DNA from: Lancefieldella sp. Marseille-Q7238
GTDB taxonomy: Bacteria; Actinomycetota; Coriobacteriia; Coriobacteriales; Atopobiaceae
Reading direction: 5' to 3'
Length of the DNA: 64,000 nucleotides
Assembly (NCBI RefSeq): GCF_949152215.1
Contig: NZ_OX424407.1
Location: 1,430,530-1,494,529, forward strand
Shown: positions 1-64,000 of the stretch, one piece after another
Layout of the letters: each line of letters begins with the position of its first letter
Numbering within the stretch: position 1 is the first letter of the stretch
Made by a program: the position numbers and the translations under genes
Notes under the pieces: generated by a model
What the model saw: the letters and a program-made list of their open reading frames with translations, nothing else
The model's database searches: none
Told to the model about the DNA's origin: nothing

Positions 1-203
1 TCACCCTTGAGGAAACTTTCCTGGGAGGCAAGAGCGTTTATCGGGTAGCGTTTTAGCGTTTAATTGTCTGTCGTGTTGTTATTGTTGTTGATGGTGGTCG
101 TATAGCCACTCGCCTTTTTGCGTTCCGGCTTTCCGACTTTCCGACAACCTATCATCATGTTGAATTCTTGTGCTGAGGAGAGCGTTGTAAGAAAGCGGGG
201 AAT

Positions 204-647
204 ATGGAGTTCTACTCCCATGATTATCTGGTTCATCGAGCAAGTACGCTTGATTGGACTCAGGCGATTCTTTTTGCGCTTGTTGCGCTTCTGCTGGTGT
301 TTGCGCTCGTACATTATTTTCGGGACCGTCAAAATTCAAAGTATCGAGAGCTCGCCCTTATCGCCCTCTTTTCGCTGATTTTTCTGGGTCTACTGCAACT
401 CGATCGCGTTATGGAAGTCGATCGGGTGAACAAACACTATTCAGCGGTTGTATCGTCGCAGGAGAGTATCGCCCGTACTATGAACGTTGATACCGGCAAG
501 GTCTATGTGGCCCTTGATGAGAAGGGTGATCAGTCATATATAGAGGTAGACGGCAAATATTATCGCATCTTGAAGAATGGCGAGAGGGGCTATGTGCTTG
601 AACGCGTTGATTTAGTAGGCACCGATATTCGCCACGTTGAGGAGTAG
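204..647 (+). CDS. DUF3290 family membrane protein
   Basis: A 147-residue protein of unknown function that resembles the DUF3290 family. Two hydrophobic segments (about residues 20-38 and 47-63) are followed by a soluble domain with the family-like ending in which a 'YYRI' strand precedes 'YVLERVDLV'. The ATG start sits about 10 bases after a purine-rich GAAAGCGGGG stretch. The stop is only five bases before a DUF421 gene, and this DUF3290-DUF421 pair is a recurrent arrangement in Firmicutes and related monoderms. The two products therefore probably form one membrane complex (inference). No catalytic motif is visible. The preceding 203 bases contain no gene I can support. Confidence 0.8.
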   Translation: MEFYSHDYLVHRASTLDWTQAILFALVALLLVFALVHYFRDRQNSKYRELALIALFSLIFLGLLQLDRVMEVDRVNKHYSAVVSSQESIARTMNVDTGKVYVALDEKGDQSYIEVDGKYYRILKNGERGYVLERVDLVGTDIRHVEE

Positions 648-651
648 TTGC

Positions 652-1281
652 ATGAACTTTTATCTGGAAGTTGCCATTAAGCTCATCATCGGCTTATTTT
701 CACTTGTGCTTGCCATCAATGTAAGTGGCAAGGGGAATCTTGCCCCTACAGCCGCCATTGATCAGGTTCAGAACTTTGTTCTCGGCGGTATTGTCGGCGG
801 CATGATTTATAACAGCTCTATTACTATTTTGCAGTATACGCTGGTACTTCTCATCTGGCTTATCCTTGTGATGACGCTTCGCTGGCTGCGCACCAATAAC
901 ATGCTGGTGAAGCATGTTATTGACGGTAAGCCCATCATTGTTATCGACAGAGGCAATCTGTTGGTGGAAAATTGCCGCAAGGCGGGTCTGACCGCCTATG
1001 ACATCTCGCTTAAACTGCGTCAAGCTGGAGTAAACTACACCTCCGATGTCAAGCGCGCTATTCTTGAGCAGAACGGTCAGCTTATTATTGTGCAGCATGG
1101 TGAGCAAAGCCCACGTTTTCCGCTTATTACTGACGGACAGGTACAGGAGAATATTCTTGACGCGTTGGATTTAGCGGAGGACTGGCTTGAAAACGAACTC
1201 AAGCGTCAAGGTATTCTGTCGCCTGCCGAAGTGTATTTAGCTGAGTACAATGACGGAAAGCTCGACATCACAAAGTACTAG
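652..1281 (+). CDS. DUF421 (YetF/YdfS-type) membrane protein
   Basis: A 209-residue protein with about three N-terminal membrane helices (residues 4-25, about 40-60 and 64-82). These are followed by the cytoplasmic DUF421 domain: 'GKPIIVIDRGNLLVENCRKAGLT' region, then 'LKLRQAGV' and the 'AILEQNGQLIIV' strand. All of these match YetF-like proteins. Function is unknown; relatives in Bacillus have been linked to spores and stress. I chose the ATG at 652 because a GAGGAG ribosome site at 639-644 is well spaced from it; an in-frame TTG at 637 lies on top of that site. It is co-transcribed with the DUF3290 gene just upstream. Confidence 0.85.
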   Translation: MNFYLEVAIKLIIGLFSLVLAINVSGKGNLAPTAAIDQVQNFVLGGIVGGMIYNSSITILQYTLVLLIWLILVMTLRWLRTNNMLVKHVIDGKPIIVIDRGNLLVENCRKAGLTAYDISLKLRQAGVNYTSDVKRAILEQNGQLIIVQHGEQSPRFPLITDGQVQENILDALDLAEDWLENELKRQGILSPAEVYLAEYNDGKLDITKY

Positions 1282-1349
1282 CTATAGATAACGTTCTATG
1301 GAGCGACGTTCTACCCGTGGATACAAGTGCCTGTCAGTCAAATGATCTG

Positions 1350-2210
1350 CTAGTCAACGCCTTGTACGCCAATGCCCACGAGGCCGGGGCCGGTGTGAAC
1401 CAAGAGATCCGGTCCTATGTCGGCGGTTATGAAGTCGATGATATTGGGAATTTCTTGCCGCAAGCGTTCTTTCATTTCAGCGTACATGAGGCTGGGCGCT
1501 GAACATGAAATGGCCAGGTGTACCTGCGCGTGCTTTCTGGCCTCATCTGCTACGAGCGCAACTTCGCCCTTGAGGGATTTTTCCCAGCCACGGGTGCGTT
1601 TGGCAATGCCGTATTTGCCATTTGGCTCGCATGTAAGAACGGGCTTAATGTTAAGTACGGATCCGATGCGATAGACCGCTTCGCTGATGCGTCCTCCTTT
1701 GTGCAGGAAGTCTAGGGCCGGAACAGAAAAGAATACATGCGTCTTTCGGGAAGCTTCTTCAAGTTTTTCGCCGATTTGCTCGTAAGGGACGCCCGCCTCT
1801 ATCAGTCGAACCGCTTCAATGACAATCAATCCGGCCGCGACGCCGATGTTTTTAGTATCAACGACCGTAATAGGAAAGTCTGAGATGTCATCAGCAATCA
1901 TGCGGACAGTATCGCATGTTGCCGAGAGTCCTGAAGAGATGCACACGAAAATCGCGGCGTCGTAGCCTGCGGCCTTGGCATCTTCAAAAAGTGAGCGAAT
2001 CGTTTCCGGCGAGGGCAGGGAAGTGCTGGGGATTTCTTCATCAAAGCGGGCGGCCAGCTGTTCTGGGGTAATGTCGACCATTGACTCATAGGAGCTGCCG
2101 TCAGAATAATTGATACGGAGGGGAGCTACGCGGATGTCGTGCGCGGCTATAAACTCCGCCGGCGTATTGGTGCCCGAATCGGTAAGAACGGCAATTCTTT
2201 TCTCGGCCAT
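1350..2210 (-). CDS. DegV family fatty-acid-binding protein
   Basis: A 286-residue DegV-fold protein. Members bind a fatty acid and, in several Gram-positives, act as the FakB subunit that presents it to the kinase FakA. Visible family signatures are the opening 'IAVLTDSGTNTP', the 'STSLPSPE' segment near residue 60, 'FVCISSGLSAT' in the middle and 'FLHKGGRI' near residue 165, followed by the 'GSVLNIKPVL' strand. I chose the ATG at 2210, which has a GGAGCG site just upstream; an upstream TTG at 2222 would overlap that site. No fakA partner is nearby. The gene is divergent from nhaA across a 172-base gap that holds small palindromes. Confidence 0.9.
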   Translation of the reverse strand: MAEKRIAVLTDSGTNTPAEFIAAHDIRVAPLRINYSDGSSYESMVDITPEQLAARFDEEIPSTSLPSPETIRSLFEDAKAAGYDAAIFVCISSGLSATCDTVRMIADDISDFPITVVDTKNIGVAAGLIVIEAVRLIEAGVPYEQIGEKLEEASRKTHVFFSVPALDFLHKGGRISEAVYRIGSVLNIKPVLTCEPNGKYGIAKRTRGWEKSLKGEVALVADEARKHAQVHLAISCSAPSLMYAEMKERLRQEIPNIIDFITADIGPDLLVHTGPGLVGIGVQGVD

Positions 2211-2232
2211 AGATCGCTCCAACCCGTCAACT

Positions 2233-2256
2233 ATGAAAGTTTCATAAAAAATGAAA
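2233..2256. promoter_or_regulatory. Palindromic ATGAAA/TTTCAT half-sites in divergent region
   Basis: ATGAAA-G-TTTCAT forms a 13-base near-perfect palindrome at 2233-2245. A third half-site, ATGAAA, follows at 2251-2256, so TTTCAT-AAAAA-ATGAAA is also an inverted repeat. The cluster lies in the gap between the divergent degV-like and nhaA genes, starting 23 bases upstream of the degV-like start. It could be an operator for either gene. The regulator is unknown. Confidence 0.4.
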
Positions 2257-2382
2257 CCGTAAGATGTTGATGCAACTCAATATAACGGTAAAACACCGAT
2301 ATATCTTATGACAACTCTACCCAATATGTCCCGGTACAAAAAGAGGAAAACGGCGGGTATCCGTAAACGCATGGTAAACTGA

Positions 2383-3801
2383 ATGCCGAGCGTTTTTACA
2401 TTTCCCAGGCCAGATAGGTTGGACATGTCAAGTATTTACGGCGAGCCGGCTGTTGTTAAAAGAATCGAATACCGCACGGAGGTGCGTAAATTCACGTCAA
2501 ATGGAACGATTGCCGCGGCTGTCATGGTTATGGCTGCGCTCGTTGCGCTTGTGGTAGCCAACTCACCCGCTCATGAGGCTGTCGAGAAGTTCTTTGAGTC
2601 GGAGCTCTCTGTTCAGGTAGGCGTATTTGCGGCTCATATGTCGTTTGAAACGTTTGTCAATGATTTCTTGATGGCCATCTTTTTCCTGCTTGTTGGTATC
2701 GAGCTCAAGTATGAAGTTACGGTAGGACAACTTCGCCGCCCTCGTCAGGCGATGCTTCCGATGCTGGCGGCCGCCGGCGGCGTGGTAGTTCCCGCCTGCG
2801 TGTACCTGCTTTGCAACTATGGCGGAGCCATGCACGGATGGGCTACGCCCATTGCTACCGACATCGCCTTTGCCCTTGGCGTTATGAGTTTGCTTGGAAA
2901 TCGCATTTCTTCTCAAACTAAGGTATTTTTTCAGACCTTGGCCATTGCCGACGACATCCTTGCTATTGTGGTTATCGCTTTGTTTTACGGTCAGACACCC
3001 AGTATCGCGTGGTGCGCGGCGGCGCTTGGAGTCATATTGATTCTATGGGGCATGAGCCGCATGAAGCTGTACACATCGGCGCCGTATCTCGTTGCCGGAC
3101 TGGTTCTTTGGGTCTGTATGTATCACTCAGGTATCCACGCGACACTTGCTGGCGTTATTCTGGCGTTTTTCCTGCCAAGCCGCTCTGACGTTCGGCTGAA
3201 TAATCTGGGCGGCTGGCTTGAAAGCCGTGCCCGCGACCTTAACGCCAACTATGACGATGAGCATCACATTTTGGGTCAGCATGACTTTACGCGCGGGGCT
3301 CTTCGTGTCGAGCAGGTCATGCATCATGTGACGCCGCCTCTGCAGCGAGTTGAGCGCTATATTTCTGTGCCGGTCAACTTTCTTATCCTGCCATTGTTTG
3401 CCTTCGCAAATGCTCAGGTGACGCTTATGGGTTCTGATTTCGGCGCCATCATCGCTAATCCCGTAGCCTATGGTACGTTTTTCGGCGCTATCTTTGGCAA
3501 GCCCGCAGGCATCATTCTTACCACGCTGGTTCTAGTTAAGCTTGGCGTCTGCAAGCTTCCGAAGCGCGTGAGCTGGACGCAGGTCATAGCCGTTGGTCTT
3601 ATGGGTGGCCTTGGCTTTACCATGTCGATTCTTATCTCCGGTCTTGCGTTCAACAATCCTCAGGATATCCTCGCCGCCAAATGCGCCATTCTCGCCGGAT
3701 CGTTCGTTGCTGGCCTGTTGGGAATTGTCTTTATTCGCATTGTTGACGCCGTTCATGTACATAAGACTTTAGGCGAGAAAAGCAAGTCGTCAAAAAAGTA
3801 A
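2383..3801 (+). CDS. nhaA: Na+/H+ antiporter NhaA
   Basis: A 472-residue integral membrane protein of the NhaA family, which exchanges internal sodium for external protons and supports pH and sodium homeostasis. The signature 'LAIADDILAI' is present, with the paired aspartates near residues 190-191 that correspond to the ion-binding Asp pair of Escherichia coli NhaA. 'TPIATDIAFALGVMSLLG' (TM4 region) and the C-terminal 'GLMGGLGFTMSILISGLAF' are also clear. It is longer than the E. coli protein (388 residues), with extra N-terminal residues and a hydrophilic insert around residues 265-320. The start is uncertain: the ATG at 2383 has no good ribosome site, and an ATG at 2425 is possible. Confidence 0.93.
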   Translation: MPSVFTFPRPDRLDMSSIYGEPAVVKRIEYRTEVRKFTSNGTIAAAVMVMAALVALVVANSPAHEAVEKFFESELSVQVGVFAAHMSFETFVNDFLMAIFFLLVGIELKYEVTVGQLRRPRQAMLPMLAAAGGVVVPACVYLLCNYGGAMHGWATPIATDIAFALGVMSLLGNRISSQTKVFFQTLAIADDILAIVVIALFYGQTPSIAWCAAALGVILILWGMSRMKLYTSAPYLVAGLVLWVCMYHSGIHATLAGVILAFFLPSRSDVRLNNLGGWLESRARDLNANYDDEHHILGQHDFTRGALRVEQVMHHVTPPLQRVERYISVPVNFLILPLFAFANAQVTLMGSDFGAIIANPVAYGTFFGAIFGKPAGIILTTLVLVKLGVCKLPKRVSWTQVIAVGLMGGLGFTMSILISGLAFNNPQDILAAKCAILAGSFVAGLLGIVFIRIVDAVHVHKTLGEKSKSSKK

Positions 3802-3803
3802 GC

Positions 3804-4064
3804 TTATTCTACGGTGCCGTATGTGTAGCCCCAGCCGTGAGCGGTCACAATGGAGTTTATCTGGTCGCAGAGCGTAGCGCGCTTGTATCTGCCTGATGGG
3901 ATAAGGTTAATGACTTCGAGAAGGTCAGCGTTAAGGTCGTCAATTTCCGCCCGAACTAAGACATCGATGTTTGAAACGAAGCCTGAAGGAGAGCGTTTGT
4001 ACACGTTATCGACCAATCGCTGCAGATCGCCATACGCGTCCGCGCGAACACCCGGTTTAGCCAT
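3804..4064 (-). CDS. Small conserved-looking hypothetical protein (86 aa)
   Basis: An 86-residue, mostly alpha-helical soluble protein that I do not recognise. The ATG at 4064 is preceded by a very strong ribosome site (GGAGGAGC on the minus strand), so I prefer it to an in-frame upstream codon at 4079. That site is the main reason to believe the gene is real. Its 3' end is only two bases from the convergent end of nhaA. The sequence has no membrane segment and no cysteine pairs. It includes a 'LIPSGRYKRATLCDQINSIV' stretch that looks like a small nucleic-acid- or protein-binding helix pair, but no function can be assigned. Confidence 0.6.
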   Translation of the reverse strand: MAKPGVRADAYGDLQRLVDNVYKRSPSGFVSNIDVLVRAEIDDLNADLLEVINLIPSGRYKRATLCDQINSIVTAHGWGYTYGTVE

Positions 4065-4175
4065 AGCTCCTCCAATCACAATCCTTGCGTGACAGTCTAC
4101 CAGCTTTTTGAGACTGAGCTGATTGTTGTCCTATCTCCCCTCTATACTTCTGTATATGGTTCAAAGGGGGATACT

Positions 4176-5570
4176 ATGCCAGTCAAGCTAGATCAAGAAC
4201 TTTTTCAGCACATGCTTCCGCAGCAAGCGAACGCCTATCAGCTGATGAGTGATGCCGAACTCAACGCGGCGCTTGAGGCAATCGGAAAAGAAGCGCAGGA
4301 GGTTTCAGAGAAGCATCTGGCGCTTGATATGGCGCGCGGCAAGCCGAGTCCTGAGCAGACGGCGCTGTCACGTCCCTTGCTCGATTTGCTAACTTCTGCG
4401 TCTGACCTTACGGATGGAGCTTCGTTTGCGGACAATTACGGAGACCCCGATGGCCTGCCGTCTGCCCGCACGCTTGCGGCTGAGCTGCTGGACGTTGACC
4501 CCGCGCAGGTCATTGTTGCCGGTTCTTCAAGCCTGAATCTTATGCACGACGTGCTTGATATGGCATATACGCACGGTATTGCCGGCCAAAAGCCATGGGC
4601 GCAGCAGGCGTCTGAGCTTGCAGCTGCGCATCCCGGCGAGAAGCTCAAGTTCCTTTGTCCGGTTCCGGGATATGACCGTCATTTTCGTATTACCGAGTAT
4701 TATGGCTTCGAAAACGTTCCGGTGCCCATGACTGAGCACGGCCCCGATATGAAGTACGTGCGCATGCTTGTGGAGGGCGATTCTACCGTTAAAGGCATGT
4801 GGTGCGTGCCGCGCTTTGCGAACCCTTCGGGCGTCAGTTACTCCGATGAGGTTGTGCGCGCCTTTGCCTCGCTTCGCCCTGCGGCGCCGGACTTTCGCGT
4901 TATGTGGGACAACGCGTACGCGTATCATACATTTGCGCGGCCCGGCGAGACCTGCGCGTCCTTGATGAATATCTTTGACGCCCTTGCTCAGGCGGGCAGA
5001 GATGATCTTGTCATTGAGTTCGCCTCCACCGCTAAAGTGACGTTCCCATCGTCGGGTATGGCTTGGGTGTGTGCTTCCGAGAAGGACATTCAGGAGATAC
5101 GCGCGTCCTTCTCGGTGCGGCGCGTGTCGCCGGAAAAGCTGTTGCAGCTTGCGCATGTGCGCTTTCTCAAGGACAGGGCGGGCCTTGAGGCGCATATGGA
5201 GCGTCATGCGGAACTTTTACGCCCTCGCTTTGAGCTGGTAGAACGTAAGCTGACGGACGGTTTGGGTAAGCTCGCCGTGGCTGCATGGTCGCATCCAAAG
5301 GGTGGCTATTTTGTATCGTTTAACGGGCCTGTCGGCTCTGCTCGCGCTATTGTGTCCCGGACGCGTGAGATGGGCGTGAAGCTGACGTCTGCAGGAGCTA
5401 CCTGGCCGTCAGGCAACGATCCTTTTGACTCCAATATTCGTATTGCCCCAAGTTATCCCAGCCTGAAGGAGCTTTCCCAAGCGCTTGACGTATTTGTCAT
5501 CGCGGTCAAGCAGGTGGCCGCGCGATTGGCGAAAGTTGACAGGGGACAGTACGCTTTTGGAGACCGTTGA
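4176..5570 (+). CDS. Type Ic aspartate aminotransferase-like PLP enzyme
   Basis: A 464-residue fold-type I aminotransferase of the Asp_aminotransf (PF12897-like) group, sometimes called subgroup Ic aspartate aminotransferases, which are common in actinobacteria. Family features are 'DMARGKPSPEQ' near residue 45, 'YGDPDGLPSAR' near residue 88, 'CPVPGYDRHF' near residue 160, and 'ASTAKVTFPSSGMAW', whose lysine (about K287) would hold the pyridoxal phosphate. It probably transfers the amino group of aspartate to 2-oxoglutarate. The ATG at 4176 follows an AAAGGGGG ribosome site at 4163-4170; longer upstream reading is not needed. It stands alone as a transcription unit with a hairpin directly after its stop. 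Confidence 0.85.
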   Translation: MPVKLDQELFQHMLPQQANAYQLMSDAELNAALEAIGKEAQEVSEKHLALDMARGKPSPEQTALSRPLLDLLTSASDLTDGASFADNYGDPDGLPSARTLAAELLDVDPAQVIVAGSSSLNLMHDVLDMAYTHGIAGQKPWAQQASELAAAHPGEKLKFLCPVPGYDRHFRITEYYGFENVPVPMTEHGPDMKYVRMLVEGDSTVKGMWCVPRFANPSGVSYSDEVVRAFASLRPAAPDFRVMWDNAYAYHTFARPGETCASLMNIFDALAQAGRDDLVIEFASTAKVTFPSSGMAWVCASEKDIQEIRASFSVRRVSPEKLLQLAHVRFLKDRAGLEAHMERHAELLRPRFELVERKLTDGLGKLAVAAWSHPKGGYFVSFNGPVGSARAIVSRTREMGVKLTSAGATWPSGNDPFDSNIRIAPSYPSLKELSQALDVFVIAVKQVAARLAKVDRGQYAFGDR

Positions 5571-5572
5571 GT

Positions 5573-5592
5573 TCTGTAGAATTTTCTACAGA
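5573..5592 (+). terminator. Perfect hairpin after the aminotransferase gene
   Basis: Nine-base arms TCTGTAGAA and TTCTACAGA separated by TT begin three bases after the aminotransferase stop. Only a short GAGGTTTT follows, so this is either a weak intrinsic terminator or a palindromic operator for the TPR gene downstream. The arm core GTAGAA/TTCTAC recurs as a palindrome at 41686-41698. Confidence 0.5.
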
Positions 5593-5698
5593 GGTTTTGC
5601 GGGCTTTCGCGAATGCGCAATCTGTCGTACTCTGAACAGTCAGTGTACAGCCGGCGTCATTCGCCCGAGGTGTTTTGAAACCATGAGAGGTGTTATTC

Positions 5699-6466
5699 AT
5701 GCCAAAAAAGGCATCAGGACATACGAGAAATACGCGCAGCTCCAAAGCCCGTACGGAGGCCGATGAAATTCAAGCTGCGAAAGATAGCGCGAACGAAAAG
5801 GCAAAACGCGACGGCGGTGGTTCGTGCCGCATGTCGATGGGAAAAAAGATTGCGGTCGGTATATTCTCTCTCTTTATCGCCCTTTCAATGATGATTCCCT
5901 CACTGGCGATGATTTTTGGCAGGAGCAATTCTCAGACAACCGTGACCAAGACAAGCTCGTCTAAATCTGGACAAGAGGCGTCTACGCCGGACGCGGTCAA
6001 TGCGAAGTATTCCGCTCAGGCTCAGGAGCTCAGCGATGAGATTACCGATAACCCCGACAATCTTGCGGCAGTGCTGAAGCTTGCGCAAACGCATTTGAAT
6101 TGGGGAGTTGAGCTCCGCAAGATTGCCTCAGACGATACCGTAAAGCAGCAGGCTGATGAGTATATTACCAAGTCGCTCAGCGAGTATGATACCTATCTTG
6201 CAAAAAGCGATTCAGATGAAGTCCGTGCAGATCGCGCCATCGCACAATTTCAGTCTGGCGATGAGAACGGCGCCGTTGAAGCTCTCAAGGCGCTGACCGG
6301 AAAGTCTCCCGACTGCGCGCTGGCATGGCTTAACCTTGGCATGATTTATCTGAAGATGGGAAATGCGGACGATGCTGACGCCGCGCTTCAAAAGGCGGTT
6401 GAGGCCGATGCTGACGGATCGCAAAACGTCCGCCCCATAGCGCAAAAGCTGCTCGACGCCAAGTAA
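5699..6466 (+). CDS. Membrane-anchored TPR protein
   Basis: A 255-residue protein with a basic, hydrophilic N-terminus of about 50 residues and one membrane helix (about residues 53-72, 'IAVGIFSLFIALSMMIPSLAM'). It then has a Ser/Thr-rich linker and a C-terminal tetratricopeptide region. The last repeat, 'CALAWLNLGMIYLKMGNADDADAALQKAVEADAD', is a clear TPR. The helical repeats should face the outside, given the positive N-terminus. Such proteins scaffold other proteins, and no specific partner is evident. ATG 5699 follows GAGAGGTG. It precedes the STAS-tatB-tatC-topA row. Confidence 0.75.
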   Translation: MPKKASGHTRNTRSSKARTEADEIQAAKDSANEKAKRDGGGSCRMSMGKKIAVGIFSLFIALSMMIPSLAMIFGRSNSQTTVTKTSSSKSGQEASTPDAVNAKYSAQAQELSDEITDNPDNLAAVLKLAQTHLNWGVELRKIASDDTVKQQADEYITKSLSEYDTYLAKSDSDEVRADRAIAQFQSGDENGAVEALKALTGKSPDCALAWLNLGMIYLKMGNADDADAALQKAVEADADGSQNVRPIAQKLLDAK

Positions 6467-6497
6467 GGATAACACTAAGGGGTACACTACAACTCTT

Positions 6498-6525
6498 ATA
6501 TGTTCTCGAAAAATATGTTCTCGAA
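6498..6525 (+). repeat. 13-bp direct repeat upstream of STAS gene
   Basis: ATATGTTCTCGAA occurs at 6498-6510 and again, identically, at 6513-6525, a 15-base period. It ends 35 bases before the start codon of the STAS gene. Position and spacing suggest a regulator-binding pair or an extended promoter duplication. No clear -35/-10 pair was recognised. Confidence 0.55.
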
Positions 6526-6560
6526 GAATCTTTGAGGATATCGCCACAGAAGGGGGAACA

Positions 6561-6887
6561 ATGGCTCTCGATATTACAACTACGCAGGAAGCGGAACATA
6601 TGCTCATTCAGGTTGCGGGAGAAGTTGACGTCTCAAATGCCGCTGAACTCCGCACGGCGCTTGAAAGCGCGCTGGCCGACAGATCCGCGAAAGTTGAGAT
6701 AGACTTTACGGATGTTTCGTATATTGACTCAACGGGTATTGGTGTTTTAGTGGGAGCCGCGCATCGTGCCCACGAGACTGGGGCAACCTTTACAGTTGCT
6801 CATCCTCAAAAAAATGTGGCGCGTGTGTTTGATCTTCTTGGGGTTTCGGAAGATTTGCATGTTTGCGCTGACGATGAAAGACGATGA
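6561..6887 (+). CDS. STAS-domain anti-sigma factor antagonist-like protein
   Basis: A 108-residue single STAS domain like SpoIIAA/RsbV, which bind and neutralise anti-sigma kinases when unphosphorylated. The phosphorylation-loop motif 'YIDSTGIGVLVG' is present (Ser57/Thr58 region), followed by 'AHRAHETGATFTVAHPQKNVARVFDLLGV', typical of the family. The start at 6561 has a GAAGGGGGA ribosome site. No anti-sigma kinase (RsbW/SpoIIAB) or sigma factor lies nearby, so the partner must be elsewhere. It sits 18 bases before tatB, probably in one transcript. A 13-bp direct repeat precedes it. Confidence 0.85.
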   Translation: MALDITTTQEAEHMLIQVAGEVDVSNAAELRTALESALADRSAKVEIDFTDVSYIDSTGIGVLVGAAHRAHETGATFTVAHPQKNVARVFDLLGVSEDLHVCADDERR

Positions 6888-6905
6888 TCCGAAAGGGTTA
6901 AAGAC

Positions 6906-7568
6906 GTGTTTGGTATTGGTGAGACAGAGCTCGTTTTAATCTTGCTCTTTTCGTTTTTAGTTTTCGGGCCTGACAAACTGCCTGGCATGGGTCGCACGCT
7001 TGGACGAGCGCTGCGCCAGTTCAGAAATGCCCAGGAAGGGTTCAATAAAGTAGTCCAATCCGATCTTTTGGATCCGGCGGCTGACGCTTTGAACGAAAAA
7101 CCAAAGCGTTCCGAAAAACTCCGTTCCGCCGCGTCCGATGATTCTGATCTTGATTCAGACGCGCCAAAGCAAGAAACGTTTGCTGAGCGTCGTGCCCGCC
7201 TTAAGGCGGAGCGTGAAGCTGCCGAGAAGAGCCAGGGAGCAGAAGCGACGCAAGCTCCCGCAGCGGACGTTGCACCCGACAATGTCCCCGCCGCGGAGCC
7301 GGATACCGAATCGCGCTCTGAAGCGGTGCCCGAAGTGGCACCTGAAGCGAAACCTAAAGCGGCTTCTGAAGCCTCGTCTGAGCCTGCAAAAAAGGAAAAC
7401 ACCGCGCGCGATCTCTACAATTTGGGAGATAGACGTTCTTCTCGTGCGCAAAACGACGCCAAAAAGAAAGCCCGTCCCGCCTCAGAAGACACGTCAGAGG
7501 CGCCCGCGGACGCAAACGCTTCCGCCAAATCCGCTACATCTGGGGAGGAGGGTGAAGATCAGGAGTAA
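6906..7568 (+). CDS. tatB: Sec-independent translocase TatB (TatA/B family)
   Basis: A 220-residue TatA/B-family protein. Residues 1-21 form the short N-terminal membrane helix with the family glycine ('MFGIGETELVLILLFSFLVFG'). The hinge 'FGPDKLPGMGRTLGRALRQFRNAQEGF' and amphipathic helix follow, then a long Ala/Glu/Lys/Pro-rich charged tail. The length and the Glu in 'GETELVLI' favour TatB over TatA. TatB with TatC forms the receptor for twin-arginine signal peptides. The start is GTG 6906. tatC follows 17 bases later. TatA is not in the window, unless this protein does both jobs as in minimal Gram-positive Tat systems. Confidence 0.85.
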   Translation: MFGIGETELVLILLFSFLVFGPDKLPGMGRTLGRALRQFRNAQEGFNKVVQSDLLDPAADALNEKPKRSEKLRSAASDDSDLDSDAPKQETFAERRARLKAEREAAEKSQGAEATQAPAADVAPDNVPAAEPDTESRSEAVPEVAPEAKPKAASEASSEPAKKENTARDLYNLGDRRSSRAQNDAKKKARPASEDTSEAPADANASAKSATSGEEGEDQE

Positions 7569-7585
7569 TCCTGTCTTCGATCAGT

Positions 7586-8362
7586 ATGCCTATTACTCCG
7601 GCTCGCATGCCTTTGATGGACCACCTTGGCGAACTCCGCCGTCGCTTGACTATTGTGGTGGTGTCTGTATTTGTGACCGCTATTGTGGTGTATTTCGCGA
7701 CGCCCGCGTTGATTGAGGTTCTCACCAATCCTATCCGCGAATTTTTAACGGGCGGAACGCTGACTGTCCTTTCGGTCTTGGGTGGCTTCTCGATTCGTTT
7801 CAAAGTAGCGTTTTTCTTCGCGTTTATTATCTGTACGCCCATTATTATCTGGGAAGTTATGGCGTTTTTCCTTCCGGCTCTTAACGAGAAGGAAAGGCGC
7901 TGGGTGGTTCCTACCGTTGCTGCCATGGTATTTTTGTTCTTCTTCGGCATGATTTTCTGCTATTTCATTATCCTCAACACCGCTTTTGGCTGGCTCATTC
8001 AGCAATCCACCGAATTTGCCTCTACGCTCAACGAGGCGGAGGACTATCTCAGCATTATCATCATGTTTGAGATTGGATTTGGCATTGCGTTTCAGCTGCC
8101 GCTGGTCATTTTCTACCTCGCTATCCTTCACCTTGTGCCGTACAAAACACTTCGCGAACAGTGGCGCTATGTATATGTGGGACTTCTTGTCCTGTCGGCG
8201 GTTGTGACGCCTGACGCCTCGCCTGTTACCATGGCGCTTATGTTTGCGGCTCTCATTTTGCTGTATGAGGTAGCGCTTGGTGTGGCGCGTTCTGTCATCA
8301 TTGCGCGAGACGGCAAAGCGGCCTTAAAGTGGACGCGTGAAGAATATGCGAATCGTGACTAA
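7586..8362 (+). CDS. tatC: Sec-independent translocase TatC
   Basis: A 258-residue polytopic protein of the TatC family with six predicted membrane helices. It begins with the family signature 'MDHLGELRRRLTIVVVSV'. The conserved 'FFFAFIICTPIIIWEVMAFFLPALNEKERR' and the 'FEIGFGIAFQLPLVIFYLA' stretch (with the functional Glu/Gln region) are present, as is 'ALILLYEVAL' at the end. It binds RR signal peptides with TatB. The exact start is uncertain: ATG 7586 lacks a close ribosome site, and ATG 7607 is an alternative. Three proteins with RR signal peptides are encoded in this window (28702, 30128, 59065). Confidence 0.93.
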   Translation: MPITPARMPLMDHLGELRRRLTIVVVSVFVTAIVVYFATPALIEVLTNPIREFLTGGTLTVLSVLGGFSIRFKVAFFFAFIICTPIIIWEVMAFFLPALNEKERRWVVPTVAAMVFLFFFGMIFCYFIILNTAFGWLIQQSTEFASTLNEAEDYLSIIIMFEIGFGIAFQLPLVIFYLAILHLVPYKTLREQWRYVYVGLLVLSAVVTPDASPVTMALMFAALILLYEVALGVARSVIIARDGKAALKWTREEYANRD

Positions 8363-8436
8363 TCAGACGCCTATGGGCTGCTTTGATGGAGCCAATCTGC
8401 CAAGATGTATGACAAGGCGTTGAGAAAGGCATTTCC

Positions 8437-10974
8437 TTGATTGTAATAGTTACCGAGAAAAACGACGCGGCCCAGCAAATCGCCCGTCTTCTGTCTGAAT
8501 CTGGCAAACCCGAGGCTGATAAGATCTACAACACTCCCGTTTACCGTTTCAGAAAAGGTGGAGAGGAGTATGTAGCCATCGGTTTGCGCGGCCACATTTT
8601 GCAACCCGATTTTCCCGCGCAGCTCCTTTTTGACAAAGACGAGGGTTGGTATGGCGCAACCGATAAGGGCGCGCACATTCCTGTTGACGTGCCTGACGGC
8701 CTGGCTCGCCCTCCGTATAAGGAAAAGCGCAAGCCCTATCTTAAGAACGGCATCGACCTCAAAGGCTGGAAGATTCCAAGCCTTCCATATCTTATTTGGG
8801 CTCCGGTGGAAAAGCAGCCGGCGGAAAAAGAGATTATCCGCGCCCTGAAAAATCTGGCGAAAAAATCAGACGCCGTTATTATCGCTACGGACTTTGACCG
8901 CGAGGGAGAGCTTATTGGCTCCGACGCCCTCGCGCAGGTGCTTTCCGTCAATCCGGATGTGCCCATATCTCGCGCGAGGTACTCAGCGTTTACCAAATAT
9001 GAAATTGATACCGCCTTCGACAACCTCGTTGACCTTGACTACGACCTTGCCGCCGCAGGTGAATCCCGTCAGTTTATCGATCTTATCTGGGGCGCTGTGC
9101 TGACGCGCTATCTGACATGTGCTCGTTTCGGAGGCCTGGGCAATACGCGCTCTGCCGGTCGCGTGCAGACACCAACATTAGCGTTGGTTGTTGAGCGCGA
9201 GCGTGAGCGTCTTGCTTTTAAGCCGGAAGACTACTGGGTCATTTCTGGCGAGGCGCACCCTTCCGATGGCGACAAGGACGAGAGCTTCAAAATTACTCAC
9301 GCCACGTTACGCTTTTGGAACAAAGAAGAGGCAGCGGCTGCTTTTGACGCAGTGGATGGACAGCGTTCGGCCACTGTGGTGCGCGTTGAGTCAAAGTCTC
9401 GCAAGCAGCAGCCTCCGGCGCCGTTCAATACAACGTCCTTGCAGGCCGCGGCGGCGTCCGAAGGTCTTTCACCCGCGCGGACTATGCGCCTTGCGGAATC
9501 ACTGTATATGGACGGCCTGATTTCGTATCCGCGTGTTGATAACACGGTCTATCCGGCCTCGCTCGATTTGCGAGGCTGTGTCCGCGCGCTTTCGGCGGTG
9601 CCTCAGTATGCCGGGGTGTGCAAAACACTTCTCGCTCAAGGAACGCTTCACGCCACCCGTGGCAAGCAGGAATCCACGGACCATCCGCCCATCTATCCGA
9701 CGGCCGCGGCCGATCCAAACAAACTGCAGCCTGCCGCATGGAAACTATACAACCTCATTGCCCGCCGCTTTCTGGCGACGCTGATGGGACCTGCTACCAT
9801 TGCGGGCACTAAGGTCACGCTTGATATTGCCGGTCAGCCGTTTGTGGCAAATGGAACGGTCCTTGCCGAGAAGGGCTTTCGCGCGATATATCCCTTTGGA
9901 CTTAAAAAGGACGATCAGCTTCCTGAATTGGCTCAAGGTGAGACTGTTGAGGTAACAAATCTTGCTCTTGACGCGAAGCAGACTGAACCGCCCGCTCGCT
10001 ACAGCCAAGGCAGGCTCATTCAAGAGATGGAAAGGCGCGGCCTCGGCACCAAGGCGACGCGCGCTTCAATTATTGATACGCTGTACCAGCGTAAATATCT
10101 CAAAAACGATCCCGTTGAGCCGAGTCAGCTTGGCATAGCGATCATTGACGCTCTTATGCGGTTCGCGCCGCGTATCACCACGCCAGATATGACGGCTGAG
10201 CTGGAAGAAGACATGACAAAGGTCTCCGAAGGCAAGGATACGCGCGACGGCGTAGTAACTCACTCCCGAGCGCTTTTAGCTGATATGATCGACGCGCTGA
10301 TTGACCATAAGGATGACCTTTCCGAAGCCATCGCGGACGCTGTGACGGCGGACGCGAAAATTGGCGTATGTCCTCAGTGTGGAAAGGACCTGGTGGTTAA
10401 AACTTCAGCCAAGACCCGGGGCAGTTTTGTCGGCTGCATGGGTTGGCCTGAATGCGAGGTTACCTATCCGCTGCCGCAAGGGCGCATTGAGCCCCTTGAG
10501 GGAGACGCGGGGGTGTGTCCTGAGTGTGGCGCTCCGCGCATTAAGGTACAACCATTCCGTCAGCGCGCGTACGAAATGTGCGTTAATCCGGCATGTCCCA
10601 CAAACGCGGAACCCGATCTTCTGGTAGGAGAATGTCCCGTCTGTAAGGCATTGGGCAAACAGGGGGATTTGGTGGCGCATAAGTCCGAGCGCACGGGTAA
10701 GCGTTTTATCCGCTGTACCAACTATGAGGAGTGCGGCACCAGCTATCCGCTGCCGGCGCGTGGCAAGCTTGAGCGTACGGATGAGACGTGTCCTGATTGC
10801 GGCGCGCCTATGGTTATTGTCAATACGCAGAGAGGACCTTGGAAACTCTGTCCCAACTATGATTGCCCCAGCAAGGAGAAAAAAGCTTCCGCACGCGGAC
10901 GCAAGTCCGGAGCAAAACGTACTTCTCGCAAAAAAACCGGCGGCGAGTCTGCTCGCGGCGGAAAGACGGGTTAG
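8437..10974 (+). CDS. topA: Type IA DNA topoisomerase, archaeal-type TopA with four zinc ribbons
   Basis: An 845-residue topoisomerase that relaxes negative supercoils. The Toprim motif 'IIATDFDREGELIG' (D152/D154/E156) and the active-site tyrosine in 'DGLISYPRVDNT' (Y364) are intact. Unlike ordinary bacterial TopA ('VIVESPAKAKTI' start, 'SYMRTDS' active site), this sequence opens 'MIVIVTEKNDAAQQIARLL' and uses 'SYPRVDNT', which fits the archaeal-type branch. Four Cys4-type ribbons follow in the C-terminal quarter, each starting with CP-x-C (CPQC, CPEC, CPVC, CPDC), then a Lys/Arg-rich tail. The start codon is TTG at 8437 behind GAGAAAGG. It follows tatC at 74 bases. Confidence 0.9.
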   Translation: MIVIVTEKNDAAQQIARLLSESGKPEADKIYNTPVYRFRKGGEEYVAIGLRGHILQPDFPAQLLFDKDEGWYGATDKGAHIPVDVPDGLARPPYKEKRKPYLKNGIDLKGWKIPSLPYLIWAPVEKQPAEKEIIRALKNLAKKSDAVIIATDFDREGELIGSDALAQVLSVNPDVPISRARYSAFTKYEIDTAFDNLVDLDYDLAAAGESRQFIDLIWGAVLTRYLTCARFGGLGNTRSAGRVQTPTLALVVERERERLAFKPEDYWVISGEAHPSDGDKDESFKITHATLRFWNKEEAAAAFDAVDGQRSATVVRVESKSRKQQPPAPFNTTSLQAAAASEGLSPARTMRLAESLYMDGLISYPRVDNTVYPASLDLRGCVRALSAVPQYAGVCKTLLAQGTLHATRGKQESTDHPPIYPTAAADPNKLQPAAWKLYNLIARRFLATLMGPATIAGTKVTLDIAGQPFVANGTVLAEKGFRAIYPFGLKKDDQLPELAQGETVEVTNLALDAKQTEPPARYSQGRLIQEMERRGLGTKATRASIIDTLYQRKYLKNDPVEPSQLGIAIIDALMRFAPRITTPDMTAELEEDMTKVSEGKDTRDGVVTHSRALLADMIDALIDHKDDLSEAIADAVTADAKIGVCPQCGKDLVVKTSAKTRGSFVGCMGWPECEVTYPLPQGRIEPLEGDAGVCPECGAPRIKVQPFRQRAYEMCVNPACPTNAEPDLLVGECPVCKALGKQGDLVAHKSERTGKRFIRCTNYEECGTSYPLPARGKLERTDETCPDCGAPMVIVNTQRGPWKLCPNYDCPSKEKKASARGRKSGAKRTSRKKTGGESARGGKTG

Positions 10975-10984
10975 AAACGTTGAA

Positions 10985-11006
10985 CGGACGTCCCTCTCCA
11001 ACGTCC
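10985..11006 (+). terminator. Terminator-like hairpin after topA
   Basis: CGGACGT and ACGTCCG pair around an eight-base loop ten bases after the topA stop. The following CTCTTCTCC is pyrimidine-rich but not a clean T tract, so this is a possible weak terminator. Confidence 0.4.
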
Positions 11007-11082
11007 GCTCTTCTCCATTGATACCCCAAATGAAGCAGGTATGATAGAAAAGCTCAAAATCTTCTCATCATCACGGTTTTAG

Positions 11083-11092
11083 CACAATTGTG
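11083..11092. promoter_or_regulatory. Short palindrome upstream of tmk
   Basis: CACAATTGTG is a perfect 10-base palindrome, itself enclosed by CTTCTCA at 11061-11067 and TGAGAAG at 11091-11097. It lies about 45 bases before the tmk start and could be an operator or part of an RNA hairpin. No regulator is implied by the neighbours. Confidence 0.3.
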
Positions 11093-11135
11093 AGAAGTGC
11101 GGCCGCAGGCACGAAATGCAGAAAGGGGAAGCGGC

Positions 11136-11792
11136 GTGCGATTGCAAAACGGTCTTTTCATAACGCTTGAGGGCGCGGACGGCTCCGGCAAGTCGACTCA
11201 AGCCGACCTTCTCGCCAACGCGCTTGCCGCGACGGGGTATGAGCTCGTGCGCCTCCGCGAACCCGGCGGCACGAGGATTTCAGAAAAGATTCGTTCGCTT
11301 CTGCTTGATCCGTCCAATGCCGAGATGGCCGATGAGTGCGAGCTCTTCCTCTACGAGGCATCCCGTGCGCAACTTGTGCGCCAAGTTATTGAGCCGGCCC
11401 TTGCCAGGGGAGCCATTGTCCTTTGTGATAGGTTCTTCGATTCCACCTACGCGTATCAGGCGGGCGGGCGTGGCCTTGACGAGAAGAGCGTGCATCTTGC
11501 CAACACGCTTGGAAGCTGCGGTGTAACGCCAAGTCGGACGCTCGTTTTTGATTTGGATCCCGCCTCGGCGCTCAAGCGCGCTACCAAAGGTGGAGCCGAT
11601 CGCCTTGAAGCGGAAGGGGTGTCCTTACAGACGCGCGTTCGAGAGGCGTATCTCAGACTTGCCAATGAGGAACCTCATCGCGTGCGGCTGATTGACGCCG
11701 CCGCCGACATCGCAACGGTTCATGCGCGCGTTATTGCCGCGCTCAGCGATTTGATTCCCGAACTGTCTCAGGAGGCTGCTCATGTCCTTTGA
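11136..11792 (+). CDS. tmk: Thymidylate kinase
   Basis: A 218-residue thymidylate kinase that phosphorylates dTMP to dTDP with ATP. The P-loop is 'LEGADGSGKST' at residues 9-19. The substrate motif 'RLREPGGTRISEKIR' follows, with the DRY-like motif 'VLCDRFFDSTYAYQ' near residue 100. I chose GTG 11136, which has AAAGGGG upstream and gives the family-like start 'MRLQNGLFITLEGADG'; longer readings begin upstream of that ribosome site. The stop overlaps the next gene by 11 bases. The tmk-holB-PSP1 order is the same as in Bacillus, without yaaQ and yaaR. Confidence 0.95.
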   Translation: MRLQNGLFITLEGADGSGKSTQADLLANALAATGYELVRLREPGGTRISEKIRSLLLDPSNAEMADECELFLYEASRAQLVRQVIEPALARGAIVLCDRFFDSTYAYQAGGRGLDEKSVHLANTLGSCGVTPSRTLVFDLDPASALKRATKGGADRLEAEGVSLQTRVREAYLRLANEEPHRVRLIDAAADIATVHARVIAALSDLIPELSQEAAHVL

Positions 11793-12936
11793 GGCTGCAA
11801 CGGCCGAGGCCATGCCCGCGCTGGCAACCCTTCAGGAACAACCGCGCGTGCGAGAGTTTTTGCAGCGCGCCTTTGCGCAAAAGCGCCTTTCTCATGCCTA
11901 TCTCTTCGTTGGGGCGCCGGGATCCGGCAAGATTGCTGCCGCTGAGGCTGTCGCGAAGGGTATCGTATGCCCGCATGGGGGAGACAATACCTGCGAAGAC
12001 TGCATTCGCGTTTCTCGCCATACCCATCCTGACGTGCACTGGTATAAGCCGGAAAGCGTCACGGGATATCTCATAGGGCAGGTCAGAGAGCTTATCGCTG
12101 ACGCCAACCTCGCACCCGTTAAGGCTCAAAGCAAAGTTTACATCCTGGATCGCGCTGATCTTCTTCGCACAGAGGCGGCCAACGCGCTTCTCAAAACCAT
12201 CGAAGAACCGCCGCGTGACGCCGTGTTTATTCTCTGTGCCCGCAGTACCTCAACAGTGCTGCCAACCATTGTTTCGCGTTGCCAGGTAGTGCCCTTCCGT
12301 GTTGTTTCCGATAAGGATGCGCTTGCGGCGGTGCTGCGCGCTACGGCGGCGAGCCGCACTGAGGCTCGCATAGCGCTGTCCGTGACGCATGCTCCCTCAC
12401 GAGCCCTCGATTTTCTCGCCTCACCGTCGCGCGAAGACGTGCGCCGTCTTGTAGTGGAAGCTGTAGGTGATACCGTTCGCAACGATTCGTGGGACGTCCT
12501 TGGAAACGCCAAAGAAATTGTCGCGGCGGTAAAAATCCCGTTAGGCGCTCTTCAGCGCGCTCAGGAAGAGGCGCTTGAGGCTCATAAGGACTTTCTGGAG
12601 AACAAAACTCTTAAAGAAGTTGAGAAGGCTAATAAGCGAGAGCTTACTACTCGCGAGCGTTCAGGTATGATGGAAGCTCTTGCGGCGGCGGAATCGCTTT
12701 TGCGAGACGTTCTTGTCCGCTGCGAGAATATAACTGAACCAATCGTGAACGAGGATGTCGCCGATGTGGTCGACCGCCTCGCCTCACGAACAACTACGCG
12801 CGGGGTACTCAGGTCGCTTGCGGCAGTGCAGGCGGCTTCCGATAACCTCGAGCATAACGTAACTCCTCAGCTCGTTATGGAGACGATGCTGCTTGCTATC
12901 AAGGAGGCACTTACATGCCCACCGTTGTCCCGGTGA
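11782..12936 (+). CDS. holB: DNA polymerase III delta' subunit (clamp loader)
   Basis: A 384-residue AAA+ clamp-loader protein. The Walker-A-like 'FVGAPGSGKIAAAEAVAKG' near residue 50 retains GxxGxGK but has Ile where Thr/Ser is usual, which fits the non-hydrolysing delta' role. A zinc module 'CPHGGDNTCEDC' follows, then 'VYILDRADLLRTEAANALLKTIEEPP' (sensor/Walker-B region) and the SRC motif 'IVSRCQVVPF'. The DNA-clamp-loading role follows from the family. It overlaps tmk by 11 bases and the PSP1 gene by 22 bases, so translation is probably coupled. Confidence 0.9.
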   Translation: MSFEAATAEAMPALATLQEQPRVREFLQRAFAQKRLSHAYLFVGAPGSGKIAAAEAVAKGIVCPHGGDNTCEDCIRVSRHTHPDVHWYKPESVTGYLIGQVRELIADANLAPVKAQSKVYILDRADLLRTEAANALLKTIEEPPRDAVFILCARSTSTVLPTIVSRCQVVPFRVVSDKDALAAVLRATAASRTEARIALSVTHAPSRALDFLASPSREDVRRLVVEAVGDTVRNDSWDVLGNAKEIVAAVKIPLGALQRAQEEALEAHKDFLENKTLKEVEKANKRELTTRERSGMMEALAAAESLLRDVLVRCENITEPIVNEDVADVVDRLASRTTTRGVLRSLAAVQAASDNLEHNVTPQLVMETMLLAIKEALTCPPLSR

Positions 12937-14399
12937 AATTTTCATATGCCGCCCGCGAACTTTGGTTCGACTGGTCAGGCTCAGGCGCGCAGGAGGGAGA
13001 TCACGTTATCTGCCAGACTGAGCGCGGGCAGGAGATTGGCCTTGCCATAGCCGATGCTCGCGAAGTTACGGCAGATGAGCTGACCGACAGGATTGGCGAA
13101 GCGGAGCTTAAATGCGTGCTTCGCGTAGCAACGCCGGAAGACCTCGACCGCGCCGAAAGGCTCGCGCAGCTGAGCGACGACGCTCTTCCTGTTTTTCGCC
13201 GCTTTGCCGCCGAGGAAAATCTTGAGATGAAGCCTGTCGGCGTTGAGTACCTCTTTGATGGCGAGAAGGTCGTGTGTTACTTCTCGGCTGACGAGCGTGT
13301 TGACTTTCGCCAGCTGGTCAGAGATCTTTCTCATGAGCTTCATCAACGTATTGATATGCGACAGATTGGCGTGCGTGAGGTTGCCGCTGTTATCGGCGGC
13401 TACGGTCACTGCGGACAGGAGCTGTGCTGCAGGCGGTTTGGCCTTTCGTTTGAGCCCGTGTCCATCCGTATGGCAAAAGAGCAGGACTTGCCGCTCAACT
13501 CCACCAAGATATCGGGCGCGTGCGGACGTCTGATGTGCTGCCTCCGCTATGAATTTGAGGCCTACAAGGACTTCAAGGGCCGCGCGCCTAAGCGTAACGC
13601 CGTTATTGAGACGCCTTTGGGCACCGGCAAAATCGTCGAGTACAATACGCCAAAAGAAGAGGTCTCCATTCGTCTGGAAAACGGCAAAATCGTCCGCATT
13701 CCTCTGTGTGATATGACCGCGTCCGACGCCGCGCGGAAAAAGTCGGAGGAGTTTAACTGCGCCTGCCGTCCGGATTCCGTAACGCGCGAAGTACTTGAGA
13801 GGCTTGACTCTCCTGATGTCCAGATGGCGCTTGCCGAGCTTGACCGTGAGAATGGTCTTATTGAGAACGAAGAGCCGGAGGTAAACCCGGATCTCTTTGT
13901 CAAAACGCCGCGCACACGCCGCATGCGTGCTTCCCGCGTTTCTGAGCGCGCTCAAGACGACGCGGCAGAGGCGCCTTCAGCAACGGTAACGCCGCGCCGC
14001 CGTCGCCGTCATCAGACAGAAGACAATGAGACGCTCCAGGATGATTTTTCGCGTACCGTTCATACGGCTGACACCCAAAAGCCCAAGGCAGACAGGCGAG
14101 AAAAACAGCGGCCTGCGGGAAAGCGCTTCAAAAAGGAAGCTGTTGTTGAAGAAGTGCCTCAAGAGGAAGGTACCCGTCGCGTCAAGCGGACACGCCGTCC
14201 GGGAGACCGCGGCGGTATGCGGCAGCAGTCCGTACAAAGCGAGAGCCAGGAGAAGCGCGTCCGCCGTCCGCGCCGTCAACATGTAGCGCAGGAGAGCTCG
14301 CCATCAGAAGAGCAGCAAAACGGTACTTCTCGCCGCCGCCATCACCGCGGTGACCGCAATCTTCGTAAAGCGGAAGGTGAGAACGACAGCAATGTATAG
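12915..14399 (+). CDS. PSP1 C-terminal-domain protein (YaaT/RicT-like)
   Basis: A 494-residue protein whose first about 270 residues are the PSP1/YaaT domain. The marks are 'QIGVREVAAVIGGYGHCGQELCCRRF', 'STKISGACGRLMCCLRYE' and the cysteine-rich 'FNCAC', which match the iron-sulfur-binding cysteines of Bacillus RicT. RicT helps mature RNase-Y-dependent transcripts and affects development. From about residue 300 the protein becomes a long Arg/Lys/Glu-rich, low-complexity tail, absent from the Bacillus protein, which may bind nucleic acid (inference). It sits between holB and queD, overlapping both. Confidence 0.88.
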   Translation: MPTVVPVKFSYAARELWFDWSGSGAQEGDHVICQTERGQEIGLAIADAREVTADELTDRIGEAELKCVLRVATPEDLDRAERLAQLSDDALPVFRRFAAEENLEMKPVGVEYLFDGEKVVCYFSADERVDFRQLVRDLSHELHQRIDMRQIGVREVAAVIGGYGHCGQELCCRRFGLSFEPVSIRMAKEQDLPLNSTKISGACGRLMCCLRYEFEAYKDFKGRAPKRNAVIETPLGTGKIVEYNTPKEEVSIRLENGKIVRIPLCDMTASDAARKKSEEFNCACRPDSVTREVLERLDSPDVQMALAELDRENGLIENEEPEVNPDLFVKTPRTRRMRASRVSERAQDDAAEAPSATVTPRRRRRHQTEDNETLQDDFSRTVHTADTQKPKADRREKQRPAGKRFKKEAVVEEVPQEEGTRRVKRTRRPGDRGGMRQQSVQSESQEKRVRRPRRQHVAQESSPSEEQQNGTSRRRHHRGDRNLRKAEGENDSNV

Positions 14400-14811
14400 T
14401 CTGAAGACCGAGAGTTCCTTTGACGCCGCGCATTTTCTTACCGACTACTACGGCAAATGCGAGAACCTGCACGGCCACCGCTGGCGCGTGGTGGCATATC
14501 TTTCGCAAGACGAGCTTCAGCATGAAGGCACAAACAAAGACATGGTTGTAGACTTTGGCGTCTTCAAAAAGGGTTTGCGAGAGCTTACCGCTGAGCTTGA
14601 TCATACCTTTTTGGTGGAGGAGGGCTCGCTGATGGAGAAGACCGTTGAGTGCCTCCGAGAAGAGGGATTTTCCCTGTCTATGCTTCCGTTTCGTACGACA
14701 GCGGAAAACCTCGCGAAGTACTTCTTTGACCGGCTTGCCTCCCAGGGAATGTCCGTTTCGCGCGTGGAAGTATACGAAACACCGCTCAACTGTGCTATTT
14801 ACGCTGCATAA
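14392..14811 (+). CDS. queD: 6-pyruvoyl-tetrahydropterin synthase family / QueD-like
   Basis: A 139-residue PTPS-family protein. 'SFDAAHFL' and 'CENLHGHRWRVVAYL' supply the His ligands for zinc; 'MVVDFGVFKKGL' and 'LDHTFL' follow; 'TAENLAKYFFDRL' and 'VEVYETPLNCAIY' carry the substrate-binding Glu. This pattern fits 6-carboxytetrahydropterin synthase, the second step of queuosine/preQ0 synthesis. No queC, queE or queF is in the window, so the pathway would be completed elsewhere. The ATG overlaps the PSP1 stop by eight bases. It interrupts the otherwise Firmicutes-like replication/translation cluster. Confidence 0.85.
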   Translation: MYSLKTESSFDAAHFLTDYYGKCENLHGHRWRVVAYLSQDELQHEGTNKDMVVDFGVFKKGLRELTAELDHTFLVEEGSLMEKTVECLREEGFSLSMLPFRTTAENLAKYFFDRLASQGMSVSRVEVYETPLNCAIYAA

Positions 14812-14922
14812 ACGTCAGTTTGACTGTTCGCCGGTTTGGCTTCGCCGCGCCGACAAGGCATGCGCGCGGTGGGTATACTTGCGGTAAGAAGCAAATGTCG
14901 CGTGGTACAGAAGGGAGCAGAG

Positions 14923-15969
14923 ATGCCTGTCGTCACGTCTCTCAAAGGGGTAAACCTTACCGGTTGGCTCACCCTTGAACCGTGGGTGACTCCCGAGCCC
15001 TTTGCCCGCACGTCATCTGTCGATGAGGCGTCTTTGGCTCAAGTTCTGGGCGGCGAGAAGTACGCAGAGTTGGTACGCGCTCATCGCGATACCTTTATGA
15101 AGCCGGATGATTTCACCAAGATTGCCGCGCGTGGCTTTAACGCGGTTCGCCTGCCTGTTCCGTGGTATGTCTTTGGAGAAGGCCTGTCGGCTGATGTGCC
15201 GTATGTGCCCTGTATCGACTCTGTTGACAAAGCGCTTGAGTGGGCTGAAGAAATCGGAATTAACGTACTGTTTGTGCTGGCTATCAATCCGGGGCTTCCT
15301 GACGGTGAGGACGCGGCTCCCGGAGGCTCTCCGCGCACGCGTATTTCACGCGCGAAATCGCTGGAGGTGCTGGGAGAGCTTGCAAAGCGCTACGCGCATC
15401 GCGCGGGGTTCTTTGGAATTGAAGTCGCCGATGAGGTGCGGCCACGCGTTCGCAGAGGCCTGCGGGTTATTGAAGGCATACCCAGTCATTCACTGCGCAA
15501 CTATTACCGGCAGGCATATGAAGAAGTGCGTGCCGCTGCCGGTGAGGATCCTGTGGTCGTACTTCCTGACGGCGGTTGGCCATCCGGGTGGCGGCGTTTT
15601 ATGAGTCAACAAGCATACCAAGGGGTATGGCTTGATTGTCATCTGGACAAGACGCCTAATGCGGCGGATTGTTCGGGCCCCTACGGCGTCCAGCGGCTGA
15701 TTGACGCAAAATCCGCATATATCGAGCAGGCATCGGCGGGGGATCTTCCCGTCATGGTAGGAAAGTGGTCCTCATCGTTGCCTGCGATTGAAGGCGCGAT
15801 GACCGCCGAAGGTCGCATCGCTCTTGAGCGGATTTATACCGCAGGACAGCTTGCGGCGTATCGTGCATGTCCGGCATGGTTTTTCCAGACATGGAAAACA
15901 AGTGCGCTTCTGGCGGGATGGGACGCGCGTGTGGCGCTTGCCTCCTTTGAGAGAGGAATGCTTGGCTGA
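14923..15969 (+). CDS. Glycoside hydrolase family 5-like protein, probably inactive
   Basis: A 348-residue cytosolic protein with the (beta/alpha)8 signature of GH5 exo-beta-1,3-glucanase-like proteins. It has 'LKGVNLTGWLTLEPWVTP' at the start, 'GFNAVRLPVPWYVFG' near residue 70, 'FFGIEVADEV' near residue 167 and 'WFFQTWKT' near the end. In active enzymes the last strands carry 'NEP' (acid/base) and 'VGEW' (nucleophile). Here these read 'ADEV' (E171 kept, Asn changed) and 'VGKW' (K281 in place of the nucleophile Glu). It has no signal peptide. I infer a non-catalytic, perhaps carbohydrate-sensing role. It overlaps rsmI by one base. Confidence 0.78.
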   Translation: MPVVTSLKGVNLTGWLTLEPWVTPEPFARTSSVDEASLAQVLGGEKYAELVRAHRDTFMKPDDFTKIAARGFNAVRLPVPWYVFGEGLSADVPYVPCIDSVDKALEWAEEIGINVLFVLAINPGLPDGEDAAPGGSPRTRISRAKSLEVLGELAKRYAHRAGFFGIEVADEVRPRVRRGLRVIEGIPSHSLRNYYRQAYEEVRAAAGEDPVVVLPDGGWPSGWRRFMSQQAYQGVWLDCHLDKTPNAADCSGPYGVQRLIDAKSAYIEQASAGDLPVMVGKWSSSLPAIEGAMTAEGRIALERIYTAGQLAAYRACPAWFFQTWKTSALLAGWDARVALASFERGMLG

Positions 15970-16874
15970 TGGGAATACAGGCATCACCGGGCATACTTTC
16001 TGTTGTAGGTACTCCTATTGGTAACCTTGCAGACGCTTCGCCGCGCGTCATTGATACGCTTACCGCGGCAGACGTTGTGCTGTGTGAAGATACACGTGTG
16101 ACCGCAAAGCTTCTTTCGGCGTTTGGCGTGCGCGCGTCTTTGCAGCGCTGTGACGAACATATTATCGCGTCTCAGGTCGATTCCGTGCTTGAACGCCTTG
16201 CGCAGGGGCAGCGCGTTGCCTTTGTTTCTGACGCTGGTATGCCAGGAATTTCCGACCCGGGCCAGCGTTTGGTTGACGCTGCGCTTGACGCCGGCTTTAC
16301 CACAGAAGTGATCCCGGGGCCTTCGGCGGTGACCTGCGCGCTTGTGGCATCGGGCCTCGCCTGTGACCATTTCTTTTTTGAAGGATTTTTGCCGCGCAAG
16401 CATGGAGCCCAGACGGAGCGCCTTACCTGGCTTGCGGCAATCCCGGGCGCGCTGGTCATATACGAGTCTCCGCGCCGAGTTGCCGCGACGCTTGCCCGCA
16501 TTGCCGAGGTCATGCCTTCGCGTCGGGTGGCGCTTGTACGGGAGCTGACCAAACTGCATGAAGAAGTGGTACGCGATACGGCCGTGGCATTGGCTGCGAT
16601 TATCGCTGCGCGCGAGAGCCTCAAGGGCGAGTGCGTACTCATAATCGCGCCTCCCACCGATGAGGAGCGCGCCGCAATCGACAGAAAGCGTGCTTCGGTC
16701 GCCTCGCCTTCAGACGGCGCTCAGCTGACCGGCACTACGCTGGAAGACGCCATACGAGAAGGACTTTTGGCGCATGAGCGTAAATCCACGCTCGCGCGTA
16801 AACTTTCCAAGGTCTTCTCGCTTGATCGTGAAGTTGTGTATGCCGCTATTCTTACAGCAGCGCAAAATCAATGA
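15969..16874 (+). CDS. rsmI: 16S rRNA 2'-O-methyltransferase RsmI
   Basis: A 301-residue tetrapyrrole-methylase-fold enzyme that methylates the 2'-OH of C1402 in 16S rRNA. Family marks are 'VVGTPIGNLADASPRVIDTL' (N-terminus), 'VLCEDTRVTAKLLSAFG', 'VAFVSDAGMPGISDPGQRLV' and 'VIPGPSAVTCALVASGL', then 'FEGFLPRK' and 'VIYESPRRV'. The ATG overlaps the stop of the GH5-like gene (TGATG), so the two are translationally coupled. In Bacillus the same gene (yabC) lies between yaaT and metS, matching this position. Confidence 0.95.
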   Translation: MGIQASPGILSVVGTPIGNLADASPRVIDTLTAADVVLCEDTRVTAKLLSAFGVRASLQRCDEHIIASQVDSVLERLAQGQRVAFVSDAGMPGISDPGQRLVDAALDAGFTTEVIPGPSAVTCALVASGLACDHFFFEGFLPRKHGAQTERLTWLAAIPGALVIYESPRRVAATLARIAEVMPSRRVALVRELTKLHEEVVRDTAVALAAIIAARESLKGECVLIIAPPTDEERAAIDRKRASVASPSDGAQLTGTTLEDAIREGLLAHERKSTLARKLSKVFSLDREVVYAAILTAAQNQ

Positions 16875-16950
16875 GGTTGTGACTGTCGGCTTCGATGCTG
16901 TTTTCCTGCGGTACAATTGCAAAGTTATTGAAGTTTGTTGAGGGAGAGTC

Positions 16951-18564
16951 ATGTCCGAAGATAAGCGGCCGTATTTCATCACCACGCCCATTTACTATGT
17001 CAACGCAAAACCGCATCTTGGCACCGCGTACTGCTCGCTTCTTTGCGACGTGCAGGCGCGCTTTCGCCGTGCGGCTGGCTACGATGTTTTCTTTCTTACC
17101 GGCATGGACGAGCATGGCGAGAAGGTCGCGCAGGCCGCGGCCGACCATGGTATGGAACCGCAGGAATGGTGCGATTCGCAAGTTCCGTATTTTAAGGATT
17201 TGTGGCGCGAACTTGGCGTCTCCTACGACGACTTTATCCGCACTACCGAGCCCCGTCAGCGCCGTGCCGTGCAGTACCTTTGGGAGCGTATGCGCGAGAC
17301 CGGCTTTATCTACAAGGGTTCCTATGACGGCTGGTATTGCGTGCATGAGGAAACCTACTTTACCGAGACGCAGGTGGACAAGGCTGATGAAGAGCACGAA
17401 ACGCCCGGTCAGCACCTGTGTCCTGACTGCCATCGTCCGCTTGAGCGTGTGACGGAGGAGTCGTGGTTCTTTAAGCTCTCCGCATTTCAAGACCGTCTGC
17501 TCGCGCTGTATGAAGAGCACCCCGAATTTGTTGAGCCTGATTTTCGTCTCAACGAGGTTCGCTCTTTTGTAGCCTCAGGCCTTCAGGACGTGTCTGTGTC
17601 CCGTACAAGTTTTGACTGGGGTATTCCGGTTCCCTTTGATGAGGGGCACGTTACCTATGTCTGGTTTGACGCGCTGCTCAACTACTATACGGCTATAGGA
17701 TATGGCGACAGCTCTCCTGAAGCGGCGGCTTTACGCAAGCGTTTCTGGCCGGCGCAGATGCACATGGTGGGTAAAGATATCATCCGCTTCCATTGCGTTA
17801 TCTGGCCCGCCATGCTCATGGCTCTGGGCGAGAGCGTGCCTGAGCGCGTGTTTGCCCACGGCTTTTTGAACGTGCGCAATTCCGAAACCGGCGCCTTGGA
17901 AAAGATGTCCAAATCGCGTGGGAATGCCATCGCACCTGAGGATGTCATTGAGCTTTTAGGCGTTGAAGGCTATCGCTACTACTTCATGACTGACGTTACG
18001 CCCGGCGAGGACTCCGGCATTTCCTTTGACCGCATGGAGCAGGTCTATAACGCTGACCTTGCAAACAGCTGGGGCAATCTGGTTTCCCGTTCGCTTAACA
18101 TGAGCGACAAGTATTTTGAGGGAGCGACGCCTGACGTCAATGGAGCGGACGTTCCTCTCGACAACCCTCTGCGCGCCCGTGCCGAAGGTATCTATGAGCG
18201 TTACTTCGCTTGCATGGACCGTATGGATTACGTGGGCGCCAAGGACGTGGTCATGGAGCTCGTTCACGCAGCCAATCACTATATCGAAGACTCCGCACCA
18301 TGGGTCGTGGCAAAGGATCCCGCGCGTGCAGGCGAACTCAAAGAAATCATCTACGCGTTGCTTGAGGCCATCCGTATCAGTGCCCATCTGCTCATGCCGT
18401 TCATGCCGCAAACCTCTGCCGAGGTGCTTCATCGGATGAGTCTTGGCGATGATGAAATCGCTTCCGACAACCTTGCAAGAGATTGCGCGTGGGGCGGGCT
18501 TGCCGGCGGCTTGCCGGTGAGCAAGGGAGCCGCGCTCTTTCCTCGCCTGACGTCCAAAAAATAA
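16951..18564 (+). CDS. metG: Methionyl-tRNA synthetase
   Basis: A 537-residue class I aminoacyl-tRNA synthetase that charges tRNA-Met. The HIGH-equivalent is 'NAKPHLGTAY' near residue 15, with Thr in place of the last His, a known variant in this family. The connective domain carries a single zinc knuckle around 'CVHEETYF' and 'CPDCHRPL', and the KMSKS loop is 'EKMSKSRGN' near residue 314. The anticodon-binding helical bundle completes the protein. There is no C-terminal EMAP-like tRNA-binding domain, as in mycobacteria. ATG 16951 has GAGGGAGAG upstream. rsmA follows ten bases later. Confidence 0.96.
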   Translation: MSEDKRPYFITTPIYYVNAKPHLGTAYCSLLCDVQARFRRAAGYDVFFLTGMDEHGEKVAQAAADHGMEPQEWCDSQVPYFKDLWRELGVSYDDFIRTTEPRQRRAVQYLWERMRETGFIYKGSYDGWYCVHEETYFTETQVDKADEEHETPGQHLCPDCHRPLERVTEESWFFKLSAFQDRLLALYEEHPEFVEPDFRLNEVRSFVASGLQDVSVSRTSFDWGIPVPFDEGHVTYVWFDALLNYYTAIGYGDSSPEAAALRKRFWPAQMHMVGKDIIRFHCVIWPAMLMALGESVPERVFAHGFLNVRNSETGALEKMSKSRGNAIAPEDVIELLGVEGYRYYFMTDVTPGEDSGISFDRMEQVYNADLANSWGNLVSRSLNMSDKYFEGATPDVNGADVPLDNPLRARAEGIYERYFACMDRMDYVGAKDVVMELVHAANHYIEDSAPWVVAKDPARAGELKEIIYALLEAIRISAHLLMPFMPQTSAEVLHRMSLGDDEIASDNLARDCAWGGLAGGLPVSKGAALFPRLTSKK

Positions 18565-18574
18565 GGGACAAGAC

Positions 18575-19597
18575 GTGTCATCCGCTCCAAAAAACGTGGC
18601 GCGCGAGGAAATGTGCCACAGCGGGTCTTGTTCTGGGGCCGGCGCCGTCTCATGGCTTGCCGACGTTCGTGCGACGCGTGAGACGCTGGAAGCCTTCGGC
18701 CTTGCCACAAAATATCGCCTTGGTCAAAACTTTCTCATAAACGAGCAGGTTATTCGCAAGATTATCAACTTGGCTGAGCTTTCGCCTGATGATGTGGTTT
18801 TGGAAGTCGGTCCCGGCCTCGGGACGCTGACGGTGGCCCTTTTGGACCGGGCACGCGCCGTCTGTTCCGTTGAGGCTGATCGTGAGCTTGAGCGCGTATT
18901 GGACGCAACGTGCAAAAAGGATCATCAGGATTCCTTTGCTCTGATTATGGGAGATGCTCTTGCGATAACGCCTGAGAGGGTAGGCTCTACCTGCGCTTCA
19001 TTGAAGGTCTTTGCGGACGAGAAGGACGCGCTTGCGTCCGCGCGTGCGAAAGATGTCTACATTGGTCCTACCAAGTTCGTCTCGAATTTACCCTATCAGG
19101 TGGCGGCAACCCTTATTCTTCAGTATTTTCAGGAGTTTTCTTCTCTTAAGAGGGCTGTGGTCATGGTGCAGGCTGAGGTCGCTGACCGCATTGCCGCGCA
19201 GCCGGGAACCAAGGCCTATGGCGCGTATACGGCGAAGCTTGCGTTGTACGCGCGTGTTACCAGCCGCTTTGAGGTAAGTCCGGGCAACTTTATGCCGCCT
19301 CCGCGTGTGAACTCCGCCGTGGTCCGCCTTGAGCGAACGCAGGCGACAGATCCACAAACGGGAGAGGCGCTTGACGCGGGTCGGCTTGCTCAGACGGCGC
19401 AAGTCATTGACGTCGCTTTTGCGCAGCGCAGGAAAACCATTCGCAATTCTATGAGCGCTTCAGCCTTCAAAAAAGATACACTTGAAGAAGGGCTTCTCGC
19501 CGCAGGCATAGACCCTGGTGTTCGCGCGGAAACGCTCTATCCCGAGGATTTTGTGCGCCTTGCCGCAGCGCTTGCAGAAGGAGGTTCGCATGAGTAG
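18575..19597 (+). CDS. rsmA: 16S rRNA dimethyladenosine transferase RsmA (KsgA)
   Basis: A 340-residue SAM-dependent enzyme that dimethylates A1518 and A1519 of 16S rRNA. Visible motifs are 'KYRLGQNFLINEQVI', the SAM site 'VVLEVGPGLGTLTVALL' and the catalytic 'FVSNLPYQVAATLI'. Relative to typical 270-290-residue KsgA it has about 25-35 extra N-terminal residues and an insert of about 25 residues (near 145-170) before the NLPY motif. The GTG start at 18575 follows TAAGGGA; an ATG at 18611 is an alternative. Its 3' end overlaps tatD by eight bases. Confidence 0.93.
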   Translation: MSSAPKNVAREEMCHSGSCSGAGAVSWLADVRATRETLEAFGLATKYRLGQNFLINEQVIRKIINLAELSPDDVVLEVGPGLGTLTVALLDRARAVCSVEADRELERVLDATCKKDHQDSFALIMGDALAITPERVGSTCASLKVFADEKDALASARAKDVYIGPTKFVSNLPYQVAATLILQYFQEFSSLKRAVVMVQAEVADRIAAQPGTKAYGAYTAKLALYARVTSRFEVSPGNFMPPPRVNSAVVRLERTQATDPQTGEALDAGRLAQTAQVIDVAFAQRRKTIRNSMSASAFKKDTLEEGLLAAGIDPGVRAETLYPEDFVRLAAALAEGGSHE

Positions 19598-20630
19598 AAA
19601 GAAACCGCACCTGTCCATGGCTGAAGTTGACGCCTTGACATTTGAGGACGGCCAGCTTTTTCATGACGCTCGCGGACGTGCTTTTTCTGCGCCTTCTCCG
19701 CTGGCGCCACTGGCCGATACCCATGGACATCTTGGATCTTTGGAAGAACATGATCCGGGAATGGCGCTTGCCCGCGCGGCTCTTGCCGGCGTGCGGCTTT
19801 TGGTATGCCCCATTGACCCCGCGTTTGCGCATGAGTTTCCCGATACTTGGAACGATCCCGCCGCTCTTGAAGTGTGGTTTGAGAAGAGCATTGACGCGGC
19901 CCGCCGTCATCTTGCGCGCTTTGCAGAGCTCGGTCTTGAGCCTCCGACATACACGGGAGCCTTTGAAGACGTTCCGGAGCTTTTGGAGAATGTGCATCTT
20001 ATCGCAGGCGCGCACCCGTATTCCGCCGGTGAGTTTGACGATGTTGCAAGGAATCGCCTCGAGCAGCTCCTTGCAAGCAAGCGCGCCGTTGGTGTCGGTG
20101 AGATAGGCCTTGATTTTGGGCCGTATTGCGAGGTTCCTGAAGACGTGCAGGTGCATGCCTTCCGTGAGCAGCTGCGCATTGCGCATGCACATGGACTTCC
20201 GGTTGAGCTGCATCTTCGTGACGGCGAGGGCAATACGCACGCTCATGACGTGGCGCTTGCGGTGCTTACGCAGGAGGGCGTTCCCGAGGCCGGTTGTGAC
20301 TTGCATTGCTTTACCGATGACTTCACGGTCATGGAGCCTTTCGTGAGCCTCGGCTGTTATGTGGCGTTTGGCGGCGCCGCTACCTTCAAGCGCTCGGAAG
20401 CCATTCGCGCCGCGGCGCTCGCGTGTCCGGGTTCGCGTATCCTTTCGGAAACGGACGCGCCGTACATGGCGCCCGAGCCGTTGCGCGGAGGCGAGTGTGA
20501 ACCTGCGATGGTGGCGTTTTCCGCGGAACTTCTCGCCACTATACGAGCCGAGGTCGGCATGGCTTCAAAGCAGGAAACGTACGAGGCGTTCTGGGTCAAC
20601 GCCGTGCGTTTGTGCGGACTGGATCAATGA
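19590..20630 (+). CDS. TatD-family metal-dependent hydrolase
   Basis: A 346-residue TatD-type (amidohydrolase TIM barrel) nuclease. The metal-binding 'ADTHGHL' near residue 44, 'AVGVGEIGLDFG' near residue 167, 'PVELHLRDG' and the terminal 'ILSETDAPYMAPEPLRG' are the family landmarks. Family members act as 3'-5' DNA/RNA exonucleases in repair or RNA turnover. The ATG at 19590 has an excellent AAGGAGG site at 19578-19584, which excludes longer readings that start inside rsmA. Synteny (metS-yabD-ksgA in Bacillus) agrees. It is longer than the usual 255-265 residues through N-terminal and mid inserts. Confidence 0.9.
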   Translation: MSRKKPHLSMAEVDALTFEDGQLFHDARGRAFSAPSPLAPLADTHGHLGSLEEHDPGMALARAALAGVRLLVCPIDPAFAHEFPDTWNDPAALEVWFEKSIDAARRHLARFAELGLEPPTYTGAFEDVPELLENVHLIAGAHPYSAGEFDDVARNRLEQLLASKRAVGVGEIGLDFGPYCEVPEDVQVHAFREQLRIAHAHGLPVELHLRDGEGNTHAHDVALAVLTQEGVPEAGCDLHCFTDDFTVMEPFVSLGCYVAFGGAATFKRSEAIRAAALACPGSRILSETDAPYMAPEPLRGGECEPAMVAFSAELLATIRAEVGMASKQETYEAFWVNAVRLCGLDQ

Positions 20631-21298
20631 TGCAAAAACTTCTGGTAGTCGAAGACGACCAACATATCAGAGATGAACTGGTAACCCTGCTTCAGCGTAA
20701 CGGCTACGAAGCGCAGGCGCTCACCTCCTTTGTAGACGTATCCGAACAGATTGCGCAATCCAGCGCGGATCTGGTGCTTTTAGACCTTAATTTGCCCGGC
20801 GTTGACGGACAACAGGTGTGCCGAGAAGTGCGTCGGAAAAGCAACATCGCCATCATCGTGGTTACCAGCAGAAATTCCGACCTCGATGAACTCATGACGC
20901 TTTCACTTGGTGCTGACGACTTTGTGCCAAAACCGTATAACGCCCAGATTTTGCTGATGCACATCGCAACCGTGCTTCGCCGGACGGGCGCTAAAGCGGC
21001 GTCGGCGGAACTTACGCACAGGGGAGTGACGCTTGACACGGCGGCGTGCCGCGTCACCGCTTCAGGATGCAGCGCCGAGCTTACCAAAAATGAGCTGCGG
21101 ATACTTGCGGTTTTGATGCGGAACGCCGGCAGCGTGGTTTCACGTCAGCGTATCCAGGAAGAGCTGTGGCAGTCAGATGAGTTTGTCGATGACAACACCC
21201 TGACGGTAAACATCAGCCACCTGCGTCAAACGCTTGCGAGCATTGGCGTTCATGAGTATGTGGTGACGCGCCGCGGCCTTGGTTATATAGTCATGTAA
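20627..21298 (+). CDS. OmpR/BceR-type response regulator
   Basis: A 223-residue response regulator. The receiver domain occupies residues 1-115, with acidic pocket 'VVEDD', phospho-acceptor Asp in 'VLLDLNLPGVDG' (about D53), Thr in 'IIVVTSR' and Lys in 'DFVPKPY'. A winged-helix DNA-binding domain follows ('LTKNELRILAVLMRN', 'IQEELWQSDEFVDDNTLTVNISHLRQTL', 'RGLGYIVM'). Adjacent ATGs at 20627 and 20630 both fit; the start overlaps the tatD stop (ATGATG). It is the partner of the kinase 39 bases downstream and likely drives the Bce-type transporter at 23782-26710. Confidence 0.93.
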   Translation: MMQKLLVVEDDQHIRDELVTLLQRNGYEAQALTSFVDVSEQIAQSSADLVLLDLNLPGVDGQQVCREVRRKSNIAIIVVTSRNSDLDELMTLSLGADDFVPKPYNAQILLMHIATVLRRTGAKAASAELTHRGVTLDTAACRVTASGCSAELTKNELRILAVLMRNAGSVVSRQRIQEELWQSDEFVDDNTLTVNISHLRQTLASIGVHEYVVTRRGLGYIVM

Positions 21299-21337
21299 GC
21301 CCTCAGGAAGAGCTGAAGAGTCTATGGAACGCGGCGT

Positions 21338-22384
21338 ATGAATTTCTTCATATACATCAAGAATCGAACGATTGCCGTTCTGGCCGTTTTCGCTATGTCT
21401 GTGGCGCTCTACGCTACGCTGTATGTGGCTGGTGTTGATACGTTTGTTATTTGGTACTGCATCTGTCTGGTTGTCATCGTAGCGCTGGTAGGGCTTATCG
21501 CCGATTATATTCACCGCCGCGCTTTTTATCGTGAGCTTTCCCAAAACCTTACGGCGATGAGCGAGCACGCGTTTCTAGCGCCTTCGATGTCGGCTATTCC
21601 CGCCACCTATGAAGAGCACCTTTTTCATGAAGCGCTTGTCGCCATGTCAAAGTCCATGATGGATAGACTCGCGGAAAGCAAAACGGCCTCGCGAGAATAC
21701 CGCGAATACATTGAAATGTGGGTACATGAAATCAAAACGCCCATCTCCGCGGCGCATCTGATAGCGCAGAATAATCCAGACGCTGCTACGGACGCTATGG
21801 ACGTTCAGTTGTCCAAAGTTGAATCCCTTGTTGAGCAGGCTCTTTTTTATGCCCGTGGAACCGCGCTTGACCGCGACTTTTCTATCCGCCCCGTAAGCTT
21901 GGAGAAGGTAGTACGCGTCTCCCTTCGGACTAACGCGCGCGCCTTGATTGACGCGCATGTGACGCCGCGCCTTGAGCATCTCGCCTGTTCTGTCAGGACT
22001 GATCCGAAGTGGCTTTCATTTATCGTAAGCCAGCTGCTTATCAACGCAGCAAAATACAGGCGAGAAGATTTGCCCCTCGGAGCGTCATTCGTGACGGTGT
22101 CAGCCGTTCAAAAAGAAGTTTCTACCGGTACGCGCGTGACCGAACTGATTGTGGCGGATAACGGCATAGGCATTCCTGAACAAGATCTTTCCCGAGTTTT
22201 TGACAAGGCGTTTACCGGCGAGAATGGACGCCGATATGCCAAGTCTACCGGTATCGGCTTGTACCTGGTGCATCAGCTCTGCACGAAGATGGGACTTTCC
22301 ATTTCTGTGACGTCTCAGGTGGGAGCAGGTACCACGTTTACGATTACCTTCAGGGAGAGCATGCTCGACTTGCTTGACGCTTGA
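21338..22384 (+). CDS. Intramembrane-sensing histidine kinase (BceS-like)
   Basis: A 348-residue kinase with two N-terminal membrane helices (about 12-33 and 37-60) separated by only a few residues. It therefore lacks an external sensor domain, which is typical of BceS-type kinases that sense through their ABC transporter. The H-box is 'EMWVHEIKTPISAAHLI' (H130). The N-box 'QLLINAAKYR', 'VADNGIGIPEQDLSRVFDKAFTG' and 'STGIGLYLVHQL' complete the ATPase domain. Such systems respond to cell-wall-active peptides (family knowledge). It is paired with the upstream response regulator. Confidence 0.92.
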   Translation: MNFFIYIKNRTIAVLAVFAMSVALYATLYVAGVDTFVIWYCICLVVIVALVGLIADYIHRRAFYRELSQNLTAMSEHAFLAPSMSAIPATYEEHLFHEALVAMSKSMMDRLAESKTASREYREYIEMWVHEIKTPISAAHLIAQNNPDAATDAMDVQLSKVESLVEQALFYARGTALDRDFSIRPVSLEKVVRVSLRTNARALIDAHVTPRLEHLACSVRTDPKWLSFIVSQLLINAAKYRREDLPLGASFVTVSAVQKEVSTGTRVTELIVADNGIGIPEQDLSRVFDKAFTGENGRRYAKSTGIGLYLVHQLCTKMGLSISVTSQVGAGTTFTITFRESMLDLLDA

Positions 22385-22404
22385 GCGTGACGTGCCGGCG
22401 CGTG

Positions 22405-22424
22405 GGCGAGAAGGGCTTCTCGCC
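22405..22424. terminator. Bidirectional hairpin built from an inverted GGCGAGAA pair
   Basis: GGCGAGAAG at 22405-22413 and CTTCTCGCC at 22416-22424 are perfect inverted repeats with a two-base loop. It occupies the 42-base gap between the convergent kinase and GNAT genes, where a shared terminator is expected. There is no long T tract. The arms are the over-represented octamer found throughout the window. Confidence 0.65.
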
Positions 22425-22426
22425 AG

Positions 22427-23482
22427 CTAGACGTCTCGTTCCCAGAGTTCGTCTGTTTGCGGGTCCAATCCTATGACGAAGGTGTGGTGACCGAATGGCT
22501 TAAAGTCGAACTTGGCGTAGAGAGCTTTCGCGGGTTCGTTGTGTCCCCATACGCCAAGCCAGGCGCGCGTCTTGCCCAGCAGGCGCGCCTGTTGGAGGAC
22601 AAAAGCCATAAGCTGAGATCCCAGGCCCCGGCTTTTGTATGCGGGCAGCAGGTAGATGCGCTGAACTTCCAGAGAATCCGCCCGCTGCGCCTCGGTTTGA
22701 GCATAGCCAACGCTGAGCTTCAGATAGCCCGCAACCCTTCCGTCCACCTCGATAAAGTAAAAGATGCCTTCGGGGTCGGCCAATTCCTTTTTAAGCACGT
22801 CGAGATCGTAAGCCTTCTGAACATAATCGGCCAGATCATCGGCTGTTTTGAACGGAAGAAACGTATCAATAAATGTAGTGATGCTTACGCGCCGCAAAAG
22901 CGGCAGCTCATCTGTGTACACAGGGCGGATGACAACGCGCGAAGCGTCGATTTTGACGGGAACGTCGTCGATGCCGAGGGCTCTGCGTGCTTGATCCAGG
23001 TTGAGCGTCATGAGGTGATGCTCAATGCCATAGTGCGTGATGGTTTCAGAGGGCTGAGCGGCAGCTTCAAAGCCCTCGCGTGCGTAGACGACTTCGGAGG
23101 TAGCCTGAGCTTCGACAAAGAGGGTTGAAGCGTCGTAGTTTTCCGCCACATACGCAATGGTGTCACGCAAAAGCTTGCCACCGATGCCATATCCTTTGCG
23201 GCGCGAACATACGCGGCCAATGGTCGGGCCGGGGTATGCGACGCCGTCATGAGTGACGCCGGAGTCAATAACTCTCAGGTATGCGGCCACGTTTTTCTCG
23301 CCGTGCGCGTCTTCATCGCGCGGAGTGTCCAGATAGAAGAGATGCGTGGCAACACGGTCAAGACCGTCCAGGTCATTGTAGACAATACCTTGCTGCGCAA
23401 TGAAGGTTTCCGCACGCAGCGAAAGGATTTCATAGAGTTCCTCCGCGTTGAGCTCACAAAACCGTTTGACTACTAACTCCAC
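22427..23482 (-). CDS. Double GNAT acetyltransferase fusion
   Basis: A 351-residue protein made of two GNAT domains. Residues 1-160 resemble the ElaA family ('ILSLRAETFIAQQGIVYNDLDGLD', then 'IGRVCSRRKGYGIGGKLLRD' for acetyl-CoA binding and 'FVEAQATSEVVYAREGF'). Residues 175-345 form a second GNAT ('VVIRPVYTDELPLLRRVSITTF', 'VQRIYLLPAYKSRGLGSQLMAFVL', 'WLGVWGHNEPAKALYAKFDF'), close to PaiA-like polyamine/peptide acetyltransferases. The start is GTG at 23482 behind AGAGGGA. It lies inverted between the two halves of the Bce-type module. The substrate is unknown. Confidence 0.85.
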   Translation of the reverse strand: MELVVKRFCELNAEELYEILSLRAETFIAQQGIVYNDLDGLDRVATHLFYLDTPRDEDAHGEKNVAAYLRVIDSGVTHDGVAYPGPTIGRVCSRRKGYGIGGKLLRDTIAYVAENYDASTLFVEAQATSEVVYAREGFEAAAQPSETITHYGIEHHLMTLNLDQARRALGIDDVPVKIDASRVVIRPVYTDELPLLRRVSITTFIDTFLPFKTADDLADYVQKAYDLDVLKKELADPEGIFYFIEVDGRVAGYLKLSVGYAQTEAQRADSLEVQRIYLLPAYKSRGLGSQLMAFVLQQARLLGKTRAWLGVWGHNEPAKALYAKFDFKPFGHHTFVIGLDPQTDELWERDV

Positions 23483-23781
23483 AACGATCCCTCTCTCACC
23501 ATTGGACGCGACGTGCCAACTTTATTATTGCTCAAGCAATGTGGCTCAGGCAATGTGATAAAACCGTAAGGTTTTTGTAAGGTGTATCGATGGCTCTACA
23601 GGCGCGTTTGCGTGACCATAGAGTCAAGCACAGTGGCGAGAAGCGCGGTACGGTTCGGTAAAAGCCGTGCATCTCGACAAAAGCCATGTACCTCGGCAAA
23701 AGCCGTGCGACTCGTATTCGTATCGCGCAGGTTGCGTCCGCGTTTTCATGCGTGGCGTAAGACGTTCAAAGGAGAAATTCC
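23483..23781. other. Repeat-rich intergenic region upstream of the Bce-type transporter
   Basis: This 299-base gap has no gene. It holds a near-perfect 13-base direct repeat at 23531-23543 and 23545-23557 (CTCAAGCAATGTG / CTCAGGCAATGTG), GTAAGGT twice at 23566 and 23577 (11-base spacing), a GGCGAGAA octamer at 23635, and three 19-base tandem repeats at 23660-23716. It should contain divergent promoters for the GNAT gene and the ABC genes. I cannot fix their -35/-10 boxes with confidence. Confidence 0.6.
23660..23716 (+). repeat. Three tandem 19-bp repeats, likely operator
   Basis: AAAAGCC begins at 23660, 23679 and 23698, a strict 19-base period. The units are AAAAGCCGTGCATCTCGAC, AAAAGCCATGTACCTCGGC and AAAAGCCGTGCGACTCGTA, with 14-16 of 19 positions shared between copies. 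The array ends 65 bases before the ABC ATPase start. It is well placed as a binding array for the adjacent response regulator or another activator. Confidence 0.7.
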
Positions 23782-24621
23782 ATGTCCAACGGCCCTATTG
23801 CTCCTTCCGGCACACACATGCAGCAGACAGTTCAACCAACCTCCAGTTCCGTTTTACCAAAGTTTGTGCTGGTGTGTCAGAATCTTGAAAAGTATTACGG
23901 GACCAGAAACAACATTACCAAGGCGCTTGACGGCATCAATCTATCCGTTCAGCACGGCGAATTTATCGCCATCATGGGTCCGTCAGGATCCGGCAAGACG
24001 ACGCTTTTGAATTGCATTTCCACTATCGATCAACCAACTGCGGGTCATATCTTCATTGATGATCAGGAGATTACCAGTCTGCACGGACGTGACCTCGCGA
24101 CGTTTCGACGCGACCGGCTGGGCTTCATCTTTCAAGACGCCAACTTGCTGGATACGCTGACGGCTCGAGAGAACATTGCGCTGTCGCTGACTATCGGCCA
24201 TGTGGGTGCCAAAGAGACATTGGAGCGTGTCGAGAAGGTTACCCAGCGTTTAGAAATTTCAGGGGTTCTGGACAAGTTTCCTCATGAGATGTCCGGCGGT
24301 CAGCGTCAGCGCGTTGCCGCGGCTCGCGCTATCGTCACCAATCCTTCTTTGGTGCTGGCGGATGAGCCGACGGGTTCTCTTGACTCAAAGAACGCCCGCT
24401 CCCTGCTTGAGAGTTTTGAAGGCATGAACCGCGCGGGCGCTACTATCGCGATGGTCACCCACGATTCTTTCGCGGCTTCTTATGCTCATCGCGTAGTCTT
24501 TATCAAAGATGGTCGCGTCTTCAATGAGATTGTCCGTGGCGAGAAGAGCCGCAAACAGTTCTTCGATGAGATTATGGACGTCGTTTCCTTCCTGGGAGGG
24601 GAGGGCGCTGATGTACGCTAA
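23782..24621 (+). CDS. ABC transporter ATPase (BceA/LolD-MacB type)
   Basis: A 279-residue ATPase of the MacB/BceA subfamily. Walker A 'MGPSGSGKTTLLNCISTID' lies near residue 70. The Q-loop is 'LGFIFQDANLLDTLTARENIALSL', the signature 'HEMSGGQRQRVAAARAI', and Walker B 'LVLADEPTGSLDSKNARSLL', with H-loop 'MVTHDSFAASYAHR'. About 30 residues precede the first ATPase strand, which is longer than usual. ATG 23782 follows AAAGGAGAA. It energises the permease that overlaps its 3' end. The pair plus the upstream two-component genes form a Bce-type peptide-antibiotic resistance/sensing module (inference from family and context). Confidence 0.93.
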   Translation: MSNGPIAPSGTHMQQTVQPTSSSVLPKFVLVCQNLEKYYGTRNNITKALDGINLSVQHGEFIAIMGPSGSGKTTLLNCISTIDQPTAGHIFIDDQEITSLHGRDLATFRRDRLGFIFQDANLLDTLTARENIALSLTIGHVGAKETLERVEKVTQRLEISGVLDKFPHEMSGGQRQRVAAARAIVTNPSLVLADEPTGSLDSKNARSLLESFEGMNRAGATIAMVTHDSFAASYAHRVVFIKDGRVFNEIVRGEKSRKQFFDEIMDVVSFLGGEGADVR

Positions 24622-26710
24622 GATTGCTCTTGGTAATGTGCGCAAGTCCCTGCGGGACTTTGGTGTGTACTTTCTGACGCTGACGGTGGGCGTCGCGCTC
24701 TTCTACACGTTTAATTCTCTCACGCAGCAGGCTGTGGTTTTAGATTTGAGCTCAGATAATCGCTCCCTCGTAGAACTACTTTCAAACGTCATCTCTGGCG
24801 TATCGGTATTTCTCGCCGTAGTGCTGGGTTTTTTGGTGGTCTACGCCAATCGCTTTTTGATCCGTCGCCGCAAGCATGAGTTTGGCGTCTACTTCATACT
24901 TGGCATGACCAAACAGGGCGTCTCGAAAATTATTGTTTTAGAAACTCTGTTTGTAGGAGTATTTGCCCTTGCGGCTGGTCTCATCTTAGGAATTTTTGCT
25001 TCCCAACTTATGACGTACGCAACCGCGCGTCTCTTTGACGTGAAAATCGACCGCTTTACCTTTGTCTTTTCGTTGCAGTCGCTCATATCCACTGTTGTCT
25101 ACTTTGCCGTCATGTTCGGCGTGTCACTTCTTTTTAACGTAGTAACGGTTTCGCGCTATCAGCTTATCGACCTTATCAATGCTGATAAGGTCAGCGAGCA
25201 TGTAAAGGTTAGAAATCTTGCCGTATCTGTTGTCCTCTTTATTGTCTCGCTTGTGATCATCGGCGTTTCGTATCGTCTTTTACAGCATAACGGCATGAAA
25301 CAATTCGATGGGGAATTCCTGAGCGCAACTGCTTTGGTCTCTGTGGGAACGCTGCTCTTTTTCTTCTCGATGTCAGGTTTTTTGCTCCGCTTCATTCAGA
25401 CACGAAAGAGCTTCTATTTTCAGGGTTTGAATCCATTTACGCTGCGTCAGTTTAACAGCAGAGTTAACACGGCCTGGCTGTCCATTTCTCTCGTCTGCGC
25501 CATGCTCTTTATCGCCATCTGCGGTTTTTGTTCGGGCTTCTCGCTTGTTGAGGCAATGAATGCTCAGTATCGCTCTATCACCTCAGTAGACGCGCAGCTC
25601 TCTATGAGGGTGAACTATAATATGGATCCCCAGAGTATCACAACGATGGATCTGAACAAGATCATGCGATCTCGCTCTGCGAAGTGGGACGATCTGGTCG
25701 GAAGCTCCACCCAGATTGATGCCTATACCGTCAAAAATCCCGACGGCACTGTCAGGTTGATGTTCAACCTGTTTGCAGGGCTTGCCGGCGTTGACCCGGA
25801 TTCCGTCTTTGCCGGATATACCAACGGCTCGGCTGGTTCCATCCCTATGCCAATCATTTCAGCCTCTCAGTACAATCGCTTGAGACAGCTGCAGGGCCTT
25901 CCGACCATCGATTTCGGTACTGACGGCTATCTCGTCTTGTCTACATCCGGTTCAGACATAAAAAAATTCTGGGAAACCTTCTCAAGGGGACGCTCGTCAC
26001 TTGATTTGTACGGTACTACCTATCGTCCTGTTTCAGGCGGTTATGACACTGAACTAAAGATGTCCGGAAATGCCGATTTTTCCATGGTAGGAACTTTGGT
26101 CGTTGCTGACGGGGCTTTACCAAAAGGAGCGTCTCTTGAGCAATCAGTGCTCTTCATCAACTATGCGCAGCCGGGAGACGCCGGTGAGAAGATCTTCCGA
26201 GAAATACGAGATACCGCTTTTAAGGATGGCATCGCTCTTGGCGATGAAAACGACAGCTGGGGTGTGCTTCAGATTTCTTCAAGTAAAGAATTAGCCGCCC
26301 AAGCCGGTGGTACTACGGCAGTCGTGACCTATCTTGCTCTGTATATCGGCTTCGTGTTGCTCATTGCCTGCGCTTCAGTATTCGCGCTTCAGCAACTCTC
26401 AGAGGCAACGGATAACGTCCGCGCCTATCGGGTTTTAGCGGAGCTCGGCGCGCAGAGAAGCATGGTGAACCGGGCGCTCTTTATCCAGATTGGCGTCTAT
26501 TTCTTGCTGCCGCTTATCGTCGCATGCTCCCACGCGTTCGTAGCGCTTTCGATAGTCACAAAGATTGCATCTCTTGCGGGCGGCATTGATATCGCGTCCA
26601 CGATAGCTACGACCATAGCGCTGGTGCTTGCAATTTACGGTGGCTACTTTTTGCTCACTTATTTCACGGCAAGAAGCATCATTTTCAGAGGCAATCGCCG
26701 TATCAGTTAA
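24611..26710 (+). CDS. FtsX-like ABC permease (BceB-like)
   Basis: A 699-residue permease with about ten membrane helices. Four N-terminal helices carry the FtsX-type segment 'RFLIRRRKHEFGVYFILGMTKQGVSKIIVLETLFVG'. Two more pairs lie around residues 200-310. A large extracellular domain spans about residues 330-560, and three C-terminal helices end 'GYFLLTYFTARSIIFRGNRRIS'. The single large outside loop is the hallmark of BceB-type permeases that bind the antimicrobial peptide-lipid complex. The ATG at 24611 overlaps the ATPase stop by 11 bases, with a GGGAGGGGAGGG site upstream. A perfect hairpin follows. Confidence 0.9.
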   Translation: MYAKIALGNVRKSLRDFGVYFLTLTVGVALFYTFNSLTQQAVVLDLSSDNRSLVELLSNVISGVSVFLAVVLGFLVVYANRFLIRRRKHEFGVYFILGMTKQGVSKIIVLETLFVGVFALAAGLILGIFASQLMTYATARLFDVKIDRFTFVFSLQSLISTVVYFAVMFGVSLLFNVVTVSRYQLIDLINADKVSEHVKVRNLAVSVVLFIVSLVIIGVSYRLLQHNGMKQFDGEFLSATALVSVGTLLFFFSMSGFLLRFIQTRKSFYFQGLNPFTLRQFNSRVNTAWLSISLVCAMLFIAICGFCSGFSLVEAMNAQYRSITSVDAQLSMRVNYNMDPQSITTMDLNKIMRSRSAKWDDLVGSSTQIDAYTVKNPDGTVRLMFNLFAGLAGVDPDSVFAGYTNGSAGSIPMPIISASQYNRLRQLQGLPTIDFGTDGYLVLSTSGSDIKKFWETFSRGRSSLDLYGTTYRPVSGGYDTELKMSGNADFSMVGTLVVADGALPKGASLEQSVLFINYAQPGDAGEKIFREIRDTAFKDGIALGDENDSWGVLQISSSKELAAQAGGTTAVVTYLALYIGFVLLIACASVFALQQLSEATDNVRAYRVLAELGAQRSMVNRALFIQIGVYFLLPLIVACSHAFVALSIVTKIASLAGGIDIASTIATTIALVLAIYGGYFLLTYFTARSIIFRGNRRIS

Positions 26711-26741
26711 GCTGACTGACAAGAGCGCCTTATAAGCACAC

Positions 26742-26771
26742 GAGCGGATATTCGAGTTTGAATATCCGCTC
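26742..26771 (+). terminator. Terminator hairpin after the BceB-like gene
   Basis: Twelve-base perfect arms GAGCGGATATTC and GAATATCCGCTC enclose GAGTTT. The sequence ATTCCGTTTGATCC follows, so the T tract is weak, but stem strength and position 31 bases after the stop support termination. Confidence 0.7.
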
Positions 26772-26795
26772 ATTCCGTTTGATCCTCTCCTTAGG

Positions 26796-26801
26796 TAGAA
26801 T
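26796..26801 (+). promoter_or_regulatory. Candidate -10 box upstream of the EIIA gene
   Basis: TAGAAT in the context GGTAGAATA lies about 60 bases before the EIIA start. TTCCGT at 26773-26778 gives a 17-base spacing but is a poor -35. Similar GGTAGAAT boxes precede the genes at 28702 and 41810, which strengthens the assignment slightly. Confidence 0.4.
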
Positions 26802-26857
26802 AAGCCTGATGTGTTGATGTTCTTCTCGCCACATACGATGAAGGTACTGGAGGAATC

Positions 26858-27421
26858 ATGAGTCTTTGGTCTAAGGTCAAAAACGTATTCGTGTCCGTCA
26901 ATGATGACGAGACGCCGCAAAAGGCTACGTTCGCTACGCGTGAAGATACCGTATACGCTCCTTGTTCTGGCGTGCTGATGAGCGTGCAAGAGGTTCATGA
27001 CGAGGTAATTTCCAGCGGTCTTTTTGGCGAGGGGTACGGCATTTTACCTGTGGGTCTTGACTGCATTTACGCTCCCTGTGATGCTCGCGTGACGGCTACT
27101 AACGTAACAAACCACTCAATTGGCTTGACCACCGAGGGTGGCATTGAAATTCTGATTCACATCGGCGTTGACACCGTCAAAATGAACGGCAAGGGTTTCA
27201 GGCGTTTTGTGCATGTGAATGACGATGTTAAAGCGGGCGCGCCACTCATCGCGTTTGATTCGCTTGGTATTGAGTCCGCCGGATACGAGAATGTGGTAGT
27301 CATTACGATTACCAATGCGGACGAGTTTAGCCGTATTGATCTGGTGGGAGAGTCGGGTACGTTGGTGGGCGGCCGTCCGTTGGTCAAGCTCGGCGATCCG
27401 ATTCTGCACGTTTCACGCTAA
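26858..27421 (+). CDS. PTS glucose-type EIIA component
   Basis: A 187-residue EIIA-Glc-family phosphocarrier. The phospho-accepting histidine is H101 in 'GGIEILIHIGVDTVKMNGKGF', and its partner H86 lies in 'NHSIGLTTEG'. 'YAPCSGVLMSVQEVHDEVISSGLFGEGYGILP' is the domain start. It receives phosphate from HPr and passes it to a sugar-specific EIIB, or acts as a regulator. Being a free-standing EIIA, without EIIBC next to it, it may serve several permeases, as Crr does. ATG 26858 follows ACTGGAGGAATC. Its first about 28 residues are an extra N-terminal segment. Confidence 0.92.
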   Translation: MSLWSKVKNVFVSVNDDETPQKATFATREDTVYAPCSGVLMSVQEVHDEVISSGLFGEGYGILPVGLDCIYAPCDARVTATNVTNHSIGLTTEGGIEILIHIGVDTVKMNGKGFRRFVHVNDDVKAGAPLIAFDSLGIESAGYENVVVITITNADEFSRIDLVGESGTLVGGRPLVKLGDPILHVSR

Positions 27422-27455
27422 GGTTTGGCGTTTTTTTCGTTAGGGGTTTTCTTAC

Positions 27456-28550
27456 ATGCTTCGCGTTTCCAAGGCTATCCTGCACGTCTTTGATTTTGAG
27501 ACGGGTGCAAAGTACTTTTCCGACACCGCTTTGGATCTGGAAGACCGTCAGACGCGCTCATACGTGCAGCGGCGCCTTCGCAAGATTACGTCTAATCCGG
27601 AATCTCGCCACGGTGCGTTTGCCGAGAAGAGCAACTTTGCGGGAGGACTTCAGGAGTACGCCGCAGGCGATTTTGGATTCGTGGAGTTTTCGGTGCAGAT
27701 TGCTCAGTGGTTCTGGGAAAATTTGCGTAAGGCGGATGAAACCGAACAGTGCGATCTTTTGGTGGCGGACTATCTCGATACCGATGCCAAGGCATCGTTA
27801 GCGGACGCTTCAGATACAGCGAGCGAGGACGGCGGTGTTTCCAACGCGTCTGGCGCGCGTGCCGCTGATGAAGCCTTTGAGGGCAATGGCAGACGGCTTT
27901 TTGCGATTGTTGTGCTTCCGCGCAGACAGTCTTTTATTCACGATGTTTTGAGCGGCTCCAACGAGATTTTGAAGCAGGACGCGACGCTGCCAAGTCCAAC
28001 GCAAAAAGTTGATACCTACGCGGTTATTGATTTGGATACCGGCGCCATTGACTTTCATGATCGGGAGCGGTCGATGGCCGGTCAGAGCAAGCTCGTTATG
28101 CCCGAACTCTTTTTGCAGTGTTCCTCTGAGGCGTCCAGCCACGAGGTCATCAGTGAAGTCACCGAAATTGTTCAGGATTTGGCTGAAGAGTACGGCCTTG
28201 AACCTGCGGTGGAAGTTTCCCGCGCGAAGGCTGCGGTTGCCGCGGCCGTTGAGGTGGATGAAACTGTCGATCCCGTGAAGGTTGGCCGCCGGGTTTTTGA
28301 GGACAGACCGGAGATTCAGGAGCGCTATGAGGCGCAGGCTGTCGAAAAACGCTTGCCGGAGGAAATTTCAGTCAAGAGAGGTCCTGCCGGCCGCATCGCG
28401 CGCAACCACAAGATTCGCACGGACACCGGTATTGAGATTACCTTTCCTTCCGAAATGACCAATCACCCCGGGCTTCTTGAATTTATCCGCGAATCGGACG
28501 GAAGAATGACAATCTCTATTAAAAATGTGGCGCACATTGAGAACCGATAA
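27456..28550 (+). CDS. Nucleoid-associated protein (NdpA/YejK family)
   Basis: A 364-residue protein resembling the 37-kDa nucleoid-associated family (PF04245). The N-terminus 'LRVSKAILHVFDFETGAKYFSD', the middle 'KVDTYAVIDLDTGAIDFHDRE' and the C-terminal 'IRTDTGIEITFPSEMTNHPGLLEFI' with 'GRMTISIKNVAHIENR' fit the family. An acidic, Ser/Ala-rich low-complexity insert occupies about residues 110-145. Family members are soluble nucleoid-bound proteins of unclear function. It follows the EIIA gene after 34 bases that include a run of seven T residues, so some termination between the two is possible. Confidence 0.82.
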   Translation: MLRVSKAILHVFDFETGAKYFSDTALDLEDRQTRSYVQRRLRKITSNPESRHGAFAEKSNFAGGLQEYAAGDFGFVEFSVQIAQWFWENLRKADETEQCDLLVADYLDTDAKASLADASDTASEDGGVSNASGARAADEAFEGNGRRLFAIVVLPRRQSFIHDVLSGSNEILKQDATLPSPTQKVDTYAVIDLDTGAIDFHDRERSMAGQSKLVMPELFLQCSSEASSHEVISEVTEIVQDLAEEYGLEPAVEVSRAKAAVAAAVEVDETVDPVKVGRRVFEDRPEIQERYEAQAVEKRLPEEISVKRGPAGRIARNHKIRTDTGIEITFPSEMTNHPGLLEFIRESDGRMTISIKNVAHIENR

Positions 28551-28628
28551 AAGCGCTAGTTACCAGTGGTTCTTCTCGCCAGAGACAGAGCTTTTCTTCG
28601 AAAAATTCACAATCGTGTGGCCAAAAAT

Positions 28629-28658
28629 TTGGCGCAGAGCATAAAAAGCGGGTAGAAT
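28629..28658 (+). promoter_or_regulatory. Promoter for the hydrolase gene
   Basis: TTGGCG at 28629-28634 and TAGAAT at 28653-28658, spaced 18 bases, resemble a primary sigma factor promoter. It lies 44-73 bases before the start of the Tat-exported hydrolase. The context GGTAGAATA matches the candidate boxes at 26796 and 41694. Confidence 0.55.
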
Positions 28659-28701
28659 AGCGGGATAGGTCCCACGTTCCCTATATGCACAAGGAGACCC
28701 G

Positions 28702-29961
28702 ATGACGTTAAGACGAAATGCTCATACGAGCAAAGATGATAGGTACGACCAAGCGATTTCCCGTCGCGACGCATGCAAATTATTCTTGGGAGCAGGAGTC
28801 GCCGCGGCTGCGATAACGGCGTCTTTCGGTTTGCGCCCGCGCGCCGCGCTTGCAATTACCCAAAGTGATATTGATTCCGCGCAGAGCCAGTATGACGTGG
28901 CGCAAGCAAAGCTCAAGGAACTCTCAGAGCAGGTTTCTTCCATGCAAAGCGCCATGAACGACACGAACAACAAGGTCGAAGACGTTCAGAAGCAGATTGA
29001 CAGCACGCAGAGCGATATTGAGGCGAAGCAGGACGAGATCAAGCAGAAGGAAGCTGAGATTGCCGAGAAGCGCAAGCAGCTTGGTGCCCGCATGTCCAGC
29101 AATTACAAGGCCGGTCCTCAGGGCGCGCTTGAGGTTCTTCTCTCCTCCGCCTCCTTTGAGGAGCTAACCAGCAACATCTATTATCTGGATAAGATTTCCG
29201 AATCTGATAAGAAGATGATTGCCGAGGTTAAGGCCCTGCGTGACGCCCTTGATCAAGAACGCCAGGCACTTGAGAACAAGAAGGCCGACCTTGAAAATCA
29301 GAAGGCAAGTCTTCAGACGCTTCAGGCTGACCAGCGCGCGCAGCTCGATAAGATTACCGCTAAGCAAAACGAAGCCGTTGAATATGTAAATAGCTTGGAT
29401 GATCAGGTGAAGCAGCTTATCGCCCAGCGTGACGCGGAACTTCTTGAGGCTCAGCAGGCAGCTGCCATCGCGGCGCAGCAAAATTCCAATAGCAGTTCGT
29501 ATTCCGGCGGAGGCTCGTCCGGTGGCGGCTCCTCATATAATGGAGGCTCCAATTCAGGCGGAAGCTCTTCCGGAGGTTCCGGCTCCGCGGCAGCGGTCGT
29601 AAGCGCCGCCAACTATACTGGCTCCACCGGCGCTGGCATGTGCGCCGCTTGGGTTTCCAACGTTTTCTCAAATGCCGGTATTGGTCATTTCTACGGAAAC
29701 GCCTGCGACATGTACTACTCGTGGTGCCATTCGTCTGACAGAAGCACCATTCAAACAGGCATGATTATCGCTGTCGCGTCTCTTGGAGGTTCCGCTGCGG
29801 CGCTCATTTACGGGCACGTCGGAATCTACATCGGCGGCGGTATGGTTCGCCATAACATCTCGGGCAATGTCGTCACGCAAAGCCTGTCATCTTGGATTTC
29901 CAACCTCGGCGGTCTCTCCACGCCTCGCTGGGGCTGGCTTGGCGGCGTAGCGCTTTCATAG
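28702..29961 (+). CDS. Tat-exported PcsB-like cell-wall hydrolase
   Basis: A 419-residue secreted protein. Its N-terminus has a twin-arginine signal, 'SRRDACKLFLGAG' (R21-R22), a hydrophobic stretch and an 'ALA' cleavage site near residue 50. Residues 52-255 form a long coiled coil like those of PcsB/RipC-type peptidoglycan hydrolases. A Gly/Ser linker (about 265-300) leads to a C-terminal cysteine-peptidase-like domain with 'GAGMCAAWVSNVF' (C314) and 'YGHVGIYIGGG' (H372), which fit the Cys-His pair of NlpC/CHAP folds. I infer a daughter-cell separation role. Use of Tat rather than Sec is unusual for this architecture. ATG 28702 follows AAGGAG. Confidence 0.85.
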   Translation: MTLRRNAHTSKDDRYDQAISRRDACKLFLGAGVAAAAITASFGLRPRAALAITQSDIDSAQSQYDVAQAKLKELSEQVSSMQSAMNDTNNKVEDVQKQIDSTQSDIEAKQDEIKQKEAEIAEKRKQLGARMSSNYKAGPQGALEVLLSSASFEELTSNIYYLDKISESDKKMIAEVKALRDALDQERQALENKKADLENQKASLQTLQADQRAQLDKITAKQNEAVEYVNSLDDQVKQLIAQRDAELLEAQQAAAIAAQQNSNSSSYSGGGSSGGGSSYNGGSNSGGSSSGGSGSAAAVVSAANYTGSTGAGMCAAWVSNVFSNAGIGHFYGNACDMYYSWCHSSDRSTIQTGMIIAVASLGGSAAALIYGHVGIYIGGGMVRHNISGNVVTQSLSSWISNLGGLSTPRWGWLGGVALS

Positions 29962-30037
29962 GTTTGCTTCATACGCTTGCTTGTAATTTTTTGCTGGCAA
30001 TAAAAGTTATATGAGGTATACTCCTTACAGCACATTG

Positions 30038-30071
30038 CGAAAGCGGGTCACCTTGAGGTGGCTCGCTTTCG
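30038..30071 (+). terminator. Hairpin between the hydrolase and metal-binding lipoprotein genes
   Basis: CGAAAGCG-GG-TCACC pairs with GGTGGC-TCGCTTTCG around TTGA, with a small internal mismatch, followed by TGCATTTTAG. It can end the hydrolase transcript. Because TATACT at 30017-30022 just upstream could be a -10 box, the hairpin may instead sit in the leader of the znuA-like mRNA. Confidence 0.6.
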
Positions 30072-30127
30072 TGCATTTTAGGGTCCTATGAAGAAATGCT
30101 CACGTTTGAGTTAGAAGGAGTTTGGAT

Positions 30128-31216
30128 ATGTCAGAGCGTTTTGATTACACTGTGGATACAGGCGTTTCTCGTTTTGGTACCGCCTCTCGTTGCGGCGGTT
30201 ACGGCGTTATCTCTCGTCGGAGCGCGCTTGGCGTGCTTGGCTTGGGCTCGATAGCCCTTCTCGCCGGATGCAAGTCCAAGGGTGCGACTGATTCAAAAAC
30301 AAAGAAGCTGAATATCGTGGCCAGCTTCTATCCCATGTATGACTTCGCAAAGAAGGTCGCTGGAGATTACGCCGATATCACCTGTCTGGTGCCTGCAGGT
30401 ACAGAGCCCCATGATTGGGAGCCATCAACCAAAGATATGAAAACCATTCAAGAAGCTGATCTTCTGGTGTACAACGGCGCTGGCATGGAGCACTGGGTTC
30501 AGGATGTGCTTGACGGGCGTGGTAAGGATACCACGCTTGTCGCGGTCGAGGCTTCTCAGGGCATTGAGCTCAGAAAACTCGATGAGGATGAAGACGAGCA
30601 TGACCATGAGCACGACCACGAGGACGAGCATAAGGACGAGGACGATCACGACCACGAGGACGATCACGAACACGGCCACGGTCATGACCACGGAGACACC
30701 GATCCGCACGTGTGGCTGAGCCCGGTCAACGCCATAGCCGAGATGAAAAACATCTGTGACGCTCTTGTGAAGGCGGATTCTGCTCACAAAGATTTGTATG
30801 AGGACAACTTCAAGAAGGCTCAGGCAGACTTTGAGACGCTTGACGGCAAGTATCGCAAGCAGCTCGGCCCTCTTCCCAACAAGACCATTGTCGTTTCGCA
30901 TGAGGCCTTTGGGTATATGTGCGATGCCTATGGCCTTGAGCAGATGCCCATTGAAGGCGTTGAGGCTGATGCGGAGCCAAATGCGCAGCAGATGAAAGAG
31001 ATTGCTGACTTTGTGAAGGAGCACAACGTCAAGACCATCTTCTCTGAGGAGCTGGTAAGTCCCAAAGTCGCGCAGGCCATTGCTGACGCGACAGGTGCTA
31101 CGGTAAGAGAGCTCAATCCGCTTGAGGGTCTGACGGATGAGCAACTCAAAAATGGCGAGGATTACATCTCCGTCATGAATGCCAACCTGAAAGAGCTGGT
31201 TGACGCTTTGTCGTAA
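30128..31216 (+). CDS. znuA: Zinc/manganese ABC transporter substrate-binding lipoprotein (ZnuA-like)
   Basis: A 362-residue cluster A-I binding protein. The N-terminus combines a twin-arginine motif ('ISRRSALGVLGLGS', R30-R31) with a lipobox 'LLAGC' (C48), so it is probably a Tat-exported lipoprotein. The mature part begins 'KKLNIVASFYPMYDFAKKVAGD' and carries 'EPHDWEPSTKD'. A loop of alternating His and Asp/Glu lies at about residues 155-192. It ends with the ligand motifs 'DPHVWLSP', 'VVSHEAFGYMCDAYGL' and 'FSEELVSPKVAQ'. The His-rich loop favours zinc over manganese. ATG 30128 follows AGAAGGAG; a TTG at 30122 is too close to it. Confidence 0.9.
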   Translation: MSERFDYTVDTGVSRFGTASRCGGYGVISRRSALGVLGLGSIALLAGCKSKGATDSKTKKLNIVASFYPMYDFAKKVAGDYADITCLVPAGTEPHDWEPSTKDMKTIQEADLLVYNGAGMEHWVQDVLDGRGKDTTLVAVEASQGIELRKLDEDEDEHDHEHDHEDEHKDEDDHDHEDDHEHGHGHDHGDTDPHVWLSPVNAIAEMKNICDALVKADSAHKDLYEDNFKKAQADFETLDGKYRKQLGPLPNKTIVVSHEAFGYMCDAYGLEQMPIEGVEADAEPNAQQMKEIADFVKEHNVKTIFSEELVSPKVAQAIADATGATVRELNPLEGLTDEQLKNGEDYISVMNANLKELVDALS

Positions 31217-31226
31217 GGAGGACGTG

Positions 31227-32054
31227 TTGCAGAAATGCGCAAACGTCATATCACTTAAGAACGTAAGTTTTTCGTATCGAGAAGCCCCTGTTCTTGAAAA
31301 CGTTACGCTCACAGTGCCGCGCGGAGAGATTTGCGCACTTATCGGCGACAACGGGGCGGGCAAGTCAACGCTTGCCCGCCTTGTCATCGGCGAGTTCACA
31401 CCGTCTTCGGGTACGGCTGAGCTCTTTGGTACTCCGGCGACAAAATTTAAGGATTGGGAGCTTGTCGGTTATGTACCGCAGATTCCAGCCGAGGCGACAA
31501 ATCGTTTTCCGGCAAGCGTTTTGGAGCTTGTCGACGCCAGCCAGTATGCGCGCGCCAAAAAAGAGAGGCTGAGTGGCAAAGAGCGCCGGAGCCGGAGCCT
31601 TGAAGCCTTAGAGCTTGTAGGCATGAGTACATTTACAACGCGCATTATCCGCGAGCTTTCCGGTGGCCAGCTTCAGCGCGTGCGCCTTGCCTGCGCGCTA
31701 GTCAGCAATCCCGAGCTGCTTATTTTGGACGAACCTACGACAGGCCTCGATAAAGAGAGTCGTGACCATTTCTATTCGCTTGTTCGCGAAGCTCATGTGA
31801 GCCGCGACCTTGCGGTGCTTCTCGTCACCCATGATATGGCGGCGCTTGATGTACTCGCCTGTCGGGTAATCGAGGTTGCTGACCATGGCGCGCATGAGAT
31901 GGCCGGGCGCGGTCACGGCGAGAGTCACTGCGCCGAACATGGCAGCCATTGCTGCGGCGGGCACGCGCAAGACAGAGGTTCACTTGATGATTTTGATGAG
32001 GCCTACGCGCTTCCGGAAGACCATGAAGACGAGGGGAGCGGACAGCATGTTTGA
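31227..32054 (+). CDS. znuC: Zinc ABC transporter ATPase (ZnuC-like) with His/Cys-rich tail
   Basis: A 275-residue ATPase with Walker A 'GDNGAGKSTLARLVIG', signature 'IRELSGGQLQRVRLACAL' and Walker B 'LLILDEPTTGLDKESRD', then 'LLVTHDMAALD'. After the ATPase fold ends, near residue 218, the last about 55 residues are rich in His, Cys and acidic residues ('HGESHCAEHGSHCCGGHAQD'). This resembles a metal-sensing or buffering tail. TTG 31227 is five bases from a TAAGGAGG site; GTG 31224 is an alternative. It lies ten bases after the binding-protein gene and overlaps the permease. Confidence 0.88.
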   Translation: MQKCANVISLKNVSFSYREAPVLENVTLTVPRGEICALIGDNGAGKSTLARLVIGEFTPSSGTAELFGTPATKFKDWELVGYVPQIPAEATNRFPASVLELVDASQYARAKKERLSGKERRSRSLEALELVGMSTFTTRIIRELSGGQLQRVRLACALVSNPELLILDEPTTGLDKESRDHFYSLVREAHVSRDLAVLLVTHDMAALDVLACRVIEVADHGAHEMAGRGHGESHCAEHGSHCCGGHAQDRGSLDDFDEAYALPEDHEDEGSGQHV

Positions 32055-32859
32055 GTACGTATTCATGCAGCGAGGCGTTATGGTCGGCGTATTGCTGGGA
32101 GCAGTCATTCCTCTGGTGGGCGTCACGGTGGTACTTAAGCGTCTTTCGATGATTGGAGACGCGCTTTCCCATACATCGCTTGCCGGTGTGGCCGGCGGTC
32201 TTATCGCAGGCGTCAATCCCGTGATAGGTGCCGTGGTAGCGTGTTTTACCGGAGCGCTGTGTGTTGAGGGAGTGCGCCGCCGTTTCAAAGATCAGTCCGA
32301 GCTGGCCGTTGCGGTCGTCATGGCCGCGGGCATTGGCCTTGCGGGCGTGCTTTCAGGGTTTGTGCCCAACTCGTCAAGTTTTAACAGTTTCATGTTCGGC
32401 AGCATCCTGACCGTAAGCGAGCAAGAAACGCATATCATCGCAATCATCAGCGTGCTGGCGGTGGCATATGTGTTTTGTATGCGCCGCGAACTTTTTCTAA
32501 TGTCCTTTGACGAGCGACACGCTCGCGCGGTTGGTGTTCCTGTAAGCCTTGCCAACTTTGGCTTTGTTATTGCGGTTGCGCTGGTGGTTGCCGTGGCGGC
32601 ACGCACGGTAGGTTCGCTCATTGTTTCAAGCATGATGGTGGTACCGGTGGCTTGCGCTCTGCAGCTTTCGCGCTCATGGAAGCAATGCTGTTTGATTTCT
32701 TCAGGTATTGGCGTGCTGACGTCTTTGAGTGGCCTGGTAGTCTCCTACGAGCTGGGGCTGAAGCCCGGTGGCACCATCGTTCTTCTCGCCGTAGCAACGC
32801 TTCTTGTCGTATTTGCGGTGAAACGCGTGATTTTCGCCGTCAAACGCGTGCGTGTGTGA
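32047..32859 (+). CDS. znuB: Zinc ABC transporter permease (ZnuB-like)
   Basis: A 270-residue permease of the metal ABC-3 family with about eight membrane helices. Signature segments are 'MQRGVMVGVLLGAVIPLVGVTVVLKRLSMIGDALSHTSLAGVAGG' at the start, 'FMFGSILTVS' in the middle and 'VAARTVGSLIVSSMMVVPVACAL' near the end. The ATG at 32047 overlaps the ATPase stop by eight bases and has AGGGGAGCG upstream. It completes a three-gene metal uptake operon. No Zur/MntR gene or recognisable Zur box was seen near the operon. Confidence 0.92.
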   Translation: MFEYVFMQRGVMVGVLLGAVIPLVGVTVVLKRLSMIGDALSHTSLAGVAGGLIAGVNPVIGAVVACFTGALCVEGVRRRFKDQSELAVAVVMAAGIGLAGVLSGFVPNSSSFNSFMFGSILTVSEQETHIIAIISVLAVAYVFCMRRELFLMSFDERHARAVGVPVSLANFGFVIAVALVVAVAARTVGSLIVSSMMVVPVACALQLSRSWKQCCLISSGIGVLTSLSGLVVSYELGLKPGGTIVLLAVATLLVVFAVKRVIFAVKRVRV

Positions 32860-32869
32860 TACGCTAGGC

Positions 32870-33187
32870 AGGCGCGTTGACGGAGAGGTTTGGTCGCAGA
32901 CGCCGCGGACAGAGAGGGAACCTGCAGCTGAGAGGTTCCTGCGCGGTAGCGTTCAAAGTTCACTCCCGAGCTATGACCTGAACGGCGCCAAGAAGGAGAA
33001 AAACTCCTGAGGTACGTACCTTACGAGGGCGAGCAGTACCTCTTTTGGAGGCTCAGTAGGGAAGTCGGCCGCTTCACGAAACGAAGCTCACAAGAGGGCT
33101 GGTGGGAGAAAAAACCCGCTGGTCAACCGAGGTGGTACCGCGGAGCTTATCCGTCCTTGGACACAGAAGTGTTCGGGGCGGTTTTTT
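32870..33187 (+). promoter_or_regulatory. T-box riboswitch controlling pheST
   Basis: This 345-base gap is a T-box leader. The conserved T-box core (GAGGTGGTACCGCGG) is at 33129-33143. A stem I-like region spans about 32880-32990, with 'AGAGAGGGA' and 'GCTGAGAGG' elements. TTC triplets at 32952-32954 and 32959-32961 are candidate specifier codons for tRNA-Phe (UUC). The terminator hairpin and TTTTTT at 33151-33186 lie directly before the pheS ribosome site. Uncharged tRNA-Phe, whose GAA-anticodon gene is at 58276-58351, should pair with the T-box and favour readthrough. Confidence 0.93.
33151..33186 (+). terminator. T-box-associated intrinsic terminator
   Basis: CCGTCCTTGGACAC pairs, with one bulge and G-U pairs, to GTGTTCGGGGCGG around AGAA, followed by TTTTTT. 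Its 5' arm lies immediately after the T-box core, the usual overlap for terminator/antiterminator choice. Confidence 0.85.
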
Positions 33188-33204
33188 ACAAAAGGAGTAC
33201 GTAC

Positions 33205-34272
33205 ATGGGAATGTCCGAAGAACTGCAGCAGATTCGCGGGCAGGTGTTGAAGGGCGTCGCCGAGGCGGCCAGCTTAAGCGCGCTTGATGAGGTGCGCGTG
33301 AGGTCGTTGGGCAAAAAAGGATCGCTGACAGCTATCATGCGCATGATGGGATCGGTTCCTGCGGACCAGCGTCCCGCTATGGGGCAGCTTGCCAATACGG
33401 TGCGAGCCAACGTGGAGACGGCTATTCGCGAGCGTCAGGTGGCGCTGAAGCGCGCTGAGCTTGAGCGGCGCATGAGGGCCGAAGCTACCGATGTCACCTT
33501 GCCCGGCCGTCGTGTTTCTCCCGGTACACAGCACCTTATTGAGCAGGTGCGAGAAGAGATGGAAGACATCTTTGTCAGCCTGGGGTACACCGTTGAGAGC
33601 GGCCCCTACGTTGAAACAACGTACTACAATTTTACCGCGCTCAACGCGCCTGAGGACCACCCCAGCCGTTCAAGCAAAGATACCTTTTATGTGGAAGATA
33701 GAGCTCCGGAGGGCAAGAAGAGCCATGTGCTCGGCGAGTCTGATGTGCTGCTGCGCACGCAAACCTCAGGTGTTCAGGTACATACGATGGAAACAAAAAA
33801 GCCTCCCATCTACATGATTTGTCCCGGTACCGTCTTTCGTCCCGATACGGCAGACGCTAACCATCTGCCGCAGTTTACGCAGATGGAAGGTCTGGTGGTT
33901 GACGAGGGTATTACGTTCGGCGATCTCAAAGGGACGCTTGACCACTTTACCCGTGAGATTTTTGGTAAAGACCGCGCGACCAGGTACCGCCCTCACTTCT
34001 TCCCGTTTACAGAGCCAAGCTGCGAGGTGGATGTGTCTTGTGGCGTGTGTCACGGCGAAGGCTGCCGTTTCTGCAAGTATACGGGTTGGCTTGAGATTCT
34101 TGGCTGCGGCATGGTGGACCCCAACGTCTTTGAGTACTGCGGCATCGATTCGGAAGTGTATACCGGCTTTGCCTTCGGCATCGGCGTTGAGCGTGTAGCC
34201 GCGCTTCGCTATGACCTCCCTGACCTGCGCATGCTTATCTCCGGTGATGAGCGCGTGCTCCGCCAGTTCTAA
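33205..34272 (+). CDS. pheS: Phenylalanyl-tRNA synthetase alpha subunit
   Basis: A 355-residue class II synthetase catalytic subunit. The N-terminal coiled coil ('VRVRSLGKKGSLTAIMRMMGSVP') precedes the catalytic core. The core has motif 1 'GYTVESGPYVETTYYNFTALNAPEDHPSR', motif 2 'GTVFRPDTADANHLPQFTQMEGL' and motif 3 'GFAFGIGVERVAALRY'. A Cys cluster, 'CGVCHGEGCRFCKYTGW', near residue 285 is a variant seen in many bacteria. I chose ATG 33205, which has AAAAGGAG upstream; readings that start earlier fall inside the T-box terminator. It is co-transcribed with pheT. Confidence 0.97.
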   Translation: MGMSEELQQIRGQVLKGVAEAASLSALDEVRVRSLGKKGSLTAIMRMMGSVPADQRPAMGQLANTVRANVETAIRERQVALKRAELERRMRAEATDVTLPGRRVSPGTQHLIEQVREEMEDIFVSLGYTVESGPYVETTYYNFTALNAPEDHPSRSSKDTFYVEDRAPEGKKSHVLGESDVLLRTQTSGVQVHTMETKKPPIYMICPGTVFRPDTADANHLPQFTQMEGLVVDEGITFGDLKGTLDHFTREIFGKDRATRYRPHFFPFTEPSCEVDVSCGVCHGEGCRFCKYTGWLEILGCGMVDPNVFEYCGIDSEVYTGFAFGIGVERVAALRYDLPDLRMLISGDERVLRQF

Positions 34273-34360
34273 TCGTTGTATCTTCGTCGCGCTGTGGTAG
34301 CCCGCTGACGGTGACTGAAGTGACAACATCTGCAGCAGTGCTTGCGAGAAAGGTTTTTTC

Positions 34361-36838
34361 ATGCGCATATCTTATGAGTGGCTCAAGACGATGGTTGATC
34401 TGCCGGAAGACCCGCTTGACCTTGAAAAAGAGTTCGTCCGTACCGGTACCGAGGTTGAGGCGGTCGAGCGCGTGGGCGCGAATCTTGACCATGTGGTGAC
34501 GGCGCAAGTTGTCAAAAAGACGCCTCATCCCGATTCTGACCATATGTTCGTTACCCTGGTGGATGTGGGGAAGAACAACGTTGACGCTGAAGGTAACCCC
34601 GAGCCGCTTCAGATTGTTTGCGGCGCTCAGAACTTCAACGAAGGGGATCACATTGTGACCGCCATGATTGGCGCGGTGCTGCCGGGGGATTTCAAGATTA
34701 AGAAGTCCAAGCTGCGCGGCGTTGATTCATGCGGCATGAACTGCTCCTCTCGCGAGCTCGCTCTTGGCGATGACTGCGGCGGCATCATGATTCTTCCCGA
34801 TGACGCTCCAATCGGCATGCCGATAACCGATTACCTGGGCATGTCCGATACCGTGCTTGACTGCGAGATGACGCCCAACCGTCCTGACTGTCTGTCCATG
34901 ACGGGTGTGGCCGTTGAGGTTTCCGCGATGTATGACGAGGACACCCATATTGCGCTGCCTACGATTCAGATGGAGCAAGGTTCTGACGCGTCCGACCTTG
35001 TAGATGTCGCCATAGATGACGCTTCGTTATGCTCTCGCTATACTGCTCGTGTGGTGCGCAATGTCAAGATTGGAGCGAGCCCCGAGTGGCTTGCGCGCCG
35101 CGTCACTGCGGCGGGAGGCCGGCCTATCAACAATGTGGTTGACGTTACCAGCTATGTAATGTATCTGACAGGGCAGCCTCTGCATGCGTTTGACCTCGGT
35201 AAACTTATCGAGCGTGACGGTAAACGCCATATTGTGGTGCGTGCGGCCGCGGACGGCGAGCACATTACCACCCTTGACGGTCAGGATCGCGTTCTGACCC
35301 CCGATATGGCTCTCATTACCGATGACGGCGCAACGCCGGTTGCTCTTGCAGGCGTTATGGGCGGCCTTGATTCAGAGATTGACGAGGCTACGGTTGACGT
35401 GCTTCTTGAATCCGCCGTCTTTGACCATGGACATATTAGCCGTACCAGCAGAAATCTTGATCTCATGAGCGAGGCTTCAATCCGCTTTGAGCGCGGAGTC
35501 GATCCGAATGCCTGCGCCGATGTGGCCGATATCGCGGCCGCCCTCTTTGAGGAGTGCTGTGGCGCCGAGGTCTGCCCCGGTATCGTGGACGTGTATCCGC
35601 AGCCGCTTGAAGCTCCCGCTATCAGCTTCCGTCCTTCTCGCGCCCGCGCTCTTGCGGGAGCTCCCATTGATGACGACTTCATGCTTTGCCGCCTTGCTCG
35701 TCTTGGCTGTGCGTTTGGCGAGAAGACCTGCGCGACTGACGGCTCCCTTGCGTCCGTTGCCGTGACGGCTCCGACCAACCGTCCTGACTTGGCGCGCGAG
35801 GTTGACCTTATCGAGGAAGTTATGCGCCTCTGGGGTGAAGGTGATATTGAAGCGACGCTGCCGGCGGCTCGAAATCATGCGGGCGGTCTGACTGCAGAGC
35901 AGCTTCGCGCGCGCAAGATTGGACGCACGCTGCGGGCGCTCGGTCTGAATGAGACGAAGTCGTATCTGTTCGCAAGCTCTGAGGATCTCACCAAACTCGG
36001 TATGGGAGAAGAAAGCCGCGGCCTTCCGGTAAAAGTCATCAATCCGCTGGTGTCAGATCAGTCTGAGATGCGCCGCTCTTTGCTGCCCGGTCTGCTGCGG
36101 TCGGTTGCCTATAACCTCGACCACGGCGTGGAGAACATCGCGCTCTATGAGATGGGTCGCGTACTCTTTGGGCGTGAGGGTAAGAGTCAGCCCGATGAGC
36201 CGAGTTATGTCGCGGGCGTGCTCTGCGGTCGACCTGCGGATGACGCGTGGAATATGAAGTGGCCCGCGTATGACTTCTTTGACGCCAAGGGCGTTGTCGA
36301 GGGTCTGCTTGAAGAGTTGCGCATTCCAAAGGTGCGCTTCCGCGCGGTCGATTCCGAAGCGTATGGCTGGCTGCAGCCTGGCTGTGCCGCTGAGGTTCTT
36401 GCCGAAGGCGAAGTCATTGGCTGGGTGGGCAACATTCACCCGCTTGTGCTTCAGAACTTTGACGTTGAGGCTCCCGTGGTTGCTTTTGAGCTTTCCGTGG
36501 CGGCGCTGCAGCGTCTTGCCCGTAAAGACTTGCCTATTGTTGAACCTCCAATGTATCCCGGCATCGCTATCGATCTTGCCATTGTAGTCGATGAAAAAGT
36601 TACCTGTGAGCAACTTACGCAGCGCCTCCGCTCTGCCGGTGGTAAGCTTTTAGCAGACGTTCGTCTCTTTGACGTCTATCGCGACCGCGTGCGCGTGGGA
36701 GAAGGCAAAAAGTCCATGGCCTTCTCGCTTACGTATCGCGCGGATGACCGCACGCTGACCTCGGAGGAAGTCGAAAAGACCCACACTAAGCTGGTTGAGA
36801 AGGTCATGCGTTCAACAGGAGGAGAGATTCGTTCATAA
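34361..36838 (+). CDS. pheT: Phenylalanyl-tRNA synthetase beta subunit
   Basis: An 825-residue protein with the full domain order. It has the N-terminal EMAP-like tRNA-binding domain (about 40-155, 'VTAQVVKKTPHPDSDHMFVTLVDVG'). The B3/B4 editing domain follows (about 210-390, 'GGRPINNVVDVTSYVMYLTGQPLHAFDL'), then B5 (about 410-480, 'VTAPTNRPDLAREVDLIEEVMRLWG') and the catalytic-like core. The C-terminal anticodon-binding FDX-ACB domain occupies about 730-825. It pairs with PheS to charge tRNA-Phe. The stop is immediately followed by the ATG of the next gene (TAAATG). Confidence 0.97.
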   Translation: MRISYEWLKTMVDLPEDPLDLEKEFVRTGTEVEAVERVGANLDHVVTAQVVKKTPHPDSDHMFVTLVDVGKNNVDAEGNPEPLQIVCGAQNFNEGDHIVTAMIGAVLPGDFKIKKSKLRGVDSCGMNCSSRELALGDDCGGIMILPDDAPIGMPITDYLGMSDTVLDCEMTPNRPDCLSMTGVAVEVSAMYDEDTHIALPTIQMEQGSDASDLVDVAIDDASLCSRYTARVVRNVKIGASPEWLARRVTAAGGRPINNVVDVTSYVMYLTGQPLHAFDLGKLIERDGKRHIVVRAAADGEHITTLDGQDRVLTPDMALITDDGATPVALAGVMGGLDSEIDEATVDVLLESAVFDHGHISRTSRNLDLMSEASIRFERGVDPNACADVADIAAALFEECCGAEVCPGIVDVYPQPLEAPAISFRPSRARALAGAPIDDDFMLCRLARLGCAFGEKTCATDGSLASVAVTAPTNRPDLAREVDLIEEVMRLWGEGDIEATLPAARNHAGGLTAEQLRARKIGRTLRALGLNETKSYLFASSEDLTKLGMGEESRGLPVKVINPLVSDQSEMRRSLLPGLLRSVAYNLDHGVENIALYEMGRVLFGREGKSQPDEPSYVAGVLCGRPADDAWNMKWPAYDFFDAKGVVEGLLEELRIPKVRFRAVDSEAYGWLQPGCAAEVLAEGEVIGWVGNIHPLVLQNFDVEAPVVAFELSVAALQRLARKDLPIVEPPMYPGIAIDLAIVVDEKVTCEQLTQRLRSAGGKLLADVRLFDVYRDRVRVGEGKKSMAFSLTYRADDRTLTSEEVEKTHTKLVEKVMRSTGGEIRS

Positions 36839-37507
36839 ATGCCCAGTTGGAACGTACATATCGCTCATGCGGACCGGCTTCTCAGAGAGGCGGGAGCCGG
36901 TCCTTTGGGTGTGCGTGATGTGGACGCGTTTCTTTTTGGCAATATTTTGCCTGATGTATATGTGGGCTACATGGTGAGCGAACCCACCAAAATACTGCGG
37001 TACTGCCTGACGCATCAGTCCTATCCCGGCGGGATTCCAATCCCAAGCTACAAGCGGTACTGGCGCAATTTCATTGCCCCGTATGACTGCGGCGAGAAGG
37101 ACGGCGGCGTCAGCGATATGATACTCGGCGTGTGGTGTCATATCGTATGTGACCATATCTACAACACCTATACGCGGCGCTTCATTCGAAGCTACGGTAT
37201 TCCTGTGGGAGAAAAGACGCGCATTCGCAAGCAGACCGACTTTGATTTGTACGGGCGATCGCTCAGCATGAGCCGCCTGCCCCGCCTGACGCCCGAACTG
37301 CTGCGACAGGGAATGGCCTATCCGCAATACCGCATACAAGAGGAGGACATCCGCGCCGCTCTTGAGGTTGTCGATGAGATTGCGCAGACTAATCTTGCCG
37401 CGCATGAAGACAATCCGCACTACACCATGCTCACAACAAAGTTCTTCTCGATTGCCGCTGATGAGGCTCATTGGGTGATGCTGCGCGGACTTACGGGGCG
37501 AATATGA
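36839..37507 (+). CDS. Zinc-dependent phospholipase C-like protein
   Basis: A 222-residue protein of the zinc-dependent PLC/S1-P1-like family (PF00882-type). The order of likely metal ligands is visible: 'SWNVHIAHADRLL' at the N-terminus, 'FLFGNILPDVYVGYM', 'YCLTHQSYP', and the paired histidines and Asp in 'GVWCHIVCDHIYN'. It has no signal peptide, so it appears cytosolic, as are many short actinobacterial homologues. Its substrate is unknown. The ATG begins on the base after the pheT stop, so it is co-transcribed with the synthetase genes and so lies under T-box control, an odd pairing. Confidence 0.8.
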   Translation: MPSWNVHIAHADRLLREAGAGPLGVRDVDAFLFGNILPDVYVGYMVSEPTKILRYCLTHQSYPGGIPIPSYKRYWRNFIAPYDCGEKDGGVSDMILGVWCHIVCDHIYNTYTRRFIRSYGIPVGEKTRIRKQTDFDLYGRSLSMSRLPRLTPELLRQGMAYPQYRIQEEDIRAALEVVDEIAQTNLAAHEDNPHYTMLTTKFFSIAADEAHWVMLRGLTGRI

Positions 37508-37622
37508 AATTGTTACAACCCGGTTATTACTCTGTGAGCGAGCGCTCTTCTTGCCGTCTGTCCCGCTAGACTGACTCTCACATGTCAGCCGTACAAAAGT
37601 GCGGGCGCGAAAGGGGAAAGTC

Positions 37623-38849
37623 ATGGACAAGATGGAATCTCGCGGAACGTTTACGGAGTATCTGCCGTCCTATACGGTCGGTGTTGACGCATACCAGGCT
37701 GTTCCCCATATTACCAGGCGTTTTGGTAAGCACGCGGTAGTCATCGGCGGCGCGACCGCTATGGAAAAGGCCAAGCCGCGGCTGCTTAGCGCGCTTCAGG
37801 GCTCTGACGTACTTATTGACAGCTGGGTGGTGTATGGCTCCAATGCTACACACGCAAACGCTCGCTCGATTGCTGAGCGGGAGGATGTTCGCGCTGCCGA
37901 CATGCTCTTTTTAATGGGAGGTGGCCGCGCTATCGATGAGGGCAAAGAAATCGCGACCATCCTTGATAAACCGTACTTTACCTTTCCCACGCTTGCTTCC
38001 AACTGCGCACCTATTACACGTATCGCGGTGTTTTATAAAGAGGATGGCTCATCAGACACATACTTCATTCCGGCCGAACTTCCGGTGCATACCTTCATTG
38101 ATACGCAGGTTATCGTTGAGTCTCCCGATGAGTATTTCTGGGCCGGCATCGGCGACGCTTTCTCCAAAGGCCCCGAAGTCGAACTTTCTTCTCGCGATGT
38201 CGATTTGGCCCACAGCCCGCTCATGGGTCGCTCTCTTGCGGGAGGAGCGTGCGTTGAGCCGCTCTTCGACTATGCCGAACAGGCGCTTGCCGATAAGCGC
38301 GCCGGTATCCCATCCGACGCGTTTGAGCGCGTTGTGCTGAACATTATTGTCACCGCCGGCGTCGTTTCCAACATGACCACCAACCTGGCGGCCGAGCGAG
38401 GCGCCTATTACTTCAATTCCTCCGCGGCGCATGCCTTCTATAACGGCTTTACCATTCTTGGCGAACGTGCCGAGAAGCACCTTCACGGCGAGGTGGTCTC
38501 CTTTGGTACCTGCGTGCTGTACTCCTTCGACAACAACGTTGAGGGCTTGAAGGCGCAGGTTGCCTTGAACGAGAAACTCGGGCTTCCTACAACGCTGGCC
38601 TCTTTGGACATTACGGAGCTTTCTCAAGACGCTGATCTTGACGCTCTTCTCGCGGTGGCGCAAAAGACTAACGAGTGGGGTCGCGCTCCGTACGGATACA
38701 CACCCGAGCGTTTCCGTCAGGCGATTCTTGACGCTGACGCGTATGGCCGCGCGCGTAAGGCCGGCGATACGGTTGCCGAAGCTGAGGCTCTCGCGGCTGT
38801 GACCGCACACGCCGTGACACCTGCGACTGCGGCGCCGCGAAGGCTCTAG
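37623..38849 (+). CDS. Iron-containing alcohol/glycerol dehydrogenase-like protein
   Basis: A 408-residue group III (iron-type) dehydrogenase. The N-terminal nucleotide-binding part has 'HAVVIGGATAMEKAKPRLLSAL' and 'MLFLMGGGRAIDEGKEIATILDKPYFTFPTLASNCAP', which is closest to the glycerol dehydrogenase pattern. Metal-ligand regions are 'AGIGDAFSKGPEVE', 'SSAAHAFYNGFTIL' and 'EKHLHGEVVSFG'. It probably oxidises a polyol or reduces an aldehyde/ketone with NAD(H). ATG 37623 follows AAAGGGGAAAG. It stands alone, with a 115-base gap upstream, and meets the minus-strand pyk terminator downstream. Confidence 0.85.
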   Translation: MDKMESRGTFTEYLPSYTVGVDAYQAVPHITRRFGKHAVVIGGATAMEKAKPRLLSALQGSDVLIDSWVVYGSNATHANARSIAEREDVRAADMLFLMGGGRAIDEGKEIATILDKPYFTFPTLASNCAPITRIAVFYKEDGSSDTYFIPAELPVHTFIDTQVIVESPDEYFWAGIGDAFSKGPEVELSSRDVDLAHSPLMGRSLAGGACVEPLFDYAEQALADKRAGIPSDAFERVVLNIIVTAGVVSNMTTNLAAERGAYYFNSSAAHAFYNGFTILGERAEKHLHGEVVSFGTCVLYSFDNNVEGLKAQVALNEKLGLPTTLASLDITELSQDADLDALLAVAQKTNEWGRAPYGYTPERFRQAILDADAYGRARKAGDTVAEAEALAAVTAHAVTPATAAPRRL

Positions 38850-38885
38850 GGTTTCAGCGCACCTGTACAGAAAACGAAAGCAGTC

Positions 38886-38921
38886 TAAAAAAGACGCGCC
38901 CGGTTAAATCCGGGCGCGTCT
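38886..38921 (-). terminator. Strong intrinsic terminator for pyk (bidirectional)
   Basis: Perfect 12-base arms AGACGCGCCCGG and CCGGGCGCGTCT enclose a six-base loop at 38892-38921. On the minus strand the stem is followed by TTTTTTAGACTG, a standard T tract 66 bases after the pyk stop. On the + strand it may also stop the dehydrogenase transcript. Confidence 0.9.
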
Positions 38922-38986
38922 GTTGTATACCACTCAGGTGCAGGTATATGAGCTATATGCTAGTGATCCTAGCCTATTGAACCTCG

Positions 38987-40432
38987 TTACTGAACCTGGC
39001 AAATCATGGCGACGTTGGTAGATGTGGTGTAGTCGCCAAGACGCGGGCTGGTCTGAGGATCGCCTGCGGTCAAAACGACCAAATCGCCGGCTTCAGCGAC
39101 GCCGACTTCCTTGGCAACCTGCAGAGCGTTGTACATGGTGTTGGCAAGAGAACCCTGCTCGGTTGTCTTGTACGCGTAGACGCCCCAGTAGAAGCATGTG
39201 CGGCGGATAGCCTCATCGCTTGGAGACATAGCGTAGAGCGGACGCTTCGGGCGGAAGTTGGACACCAGACGGGCGGTGCGGCCGGAGTGCGTCGGGCAAA
39301 TTATGCATTTCGCGTCAACGGTCAGCGCCATGTTGACGGCTGCAAAGCCGGTTGCCCCGTTGATGTTCTTGAGGCCTTTGCGCTGATGATAGGTATCTTT
39401 CACAGAGAGGTACTTCTCGGTCTCCTTGCAGATGGCGGCCATGGTTTTAACCGCCTCAATAGGATACTTACCAGCCGCGGACTCGCCGGAGAGCATAACG
39501 CAGTCGGTGCCGTCATAAATGGCGTTTGCGACGTCAGTAACTTCCGCACGAGTAGGACGGGGATTGCGGATCATGGAGTCGAGCATCTGCGTAGCGGTGA
39601 TAACGGGTTTATACGCCGCGTTGCACTTCTTGATGATGGTCTTCTGGATGTGGGGGACCTCAGCTGCAGGTACTTCAACACCCAAATCGCCACGGGCGAC
39701 CATGATGCCGTCAGAAGCGGAAAGAATTTCGTCAAAATTCTTGACTCCCAGAACAGACTCAATCTTGGGGAAAATCTGGACGTTCGGGGTGCCCATCTCG
39801 CGGCAGATGTCGCGAATCTCGCTGACAGCCTCGCCATCGCGGATGAAGGAAGCGGCAATGGCGTCAATGCCAAGCTCGCAGCCGAACATGATGTCGGCCC
39901 GGTCCTGCTCGGTAACGGAAGGCAGGCCGATGTTGACGTTGGGAACATTGACGCCCTTTTTCTCGCCAAGCTCGCCGCCATTGATAACCTTGCAGTACAT
40001 ATCGGTGCCATCGACATGGTCGACCTCAAGGCCAATAAGGCCATCATCAATCAAGATGATGGAACCCTTTTCGACTTCATTAGGAAGGTTTTTGTAATCA
40101 AGCGAGAAGCGCTTTGCGGTGCCGATGACGTCATCGTCGGTGGTGATAACAACCTCATCGCCGGTATTGAGCATGACCTTCTTGCCGTCCTTCAGAACGC
40201 CGGTGCGAACCTCGGGACCTTTGGTGTCAAGCATGATAGCGACAGGAATACCCAGCTCGGCGGAGATATTGCGAACGCGGGCGATCATGTTGCGGTGGTA
40301 GTCATGGCTGCCATGAGAGAAGTTGAATCGAGCAACATTCATGCCCGATTTAATGAGCTCCGTAAGGACCTCGTCACTTTCTGTTGCAGGTCCCATGGTG
40401 CATACAATCTTCGTTTTCTTCTTCTGTGCCAT
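38987..40432 (-). CDS. pyk: Pyruvate kinase
   Basis: A 481-residue pyruvate kinase converting phosphoenolpyruvate and ADP to pyruvate and ATP. It begins 'KKTKIVCTMGPATES'. It carries 'GMNVARFNFSHGSHDYH' near residue 32, the catalytic 'IQIFPKIES' lysine region near residue 215, 'DGIMVARGDLGVEVPAAEVP' and 'VITATQMLDSMIRNPRPTRAEVTDVANAIYDGTDCVMLSGE'. The last about 110 residues are the allosteric C domain. There is no extra PEP-utiliser domain. The minus-strand ATG at 40432 has an AGGAG site. It is the distal gene of an ldh-pyk pair, so the final two steps from PEP to lactate are co-expressed. Confidence 0.96.
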   Translation of the reverse strand: MAQKKKTKIVCTMGPATESDEVLTELIKSGMNVARFNFSHGSHDYHRNMIARVRNISAELGIPVAIMLDTKGPEVRTGVLKDGKKVMLNTGDEVVITTDDDVIGTAKRFSLDYKNLPNEVEKGSIILIDDGLIGLEVDHVDGTDMYCKVINGGELGEKKGVNVPNVNIGLPSVTEQDRADIMFGCELGIDAIAASFIRDGEAVSEIRDICREMGTPNVQIFPKIESVLGVKNFDEILSASDGIMVARGDLGVEVPAAEVPHIQKTIIKKCNAAYKPVITATQMLDSMIRNPRPTRAEVTDVANAIYDGTDCVMLSGESAAGKYPIEAVKTMAAICKETEKYLSVKDTYHQRKGLKNINGATGFAAVNMALTVDAKCIICPTHSGRTARLVSNFRPKRPLYAMSPSDEAIRRTCFYWGVYAYKTTEQGSLANTMYNALQVAKEVGVAEAGDLVVLTAGDPQTSPRLGDYTTSTNVAMICQVQ

Positions 40433-40494
40433 GTTTCTCCTTTTCATAGTCGAGATGTACTCAAGCGGGGCTTGAGCGATTAAACCAAATATCC

Positions 40495-41499
40495 TTAGCA
40501 GACAACGCTCTTTTCGATAAACTCATTGCCTGTTGCGAACGCCTGCGCATTTTCAAGCGTAACGCGCGCAATTTGAGCGAGAGCCTCATGGGTAAAGAAC
40601 GCCTGGTGGCTGGTCATAACAACGTTGGGGAAGGAACAGAGCTCGGCGGTTATCGAGCTGAATACCTCATCACCGCGGTCGCGGTAAACGTTGGGATTTT
40701 CCTCCTCGTAGACGTCAAGTCCGCAGGCGCCAATCTTTCCGGAAAGAATGCCGCGGATAAGCGCCTGGGTGTCGACAAGTCCGCCGCGTCCCGTGTTGAC
40801 CAAAATGACGCCATCTTTCATCTCGCCGATGGTCTTGTCGTTGATCATGTGGTAGCTTTCCTCATTCAAAAACGCGTGCAAAGAGATGAAATCTGAACGT
40901 TTCCAAAGCTCGTCATAGTCGACGTATTCATCGACAACGTGCTCCTCATCAACGAGCTTCTGGTTGGGATAGAGGTCAGCGCCAAGGACGGTCATGCCAA
41001 AGCCCTTGCAGATGCGGCAAAGCGCCGCGCCAATGCGACCGGTGCCAACGATACCCGCGGTCTTGCCGTGCAGCGTCTCGCCGACAAGGCCAACAAGCGA
41101 GAAGTCATTCTCGCGAATACGGTTGTATCCACGATGAATACGGCGGTTAGCGCAGAGTCCAAGGCCCATAGCGTGCTCGGCGATTGCCTCAGGAGAGTAG
41201 GCAGGAACGCGTGTAACTCTGATGCCAAGATCCTTTGCGGCCTCAACGTTGACGGCATCGAAGCCCGCGCAGCGCATGAGTACCAACTTGACACCAAAAC
41301 CCGCGAGGATTTCCAAGGTCATAATACCGGCGTCGGCGTTGACAAAAGCGCAGACAGCGTCATAGCCTTGGGCAAGAGACGCGGTTAGCGGCGTGAGGTT
41401 AATCTCGGTATAGTCAATAGAGACATCGGGATAATCTTTGAGCTCCTTGTTAAAGGAGTTTCGATCGTAGCTTTGAGCGCCGTAAAACAGGATTTTCAT
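40495..41499 (-). CDS. ldhA: D-lactate dehydrogenase (D-2-hydroxyacid dehydrogenase family)
   Basis: A 334-residue NAD-dependent D-2-hydroxyacid dehydrogenase. The Rossmann motif is 'GKTAGIVGTGRIGAALCRICKGFG' near residue 146. The catalytic Arg is in 'LVNTGRGGLVDTQALI', the Glu in 'GLDVYEEENPNVY' and the His in 'VMTSHQAFFTHEAL' (H298), which together mark D-lactate dehydrogenase rather than phosphoglycerate dehydrogenase. It reduces pyruvate to D-lactate and re-oxidises NADH in fermentation. The minus-strand ATG at 41499 has a GGAGG site. pyk follows after 62 bases. Confidence 0.92.
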   Translation of the reverse strand: MKILFYGAQSYDRNSFNKELKDYPDVSIDYTEINLTPLTASLAQGYDAVCAFVNADAGIMTLEILAGFGVKLVLMRCAGFDAVNVEAAKDLGIRVTRVPAYSPEAIAEHAMGLGLCANRRIHRGYNRIRENDFSLVGLVGETLHGKTAGIVGTGRIGAALCRICKGFGMTVLGADLYPNQKLVDEEHVVDEYVDYDELWKRSDFISLHAFLNEESYHMINDKTIGEMKDGVILVNTGRGGLVDTQALIRGILSGKIGACGLDVYEEENPNVYRDRGDEVFSSITAELCSFPNVVMTSHQAFFTHEALAQIARVTLENAQAFATGNEFIEKSVVC

Positions 41500-41809
41500 A
41501 ATTCCTCCGTTTGTAGCTCACTCGTACTTCCAATAACTAACGTTTTCTATTTTACCGCTCATTAAGGGTAATGGCATAGGTTTTTGAGAGAACTTACAAA
41601 GGATTCGTCAAGTATTCATCGATGACAGGATGGATATATTCCACAGACGGATACTTTGGCGAGAAGTTCTATGTATATGAGAGCGTTCTACGGTAGAATG
41701 ATAACGTCCGTAAGGCACCCGATATGGCAGCCTTGGTGAGCCCTTGCCCCTCCTGGGGAATTATGATCGGGCATCAATCTATCGGGAAATCAACCCAGGA
41801 GAGGAAATC
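41500..41809. other. Divergent intergenic region between ldhA and the cation ATPase
   Basis: This 310-base gap has no gene. It contains a GGCGAGAA octamer at 41659-41666, a TTCTAC-G-GTAGAA palindrome at 41686-41698 and a candidate -10 (TAGAAT, 41694-41699) that overlaps the palindrome. An operator overlapping the promoter of the ATPase gene is possible. The ldhA promoter should also lie here; TAAAAT, read on the minus strand at about 41553-41558, is a weak candidate. Confidence 0.5.
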
Positions 41810-44485
41810 GTGAAAGAGTATCTTTCAGATGCTGCTGACGTCTTGAGCAGCTACGACACACATGGCAAGAGCGGTCTTTCAGCCGCTGAGGCCGCGAGCC
41901 GTCTTGAGAGAGACGGTCTCAACAAGCTCAAAGAGCCGAAAAAAGACCCCCTTATCAAGCGATTTTTTGCGCAGATGGCAGACCCTATGGTCATCATGCT
42001 GCTTATCGCAGCAGTCATTTCCGCTGTCGCTGGCATCTATACCGGTGAGGGCGGCATAGCAGACGTCGCTATTATTTTGTTCGTTGTTGTGGTCAATTCA
42101 ATTCTCGGCGTGGTTCAGGAAGGCAAGGCTGAAGAGGCGCTTGCCGCTTTGCAAAAGATGAGTGCGGCAACGTCAAAGGTTGTGCGCGATGGTCGCCTTG
42201 ATGACGTTCCTTCCGTTGAGCTTGTGGTGGGCGATATTATTTTGCTTGAAGCGGGAGATTCCGTTCCCGCTGATTGCCGCGTGCTGGAAAGCGCTTCTAT
42301 GAAAGTTGAAGAGTCGGCGCTTACCGGAGAATCGCTGCCGGTTGAAAAAACCGCAGATGCTTTACGGCTTTGCGGTGGCACTGATGATGTGCCACTGGGA
42401 GATCGCAAAAACATGTGCTATTCAGGCTCCATCGTAGTCTATGGCCGTGGGCGCGCCGTTGTGGTTGCTACCGGCATGGACACTGAGATGGGCAAGATTG
42501 CTGACGCTATCTCTCAGGCTGAGGACGGGCAGACTCCTCTGCAGATTTCACTCGATCAGCTTTCTCATACGCTTACCAAGCTTGTAGTTGCTATCTGCGT
42601 GCTCATTTTCTTTACCGGTTTTATCAAGCACGGCTCTGAGATGCTCCAGAATTTCGATTTGGTGCTCAATACCTTTATGGTTGCGGTTTCTTTGGCGGTT
42701 GCGGCAATTCCGGAAGGTCTTGTCGCCGTCGTGACCATTGTGCTTTCAATGGGCGTTACGCGTATGTCTGAGCGTCATGCCATTGTCCGCCGCCTGACCG
42801 CTGTCGAGACCCTCGGCTGTACGCAGGTTATTTGTTCCGACAAGACCGGCACGCTTACGCAAAACAAGATGACAGTTGTCCGCCACGAAACGGAAAATCT
42901 TGACGCGCACGTGCGTACGATGGCGCTCTGCTCCGATGCGAAGTGGGATGACGCTGAGCAGATTGCCAAGGGCGAACCCACGGAGGCGGCGCTCGTTGCA
43001 GACGCTGCAAAGCACGGCTATACCACCAGTGACCTCGCTTCTTCTCGCCCGCGTATTGGTGAGGCTCCCTTTGACTCCAAGCGTAAGATGATGTCGGTGG
43101 TGGTTCGCACGCGCTCTGGCGAGGTGGTACAGCACACCAAGGGCGCTCCAGATGAGATACTTGCCCGCTGCACCAAGATTATGACGAGCGACGGTGTTGT
43201 CGATTTGACCGACAAAGCCCGCGCGGATATTTTAAGCCAGAATAAATCCATGGCTGACCAGGCGCTTCGCGTGATGGCGTCTGCTCGCCGTGATTGGGGA
43301 GATACGGCTCCCGAGAGTTTTGATGCGTCTGATCTCGAGAAGGACATGACGTTTGTAGGTCTTTCCGGCATGATTGATCCTGTGCGTCCTGAAGTGAAGG
43401 CTGCTATCGAGGAAGCTCACAATGCGGGTATGCGAGTAGTCATGATTACCGGCGATCACGTGGATACCGCTATCGCCATCGCATCCGAGCTGGGTATTAT
43501 TGACAACCGTGATCAGGCCATTACCGGCGCTCAGCTTGACAAGATTTCGGATGAAGACTTTGAACAAAAGATTGAGTCTTTAGGTGTGTACGCGCGCGTA
43601 CAGCCTGAACACAAGGTACGCATTGTTGATACCTGGCGCAAAAAGGGCATGGTTACCGCGATGACCGGAGATGGCGTCAACGACGCGCCGTCAATCAAGC
43701 GCGCGGACATCGGCATTGGCATGGGTATCACCGGCACCGATGTTACCAAGGGCGTTGCTGATATGGTTTTGGCTGACGACAACTTCGCTACCATTATTGC
43801 GGCGTGCGAGGAAGGTCGTCGCATTTACGACAATATCCGCAAGTGCATCCAGTTCCTGTTGAGCTCCAATCTGGCCGAAGTTATCGCTGTTTTTGTCGCG
43901 TCGCTTGTGGGCTTTACCATCCTGCAACCTACGCACTTGCTGTGGATTAATCTCATTACTGACTCGCTGCCTGCGCTTGCCATGGCAACTGAGAAGGCTG
44001 AACCGGGGATTATGAACCGCAAACCGCGCGACTCTCGCGCCGGTATCTTCTCTGATGGCCTTGGTCTTGACTGTATCGTGCAGGGTGTCATTATTTCCGT
44101 TTTGACGCTGGCGAGCTACTTTATCGGCCACTATGTTGAATACGGTACGTTTGACATCTCTCAGGTCATTACGAACCCCTCTGCCGGTATCGACGGCATG
44201 ACCATGGCGTTCTTGACGCTTTCGATGGTTGAGATGTTCCATTCGTTTAATATGCGCAGCCGTCGCGAGTCCATATTCAAGCTCAATAATCAAAATATCT
44301 GGCTGTGGGGGTCATTTGTGGTTTCGCTGATTCTCACCTACATTGCTATTGAGACGCCGCTCTCTCAGGCGTTTGGCTTCGCAGAGATTGGCATCAAAGA
44401 GTATGCGATTGCCATGGGTCTGGCCTTCGCAATTATTCCGCTTATGGAACTCTATAAAGCTATTATGCGCGCCGTTGAAAAGTAA
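41810..44485 (+). CDS. Calcium-type P-type cation ATPase
   Basis: An 891-residue P2-type ATPase. The phosphorylation site is 'CSDKTGTLTQNKM' (D344). 'EESALTGESLPVEK' is the actuator loop, 'KGAPDEILARC' lies in the nucleotide domain and 'AMTGDGVNDAPSIKRADIGIGMG' is the hinge. M4 contains 'VAAIPEGL' and M6 'LLWINLITDSLPALAMATE', which are the SERCA/PMCA-like calcium-site helices. I infer calcium (or manganese) efflux. The GTG at 41810 has a CAGGAGAGG site; a TTG at 41744 upstream does not. C-terminal membrane helices are complete. rsgA follows after 29 bases. Confidence 0.93.
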   Translation: MKEYLSDAADVLSSYDTHGKSGLSAAEAASRLERDGLNKLKEPKKDPLIKRFFAQMADPMVIMLLIAAVISAVAGIYTGEGGIADVAIILFVVVVNSILGVVQEGKAEEALAALQKMSAATSKVVRDGRLDDVPSVELVVGDIILLEAGDSVPADCRVLESASMKVEESALTGESLPVEKTADALRLCGGTDDVPLGDRKNMCYSGSIVVYGRGRAVVVATGMDTEMGKIADAISQAEDGQTPLQISLDQLSHTLTKLVVAICVLIFFTGFIKHGSEMLQNFDLVLNTFMVAVSLAVAAIPEGLVAVVTIVLSMGVTRMSERHAIVRRLTAVETLGCTQVICSDKTGTLTQNKMTVVRHETENLDAHVRTMALCSDAKWDDAEQIAKGEPTEAALVADAAKHGYTTSDLASSRPRIGEAPFDSKRKMMSVVVRTRSGEVVQHTKGAPDEILARCTKIMTSDGVVDLTDKARADILSQNKSMADQALRVMASARRDWGDTAPESFDASDLEKDMTFVGLSGMIDPVRPEVKAAIEEAHNAGMRVVMITGDHVDTAIAIASELGIIDNRDQAITGAQLDKISDEDFEQKIESLGVYARVQPEHKVRIVDTWRKKGMVTAMTGDGVNDAPSIKRADIGIGMGITGTDVTKGVADMVLADDNFATIIAACEEGRRIYDNIRKCIQFLLSSNLAEVIAVFVASLVGFTILQPTHLLWINLITDSLPALAMATEKAEPGIMNRKPRDSRAGIFSDGLGLDCIVQGVIISVLTLASYFIGHYVEYGTFDISQVITNPSAGIDGMTMAFLTLSMVEMFHSFNMRSRRESIFKLNNQNIWLWGSFVVSLILTYIAIETPLSQAFGFAEIGIKEYAIAMGLAFAIIPLMELYKAIMRAVEK

Positions 44486-44514
44486 CCTTTAGGCCGCATC
44501 GGAGGAGCAGATTT

Positions 44515-45699
44515 TTGACCAAGCGGGCGCACATATCACGTTCATCAAGAGCCGATAGGAAACAGCCATTCCTGCCGGCTCTTTCAGCGCTGACAGAGGT
44601 GCCAGACTTTGACAAGCTGCTGCCAACGGCGACGCAGCGTGAGGCTTATGAAACCTGCGTTGCTAATCTCATCGCAGCCGGCGCTGCAACGCGCGAGCAG
44701 TTTGAACTTGCTTGCGTTGTCCGCCTGGACCGAGGTTTTCCCGCAGTAGCAGCAAGATCTGGGGTGTTTCGTGCGGAATTTGCGGCGCGCGTGACCAAGG
44801 GAGCAGGCTTGCGCGTTGCAGTGGGAGATTGGGTCTGTGCACGGGTTCCCGGTGAGCATGACATGGGCATTATCGCTGAGATCCTTCCTCGCAAAAGCGA
44901 GATTGCTCGTTGGCGAGGCTCAGCACGTGGCGAGAAGCAAACGCTTGCAGCAAATATCGATACCGTTTTTGTGGTGCAGGCCCTCGATAAAAGGGAGATT
45001 TCCATTGACCGCATCGTGCGCAGCACCGTCATAGCGCTTGACAGCGGTATCCGTGCGGTTGTTGTACTGACCAAAGCTGACGCTTTGGATGCGGCGTTGC
45101 TCAAACGCAGCCTCACCGCAATCCGAGAGGTGCTGGACGAGACGGTTTCTGTGGTAGTCACCTCATCAAAGTTTGAAGTTTTTGATGATGCGGATTGCAC
45201 GGAAATGCAGCGGGCCGCTCATGATTTTGGTGCACAGTGGGGTATTGACGCGGTACGTGGAGAAGTTCCGCAAGGCAGCGTTGCGATGGTGCTTGGCGAG
45301 TCCGGAGCGGGGAAATCTACGCTACTCAATGCCCTTCTCGGTCATGACGCGCTTGAAACGGGCGAAGTGCGGGTCTCTGACAGGGAAGGTCGGCACACGA
45401 CGGTAGCGCGGCGTATGGTATCGCTTCCGGGGGCCGGCGTCATTGTGGACGAGCCGGGTCTTCGAAGTTTGCCTGTCGTAGGCCATGAGTGCGGCCTTGC
45501 GCGGGTGTTTCCTAAGATTTTGTCAGCCGCGCAGAGATGCAAATTCCGTGATTGCACTCATACGCATGAGCCCGGCTGCGCCGTTCAGGCTGCACTGCAG
45601 GCAGGGGAGTTTCCTTCAGCGCGCCTTGAGGCGTATCTCTTGCTTGCGCGCGAGATGCGCTCAAGCGCTCAGCAGCTTGACCCGGATGTGGTGCTGTAG
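44515..45699 (+). CDS. rsgA: Ribosome small-subunit-dependent GTPase RsgA
   Basis: A 394-residue circularly permuted GTPase that helps 30S maturation. An N-terminal OB-like domain ('LRVAVGDWVCARVP', 'ILPRKSEIARWRGS') is followed by G4 'VLTKADALD'. G1 'VLGESGAGKSTLLNALLG' and G3-like 'VDEPGLRSLPV' come after it, the diagnostic permuted order. The zinc module is in 'AAQRCKFRDCTHTHEPGCAV'. The extra N-terminal residues (about 60) before the OB fold are longer than in E. coli. Start TTG 44515 follows GGAGGAG. It is the last gene before the tad region. Confidence 0.93.
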   Translation: MTKRAHISRSSRADRKQPFLPALSALTEVPDFDKLLPTATQREAYETCVANLIAAGAATREQFELACVVRLDRGFPAVAARSGVFRAEFAARVTKGAGLRVAVGDWVCARVPGEHDMGIIAEILPRKSEIARWRGSARGEKQTLAANIDTVFVVQALDKREISIDRIVRSTVIALDSGIRAVVVLTKADALDAALLKRSLTAIREVLDETVSVVVTSSKFEVFDDADCTEMQRAAHDFGAQWGIDAVRGEVPQGSVAMVLGESGAGKSTLLNALLGHDALETGEVRVSDREGRHTTVARRMVSLPGAGVIVDEPGLRSLPVVGHECGLARVFPKILSAAQRCKFRDCTHTHEPGCAVQAALQAGEFPSARLEAYLLLAREMRSSAQQLDPDVVL

Positions 45700-45939
45700 G
45701 TGTGCCTTTGTACTCGTTTTTGTGCGGTATATGGAAAACTAAAATATTTTATATATTAGTCTCTATCAAAATTACAACTATAGGTAAGTCAGTATAACTT
45801 ATAGAACTTTGATAATGATTACTTCGTCAGATTCACGTCATATTCGCGTCAGATTGCGGAAGGACTTCTTTAAAAGGTTACAAAGAAACGTTGTCGTCTT
45901 AGGCACAATCTCCTTACCAAAACAGTTTGGAGGCTTTCG
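45700..45939 (+). other. AT-rich control region upstream of the tad operon
   Basis: This 240-base gap is visibly richer in A and T than its neighbours, especially 45725-45820 (for example AAAATATTTTATATATTAG). It holds three 11-base direct repeats (45825-45857) and TATAACTTATAGA and GATAATGAT stretches that could serve as -10 boxes. A start-overlapping small frame at 45809-46057 is not credible as a gene. I take the region to be the tad promoter. Confidence 0.55.
45825..45857 (+). repeat. Three 11-bp iteron-like repeats before the tad operon
   Basis: CGTCAGATTCA (45825), CGTCATATTCG (45836) and CGTCAGATTGC (45847) are contiguous with an exact 11-base period, about one helical turn. Eight of the first nine positions are identical in all three copies. 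The array ends about 80 bases before the cpaB start, a typical activator site. Confidence 0.7.
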
Positions 45940-46758
45940 ATGTCACGACGTTTTCGGTTCATCCTTTCAGGAGCATGCGCGCTTCTCGCGGTACTCTGCT
46001 GCATTGTGTACGGCAATCAGATCAGAGCGGAAGCTGAACAGTCTCGTGCCGAGGTAATTGAACGCTATGGCGGTGAGGTGGTAAATCTTGTGGTCGCCAC
46101 GCGGCCAATCGAGGCAGGAGACACTGTTTCAAGTTCCAACACGCAAGTGAAGAGTTGGGTGTCCGACCTTGCTCCGGAGGGTTCGTTTACTAATGCTGAC
46201 GATATTATGGGAAAACAGGTAACGATTCCTGTAAGCGCAGGTACTCCGCTTACCCAACTAAACTTCCGCTCTGAGAAAACGGCGGTAAGCATCCCTAAAA
46301 GCCTCGTAGGGCTTTCGATTTCACATGGCGAGAAAACCGGTCTTGTGGGGAGAGTTTCTGCAGGAACTACGCTGGCCGCGTATGAGATGACAGAGCATGG
46401 CATACGCCTGCTTTCGACTGACGTAACACTTTTATCTGATACAGGCGAAGGCGCTTCTCTTTCTGGCACGCCTTTGGTGCTCGGCGTTTTGCCGAAGGAT
46501 ATGACAAGCATTTTATCGGCTGAGGCAAAAGGGACACTTCGACTGGTAGTTCCCGGCGATGAAGTGGACATGTCTGAAATAACAACTCAAAACGCGCCGA
46601 CTGAAGTACGTCCTGACAAAGCGGACGTTTCTACATCCTCTGAAAATGCTGCTGCCTCTGATAACACTGTAGCTTCCGATGGTACCGCCGCCGATGGCGA
46701 GCAGGCCGATGTGGCGGAAGGTTCTGACGACGCGGAATATTATTTTGAGGAGGAATAA
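45940..46758 (+). CDS. cpaB: CpaB/RcpC-like Flp pilus assembly protein
   Basis: A 272-residue protein. The N-terminal membrane helix (about residues 6-24, 'FILSGACALLAVLCCIVYGN') is followed by a SAF domain ('VNLVVATRPIEAGDTVSSSNTQVKSW' and 'MGKQVTIPVSAGTPLTQLNF') and the CpaB/RcpC family region. The C-terminal 60 residues are acidic and Ser/Ala-rich. CpaB is an accessory protein of Tad pilus assembly; in Gram-negatives it works with the secretin, while in monoderms it may act at the cell wall. It is the first gene of the tad operon, and its stop overlaps the next ATG by one base. Confidence 0.85.
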   Translation: MSRRFRFILSGACALLAVLCCIVYGNQIRAEAEQSRAEVIERYGGEVVNLVVATRPIEAGDTVSSSNTQVKSWVSDLAPEGSFTNADDIMGKQVTIPVSAGTPLTQLNFRSEKTAVSIPKSLVGLSISHGEKTGLVGRVSAGTTLAAYEMTEHGIRLLSTDVTLLSDTGEGASLSGTPLVLGVLPKDMTSILSAEAKGTLRLVVPGDEVDMSEITTQNAPTEVRPDKADVSTSSENAAASDNTVASDGTAADGEQADVAEGSDDAEYYFEEE

Positions 46759-48062
46759 TGAAGGAGAAATGGCTTGCCTTTTCTGACATTGCCTATCGCA
46801 TTGAGCTCAATCTTGTCCTTTCTTCTTTGGGAGCCTTAGGTAACTGTGTATTCGCAAACAGCGCGGCGGACCTTCGGCAGCTTGCGTTGGAAGCTCAGCC
46901 TGATGAGTATTCGATTGTTATCGGCGGCACAAAAGATGATGTTTCAGATATCAATTTAGCGGCGGCGCTGGTGCATGATGGCAATGCCCGTGCAGTGGTG
47001 TTGGTACGCCGCAATGCGTCGGGATCTTTGAGGTCGCGTGCCGCGCGAGCGGGGATTGATTTGGTGCTTGATCCGGCTGAGATTGCGGAGCTTGCTAAAG
47101 CCGGAAGGATTCAAATGGTAGACGGGGGTCTCACTGTCCTTCCGGCCGTATCAGAGTGCGACTCAGAAAAAACACTCGACCTCGCTCCCTCCGCATGTCC
47201 AACGTTGGAAAATCTCGTTCCTCCCGCAGAAATTTCGCGGGCTCCCATCATAACGATGGTTTCTGGACGAGGAGGAGCAGGAAAAACAACCATAGCGGCT
47301 TCGTTTGCGCTTACAGCCGCTTCCTGGGGTATGAAGGTTGGCCTTATTGATCTCGATCTTACCTGTGGCAATCTCTACTCCTGCTTTGCGGACGGCAAAA
47401 TGAATGACCTGGCCAAGTTTACGGTGCATGAGCCGGGTGACGCGGCGGCACTGAAGATATCTGGAACTCAAGTGGCAAAGAATATTTCGCTTTGGGGGCC
47501 TTGTCTTAAACCGGAGATGGCCGAGACAGTAGCTCCTTTCGCGGGCAATCTGATCCAGGCGGTTTCAGGCATTGTTGATGTGGTCATTGTTGATACGTCA
47601 ACCTCTCTTACTGATGTCGTGGCGCAGGCCGCCCAGTTGAGTGACAGGTTTGTAATTGTTACCGGCAAGCCGACCTTCTCGCTTACCGCTATGTCAAGAA
47701 TAAGCGGTCTTGCAGTGCGGTTGGGAGTTGCAAGAACCAGGATTGTACGGATTGAGAACAAGGCAAATCCCCATACAAAACAGGATATTTCAACAGGGCG
47801 TGCGGAAATTGGGCTTGAAGCAGCTCGCCAGTATCGAGTTTTTGACGGGGGAGCCGATATTTTACCGTTGGTGGCGTCGGGACAATTGCCTTTGCTGCTT
47901 CAAGAACAGTCTCCCTTTGCAAAATCTCTCGCGTCCACGCTCGCTCAGCTCTTTTTGGGTCTGGGAAGCCTGCCGCAATGCGATGAAGCTCTGAAAGCTT
48001 CAAAGTGGTCGCCTGAGCACCGTCTTTTTGGTTTGTTTACCAGGCAGAAAGAGGTGGGATGA
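46758..48062 (+). CDS. tadZ: TadZ/CpaE-like ATPase
   Basis: A 434-residue protein. Residues 1-115 form a receiver-like domain without a clear phospho-acceptor motif. Residues 160-400 are a ParA/MinD-type ATPase with deviant Walker A 'MVSGRGGAGKTTIAASFAL' (K176) and 'VGLIDLDLTCGNLYSCFA'. TadZ/CpaE marks the pole or assembly site of Tad pili. The 'VDVVIVDTSTSLTDVVAQAAQLSDRFVIVTG' strand is typical of the family. It overlaps tadA by four bases. Confidence 0.88.
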   Translation: MKEKWLAFSDIAYRIELNLVLSSLGALGNCVFANSAADLRQLALEAQPDEYSIVIGGTKDDVSDINLAAALVHDGNARAVVLVRRNASGSLRSRAARAGIDLVLDPAEIAELAKAGRIQMVDGGLTVLPAVSECDSEKTLDLAPSACPTLENLVPPAEISRAPIITMVSGRGGAGKTTIAASFALTAASWGMKVGLIDLDLTCGNLYSCFADGKMNDLAKFTVHEPGDAAALKISGTQVAKNISLWGPCLKPEMAETVAPFAGNLIQAVSGIVDVVIVDTSTSLTDVVAQAAQLSDRFVIVTGKPTFSLTAMSRISGLAVRLGVARTRIVRIENKANPHTKQDISTGRAEIGLEAARQYRVFDGGADILPLVASGQLPLLLQEQSPFAKSLASTLAQLFLGLGSLPQCDEALKASKWSPEHRLFGLFTRQKEVG

Positions 48063-49399
48063 TGAGCGTTTTAGAGCGCGTTCACGCCGCGCAAGAATAT
48101 GTGTTGCATGAGCAGAAGCAAGAAAGCGGGTCGCAGTATTTTCGGGCGGTCTTAAAGAAGAAGCTCATAGATCATCTGGGGCTTTCTACAATCTCTCAGC
48201 TTATGAAGCAAGGAGACATCCAATACGTCCGCAAGGAATTGAGCGTTGCCTGTCAATCGATTCTCAACGAAGATTCGTCTGAAAGTTCAAAGCGCGAAAG
48301 TTCGGCACAAATAATTCGACAAGTAGTTGACGAGATTTGTGGACTTGGTCCCATTCAGCCGCTTCTGGAAGACCTCGAAGTTACCGAGATTATGATTAAC
48401 GGCTGCGGAGCGCTCTTTTACGAGAAGAACGGCGAGATTCACGAAGCGGACGCGGTCTTTGACTCTCCGGAACAGATTCTCATTGTGATGGACCGTATTT
48501 TGGCACCTTTAGGCAGGCGTCTTGACCAAGTGAGCCCTATCGTGGACGCCCGTCTAGCCAATGGGGACAGAGTAAATGCGGTGGCAGACCCTATTGCCAT
48601 CAATGGCCCTGCGGTAACTATCCGTCGGTTTACCGGCAAAATCACCTCTCTCGCAAGATTGATTGAGATGAAGTCACTGCCTTCGTGGATGGCGCAATTG
48701 CTTTCGTGGGCGGTAAAAACAAGAAGAGGCATTGCGGTCGTAGGTGGTACCGGTTCAGGAAAGACAACGCTTTTAAATGCACTTTCTTGTGAGATTAATC
48801 CAGCGGAGCGCATTGTGACCATTGAGGATTCAGCGGAGCTGCGCTTCGATTCGCATCCCAATGTCGTGCGGCTTGAAGCTCGTGCGGCATCCATCGAGGG
48901 TACTGGTGAAATTACCATCAGGCGCCTGGTGAGAAATGCGCTGCGTATGCGGCCGGACAGAATCATTGTAGGTGAGGTTCGGGGAGAAGAATGCATTGAC
49001 ATGCTCCAGGCTATGAATACCGGCCACGATGGTTCCCTTACAACGCTTCATGCTGGAACAGCAAAAGAGGCAATCTTGCGACTGGTGCTTATGGCTCGCT
49101 TTGGAATGGATTTACCTACGGACATTATCGAGGAGCAGATAGCCTCTGCTATCGATCTGATTGTAATGGCGCAACGACTACCTGACGGAAGACGGTATGT
49201 CACTTCAATTTCGGAGGTGTTTTGGGGAGAAGATCGAACGGTTCATACCAAGGAATGCGTCTCGTTCGATGTGCCTACACGACAATGGCGACTTAATTGG
49301 GTTCCATCATTTGTTGAAACAGCGGCCAAAGAAGGGCGAATCTCAAGAGGGGAGGTGGAAACATGGGAAAAGCGAGTGTCCTTTGCTTCGGCATCTTAA
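48059..49399 (+). CDS. tadA: TadA/CpaF pilus secretion ATPase
   Basis: A 446-residue secretion ATPase that powers Flp pilus extension. The N-terminal part has 'LGPIQPLLEDLEVTEIMINGCGALFYEKNG', a CpaF family signature. Walker A is 'GGTGSGKTTLLNALSCEI' (K235). The Asp box 'IVTIEDSAELRF' follows. 'RMRPDRIIVGEVRGEECIDMLQAMNTGHDGSLTTLHA' holds the Walker B and His box. It is complete and looks functional. Start codons ATG 48059 and 48062 are adjacent. Its stop falls inside the tadB start region (37-base overlap). Confidence 0.95.
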   Translation: MMSVLERVHAAQEYVLHEQKQESGSQYFRAVLKKKLIDHLGLSTISQLMKQGDIQYVRKELSVACQSILNEDSSESSKRESSAQIIRQVVDEICGLGPIQPLLEDLEVTEIMINGCGALFYEKNGEIHEADAVFDSPEQILIVMDRILAPLGRRLDQVSPIVDARLANGDRVNAVADPIAINGPAVTIRRFTGKITSLARLIEMKSLPSWMAQLLSWAVKTRRGIAVVGGTGSGKTTLLNALSCEINPAERIVTIEDSAELRFDSHPNVVRLEARAASIEGTGEITIRRLVRNALRMRPDRIIVGEVRGEECIDMLQAMNTGHDGSLTTLHAGTAKEAILRLVLMARFGMDLPTDIIEEQIASAIDLIVMAQRLPDGRRYVTSISEVFWGEDRTVHTKECVSFDVPTRQWRLNWVPSFVETAAKEGRISRGEVETWEKRVSFASAS

Positions 49400-50298
49400 T
49401 CGGAATTTTTGTATATGTTCTTTCCGGAATCACTCAAACCTTACGAGAATCGTTCAAGTACGGCGGCGTTTTACAGACCCTGGCTGTCGATATTTTGAGT
49501 CCCCTTTCTCAAACAGCGCTTGTTGCGAATTTGTATGAGGTGACTTGTTGGAGACACATGGCAGCGCTGGTGCAACAGCAGGTAAAAAGCGAGAGCGTTC
49601 AAATCTCCTCCGAAGAGTCCTGCGCCGCGGTTCTTATCGGTATAAGTGCCCTGTCACTATTTACAGGACTTCTCTTTCGGTCTTTTGCCGGTGGGATTTT
49701 CGCTGCGGTAGGATGTGTTGTCTTTATACCAATGAAGTATGAAAACGATTGCCGTAAGCGTAAGCTTGAGGTAGCTCACGGTATGCCTGGAATCTATCGG
49801 ACACTCTCCATTGCGCTTGGCTCAGGGCAGACGCTGTCTCAGGCTATAGAATATGTCGGAAATCATTCTCACGGGACCGTGTCTCAGTATTTTGTGCGCG
49901 CGTCTCTCAAGCTGCGGTGTGGCATGCCGGTTGAGACGGTTGTTGAAGAATTGGCGTCGGATCTGTCTGTTCCCGGATCAAGTTTGCTTGCGACAGCTCT
50001 TGTTATTTCGCATAGAACAGGAAGTCCTCTCCGGAATCTCTTTTTGAGGACAGCGGCGCTCGTAGAACACCAGGCAGAGTTCGAGAGACTTCTCTCAGTA
50101 AAAACGGCTCAAGTACGTCTTTCGGCTCGCATTGTCTGTTTATTGCCGCTTTTGCTTATCGGAACGCTCTCACTCATTTCTCCCGATTTTCAGCAAGGAC
50201 TTGCAACGACATCAGGGCTGCTTTGTGTTGCGGTCGCGTTGGGAATGGACGCATGCGCGCTCATTATCATCAAAAGACTTATGAAAAAGGTGCTCTGA
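49363..50298 (+). CDS. tadB: TadB-like pilus inner-membrane platform protein
   Basis: A 311-residue protein with a GspF/TadB domain. An N-terminal helix (about 4-22) and a pair near 90-125 precede the cytoplasmic F domain ('GMPGIYRTLSIALGSGQTLSQAIEYVG', then 'ELASDLSVPGSSLLATALVISHRTGSPL'). Two helices close the protein (about 245-300). With TadC it forms the membrane platform on which TadA acts. The ATG at 49363 follows AGAGGGGAGGTGG inside the end of tadA. Its stop overlaps the tadC start by one base (TGATG). Confidence 0.85.
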   Translation: MGKASVLCFGILIGIFVYVLSGITQTLRESFKYGGVLQTLAVDILSPLSQTALVANLYEVTCWRHMAALVQQQVKSESVQISSEESCAAVLIGISALSLFTGLLFRSFAGGIFAAVGCVVFIPMKYENDCRKRKLEVAHGMPGIYRTLSIALGSGQTLSQAIEYVGNHSHGTVSQYFVRASLKLRCGMPVETVVEELASDLSVPGSSLLATALVISHRTGSPLRNLFLRTAALVEHQAEFERLLSVKTAQVRLSARIVCLLPLLLIGTLSLISPDFQQGLATTSGLLCVAVALGMDACALIIIKRLMKKVL

Positions 50299-50963
50299 TG
50301 TCACTCGTAAAGGCTTTGGTGCTTGAATGTAGTGTGGGAGCTGCATTTGGTTCGATTTGGCTTGTAACAAGTACGCGAATGCAAAAAGACAGTGCTTCTA
50401 TATATGGCCATGTGTCAGATTGGATGCCCGCAGGGCTTCGCAAAGTACTGGACGGCATAGGTACCTCGAAACTGGTGCGAGAGATAACAAGGCGAGAGAA
50501 GATACATCATCAGCGGAGCGCCATTATTCGTGAAATGCCGCTTATGCTTGACGTTTTGACACTCGGACTTTCTTCGGGGCTTTCGTTCGACTCGGCTCTT
50601 GAACTGTATTGCCATCGCTGCGAGGGTATTCTCTCAAAAAAGATGAATACCGCGTTGCTCTCATGGCAGATTGGAATTACGTCCAGGTCAGACGCGCTTG
50701 AAGGACTCGCGTCAGAATACGGCATCACGTCACTTCTGAGTTTTGCTTCGGTTGTGAGTGAGTCTCTTGCCTTCGGCTCTCCTCTTGCAGACTCTCTTGA
50801 AAGGCAGGCAAGCACTATTCGAGATGATCAAAGAGCCGCTCTTGAAGCTGAAATCGAGAAGGTTCCCGTAAAGATGCTCATTCCGCTTGGGACACTCATT
50901 GTGCCGGCAATGCTCATAGCTATTCTTGGCCCGCTGCTTGGTCCGGCCCTTTCAGCATGGTAG
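50298..50963 (+). CDS. tadC: TadC-like pilus inner-membrane platform protein
   Basis: A 221-residue protein with one N-terminal helix (about 5-24), a GspF-like cytoplasmic domain ('EMPLMLDVLTLGLSSGLSFDSALELYCHRC' and 'SVVSESLAFGSPLADSLERQASTIRDDQRAALEAEIEKVPVKMLIPLGTLIVPAMLIAILGPLLGPAL' region) and a C-terminal helix. It is shorter than the typical about 300-residue TadC because the N-terminal region is reduced. I prefer ATG 50298, coupled to the tadB stop. It partners TadB in the platform. The Flp pilin gene follows after 22 bases. Confidence 0.85.
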   Translation: MSLVKALVLECSVGAAFGSIWLVTSTRMQKDSASIYGHVSDWMPAGLRKVLDGIGTSKLVREITRREKIHHQRSAIIREMPLMLDVLTLGLSSGLSFDSALELYCHRCEGILSKKMNTALLSWQIGITSRSDALEGLASEYGITSLLSFASVVSESLAFGSPLADSLERQASTIRDDQRAALEAEIEKVPVKMLIPLGTLIVPAMLIAILGPLLGPALSAW

Positions 50964-50985
50964 ATCATCACATAAGGAGGAAAAA

Positions 50986-51183
50986 ATGTTTGTACAGGAT
51001 TATCTGGAAAAGATTGTTTCTTTGATTAAGGAATTTTACGACGACAAGAACGGACAGGGTACGACAGAATATGCCATTCTTGTCGGCGTGCTGGTTGTCA
51101 TTGCTATCGTCGCCATTATTGCGTTCAAGGGAAAAATCACCGAACTTTGGAATGCAATTACAACAGGCATCAACTCGCTGTAA
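50986..51183 (+). CDS. flp: Flp-type major pilin
   Basis: A 65-residue Flp pilin. After a 21-residue leader comes the class IVb prepilin motif 'NGQGTTEYAILVGVLVVIAIVAIIAF'. Cleavage is expected between Gly and Gln, which leaves Glu at +5 and Tyr at +6 as in the Flp family. The mature part is nearly all one hydrophobic helix, followed by about 15 residues. The ATG at 50986 has an AAGGAGG site at 50974-50980, one of the best in the operon, which fits high expression of a major pilin. The prepilin peptidase that should process it is not in the window. Confidence 0.93.
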   Translation: MFVQDYLEKIVSLIKEFYDDKNGQGTTEYAILVGVLVVIAIVAIIAFKGKITELWNAITTGINSL

Positions 51184-51188
51184 CTCTC

Positions 51189-51665
51189 ATGAAAAAGAGG
51201 ATCGTAACGTGCTGCATTATTGCGCTCTGTCTCATATTCGCAGTGGTTGGATTTGTTTGTCTTCCACGTAAGAACACCGCACCCCCTGTCGCGTCGGGGC
51301 AGACAACATACAAGAGTACCGAGCAATCTGATGCAAAGAGAAGCAAAACCCCTGACACGTCAGAGAACAGGCGACTTGTTGACTACCTGCATAACATGCT
51401 GATGGGAGAACCACAGCAAACGTGGGAGACCAAAAAGTCGTTACAGCAAGCAGGGGAAGAGCTGTTGGATTTATATAAAGAAAAAGAGCATTCGGTTCCG
51501 GTATTTTCAGGATACCTTGATGTGCTGGGCAAAACCTGGGGGTGCATCTTTCAGGGCAATGGATGGACTGATATCTGCCTAGTAACCGATACGGATGCCG
51601 TTCGAAAGGTGGCCATATGTCATATGACTACGCAAGAGATGCAAGACGTTATTGCGCAGGGGTGA
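51189..51665 (+). CDS. Tad-locus hypothetical membrane-anchored protein
   Basis: A 158-residue protein that I do not recognise. An N-terminal helix ('IVTCCIIALCLIFAVVGFVCL') may be a signal anchor. A polar linker follows, then a compact domain (about 55-150) with 'LVDYLHNMLMGEPQQTWE' and 'FSGYLDVLGKTWGCIFQGNGWTDICLVTD'. Its place between flp and the pseudopilin genes, in the same transcript, implies a pilus-assembly or surface role (inference from context). ATG 51189 lies six bases after the flp stop and lacks a strong ribosome site. Its 3' end overlaps the next gene by 49 bases. Confidence 0.6.
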   Translation: MKKRIVTCCIIALCLIFAVVGFVCLPRKNTAPPVASGQTTYKSTEQSDAKRSKTPDTSENRRLVDYLHNMLMGEPQQTWETKKSLQQAGEELLDLYKEKEHSVPVFSGYLDVLGKTWGCIFQGNGWTDICLVTDTDAVRKVAICHMTTQEMQDVIAQG

Positions 51666-51859
51666 TTGAAAATGAATGTGGCCAGTCAACCCTTGAATAC
51701 GCCATCGTACTTTTCGCGTTTTTATCGATGGTCATTGCGCTTATTACGCTGTGGCATGCAGCGCGTTCAGGACTTTGGATACAAGCGGCGGTTGATGCGG
51801 CATCTCATGCGCTTCGGTCAGGATTTGCCACAACGCTCAAAGATGTTCTTTTGTACTGA
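51617..51859 (+). CDS. TadE-like small pseudopilin
   Basis: An 80-residue protein with a prepilin-like motif 'CGQSTLEYAIVLFAFLSMVIALITLW'. Cleavage is expected after Gly, with Glu at +5 and Tyr at +6 of the mature protein. The remaining about 40 residues form one amphipathic helix. It is shorter than typical TadE, so it is either a minor pilin or a reduced pseudopilin. Its start at 51617 overlaps the preceding gene by 49 bases in another frame, and its end is four bases before the next ATG. Confidence 0.75.
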   Translation: MSYDYARDARRYCAGVIENECGQSTLEYAIVLFAFLSMVIALITLWHAARSGLWIQAAVDAASHALRSGFATTLKDVLLY

Positions 51860-51863
51860 TGTT

Positions 51864-52391
51864 ATGCACGGCACTGGAGCAATAAGCAGTGCTAACGGCT
51901 CGTACAGCAATGACAATCGGTATGACGATGACGTGGCGTGTGGTATATCTGGCCAGTCTTCCGTTGAGGCGGCGCTGCTGCTTCCTATCATCTTGATACT
52001 TGTTGCCCTACTTTTGCAGCCGGTATGCATTTTGTATACCAAGACCATCATGAGCGGGGCCGCTTCGGAAGCGGCACGTCTATATGGAACTTCAACGGAT
52101 AGCGATCAATGCAAGGAGTATGTACTTCGGCGTCTTGCTGCCATACCCGAGATACCTCTCTTTCACACCGGGGGGAAGGAGGATTGGCTCATCGAACTGC
52201 AGAAAGACTCGCATGAGGTGCATATCAACATAACGGGTCATCTACGCCCGGTTCCACCTGTCGGGTGGCTTTTGTCGCTGACAGGTCAAAACGGAGCAAG
52301 TGGATATGTCGTTTCGGCACAGGTTCAGGAAAAGGTTCGACCTCAGTGGCTTGGAGGCTCTTATGCAGAATGGATTCACATGTGGAGTTGA
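51864..52391 (+). CDS. TadE-like pseudopilin
   Basis: A 175-residue TadE-family-like protein. Residues 1-30 form a polar leader. 'SGQSSVEAALLLPIILILVALLLQPVCIL' is the prepilin-like cleavage/helix segment (Gly before Gln; Glu at +5). The C-terminal about 115 residues form the soluble domain, with 'IMSGAASEAARLYGT' immediately after the helix, a pattern common in TadE proteins. It overlaps the next gene (52363) by 29 bases. TadE/F-type pseudopilins are processed by the same peptidase as Flp and are needed for pilus formation. Confidence 0.8.
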   Translation: MHGTGAISSANGSYSNDNRYDDDVACGISGQSSVEAALLLPIILILVALLLQPVCILYTKTIMSGAASEAARLYGTSTDSDQCKEYVLRRLAAIPEIPLFHTGGKEDWLIELQKDSHEVHINITGHLRPVPPVGWLLSLTGQNGASGYVVSAQVQEKVRPQWLGGSYAEWIHMWS

Positions 52392-54423
52392 GCAGACACA
52401 GTCCTGCTCGCCACTGATGAGCATCTTTCTTAACGATGAGGGAGGCTTTACAACGATTGCCGCCGCAACAACGCTGCTTGTCGTCCTTGCGCTGCTTTTT
52501 GGGTTGGTAGCTGTTGGGCAGACCATGTCTGATGCCTATGAGGTTCAGTCGATTGCTGATGCAGGCGCGCTCGCCGGAGAAAATGTTGTTGCGAAATATA
52601 CGACGGTGGCCACTGTTTTGGATGCCTGTGTTTTAAGTATGGGTCTTACAGGAATCGTAACGCTTGGCGCTGGTCTGATAGTCTCATGCATCCCTGGTTT
52701 TCAGGCGGCAGGAGGGAAACTGACTGAGGCGGGTAGAGAGGTTCTGAAGTCTCGCCGAGAGTTTGCAAAGAGTGTTGCCAAAGGGCTCAAATCTTTCGAG
52801 AAGGTAATGCCAGCTCTTATCGCTGCGCAGTCCTACGCATGTATACAATCAAATTCGAAGGGATCACTGCACTATACAGGAGCTGCTATACCGTTTCCGT
52901 TGGAATCCAAATCTGACTTTGGATCGCTCGATGCCGACATAAACGATGAAGACATGGTTAAAAAGAGCGAAGAAATCCAAAAGAAGACAGAGCAAAAAGA
53001 GAAGGCGCAGAAGAAGGCAGAAGAAGCTAAGGAAAAGGCATGGAAGGCCGATTGCGGCAACTCTCCTTCTTACTGCATGTATGAACGCGCGAGCGTGCTC
53101 GCTTCGTTGTCTGGTCAGGATAACCCGTTATACGCCTCGGTTGACGCGTGGACTTTTGGCGTTCCTCTCAAAAGAGCTCGGGCCTACTACAAAACGCGAG
53201 AATCCCATGAGAGTATTGGCGGCGCCACTGGTGAAGAAAGAAACGATTCTGCATGTCGAAAAGCTTTTTATCGCTACGCGTACCAGGAGGTTTGCAAAGG
53301 CTTTTACCAGGAAAACGAAGACGGGACGGTAGAATGTTCGTTTCCAAACCTGCCCCGCAATATGCAGGAGACAAAAGATACAACGCTGTATACGGACAAA
53401 TCCTGGCCTTGTTCTGAGGAAGAAGGAAAAACGGTCCTTCATAGCGATGCGGACTGTCCCGGAAGAAAGGGGGCAATAACAGGCTACGCTTCATTTTCTG
53501 ATCTCGATAGAGGGAAGGTGGAAACATGTCCATACTGCAAGCTTAGCTTTGATGATATGGGTAAGGTGGCTTCCGCATCAACGTCTATTGAAAATGGATT
53601 TGAGCATCATTGGAAAATAGTGGCTGATGAGGCAAAGATTTATCAGGGTGCCCGAGAAGAAATCGCTAAAACCGATGAAGAGGTAAAAGAACTCGCGCGA
53701 CAATCAAAAGATCTTTTTGCCAAGGCGTTAGAAGAACTTTCAGTCATTCGACCAACGCTTTGCCCGCCTGGAGCATGGGGATGCGTAGGCGTCGCAACAA
53801 GAGGGGAAACCGAACTGCCCGCAAGTTCTATCTCGGCAGTGTTTTCGGCACATTCGAGGTTGCCTCGGGGTGTGGCAATTTCAGGTGCCGTTCTTGCCCC
53901 GGACGAGGCGACTAAGGAAAACAATGTGCTTGCGGACTTTTTTGACTCTCTGTCAGAGCGAGCAGGTTTTGTAGGCACTACTGCGGACAATATTTTTGAA
54001 CTTTGGGGCAGCCTCCTTGTTTCTTATGGCTCTACCTATAAAGCGATAGGTTCAAAGGCAACAGGATTTTTGGATAAGTTTGATGGAGTTTTTGCTGGTG
54101 CAGGTAAATGGCTCAAGAACAAGATAGCTGAACTGCTTGAAGGAGCTGGTCTTCAGCCAGTGGACATGAGACTGAAACGTCCCGTTCTTACAAACAGTGA
54201 AAATATACTGTCTCAAGCGGGGTGTTCGAAAGAAGCGACTATACGCGAAGCGATTTTAAATATGCCGGAGCAAGGTAGCTTTATGGACTATGCCAAGGTG
54301 ATTGGCAAGGTGGCGATAAAAGACCTTCCGCCTGAAATAACCCTGGCTGAGCTTTCCATCCCCATTACAGGAGGCACTATTCCCATAACAATCAATATCA
54401 GGAAACTCTTGGGGGTGACATGA
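52363..54423 (+). CDS. TadG-like large pilus-associated protein with a Zn-binding-type motif
   Basis: A 686-residue protein of uncertain family. Residues 25-55 have a TadE/TadG-like start ('DEGGFTTIAAATTLLVVLALLFGLVAVGQ') without the Glu +5, followed by 'QSIADAGALAGENVVA', a sequence typical of TadG-type proteins. A Lys/Glu-rich coiled coil (about 200-225), a cysteine-containing region and a long C-terminal part follow. Residues 360-392 contain H360-x4-C365 and C389-x2-C392 ('HSDADC ... ETCPYC'), the layout of Ada-like zinc motifs in some secreted proteins. ATG 52363 follows a GGAGGC site. By size and position it could be a pilus tip or anchoring protein (inference). Confidence 0.7.
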   Translation: MQNGFTCGVEQTQSCSPLMSIFLNDEGGFTTIAAATTLLVVLALLFGLVAVGQTMSDAYEVQSIADAGALAGENVVAKYTTVATVLDACVLSMGLTGIVTLGAGLIVSCIPGFQAAGGKLTEAGREVLKSRREFAKSVAKGLKSFEKVMPALIAAQSYACIQSNSKGSLHYTGAAIPFPLESKSDFGSLDADINDEDMVKKSEEIQKKTEQKEKAQKKAEEAKEKAWKADCGNSPSYCMYERASVLASLSGQDNPLYASVDAWTFGVPLKRARAYYKTRESHESIGGATGEERNDSACRKAFYRYAYQEVCKGFYQENEDGTVECSFPNLPRNMQETKDTTLYTDKSWPCSEEEGKTVLHSDADCPGRKGAITGYASFSDLDRGKVETCPYCKLSFDDMGKVASASTSIENGFEHHWKIVADEAKIYQGAREEIAKTDEEVKELARQSKDLFAKALEELSVIRPTLCPPGAWGCVGVATRGETELPASSISAVFSAHSRLPRGVAISGAVLAPDEATKENNVLADFFDSLSERAGFVGTTADNIFELWGSLLVSYGSTYKAIGSKATGFLDKFDGVFAGAGKWLKNKIAELLEGAGLQPVDMRLKRPVLTNSENILSQAGCSKEATIREAILNMPEQGSFMDYAKVIGKVAIKDLPPEITLAELSIPITGGTIPITINIRKLLGVT

Positions 54424-54884
54424 AAGCTATACGAGATACTAAAGGGCAGATGACCGTTGAGCTTGCAGTTCTCATTCCTATTGTGATTGTAGTAGCGCTT
54501 ATTGTTATCAATCTGATGGAGTTTATCGACGCCTGCGCTGTCTTTGACGTGGTGAGCTCGGACACCGTTATTGCTCAAGCGGCGTCTCCTGCGCAAAATA
54601 TAAGCGCCAGCGCAATGTGTTCTGAGCTTGAGAGTGCGATAGCAACAGCGCTGCGGCGAGAAAATACCTGCTCCGTTTCCGTCTGCTGTGAAGACAGGGG
54701 AGTGGCTGAAAAATCGATAACGTCCAGCTTTCTTCCTCATTATGCGAAGTATATTTGTACACTGAAGTTTCGGCCGTGGCCGCGGGCTCTTAATCTGCCC
54801 ATTGTTTCCTACAGTGCTCCCATTGAGCTTACTCATGAAAAAACGATTATTATCGACAGGTTCAAGTCAGGTGTAGTGGTTTAG
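54420..54884 (+). CDS. TadE/TadF-like pseudopilin
   Basis: A 154-residue pseudopilin. 'TKGQMTVELAVLIPIVIVVALIVINLMEF' has the Gly-Gln cleavage site and Glu at +5. A soluble domain follows, with two Cys-rich strands ('TCSVSVCCED') and ends 'EKTIIIDRF'. It overlaps the TadG-like gene by four bases (ATGA). This is the third TadE-type protein of the operon and resembles TadF in position. Confidence 0.75.
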   Translation: MKAIRDTKGQMTVELAVLIPIVIVVALIVINLMEFIDACAVFDVVSSDTVIAQAASPAQNISASAMCSELESAIATALRRENTCSVSVCCEDRGVAEKSITSSFLPHYAKYICTLKFRPWPRALNLPIVSYSAPIELTHEKTIIIDRFKSGVVV

Positions 54885-55391
54885 ATGGTAAACGTAACCT
54901 TTAGTTCCGATACGTTGTGCAAAAGTTTGACATTTCGTCTTTTGAAAACACATAGGGAGCGGCTGGTTGGACTTTTGCACGAGAGGCATAAAGACGCGTG
55001 CGTTGTCTTTATGCGGTGCCGCTCAATTCATACATTTGGAATGAGAAACCCTATTGATGTGGCGTTTCTGTCTCAATATGGAGAAGTGCTCGCATCGTTT
55101 AGAGAGGTTCCATCGGGAAAGATACGCTCCTGTCCAAAAGCGTATTGCGCTCTGGAACGTTTTTCAAATGCTGGCAGTTGGCTTGAGATAGGGGAAATCT
55201 ATTTTGTTTCAGATATCTCCACTATGACAGCGGATACTCGGCAAAGCTCTCGGAGAAAGGGGCATCTATATGATGTGCAATGTGAAAGTCTGTCCAAGAT
55301 GCGGAGAAAAACTCTTCCAGGATATGGGGGTTTGTTACGGATGTCTTTACGATTTCCGCGGAAGAGAATCGCGAACAAGCAGAAATATTAA
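54885..55391 (+). CDS. DUF192 family protein within the tad operon
   Basis: Residues 1-115 of this 168-residue frame are a DUF192 domain: 'RLVGLLHERHKDACVVFMRCRSIHTFGMRNPIDVAFLSQYGEVLASFREVPSGKIRSCPKAYCALE' contains the family's 'HTFGMRNPIDVAFL' core. The last about 40 residues look like noncoding-type sequence and overlap the next gene by 122 bases, so the functional protein may simply end early in evolutionary terms. The start ATG directly follows the stop of the pseudopilin gene. DUF192 function is unknown; no signal peptide is visible here. Confidence 0.75.
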   Translation: MVNVTFSSDTLCKSLTFRLLKTHRERLVGLLHERHKDACVVFMRCRSIHTFGMRNPIDVAFLSQYGEVLASFREVPSGKIRSCPKAYCALERFSNAGSWLEIGEIYFVSDISTMTADTRQSSRRKGHLYDVQCESLSKMRRKTLPGYGGLLRMSLRFPRKRIANKQKY

Positions 55392-55536
55392 CAGCGTGCC
55401 TTTTGTTGAAGAAGAAACAAGCTCTCGTACTGTGACCATAGCTTCGGATGCTTACTGTCTTGAAGACGAAATAGGTGACGAATGGGACAAAGGGTTGCCG
55501 CCCGTAGACTATGAGGAAGTACTTGGCTGTGTATAG
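55270..55536 (+). CDS. Small zinc-ribbon protein ending the tad operon
   Basis: An 88-residue protein with two CxxC pairs near its start ('CNVKVCPRCGEKLFQDMGVCYGCLYDF'), a typical zinc ribbon, and an acidic C-terminal half. ATG 55270 has an AAAGGGG site at 55256-55262, which is good evidence for translation despite the 122-base out-of-frame overlap with the DUF192 frame. It may regulate or adapt another protein of the operon. I do not recognise a named family. A 134-base gap to the DUF2207 gene follows. Confidence 0.65.
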   Translation: MMCNVKVCPRCGEKLFQDMGVCYGCLYDFRGRESRTSRNINSVPFVEEETSSRTVTIASDAYCLEDEIGDEWDKGLPPVDYEEVLGCV

Positions 55537-55670
55537 AAATCAGATATCCAGGTATGTTCGTGCACGATTTCTCAATCGCATAAAAACTACTGATGAATCT
55601 GCCATTGACGCGCGCGGGTGGTATCCTTGAGAGGTCAGCGATCATAGAAACACCTATTCAAGGAGTCACT

Positions 55671-57677
55671 ATGTCACACAAAATGACTGCAGGAACGTGC
55701 AAAAAGGCGCTTCTCGCCCTTGCTGTTACCGTGGCCTTCGTCTTTGTTGCCGGCATCATGTCGGTTCGACCAGCGTATGCCAAATCTTTAGCTGTCTCTA
55801 GGGTACACATCGACGCAACAGTCAATTCAGACGGTACGATAGATGTAGTAGAGACGCGCACATTTAATTTCAGCGGTAGCTACAACGGAGTCTATTGGAA
55901 AATTCCATACGGATATAACAAAGCCAATGGGCAGACGGTTGATGTCAGTTTTACAGGCGTAACGGTCAAGGATACTTATGGCACAAAAACACTTGACGAG
56001 GGTCATGAATCAGGCTTTGGTGAGCGCTATGAAGTGCAGAATTCAGATTCAGTAAAGGAGCTGAAGATTTATTCCGCTCATAGCGATGAAACTGCGGATA
56101 TCACGATTTCCTATACGCTTACCAATGTTGCTACAAAGTGGGACGATACTTCCGAAATTTACTGGAAGTTTGTTTCAGATGGCTGGGAGACCGGTTCAGA
56201 TAACGTTACCTGCACAATTAACCTTCCGGTTCCGGCCGGACAAAATCCGACCACAGGAGACGGTACCGTTAGAGCATGGGCTCATGGTCCGCTTGATGGT
56301 AACGTTTCGATTTCAGGTGGAACTATTACCTATACGTTCCCAGGAATTGGCGAATCGGAGTTTGCTGAGGCCCGTGTCGTATTTCCCACTGATTGGCTGC
56401 CGGGAGCTCAAACGGTATCAGGTACCAAATTGAGCTCCATTCTTGCCGAAGAACAGAGTTTTGCTGACAAGGCGAATCAAAAGAGGACTGTTGCCCGAAT
56501 CGTGATATACGGCCTCTATGTACTTGCCGCTGTATTTGTAATAGGAGGCATTTTCCTTATTGTTCGTATGCGGTCTAAGTATCGCAAGGTGATGGCTCCC
56601 AATTTTACTGACGAGTATTTCAGGGATATGCCGTCAGAAGATCACCCTGCAGTGCTTGGTATGCTCTATAGGGGAGAAGAAATCGATTCATCAGCGCTGA
56701 CCGCAACACTCATGCGTTTGAGTGACGAAAAGTCAATTCGTCTTGACAAAGCAAAAGTAAAGGGAGCTTTCGGGCGTACAAAAGATGACTTCTGTCTTAC
56801 TAAGCTTAAGGATGTGCCGGTCAGTCGAGGATACGGCTCTGCAGAGGGCGTAACTGCATACGCGCAAAAGATTGATGCAAGGGCTCTTGATCTTTTCTTC
56901 AAAACGATAGCGCCAAAGACTGACCATACATTCTCTGATGGTGATGATTCAGGTAGCAAACTTATTTTGGGTGATATTAAAAAGGTGGCAAAAGAGCATC
57001 CCGAGAGCTTTTCCGAAGCTTATGACAAGTGGGAAGATGCCGTAAGAGATGGCTATACGTCCCGATTTAGTGAAGACTCCATTTCCTTTAACGGTGTCGG
57101 CGTAATGGTATTCGTTGCCGTTTTAGAGTTCGGCTTCGCTATCCTTGGAGGTATTGCGGGAATTGCGACAGGACTTAGTTTGCTTAATGTAGTGCTCATT
57201 GCTGTACCTGCTATCTTAGTGGGTGTTTTTGCCGTTTTGGCTATTACAGGATTTGACAAGATAAATCGTGAGGGAATAGAGACACTTGCCAAGACAAAAG
57301 CTTTAAGAAACTGGCTTTTGAACTTTACGCATCTTAACGAAGCAATTCCTCAGGATGTCATCCTTTGGAACAAGCTCCTTGTTATGGCTGTTGCACTGGG
57401 CGTCTCTGAAAAAGTAATCGAGCAGCTCAAGGTAGCATGTCCTGAGATTTTGGAAGATCCTCGCATTATGCCAACGTACGGGTGGTATTACTATGGCGAT
57501 TCATTCGGACGTGACAGCGCTATTGCCGCTGTCGGAAATACGGTAGCAGCTTCTCACGCAGTATCCACAGCTTCGCTTGCCGGCTCCAGCAATAGTTCCG
57601 GAAGCGGCTTCGGCGGCGGTGCGTCCTTCGGCGGCGGCGGCGGCTTCGGAGGCGGCGGCGGAGGCGGCGGTTTTTAA
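55671..57677 (+). CDS. DUF2207 membrane protein with Gly-rich tail
   Basis: A 668-residue protein with a Sec-type signal (about residues 12-37, 'LLALAVTVAFVFVAGIMSVRPAYA'). The extracellular DUF2207 domain follows (about 40-260, 'VSRVHIDATVNSDGTIDVVETRTFNFSGSYNGVYWKIPYGYNK'), with a membrane helix near 282-303. A cytoplasmic segment and a helix pair (about 480-520) come next, and the C-terminus is a pure Gly/Phe/Ser tail of about 30 residues. Such proteins are common in Firmicutes and actinobacteria and have unknown roles. ATG 55671 follows AAGGAG, and a strong terminator follows the gene. It may be linked to the pilus operon only by proximity. Confidence 0.88.
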   Translation: MSHKMTAGTCKKALLALAVTVAFVFVAGIMSVRPAYAKSLAVSRVHIDATVNSDGTIDVVETRTFNFSGSYNGVYWKIPYGYNKANGQTVDVSFTGVTVKDTYGTKTLDEGHESGFGERYEVQNSDSVKELKIYSAHSDETADITISYTLTNVATKWDDTSEIYWKFVSDGWETGSDNVTCTINLPVPAGQNPTTGDGTVRAWAHGPLDGNVSISGGTITYTFPGIGESEFAEARVVFPTDWLPGAQTVSGTKLSSILAEEQSFADKANQKRTVARIVIYGLYVLAAVFVIGGIFLIVRMRSKYRKVMAPNFTDEYFRDMPSEDHPAVLGMLYRGEEIDSSALTATLMRLSDEKSIRLDKAKVKGAFGRTKDDFCLTKLKDVPVSRGYGSAEGVTAYAQKIDARALDLFFKTIAPKTDHTFSDGDDSGSKLILGDIKKVAKEHPESFSEAYDKWEDAVRDGYTSRFSEDSISFNGVGVMVFVAVLEFGFAILGGIAGIATGLSLLNVVLIAVPAILVGVFAVLAITGFDKINREGIETLAKTKALRNWLLNFTHLNEAIPQDVILWNKLLVMAVALGVSEKVIEQLKVACPEILEDPRIMPTYGWYYYGDSFGRDSAIAAVGNTVAASHAVSTASLAGSSNSSGSGFGGGASFGGGGGFGGGGGGGGF

Positions 57678-57745
57678 GCTCAGTCTTGGTAAGCTGCGCA
57701 AAAGCAAGGAACTTGTGAAAGAAACAAAGGTATCAATTCACATCC

Positions 57746-57786
57746 CATACCCCTCGTCTTACTCAAAAGACCAGGGGTATGTTTTT
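57746..57786 (+). terminator. Intrinsic terminator after DUF2207 gene
   Basis: CATACCCCT-C-GTCT pairs with AGAC-C-AGGGGTATG, with one C-C mismatch, around an eight-base loop, and is followed by TTTTT at 57782-57786. This is a clear terminator 69 bases after the stop. Confidence 0.9.
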
Positions 57787-57851
57787 GTCTGTGAAAACCT
57801 CTGAATATCCTGATTTGGGTTATTAAGGCCATCAGCTTTAACGTGCATAAT

Positions 57852-58097
57852 ATGTATGAGATTTCAAACAGACTCGTAGGGCAATCACTCCGCAGGCTTC
57901 GCCGCAATGCGGGGCTGACTCAGGTTGTCGTTGCAAAAAGACTTAAGGTTCCGCAGTCGTTTATATCAAAGTTAGAAAGCGGGGAGCGAGGACTTAAGTT
58001 TGGCGAGATTTACTCGTATGCCGAGGCGCTTGATATGGATGTATTTCAGTTAGTAGAGGCTGTTCGCACAAGCACCAAGGGTCATCATCTTCGTTAA
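57852..58097 (+). CDS. XRE-family HTH regulator (small)
   Basis: An 81-residue Cro/CI-type DNA-binding protein. The whole protein is one helix-turn-helix domain: '[64 protein letters not shown]'. Starts at ATG 57852 or GTG 57843 are both possible and neither has a strong ribosome site. It stands alone, between the DUF2207 terminator and tRNA-Phe, and no toxin or phage gene is adjacent. Its targets are unknown; the repeat arrays in this window would be worth testing as operators. Confidence 0.85.
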
Positions 58098-58234
58098 GGT
58101 TAGAGTCTCGTATTTCAGTTTAAAGATGCAAAGCATTGATGTATTAGTTTCATGTCACGGGCATAGTAAGCGGGTATTTCCTCATAGAGTTTTGGAGTGA
58201 GAAGGACTCGGAGACAATACATAACTTTAACTAA

Positions 58235-58266
58235 AAGGGATGCCTTCGAATTAAAAGGCATCCCTT
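58235..58266 (-). terminator. Terminator of the tRNA-Phe gene
   Basis: Perfect 12-base arms AAGGGATGCCTT and AAGGCATCCCTT enclose an eight-base loop. On the minus strand the stem is followed by TTAG within a TTTTAG run, ten bases downstream of the tRNA 3' end. Confidence 0.85.
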
Positions 58267-58275
58267 AAAGATTCC

Positions 58276-58351
58276 TGGTGGCGGGGAAGGGAATCGAACC
58301 CCTGACACGGGGATTTTCAGTCCCCTGCTCTACCAACTGAGCTACCCAGCC
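58276..58351 (-). tRNA. tRNA-Phe (GAA anticodon)
   Basis: A complete 76-nt cloverleaf on the minus strand with encoded CCA. The D arm is GCTC-AGTTGGTA-GAGC, the anticodon stem GGGGA/TCCCC encloses CTGAAAA with GAA at positions 34-36, and the T loop is TTCGATT. The acceptor stem GGCTGGG/CCCCGCC pairs at six of seven positions, with a U-C mismatch at 4:69. The gene is single and has its own terminator; no second tRNA is adjacent. Its product should be the ligand of the T-box upstream of pheS. Confidence 0.96.
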
Positions 58352-58563
58352 ATAGGTGCTTTGAAAAGCTTATTTACTATACCAGACTCATGAGCACCGT
58401 CAATGACTAATTTTAAACTTGGAAAGAGACTCCAGGGGAAAATTTCTTAGAAGAAGAGTCGTAGAAGAAAAAGTCTCAGCATAAAAAGCCTTAGAGAGAA
58501 GAAAAAAGAAGGAGAAGAAAAAAGGGAAGAGGAGGAACTCAAAAGACTCCAAAAGATACAGGT
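58352..58563. other. Purine-rich low-complexity gap
   Basis: No gene is recognisable. From about 58430 to 58560 the + strand is dominated by A and G, with repeated GAAGAAG/AGAAAAA blocks; on the minus strand this is a long C/T tract downstream of the small gene at 58564-58812. It may be a 3' untranslated region of that gene. Confidence 0.5.
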
Positions 58564-58812
58564 CTAGAATTGTTTGATCCAAAAGTTAATTCCCTTTGCA
58601 ATGTCAAACTCAATGGGCTTGCCCTTACCGGCAAAGTAAGAAATTGCAACGTCCTGCGCGCGGGAAAGGGTATCTTCTTCCACGTCTTTTAGCTCGAACC
58701 AAAGGGTCTGTCTGCCGCAAGCGTCCCTCAGGTGAACTTCGGCGGCAATATGCTTATCAGCAAGCTTTTTATTCAGATGTATGATGTCAAAAAAATTTGC
58801 AACTTGAGCCAT
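58564..58812 (-). CDS. Small hypothetical protein (82 aa)
   Basis: An 82-residue protein that I do not recognise. Translation evidence is strong: the minus-strand ATG at 58812 is preceded by TAAGGAGGATGC, an ideal ribosome site. The sequence 'NKKLADKHIAAEVHLRDACGRQTLWFELKD' followed by 'AISYFAGKGKPIEFDIAKGINFWIKQF' looks like a small alpha/beta domain. It has no membrane helix and a single Cys. It lies between tRNA-Phe and the divergent tannase-like gene. Confidence 0.65.
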   Translation of the reverse strand: MAQVANFFDIIHLNKKLADKHIAAEVHLRDACGRQTLWFELKDVEEDTLSRAQDVAISYFAGKGKPIEFDIAKGINFWIKQF

Positions 58813-58983
58813 ATGCGCGCATCCTCCTTACTCTTTTCTCAATACCCGCTAAACTTCCTGACGAGAGTTCCATACAAAACAGCTCTGTATGGGCGTCTGT
58901 ACCAAACATTCGCCCGTTCTGCTTGCCTTATTCCCACGAAGAGATTTTATTGCAACGTGTGGGCAAAGGTATGTAAGGTCAAA

Positions 58984-58989
58984 TATAAT
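58984..58989 (+). promoter_or_regulatory. Candidate -10 box for the tannase-like gene
   Basis: A perfect TATAAT lies about 80 bases before the start codon. No good -35 stands at 17 bases; TTGCAA at 58950-58955 is too far (28 bases). Either an activator is needed or the box is coincidental. Confidence 0.35.
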
Positions 58990-59064
58990 AGATAAGTTAT
59001 GGGAACATACAACGGGTCACGTGTCATGCAAGATGGTATCCTCAGCTGACCTCAGGAGGAAATG

Positions 59065-61017
59065 ATGGGTTTCACCAGAAGGCAGTTTTTTACACTGGCA
59101 GCTACGACTACGGCGGCCGCGATGGCGGGATGTACGCCGCAGCAGAAAAAAAGCAGTGATTCCGATGACAAGCCGTCATCTTCGGTAGATCTTGAAGAAT
59201 TTAAGTCTTTGACGCTTGATATGGGCGCCTGGAATTATGACGAGGATAATGACGTTTACTATCAGCTTGGCCTGCAGTATTGCTTGAAGCCGGCGTCAAA
59301 AATATATAACTCGCTTTCAATCTATGTGCCGGGAAAGTATTTTACTGCCGAGAAAAACGGCAAGAAGTATACGTGCAAAGTACAAGAAAAGGCTGTTGTC
59401 GGCAGCTTTACAGCTTCTACGGCTCCCATTGCCATGCCAATCAATACGGGAACCTTAAGCCCGCAGGCCTGTCCTACCGAGTACAGCTATGAGGGGCTTT
59501 CCACATACCTGGAGGCAGGGTGCATCTATGTGTACACGGGTTTTCGCGGGCGAAGCGCGGGATACGATTCGGCAAGCGGTTCCGATGATTTGTATGATGG
59601 AGGCTCGCCCTGGCCTGCTGTTGATTTTAAGGCCGCCATTCGCTACCTCCGCTATAACGCCAGCTCATTGCCAGGAGACGCAACAAAGGTATTTGCCTAT
59701 GGGTTCAGTTCGGGCGGCGGTTTGAGCGCTGTCTTAGGGTCAACGGGAGATTGCGAGTCCTTCTCGCCCTACCTTGCTATAATCGGCGCCGCAATGCATG
59801 ACATACAAGGAAACGAACTCTCGGACGCGCTCTATGGCAGCGCTTCCTGGTGTCCTTCAACGTCGTTTGATGTGGCCGATGCGGCCTATGAGTGGTCTGC
59901 CGGTCAGTATGTCACCAGCGATTCTCGCGCTGAAGGACTGTGGACAAAAGCGCTTTCTTCGGATCTCGCAACAGCCTACGGTAAATGGATTAACGCCATG
60001 GATCTTCTTGATGCTGACGGGAATAAGCTCGGGCTTGACCAAACAAATAACGGTATTTATGGTACGGGAACCTACGCGAAGATTATTCAAACGGAGCTGG
60101 AGCGCTCTGCTGACAACTTTGCCCGTGATACGTCTTTTCCTTATACGGCAACGCCTCAGTATTTTGATGATCCTCTTTTCCCGGGTGATCCAAACCTCGC
60201 AAAATCGCGGGGTGTAGAAGCTCCTTCTGCGGCGCTTCCAAACGACGCGTCAAAGAGTGCCGACTCTCAGAACCAGCAGGGGCAGTCGGAAGATCAAAAG
60301 CAAGATCAGACTCAGTTGCAGACGCAAAGCCAGCAGCAGTCTGCCGCCGCATCGGTTACAGGTGCCATGCAGGTGCAGTCCACCATTTTTGACACCGCTG
60401 ACCACTACTTTAATTCTTTCAACGAGAAGAGCGCGTGGTTGACGTATAACTTGAATCGCCAGACGGTAAGCATTTCAAGCCTCAAGGATTTCTCTGCCGC
60501 CATGCGTCCCGCATCGCTGGGCGTGGGCGCCTTTGATTCCGTCGACCGGAGTTCTCGCGCGAATCAGCTTTTTGGCATCGGTGAAAAGAGCACTCTGCAC
60601 TTTGATGTGATTATGGGCGATTTGGTCGCATCCAATACCGATTCTTACACGCAGCTTACGGGATGGAATAAAGACTATGAAGAGGCGTGGAAGACAGATC
60701 TTGCTCTCAAAGATACGCTCGAAAATGATATTGCCACGCGCGTGAACCTCTTTAATCCGTTGTACTTTTTGAGTGGAACGGCTGATGGTTTTGCTACAAC
60801 TCGTGTAGCTCCGTACTGGCGTATCAACGAAGGCGTCCAGAACTCTGAAACGTCTATATGCACGTCGCTAAATATGAGGCTGGCGCTTGCTCATTACAAG
60901 GATGTCAAAGATGTGGCTTTCACCTTAGTGTGGGACAAGGGCCATGTGCTTGCCGAACGCACGGGTAATGTGGCAACAAATTTGGTCAATTGGATTATTA
61001 CGTGCGCAACGCAGTAA
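59065..61017 (+). CDS. Tannase-like esterase, Tat lipoprotein
   Basis: A 650-residue lipoprotein. The N-terminus reads 'MGFTRRQFFTLAATTTAAAMAGC', a twin-arginine signal with lipobox 'MAGC'. The catalytic part resembles bacterial subtype-B tannases and feruloyl-esterase-like alpha/beta hydrolases. 'SIYVPGKYF' and 'YVYTGFRGRSAGYDS' precede the nucleophile elbow 'FAYGFSSGGGLSAVLGS' (S215 in G-x-S-x-G). Later landmarks include 'RVAPYWRINEG' and 'WDKGHVLAERTG', which hold the likely catalytic His. A Gln/Ser/Asp-rich insert of about 40 residues (397-436) interrupts the domain. It may cleave gallate or other phenolic esters from diet or plant material. ATG 59062 is an alternative start. Confidence 0.78.
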   Translation: MGFTRRQFFTLAATTTAAAMAGCTPQQKKSSDSDDKPSSSVDLEEFKSLTLDMGAWNYDEDNDVYYQLGLQYCLKPASKIYNSLSIYVPGKYFTAEKNGKKYTCKVQEKAVVGSFTASTAPIAMPINTGTLSPQACPTEYSYEGLSTYLEAGCIYVYTGFRGRSAGYDSASGSDDLYDGGSPWPAVDFKAAIRYLRYNASSLPGDATKVFAYGFSSGGGLSAVLGSTGDCESFSPYLAIIGAAMHDIQGNELSDALYGSASWCPSTSFDVADAAYEWSAGQYVTSDSRAEGLWTKALSSDLATAYGKWINAMDLLDADGNKLGLDQTNNGIYGTGTYAKIIQTELERSADNFARDTSFPYTATPQYFDDPLFPGDPNLAKSRGVEAPSAALPNDASKSADSQNQQGQSEDQKQDQTQLQTQSQQQSAAASVTGAMQVQSTIFDTADHYFNSFNEKSAWLTYNLNRQTVSISSLKDFSAAMRPASLGVGAFDSVDRSSRANQLFGIGEKSTLHFDVIMGDLVASNTDSYTQLTGWNKDYEEAWKTDLALKDTLENDIATRVNLFNPLYFLSGTADGFATTRVAPYWRINEGVQNSETSICTSLNMRLALAHYKDVKDVAFTLVWDKGHVLAERTGNVATNLVNWIITCATQ

Positions 61018-61108
61018 GAAAAACTCACGTCTGTAGTGCGTCTGTAGCATGCTTGCAGTATGTTTACAGCAGTGCGCTGGATAGGAACGGATAGAAGAAG
61101 GAGCGCTC

Positions 61109-61810
61109 ATGAATAGTTTGGCGAGAAAAGCAGCGAACGCTGTTCGTGCTGCTATAACGGCATGTGCAGTGGCGCTTCTCGTGATAACACTAACCGCCTG
61201 CACGGCAGCGCCGAACAAGAAGAGCGATTCACTGGCCGCGTCGACATCGGAAACGCAACAAGAGACAAAGAAGTCATATCGTGATTTTGTTGAGAAGGAT
61301 GACCCATACGCTACCGGCAAGCATCATGCAACCATTGAGGTTAAAGGATACGGCACGATTACCGTGGAACTCAATGCTGATGTAGCGCCTATTACCGTAT
61401 CGAATTTTGCCCACCTTGCCGAGAAGGGCTTTTATGACGGTTTGACGTTTCACCGGATTATCAGCGGTTTTATGATTCAGGGCGGCGACCCAAACGGTAA
61501 TGGTACGGGTGGGTCAGACATGCCTATCAAAGGCGAGTTCAGTTCAAACGGCGTGAACAATACCATTTCGCATACGCGTGGCGTCATCTCCATGGCGCGC
61601 TCGCAAGCGCCTAACTCTGCGAGCTCGCAGTTTTTCATCATGCATCAGGACAATCCCTCGCTTGACGGGCAATATGCGGCGTTTGGCCAGGTTACCGATG
61701 GTATGGATGTTGTTGACGCCATCTGCAGAGATACCCAAGTTGAAGACCGTAACGGAACGGTGGCACAAGAGCACCAGCCTGTTATCACATCGGTAAAAAT
61801 GATCGATTAG
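61109..61810 (+). CDS. Cyclophilin-type peptidyl-prolyl isomerase lipoprotein
   Basis: A 233-residue lipoprotein. The N-terminal signal ends in the lipobox 'LTAC' (about C31), and a polar linker follows. The cyclophilin domain covers about residues 72-232. 'VAPITVSNFAHLAEKGFYDGLTFHRIISGFMIQGGDPNGNGTGG' contains the catalytic Arg and the 'FMIQGGD' signature, with 'GVISMARSQAPNSASSQFFIMHQD' and 'YAAFGQVTDGMDVVDAI' after it. It should assist folding of exported proteins outside the membrane. The ATG at 61109 follows GAAGAAGGAG. It is transcribed with the preceding tannase-like gene or alone. Confidence 0.93.
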   Translation: MNSLARKAANAVRAAITACAVALLVITLTACTAAPNKKSDSLAASTSETQQETKKSYRDFVEKDDPYATGKHHATIEVKGYGTITVELNADVAPITVSNFAHLAEKGFYDGLTFHRIISGFMIQGGDPNGNGTGGSDMPIKGEFSSNGVNNTISHTRGVISMARSQAPNSASSQFFIMHQDNPSLDGQYAAFGQVTDGMDVVDAICRDTQVEDRNGTVAQEHQPVITSVKMID

Positions 61811-61903
61811 TTCAAAGAATATCGCCATTCATAAAACAGCAGGTAAAACAGTTAGTTAAAGAATTTTTTGCTATACTGAGCGTAATCCGAAGGGAGCCGC
61901 GCA

Positions 61904-62404
61904 ATGTATGCTGTTGGTGACTATGTAGTGCATCCGGGTCAGGGCGTGTGTCAGGTTTCAGCAGTTGCTCAAGGAAGTGACGGGTGGTATACGCTTGTGC
62001 CCATCAGCAGCAAGCACCCGATTCAGATAACGTTTCCTCGCACGCAGGAGGGCCGCTTGCGCACGGTTATGTCGTTTGATGAAGCGGAAGAGTTGATTGA
62101 CAAGTACCCGCTCATCTCCCTTGACACCTTTCATGTGCATAATAGCTCTCTTGAAGAATCGCATTTCAAGCGGGTCATTCGGGAGGGGTCATGCGAAGAC
62201 GCCGTAAGCATTGCCAAGACGTTTCGCAGCCGCATACACAACGCCCGTGCGCAAAACAAGCGGCCGCCCGTTTCTCATGAACGTATTTTTAAGATGGCCA
62301 GCACTCGTTCTCTGTATGAGCTGGCAGTCGCTTTGCATACGTCGACTGATAAGGTGAAGTCTGAGTTTTCGTCCCGGTTTGGCATCGTGTACTGCGAAGC
62401 ATAG
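61904..62404 (+). CDS. CarD/CdnL-like RNA polymerase-binding regulator
   Basis: A 166-residue CarD/CdnL/TRCF-type protein. 'MYAVGDYVVHPGQGVCQVSAVAQG' is the N-terminal RNA polymerase-interaction domain start, and 'YTLVPISSKHPIQITFP' follows. The C-terminal about 80 residues form helices ('SFDEAEELIDKYPLI', 'ESHFKRVIREGSCEDAVSIAKTFRSRIHNA') that bind promoter DNA in CarD. Such proteins control rRNA and growth-related promoters in actinobacteria. A TATACT box at 61872-61877 may be its promoter. The next 161 bases carry no gene. Confidence 0.85.
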   Translation: MYAVGDYVVHPGQGVCQVSAVAQGSDGWYTLVPISSKHPIQITFPRTQEGRLRTVMSFDEAEELIDKYPLISLDTFHVHNSSLEESHFKRVIREGSCEDAVSIAKTFRSRIHNARAQNKRPPVSHERIFKMASTRSLYELAVALHTSTDKVKSEFSSRFGIVYCEA

Positions 62405-62565
62405 CACCTCTCTGCGGCCCAAAATCGCACCTGCGGACTCGCTGCTCCAAATTTCGTCTTTCTATCAGTGTCAAAGTGCGCCTGCGCGCTTCGCGATGCG
62501 CGCTGCTGCCGTACAATACTCTATGTTGTAGCTATGCTGTAGTGAACTAGTATCAAGGAGACTTT

Positions 62566-62859
62566 GTGGCTGACGCTCAGGAAACATCAAAGAACCGTGC
62601 GATCGTAACGGTGTTGGGAAAGGACGCTCCGGGCATCGTCGCGGCCGTGGCATCGACGTTGGCTCGCCAAAACGTCAATATTTTGGATATCACCCAGACA
62701 ATTCTTTCGGGCATTTTTACCATGACCATGTTCGTGGAGTTTTCTGACGGCGCGAACTTCTCGTCAGTCAAAACGGACCTGGAAGAGCTGGCCGGTCAGC
62801 TGAACGTGCAGGTCAATATGGAGCGTGAAGAGGTTTTCACGTATATGTACAGAATCTGA
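62566..62859 (+). CDS. ACT-domain protein (UPF0237-like)
   Basis: A 97-residue protein consisting of one ACT domain: 'NRAIVTVLGKDAPGIVAAVASTLARQNVNILDITQTILSGIFTMTMFVEF'. This matches the small UPF0237/GcvR-like family, which is often linked to amino acid or folate metabolism. In many genomes the next gene is a DUF711 (UPF0210) protein; here it is a HAD phosphatase instead. The start codon is GTG 62566, preceded by AAGGAG. Confidence 0.88.
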   Translation: MADAQETSKNRAIVTVLGKDAPGIVAAVASTLARQNVNILDITQTILSGIFTMTMFVEFSDGANFSSVKTDLEELAGQLNVQVNMEREEVFTYMYRI

Positions 62860-62878
62860 CGGGAGGCATTGAATACCT

Positions 62879-63772
62879 ATGACTCCGCTTTCAGAAGTCG
62901 TTGCTAAAAAGACCCAGTGGATGAAGAGCGAATCCTCGGGACTTTATGTAAACATTGTTTTTTCCGATATGGACGATACGCTTCTCTCATGTGATAAGTC
63001 GATCAGCGAGAAGAACCTTGAAATCCTTGATCGTCTTGCTAAGCAGGGGATTCCCTTCGTGCCGGCAAGCGGCCGCGCGCTTTCTTTGCTCCCGCATGAG
63101 GTGCTTGCGCATCCCGCGTCCCGCTATGCTATTACCGCTGACGGCGCTACCGTGACTGACTTGAGAACGGAAGAAGCGCTCTATACGTCTCACATCAAAA
63201 AAGAAGACGCGCTGGCTCTTTTTGAGCTTATGAAAGACTTGCCGGTAACGTTTGACGTGTTTACGGGAGGAAGGGCGTATACCGATAATGCCCGCAGGGA
63301 GAAGATGAAACTCTTCCGGCTTCCGGGACATCATAAGGAGTTTATGCTCAGATCCCGTACGCCCTATGAGGGTTCCCCGAAAGACTTCATCGCTTCTCTT
63401 GATGATATAGAGCGCCTGGGGTCTTATTGGAGTGAAGATGCTGACGCGTATGTTCGTCCGCTGGTAGAGGCGGCTTTTGCTGAAGTAGGGGCATTTGATG
63501 TCACATCATCGATGGGCGTGGGCGCGGAGATTCTTGCTCACGGAACGTCCAAGGGAACGGCGCTTACATGGCTCTGCGATTACCTGGGCATTTCGAGTGA
63601 CACTGCCGCCGCTTTTGGTGACGCCGACAATGACACTGAAATGCTCCAATCTGCCGGCATCGGAGTGGCCATGGGCAATGGAAACGAAAGCGTCTTGCGA
63701 GCGGCGCGTTTTGTGACGTATACCAATGAGGAATCGGGCGAGGGACGCTTTTTGGAGTGGGCGCTCTCGTAG
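62879..63772 (+). CDS. Cof-type HAD phosphatase
   Basis: A 297-residue HAD-superfamily IIB (Cof) phosphatase. Motif I is 'VFSDMDDTLLS' near residue 27, with catalytic Asp. Motif II is 'FVPASGRALSLL'. 'LAHGTSKGTALTWLCDYLGISSDTAAAFGDADNDTEMLQSAGIGVAMGNGNESVLRAARFVTYTNEESG' holds the Lys and the acidic motif IV. Substrates are probably sugar or nucleotide phosphates. It begins 19 bases after the ACT gene, so it is probably in the same transcript. ATG 62879 is used; a later ATG at 62921 is possible. Confidence 0.9.
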   Translation: MTPLSEVVAKKTQWMKSESSGLYVNIVFSDMDDTLLSCDKSISEKNLEILDRLAKQGIPFVPASGRALSLLPHEVLAHPASRYAITADGATVTDLRTEEALYTSHIKKEDALALFELMKDLPVTFDVFTGGRAYTDNARREKMKLFRLPGHHKEFMLRSRTPYEGSPKDFIASLDDIERLGSYWSEDADAYVRPLVEAAFAEVGAFDVTSSMGVGAEILAHGTSKGTALTWLCDYLGISSDTAAAFGDADNDTEMLQSAGIGVAMGNGNESVLRAARFVTYTNEESGEGRFLEWALS

Positions 63773-63796
63773 ACTCGTCAAGCAGGCAAAAGTCGG

Positions 63797-64000
63797 TTAC
63801 TCGTCTTTGCCTGAGAGAATTTCCTCTGAACCGGATTCCTCATCATCGAGTTCTTCGTCCTCATCGTCAAGCTGAAGTGGCTTGAAGCTGGCGGTGTCAC
63901 CGCCGACAAGGTCGTGAACGGCCGCAGCGTTTTCAATGCGATCCTTATGCATAGCCGCGGAGAAGATATCGTCATCCTCTTCAATTTCCGCAATACGCTC
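63797..64000 (-). CDS. C-terminal part of an acidic protein (5' end outside window)
   Basis: The minus strand is open from the window edge to a TAA at 63797-63799, giving at least 67 codons. The peptide is strongly acidic, for example 'RIAEIEEDDDIFSAAMHK' and 'LQLDDEDEELDDEESGSEE'. It has the look of a real acidic C-terminal tail, because reading frames in antisense or noncoding DNA seldom show such composition. I cannot name the protein. It is convergent with the HAD gene and the stops are 24 bases apart. Confidence 0.55.
   Translation of the reverse strand, partial: ERIAEIEEDDDIFSAAMHKDRIENAAAVHDLVGGDTASFKPLQLDDEDEELDDEESGSEEILSGKDE

Follow-up and report, generated by a model that had tools for sequence, protein, structure and literature searches.

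A Tad pilus operon and an abundant 10-bp motif in Lancefieldella suggest possible sequence-selective DNA uptake in Atopobiaceae

The Tad pilus of Atopobiaceae may carry out sequence-selective DNA uptake directed by the motif TGGCGAGAARNNC, and self-DNA recognition may thereby have arisen independently a third time; we assign this reading a probability of about 0.42. The evidence comes from one Tad operon, from DNA-import genes elsewhere in the same chromosome, and from a short motif that is over-represented throughout it. The window analysed here is the whole stretch of 64,000 nucleotides (C1:1430530-1494529) of a single-contig genome of 1.6 Mb that is 99.3% complete. The host, Lancefieldella, is an oral, Gram-positive, monoderm actinobacterium (Atopobiaceae, Coriobacteriia). 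The TadA sequence matches that of Atopobium sp. oral taxon 199 F0494 at 100% identity and that of Lancefieldella rimae at 83%.

The Tad operon (45940-55536) consists of 13 overlapping or abutting genes, all on the plus strand, in the order CpaB-TadZ-TadA-TadB-TadC-Flp-anchored protein-TadE-TadE-TadG-TadF-DUF192-Zn ribbon. The first-pass annotation had spoken of twelve genes; its identifications held against Pfam/NCBIfam profiles, motifs and synteny, whereas its count disagreed with its own list, which names 13.

45940..46758, plus strand: CpaB/RcpC-like protein with a SAF domain (PF08666 3e-10; TIGR03177 56 bits, cut-off 71; syntenic in 11 related loci)
46758..48062, plus strand: TadZ/CpaE-like ParA-type ATPase of the ParA/MinD type (PF10609, PF13614, TIGR03815)
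48059..49399, plus strand: TadA/CpaF motor ATPase (PF00437 (T2SSE) 180 bits; TIGR03819 304 bits)
49363..50298, plus strand: TadB platform protein (PF00482 (T2SSF) 1.7e-11)
50298..50963, plus strand: TadC platform protein (PF00482 1.9e-13; listed ORF start 50223, likely start 50298)
50986..51183, plus strand: Flp major prepilin with cleavage motif KNG|QGTTEY (sequence, with weak PF16982 and PF04021 matches; listed ORF start 50926)
51189..51665, plus strand: membrane-anchored protein (no Pfam match; orthologues occupy the corresponding position in relatives)
51617..51859, plus strand: small TadE/Flp-like pseudopilin, G|QSTLEY (PF07811 1.5e-4, slightly below cut-off)
51843..52391, plus strand: TadE minor pseudopilin, G|QSSVEA (PF07811 1.6e-8; start about 51843, listed ORF start 51666)
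52417..54423, plus strand: TadG-like large pseudopilin-domain protein (PF13400 3.6e-4, slightly below cut-off; synteny; listed ORF start 52300)
54420..54884, plus strand: TadF/TadE-like pseudopilin, G|QMTVEL (PF04021 7.5e-4 and PF07811 0.023, both below cut-off)
54885..55391, plus strand: DUF192-like protein (PF02643 1.5e-4, below cut-off; syntenic in most, not all, relatives)
55270..55536, plus strand: small zinc-ribbon protein (PF10571 0.0037, below cut-off; present in most relatives)

CpaB, TadZ, TadA, TadB and TadC were assigned by Pfam/NCBIfam profiles. The small members scoring below the curated Pfam cut-offs (score/cut-off in bits: Flp 19.8/33.5, first TadE 22.3/22.9, TadG 21.2/22.3, DUF192 22.3/27) are backed by their position, by prepilin motifs and by synteny across 11 related loci. 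Several listed ORF starts (TadC, Flp, the anchored protein, the second TadE and TadG) lie too far upstream. The order from CpaB to TadF is kept in Lancefieldella, Atopobium, other Atopobiaceae and Collinsella, and DUF192 and the zinc ribbon are usual, not constant, in related tad loci. With TadA, separate TadB and TadC, TadZ, a Flp with a G/XXXXE-type site and TadE/F proteins, the locus has the composition of a monoderm Tad (type IVc) system; it is an ordinary actinobacterial Tad locus, new only as another member. A profile search of the block gave no secretin match and no prepilin peptidase match among the 13 genes, in agreement with the first-pass annotation on both points; the peptidase is unlinked, its gene (PF01478, scoring above cut-off) lying at C1:1364837, some 66 kb ahead of the window.

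The genome-wide search that the first-pass annotation had proposed for comEA, comEC, dprA and a peptidase found all of them. The comEA gene (SLBB and HHH_3 domains) adjoins comEC on its upstream side, ComEC combines the transmembrane Competence domain with a nuclease domain of beta-lactamase fold (Lactamase_B), and dprA lies at C1:182393 (201 bits). A search of the genome for T2SSE-family ATPases returned TadA alone above cut-off. Tad is thus the sole candidate for a competence pilus, and neither a ComG nor a PilB system was seen. ComEC and a T2SSE ATPase, the latter mostly in single copy, occur in 101 of 101 good Atopobiaceae genomes, and among the good genomes sampled from the rest of the order ComEC was present in 60 of 60 and the ATPase in 58 of 60. 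The two are jointly kept even in genomes of 1.0-1.5 Mb.

The closest precedent is the competence pilus encoded by tad-1 and tad-2 of Micrococcus luteus (Angelov et al. 2015, PMC4322843), which likewise has no secretin, an unlinked peptidase, comEA/comEC and dprA, in an organism that, like Lancefieldella, has no type IV filament genes besides Tad. The dependence of M. luteus transformation on Tad pili, stated in the first-pass annotation, is borne out by that study: every tad gene except tadB is needed, and tadV is also unlinked, the usual arrangement for the peptidase in actinobacteria (PMC4322843). Since the M. luteus genes are required for transformation, the same role is likely for the Lancefieldella Tad pilus, which by this analogy probably acts in DNA uptake. 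The two systems differ in that M. luteus has two complementary tad loci without TadZ, whereas Lancefieldella has one 13-gene operon with TadZ, CpaB, DUF192 and zinc ribbon, and in that transformation is proven in M. luteus and, for the Lancefieldella system, predicted.

Within the window, GGCGAGAA is enriched above all other octamers (36 copies vs 4.2 expected) and is presumably the one that the first-pass annotation had in mind. The enrichment suggested there extends to the whole genome, which holds 647 copies vs 130 of the reversed word. The octamer belongs to a sharper 10-bp motif, CGAGAAGNNC, whose extended form is TGGCGAGAARNNC. In the sample from which the fine motif statistics were taken (the window and twenty stretches of 20 kb, 452 kb of readable bases in all), a C stands three bases past the core in 76-81% of sites and TG(G) is favoured upstream. 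CGAGAAGNNC occurs 1331 times in 1.6 Mb, about once per 1.2 kb, with 661 copies forward and 670 reverse vs 136/106 for the reversed pattern. Sampled coding DNA contains 341 sites vs 53.5 +/- 6.8 after synonymous-codon shuffling (z = 42); enrichment is 6.8-fold in the sense and 5.4-fold in the antisense orientation, and the density in intergenic DNA equals that in genes. Most single-base variants are near background, the exceptions being G to A at position 7 (2.8x) and a few others (about 2x); this is the variant profile of a protein-read site. The window contains 56 CGAGAAGNNC sites, three of them within the first genes of the tad operon, the later part of which has no site between the one in tadA and position 55707:

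45979..45988, minus strand: CGAGAAGNNC site in cpaB
47672..47681, minus strand: CGAGAAGNNC site in tadZ
48421..48430, plus strand: CGAGAAGNNC site in tadA (next site only at 55707)

With strands assigned by GC skew in the sampled DNA, 196 copies of CGAGAAGNNC lie on the leading vs 186 on the lagging strand, and the replication-strand skew of the motif is inconsistent in other genomes. Spacing is near random (CV 0.96). Close pairs are convergent in 15 cases vs divergent in 4; three of the convergent ones are intergenic, and five form perfect CGAGAAGNNCTTCTCG dyads. One dyad in the window occupies a terminator-like position:

22407..22422, no strand assigned: perfect inverted dyad CGAGAAGGGCTTCTCG between convergent genes

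CGAGAAGNNC was no denser in a conserved gene subset, a partial proxy for the core, than elsewhere, and its density in AT-rich genes was 0.13/kb (few data). Sites are retained between species: L. rimae, whose aligned DNA is 77% identical, keeps 13 of 20 sites intact vs 13% of words of the same composition. Retention is lower, with turnover, in the genome that we take to be L. parvula (10 of 44 vs 12.5% of same-composition words), where position 7 takes A or G about equally (A 7.4x, G 6.4x), a dialect-like shift.

For relatives, about 100 kb per genome was sampled and compared with synonymous shuffles. Enrichment was clear in Lancefieldella, in G002 and in most sampled genera of Atopobiaceae, at GC contents of 45-68%, and also in G189, which is placed in another family; it was only 1.7-3.6x in high-GC members. 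Little or no enrichment was seen in G017, G030, G051 and G074 or in genomes of the Collinsella and Eggerthellaceae types (the family labels of all these numbered relatives and of the two types were inferred), and about 140 actinobacterial genomes from outside the order showed no comparable enrichment. Collinsella-type genomes give 3-4x by the ratio to the reversed pattern and 1.1-1.7x once shuffled; such ratios overstate enrichment at high GC, and therefore only the shuffled tests were used there. The last-position C follows the core in 71-88% of cases in motif-bearing genomes vs 36-47% in four motif-poor ones. A search of motif-poor genomes for other dialects gave only one weak candidate, GCAGGTA in G017, and a gapped-word scan gave no comparable candidate; the same scan missed the top rank for the motif itself in several motif-bearing genomes. 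G017, G030 and G051, which lack the motif, retain the whole tad locus and comEC. Tad and ComEC are near-universal in the order, and therefore co-occurrence of the motif with them is uninformative. The selective uptake that the first-pass annotation had proposed from a Tad pilus and an octamer in one chromosome thus stands in part: the machinery is present and the motif is distributed as an uptake sequence would be, whereas co-occurrence does not show its recognition in uptake. Neither observation that the annotation had named as refuting it, a genome lacking comEC/dprA homologues or one lacking octamer enrichment, was made.

Known uptake sequences lack orientation bias, include some inverted pairs and have sites within genes (PMC1939737), and the properties of DUS and USS are described in PMC1939737, PMC5031613 and PMC12616744. 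The DUS of Neisseriaceae (ATGCCGTCTGAA) resembles the present motif in its length of about 10-12 bp, its non-palindromic form, its hundreds to thousands of copies, its lack of orientation bias, its dialects and its inverted pairs; it differs in belonging to a Gram-negative T4aP system, in its unrelated sequence and in having an experimentally shown receptor, the minor pilin ComP. The USS of Pasteurellaceae (AAGTGCGGT / ACAAGCGGT), with about 1300 copies in H. influenzae (PMC5217627), is similar in copy number, in having two dialects and in its intragenic and terminator-forming copies; it too is Gram-negative and unrelated in sequence, and it has flanking AT tracts, none of which were seen at CGAGAAGNNC. 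The motif shows the hallmarks of DUS/USS: it is over-represented beyond coding constraints, orientation-neutral, non-palindromic, sharp and in a minority of inverted pairs, with dialect-like variation and retention between species. Counting against an uptake role are the complete machinery of motif-free relatives, the site-free later part of the tad operon, the modest enrichment at high GC and the low retention in L. parvula. The link between the motif and uptake is circumstantial, and we regard the odds that a Tad-based uptake pathway uses CGAGAAGNNC as its uptake sequence as about even.

In the pathway that we propose, the monoderm Tad (type IVc) pilus, being the sole type IV filament, would most likely be the DNA-capture pilus. 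TadA would extend and retract its Flp fibre, and the fibre would bind external DNA and bring it to ComEA; ComEC would pass one strand, and DprA would protect this strand for recombination. Preference for DNA bearing CGAGAAGNNC would come from a receptor at the cell surface, perhaps one of the minor pseudopilins or the anchored operon protein, and biased uptake together with recombination could have accumulated the motif across Atopobiaceae. Both the function of Tad in Lancefieldella uptake and the role of the motif as its recognition signal are thus what we infer.

The anchored protein (51189-51665) is a candidate motif receptor. It is predicted to be extracellular, has a conserved C-terminal domain (YLDLxGxVWSC), and among its orthologues in relatives is conserved in position and fast evolving in sequence. 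Its AF2 model (pLDDT 79) is confident chiefly in the C-terminal domain, and the best structural matches are weak and PsbP/DcrB/LppA-like; no sequence relative was found in the PDB. A pilin-type receptor was also considered for this protein and set aside, the model being without a pilin match.

A less likely alternative is that Tad serves uptake (or also adhesion) while the motif acts within the cell, as a Chi-like signal or as the site of a chromosome-organising protein. A frequency of about 1 per 1.2 kb and a 6x over-representation could suit Chi-type or chromosome-organising elements, conservation across the family suits a conserved intracellular protein, and relatives without the motif still have tad and comEC. 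KOPS-type signals need strong skew, and a KOPS/SRS identity of CGAGAAGNNC is ruled out by the absence of replication-strand skew. Chi sites (e.g. GCTGGTGG) are likewise short over-represented oligonucleotides; according to PMC8022716 they show leading-strand polarity, whereas CGAGAAGNNC is unpolarised, at 196 vs 186, so that a Chi identity is disfavoured. CGAGAAGNNC also differs from Chi in having a two-base gap. The inverted pairs and the dialect-like change are, moreover, typical of uptake sequences.

It is improbable, in our judgement, that Tad serves adhesion alone, with ComEA, ComEC and DprA vestigial or working without a pilus and the motif an unrelated, HIP1-like word, perhaps linked to a methyltransferase. 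Adhesion and biofilm formation are the best-known roles of Tad pili, and the literature searched (most subscription papers and all preprints lay outside it) contained no report of transformation in Lancefieldella or in other Coriobacteriia. Cyanobacterial HIP1 offers a precedent for an abundant word without a known uptake role (PMC4390886). Vestigial com genes are difficult to reconcile with intact comEA, comEC, dprA and peptidase genes and with the joint retention of ComEC and TadA, also in the genomes of 1.0-1.5 Mb. HIP1 is also palindromic, whereas CGAGAAGNNC is not.

That the motif is a by-product of Gly-Glu-Lys codon usage or codon-pair bias is very improbable: CGAGAAG does fall within xxC-GAG-AAG in its most frequent sense frame, and the ratio to the reversed pattern is raised in high-GC relatives that have no strong motif, but in the host genome codon bias is rejected as the source by the synonymous shuffles (z = 42), antisense copies are nearly as enriched, the motif also occurs in intergenic DNA and most single-base variants are near background. 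Codon bias possibly has a partial share in high-GC relatives only.

According to a 2025 paper, uptake sequences occur only in Neisseriaceae and Pasteurellaceae (PMC12616744), so the motif, if it is one, would add Atopobiaceae as a third such family and the first Gram-positive one. For Lancefieldella, Atopobium and Coriobacteriia, a search that likewise left most subscription papers and all preprints outside found no paper describing such a motif. A family-wide 10-bp element as abundant as this, for which no description was found, calls for a function even if it acts inside the cell. If selective uptake by the Tad pilus is correct, CGAGAAGNNC would be the first uptake sequence recognised by a Tad system and not by T4aP, pointing to a sequence-specific DNA receptor in the Tad pilus and to self-recognition having arisen independently in a monoderm lineage that bears such a pilus, and adding the motif to DNA would provide a practical handle for transforming Coriobacteriia in the laboratory.

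The longest gap in the window free of the 10-bp candidate uptake motif CGAGAAGNNC spans 7.3 kb (48431-55706), where about 6 sites would be expected (Poisson probability ~0.002, calculated post hoc). The site scan of the window revealed no CGAGAAGNNC site in the tad operon downstream from within tadA. Two features of the operon and its 3′ flank were also noted:

51189-51665, membrane-anchored protein of the tad operon with a YLDLxGxVWSC domain, conserved in position and fast-evolving in sequence
55593-57677, DUF2207 membrane protein located 3′ of the tad operon

The anchored protein matches no Pfam family, and its fold is predicted to be weakly PsbP/DcrB/LppA-like. The DUF2207 protein occupies this place in the Lancefieldella loci and in one Atopobium MAG; among the remaining related loci that were examined, none has it there. 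A CpaB/RcpC homolog (45940-46758) is retained in the operon despite the lack of a secretin gene in this block.

Other words were also enriched. In G017, a motif-poor genome of Atopobiaceae genus g10 (stretches L063-L067), GCAGGTA/CGCAGGTA was enriched on both strands (56 versus 15 in coding DNA); this word may be another dialect, or a motif with no relation to CGAGAAGNNC. CGCTTGA was enriched, mainly in the sense orientation, in two distant Coriobacteriales, G172 and the own-genome sample (in which 12 kb of stretch L048, C1:400001-420000, reads as N, either withheld or unsequenced); this sense enrichment is probably a codon-pair effect.

The full CGAGAAGNNC motif was 3.4-fold enriched, with C at the last motif position in 82%, in G189 (stretches L083-L087), whose assignment is to a different family, f10. 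Unlike G189, the remaining f10 genomes tested lacked the full motif. Its presence within f10 may reflect either horizontal spread or uneven loss.
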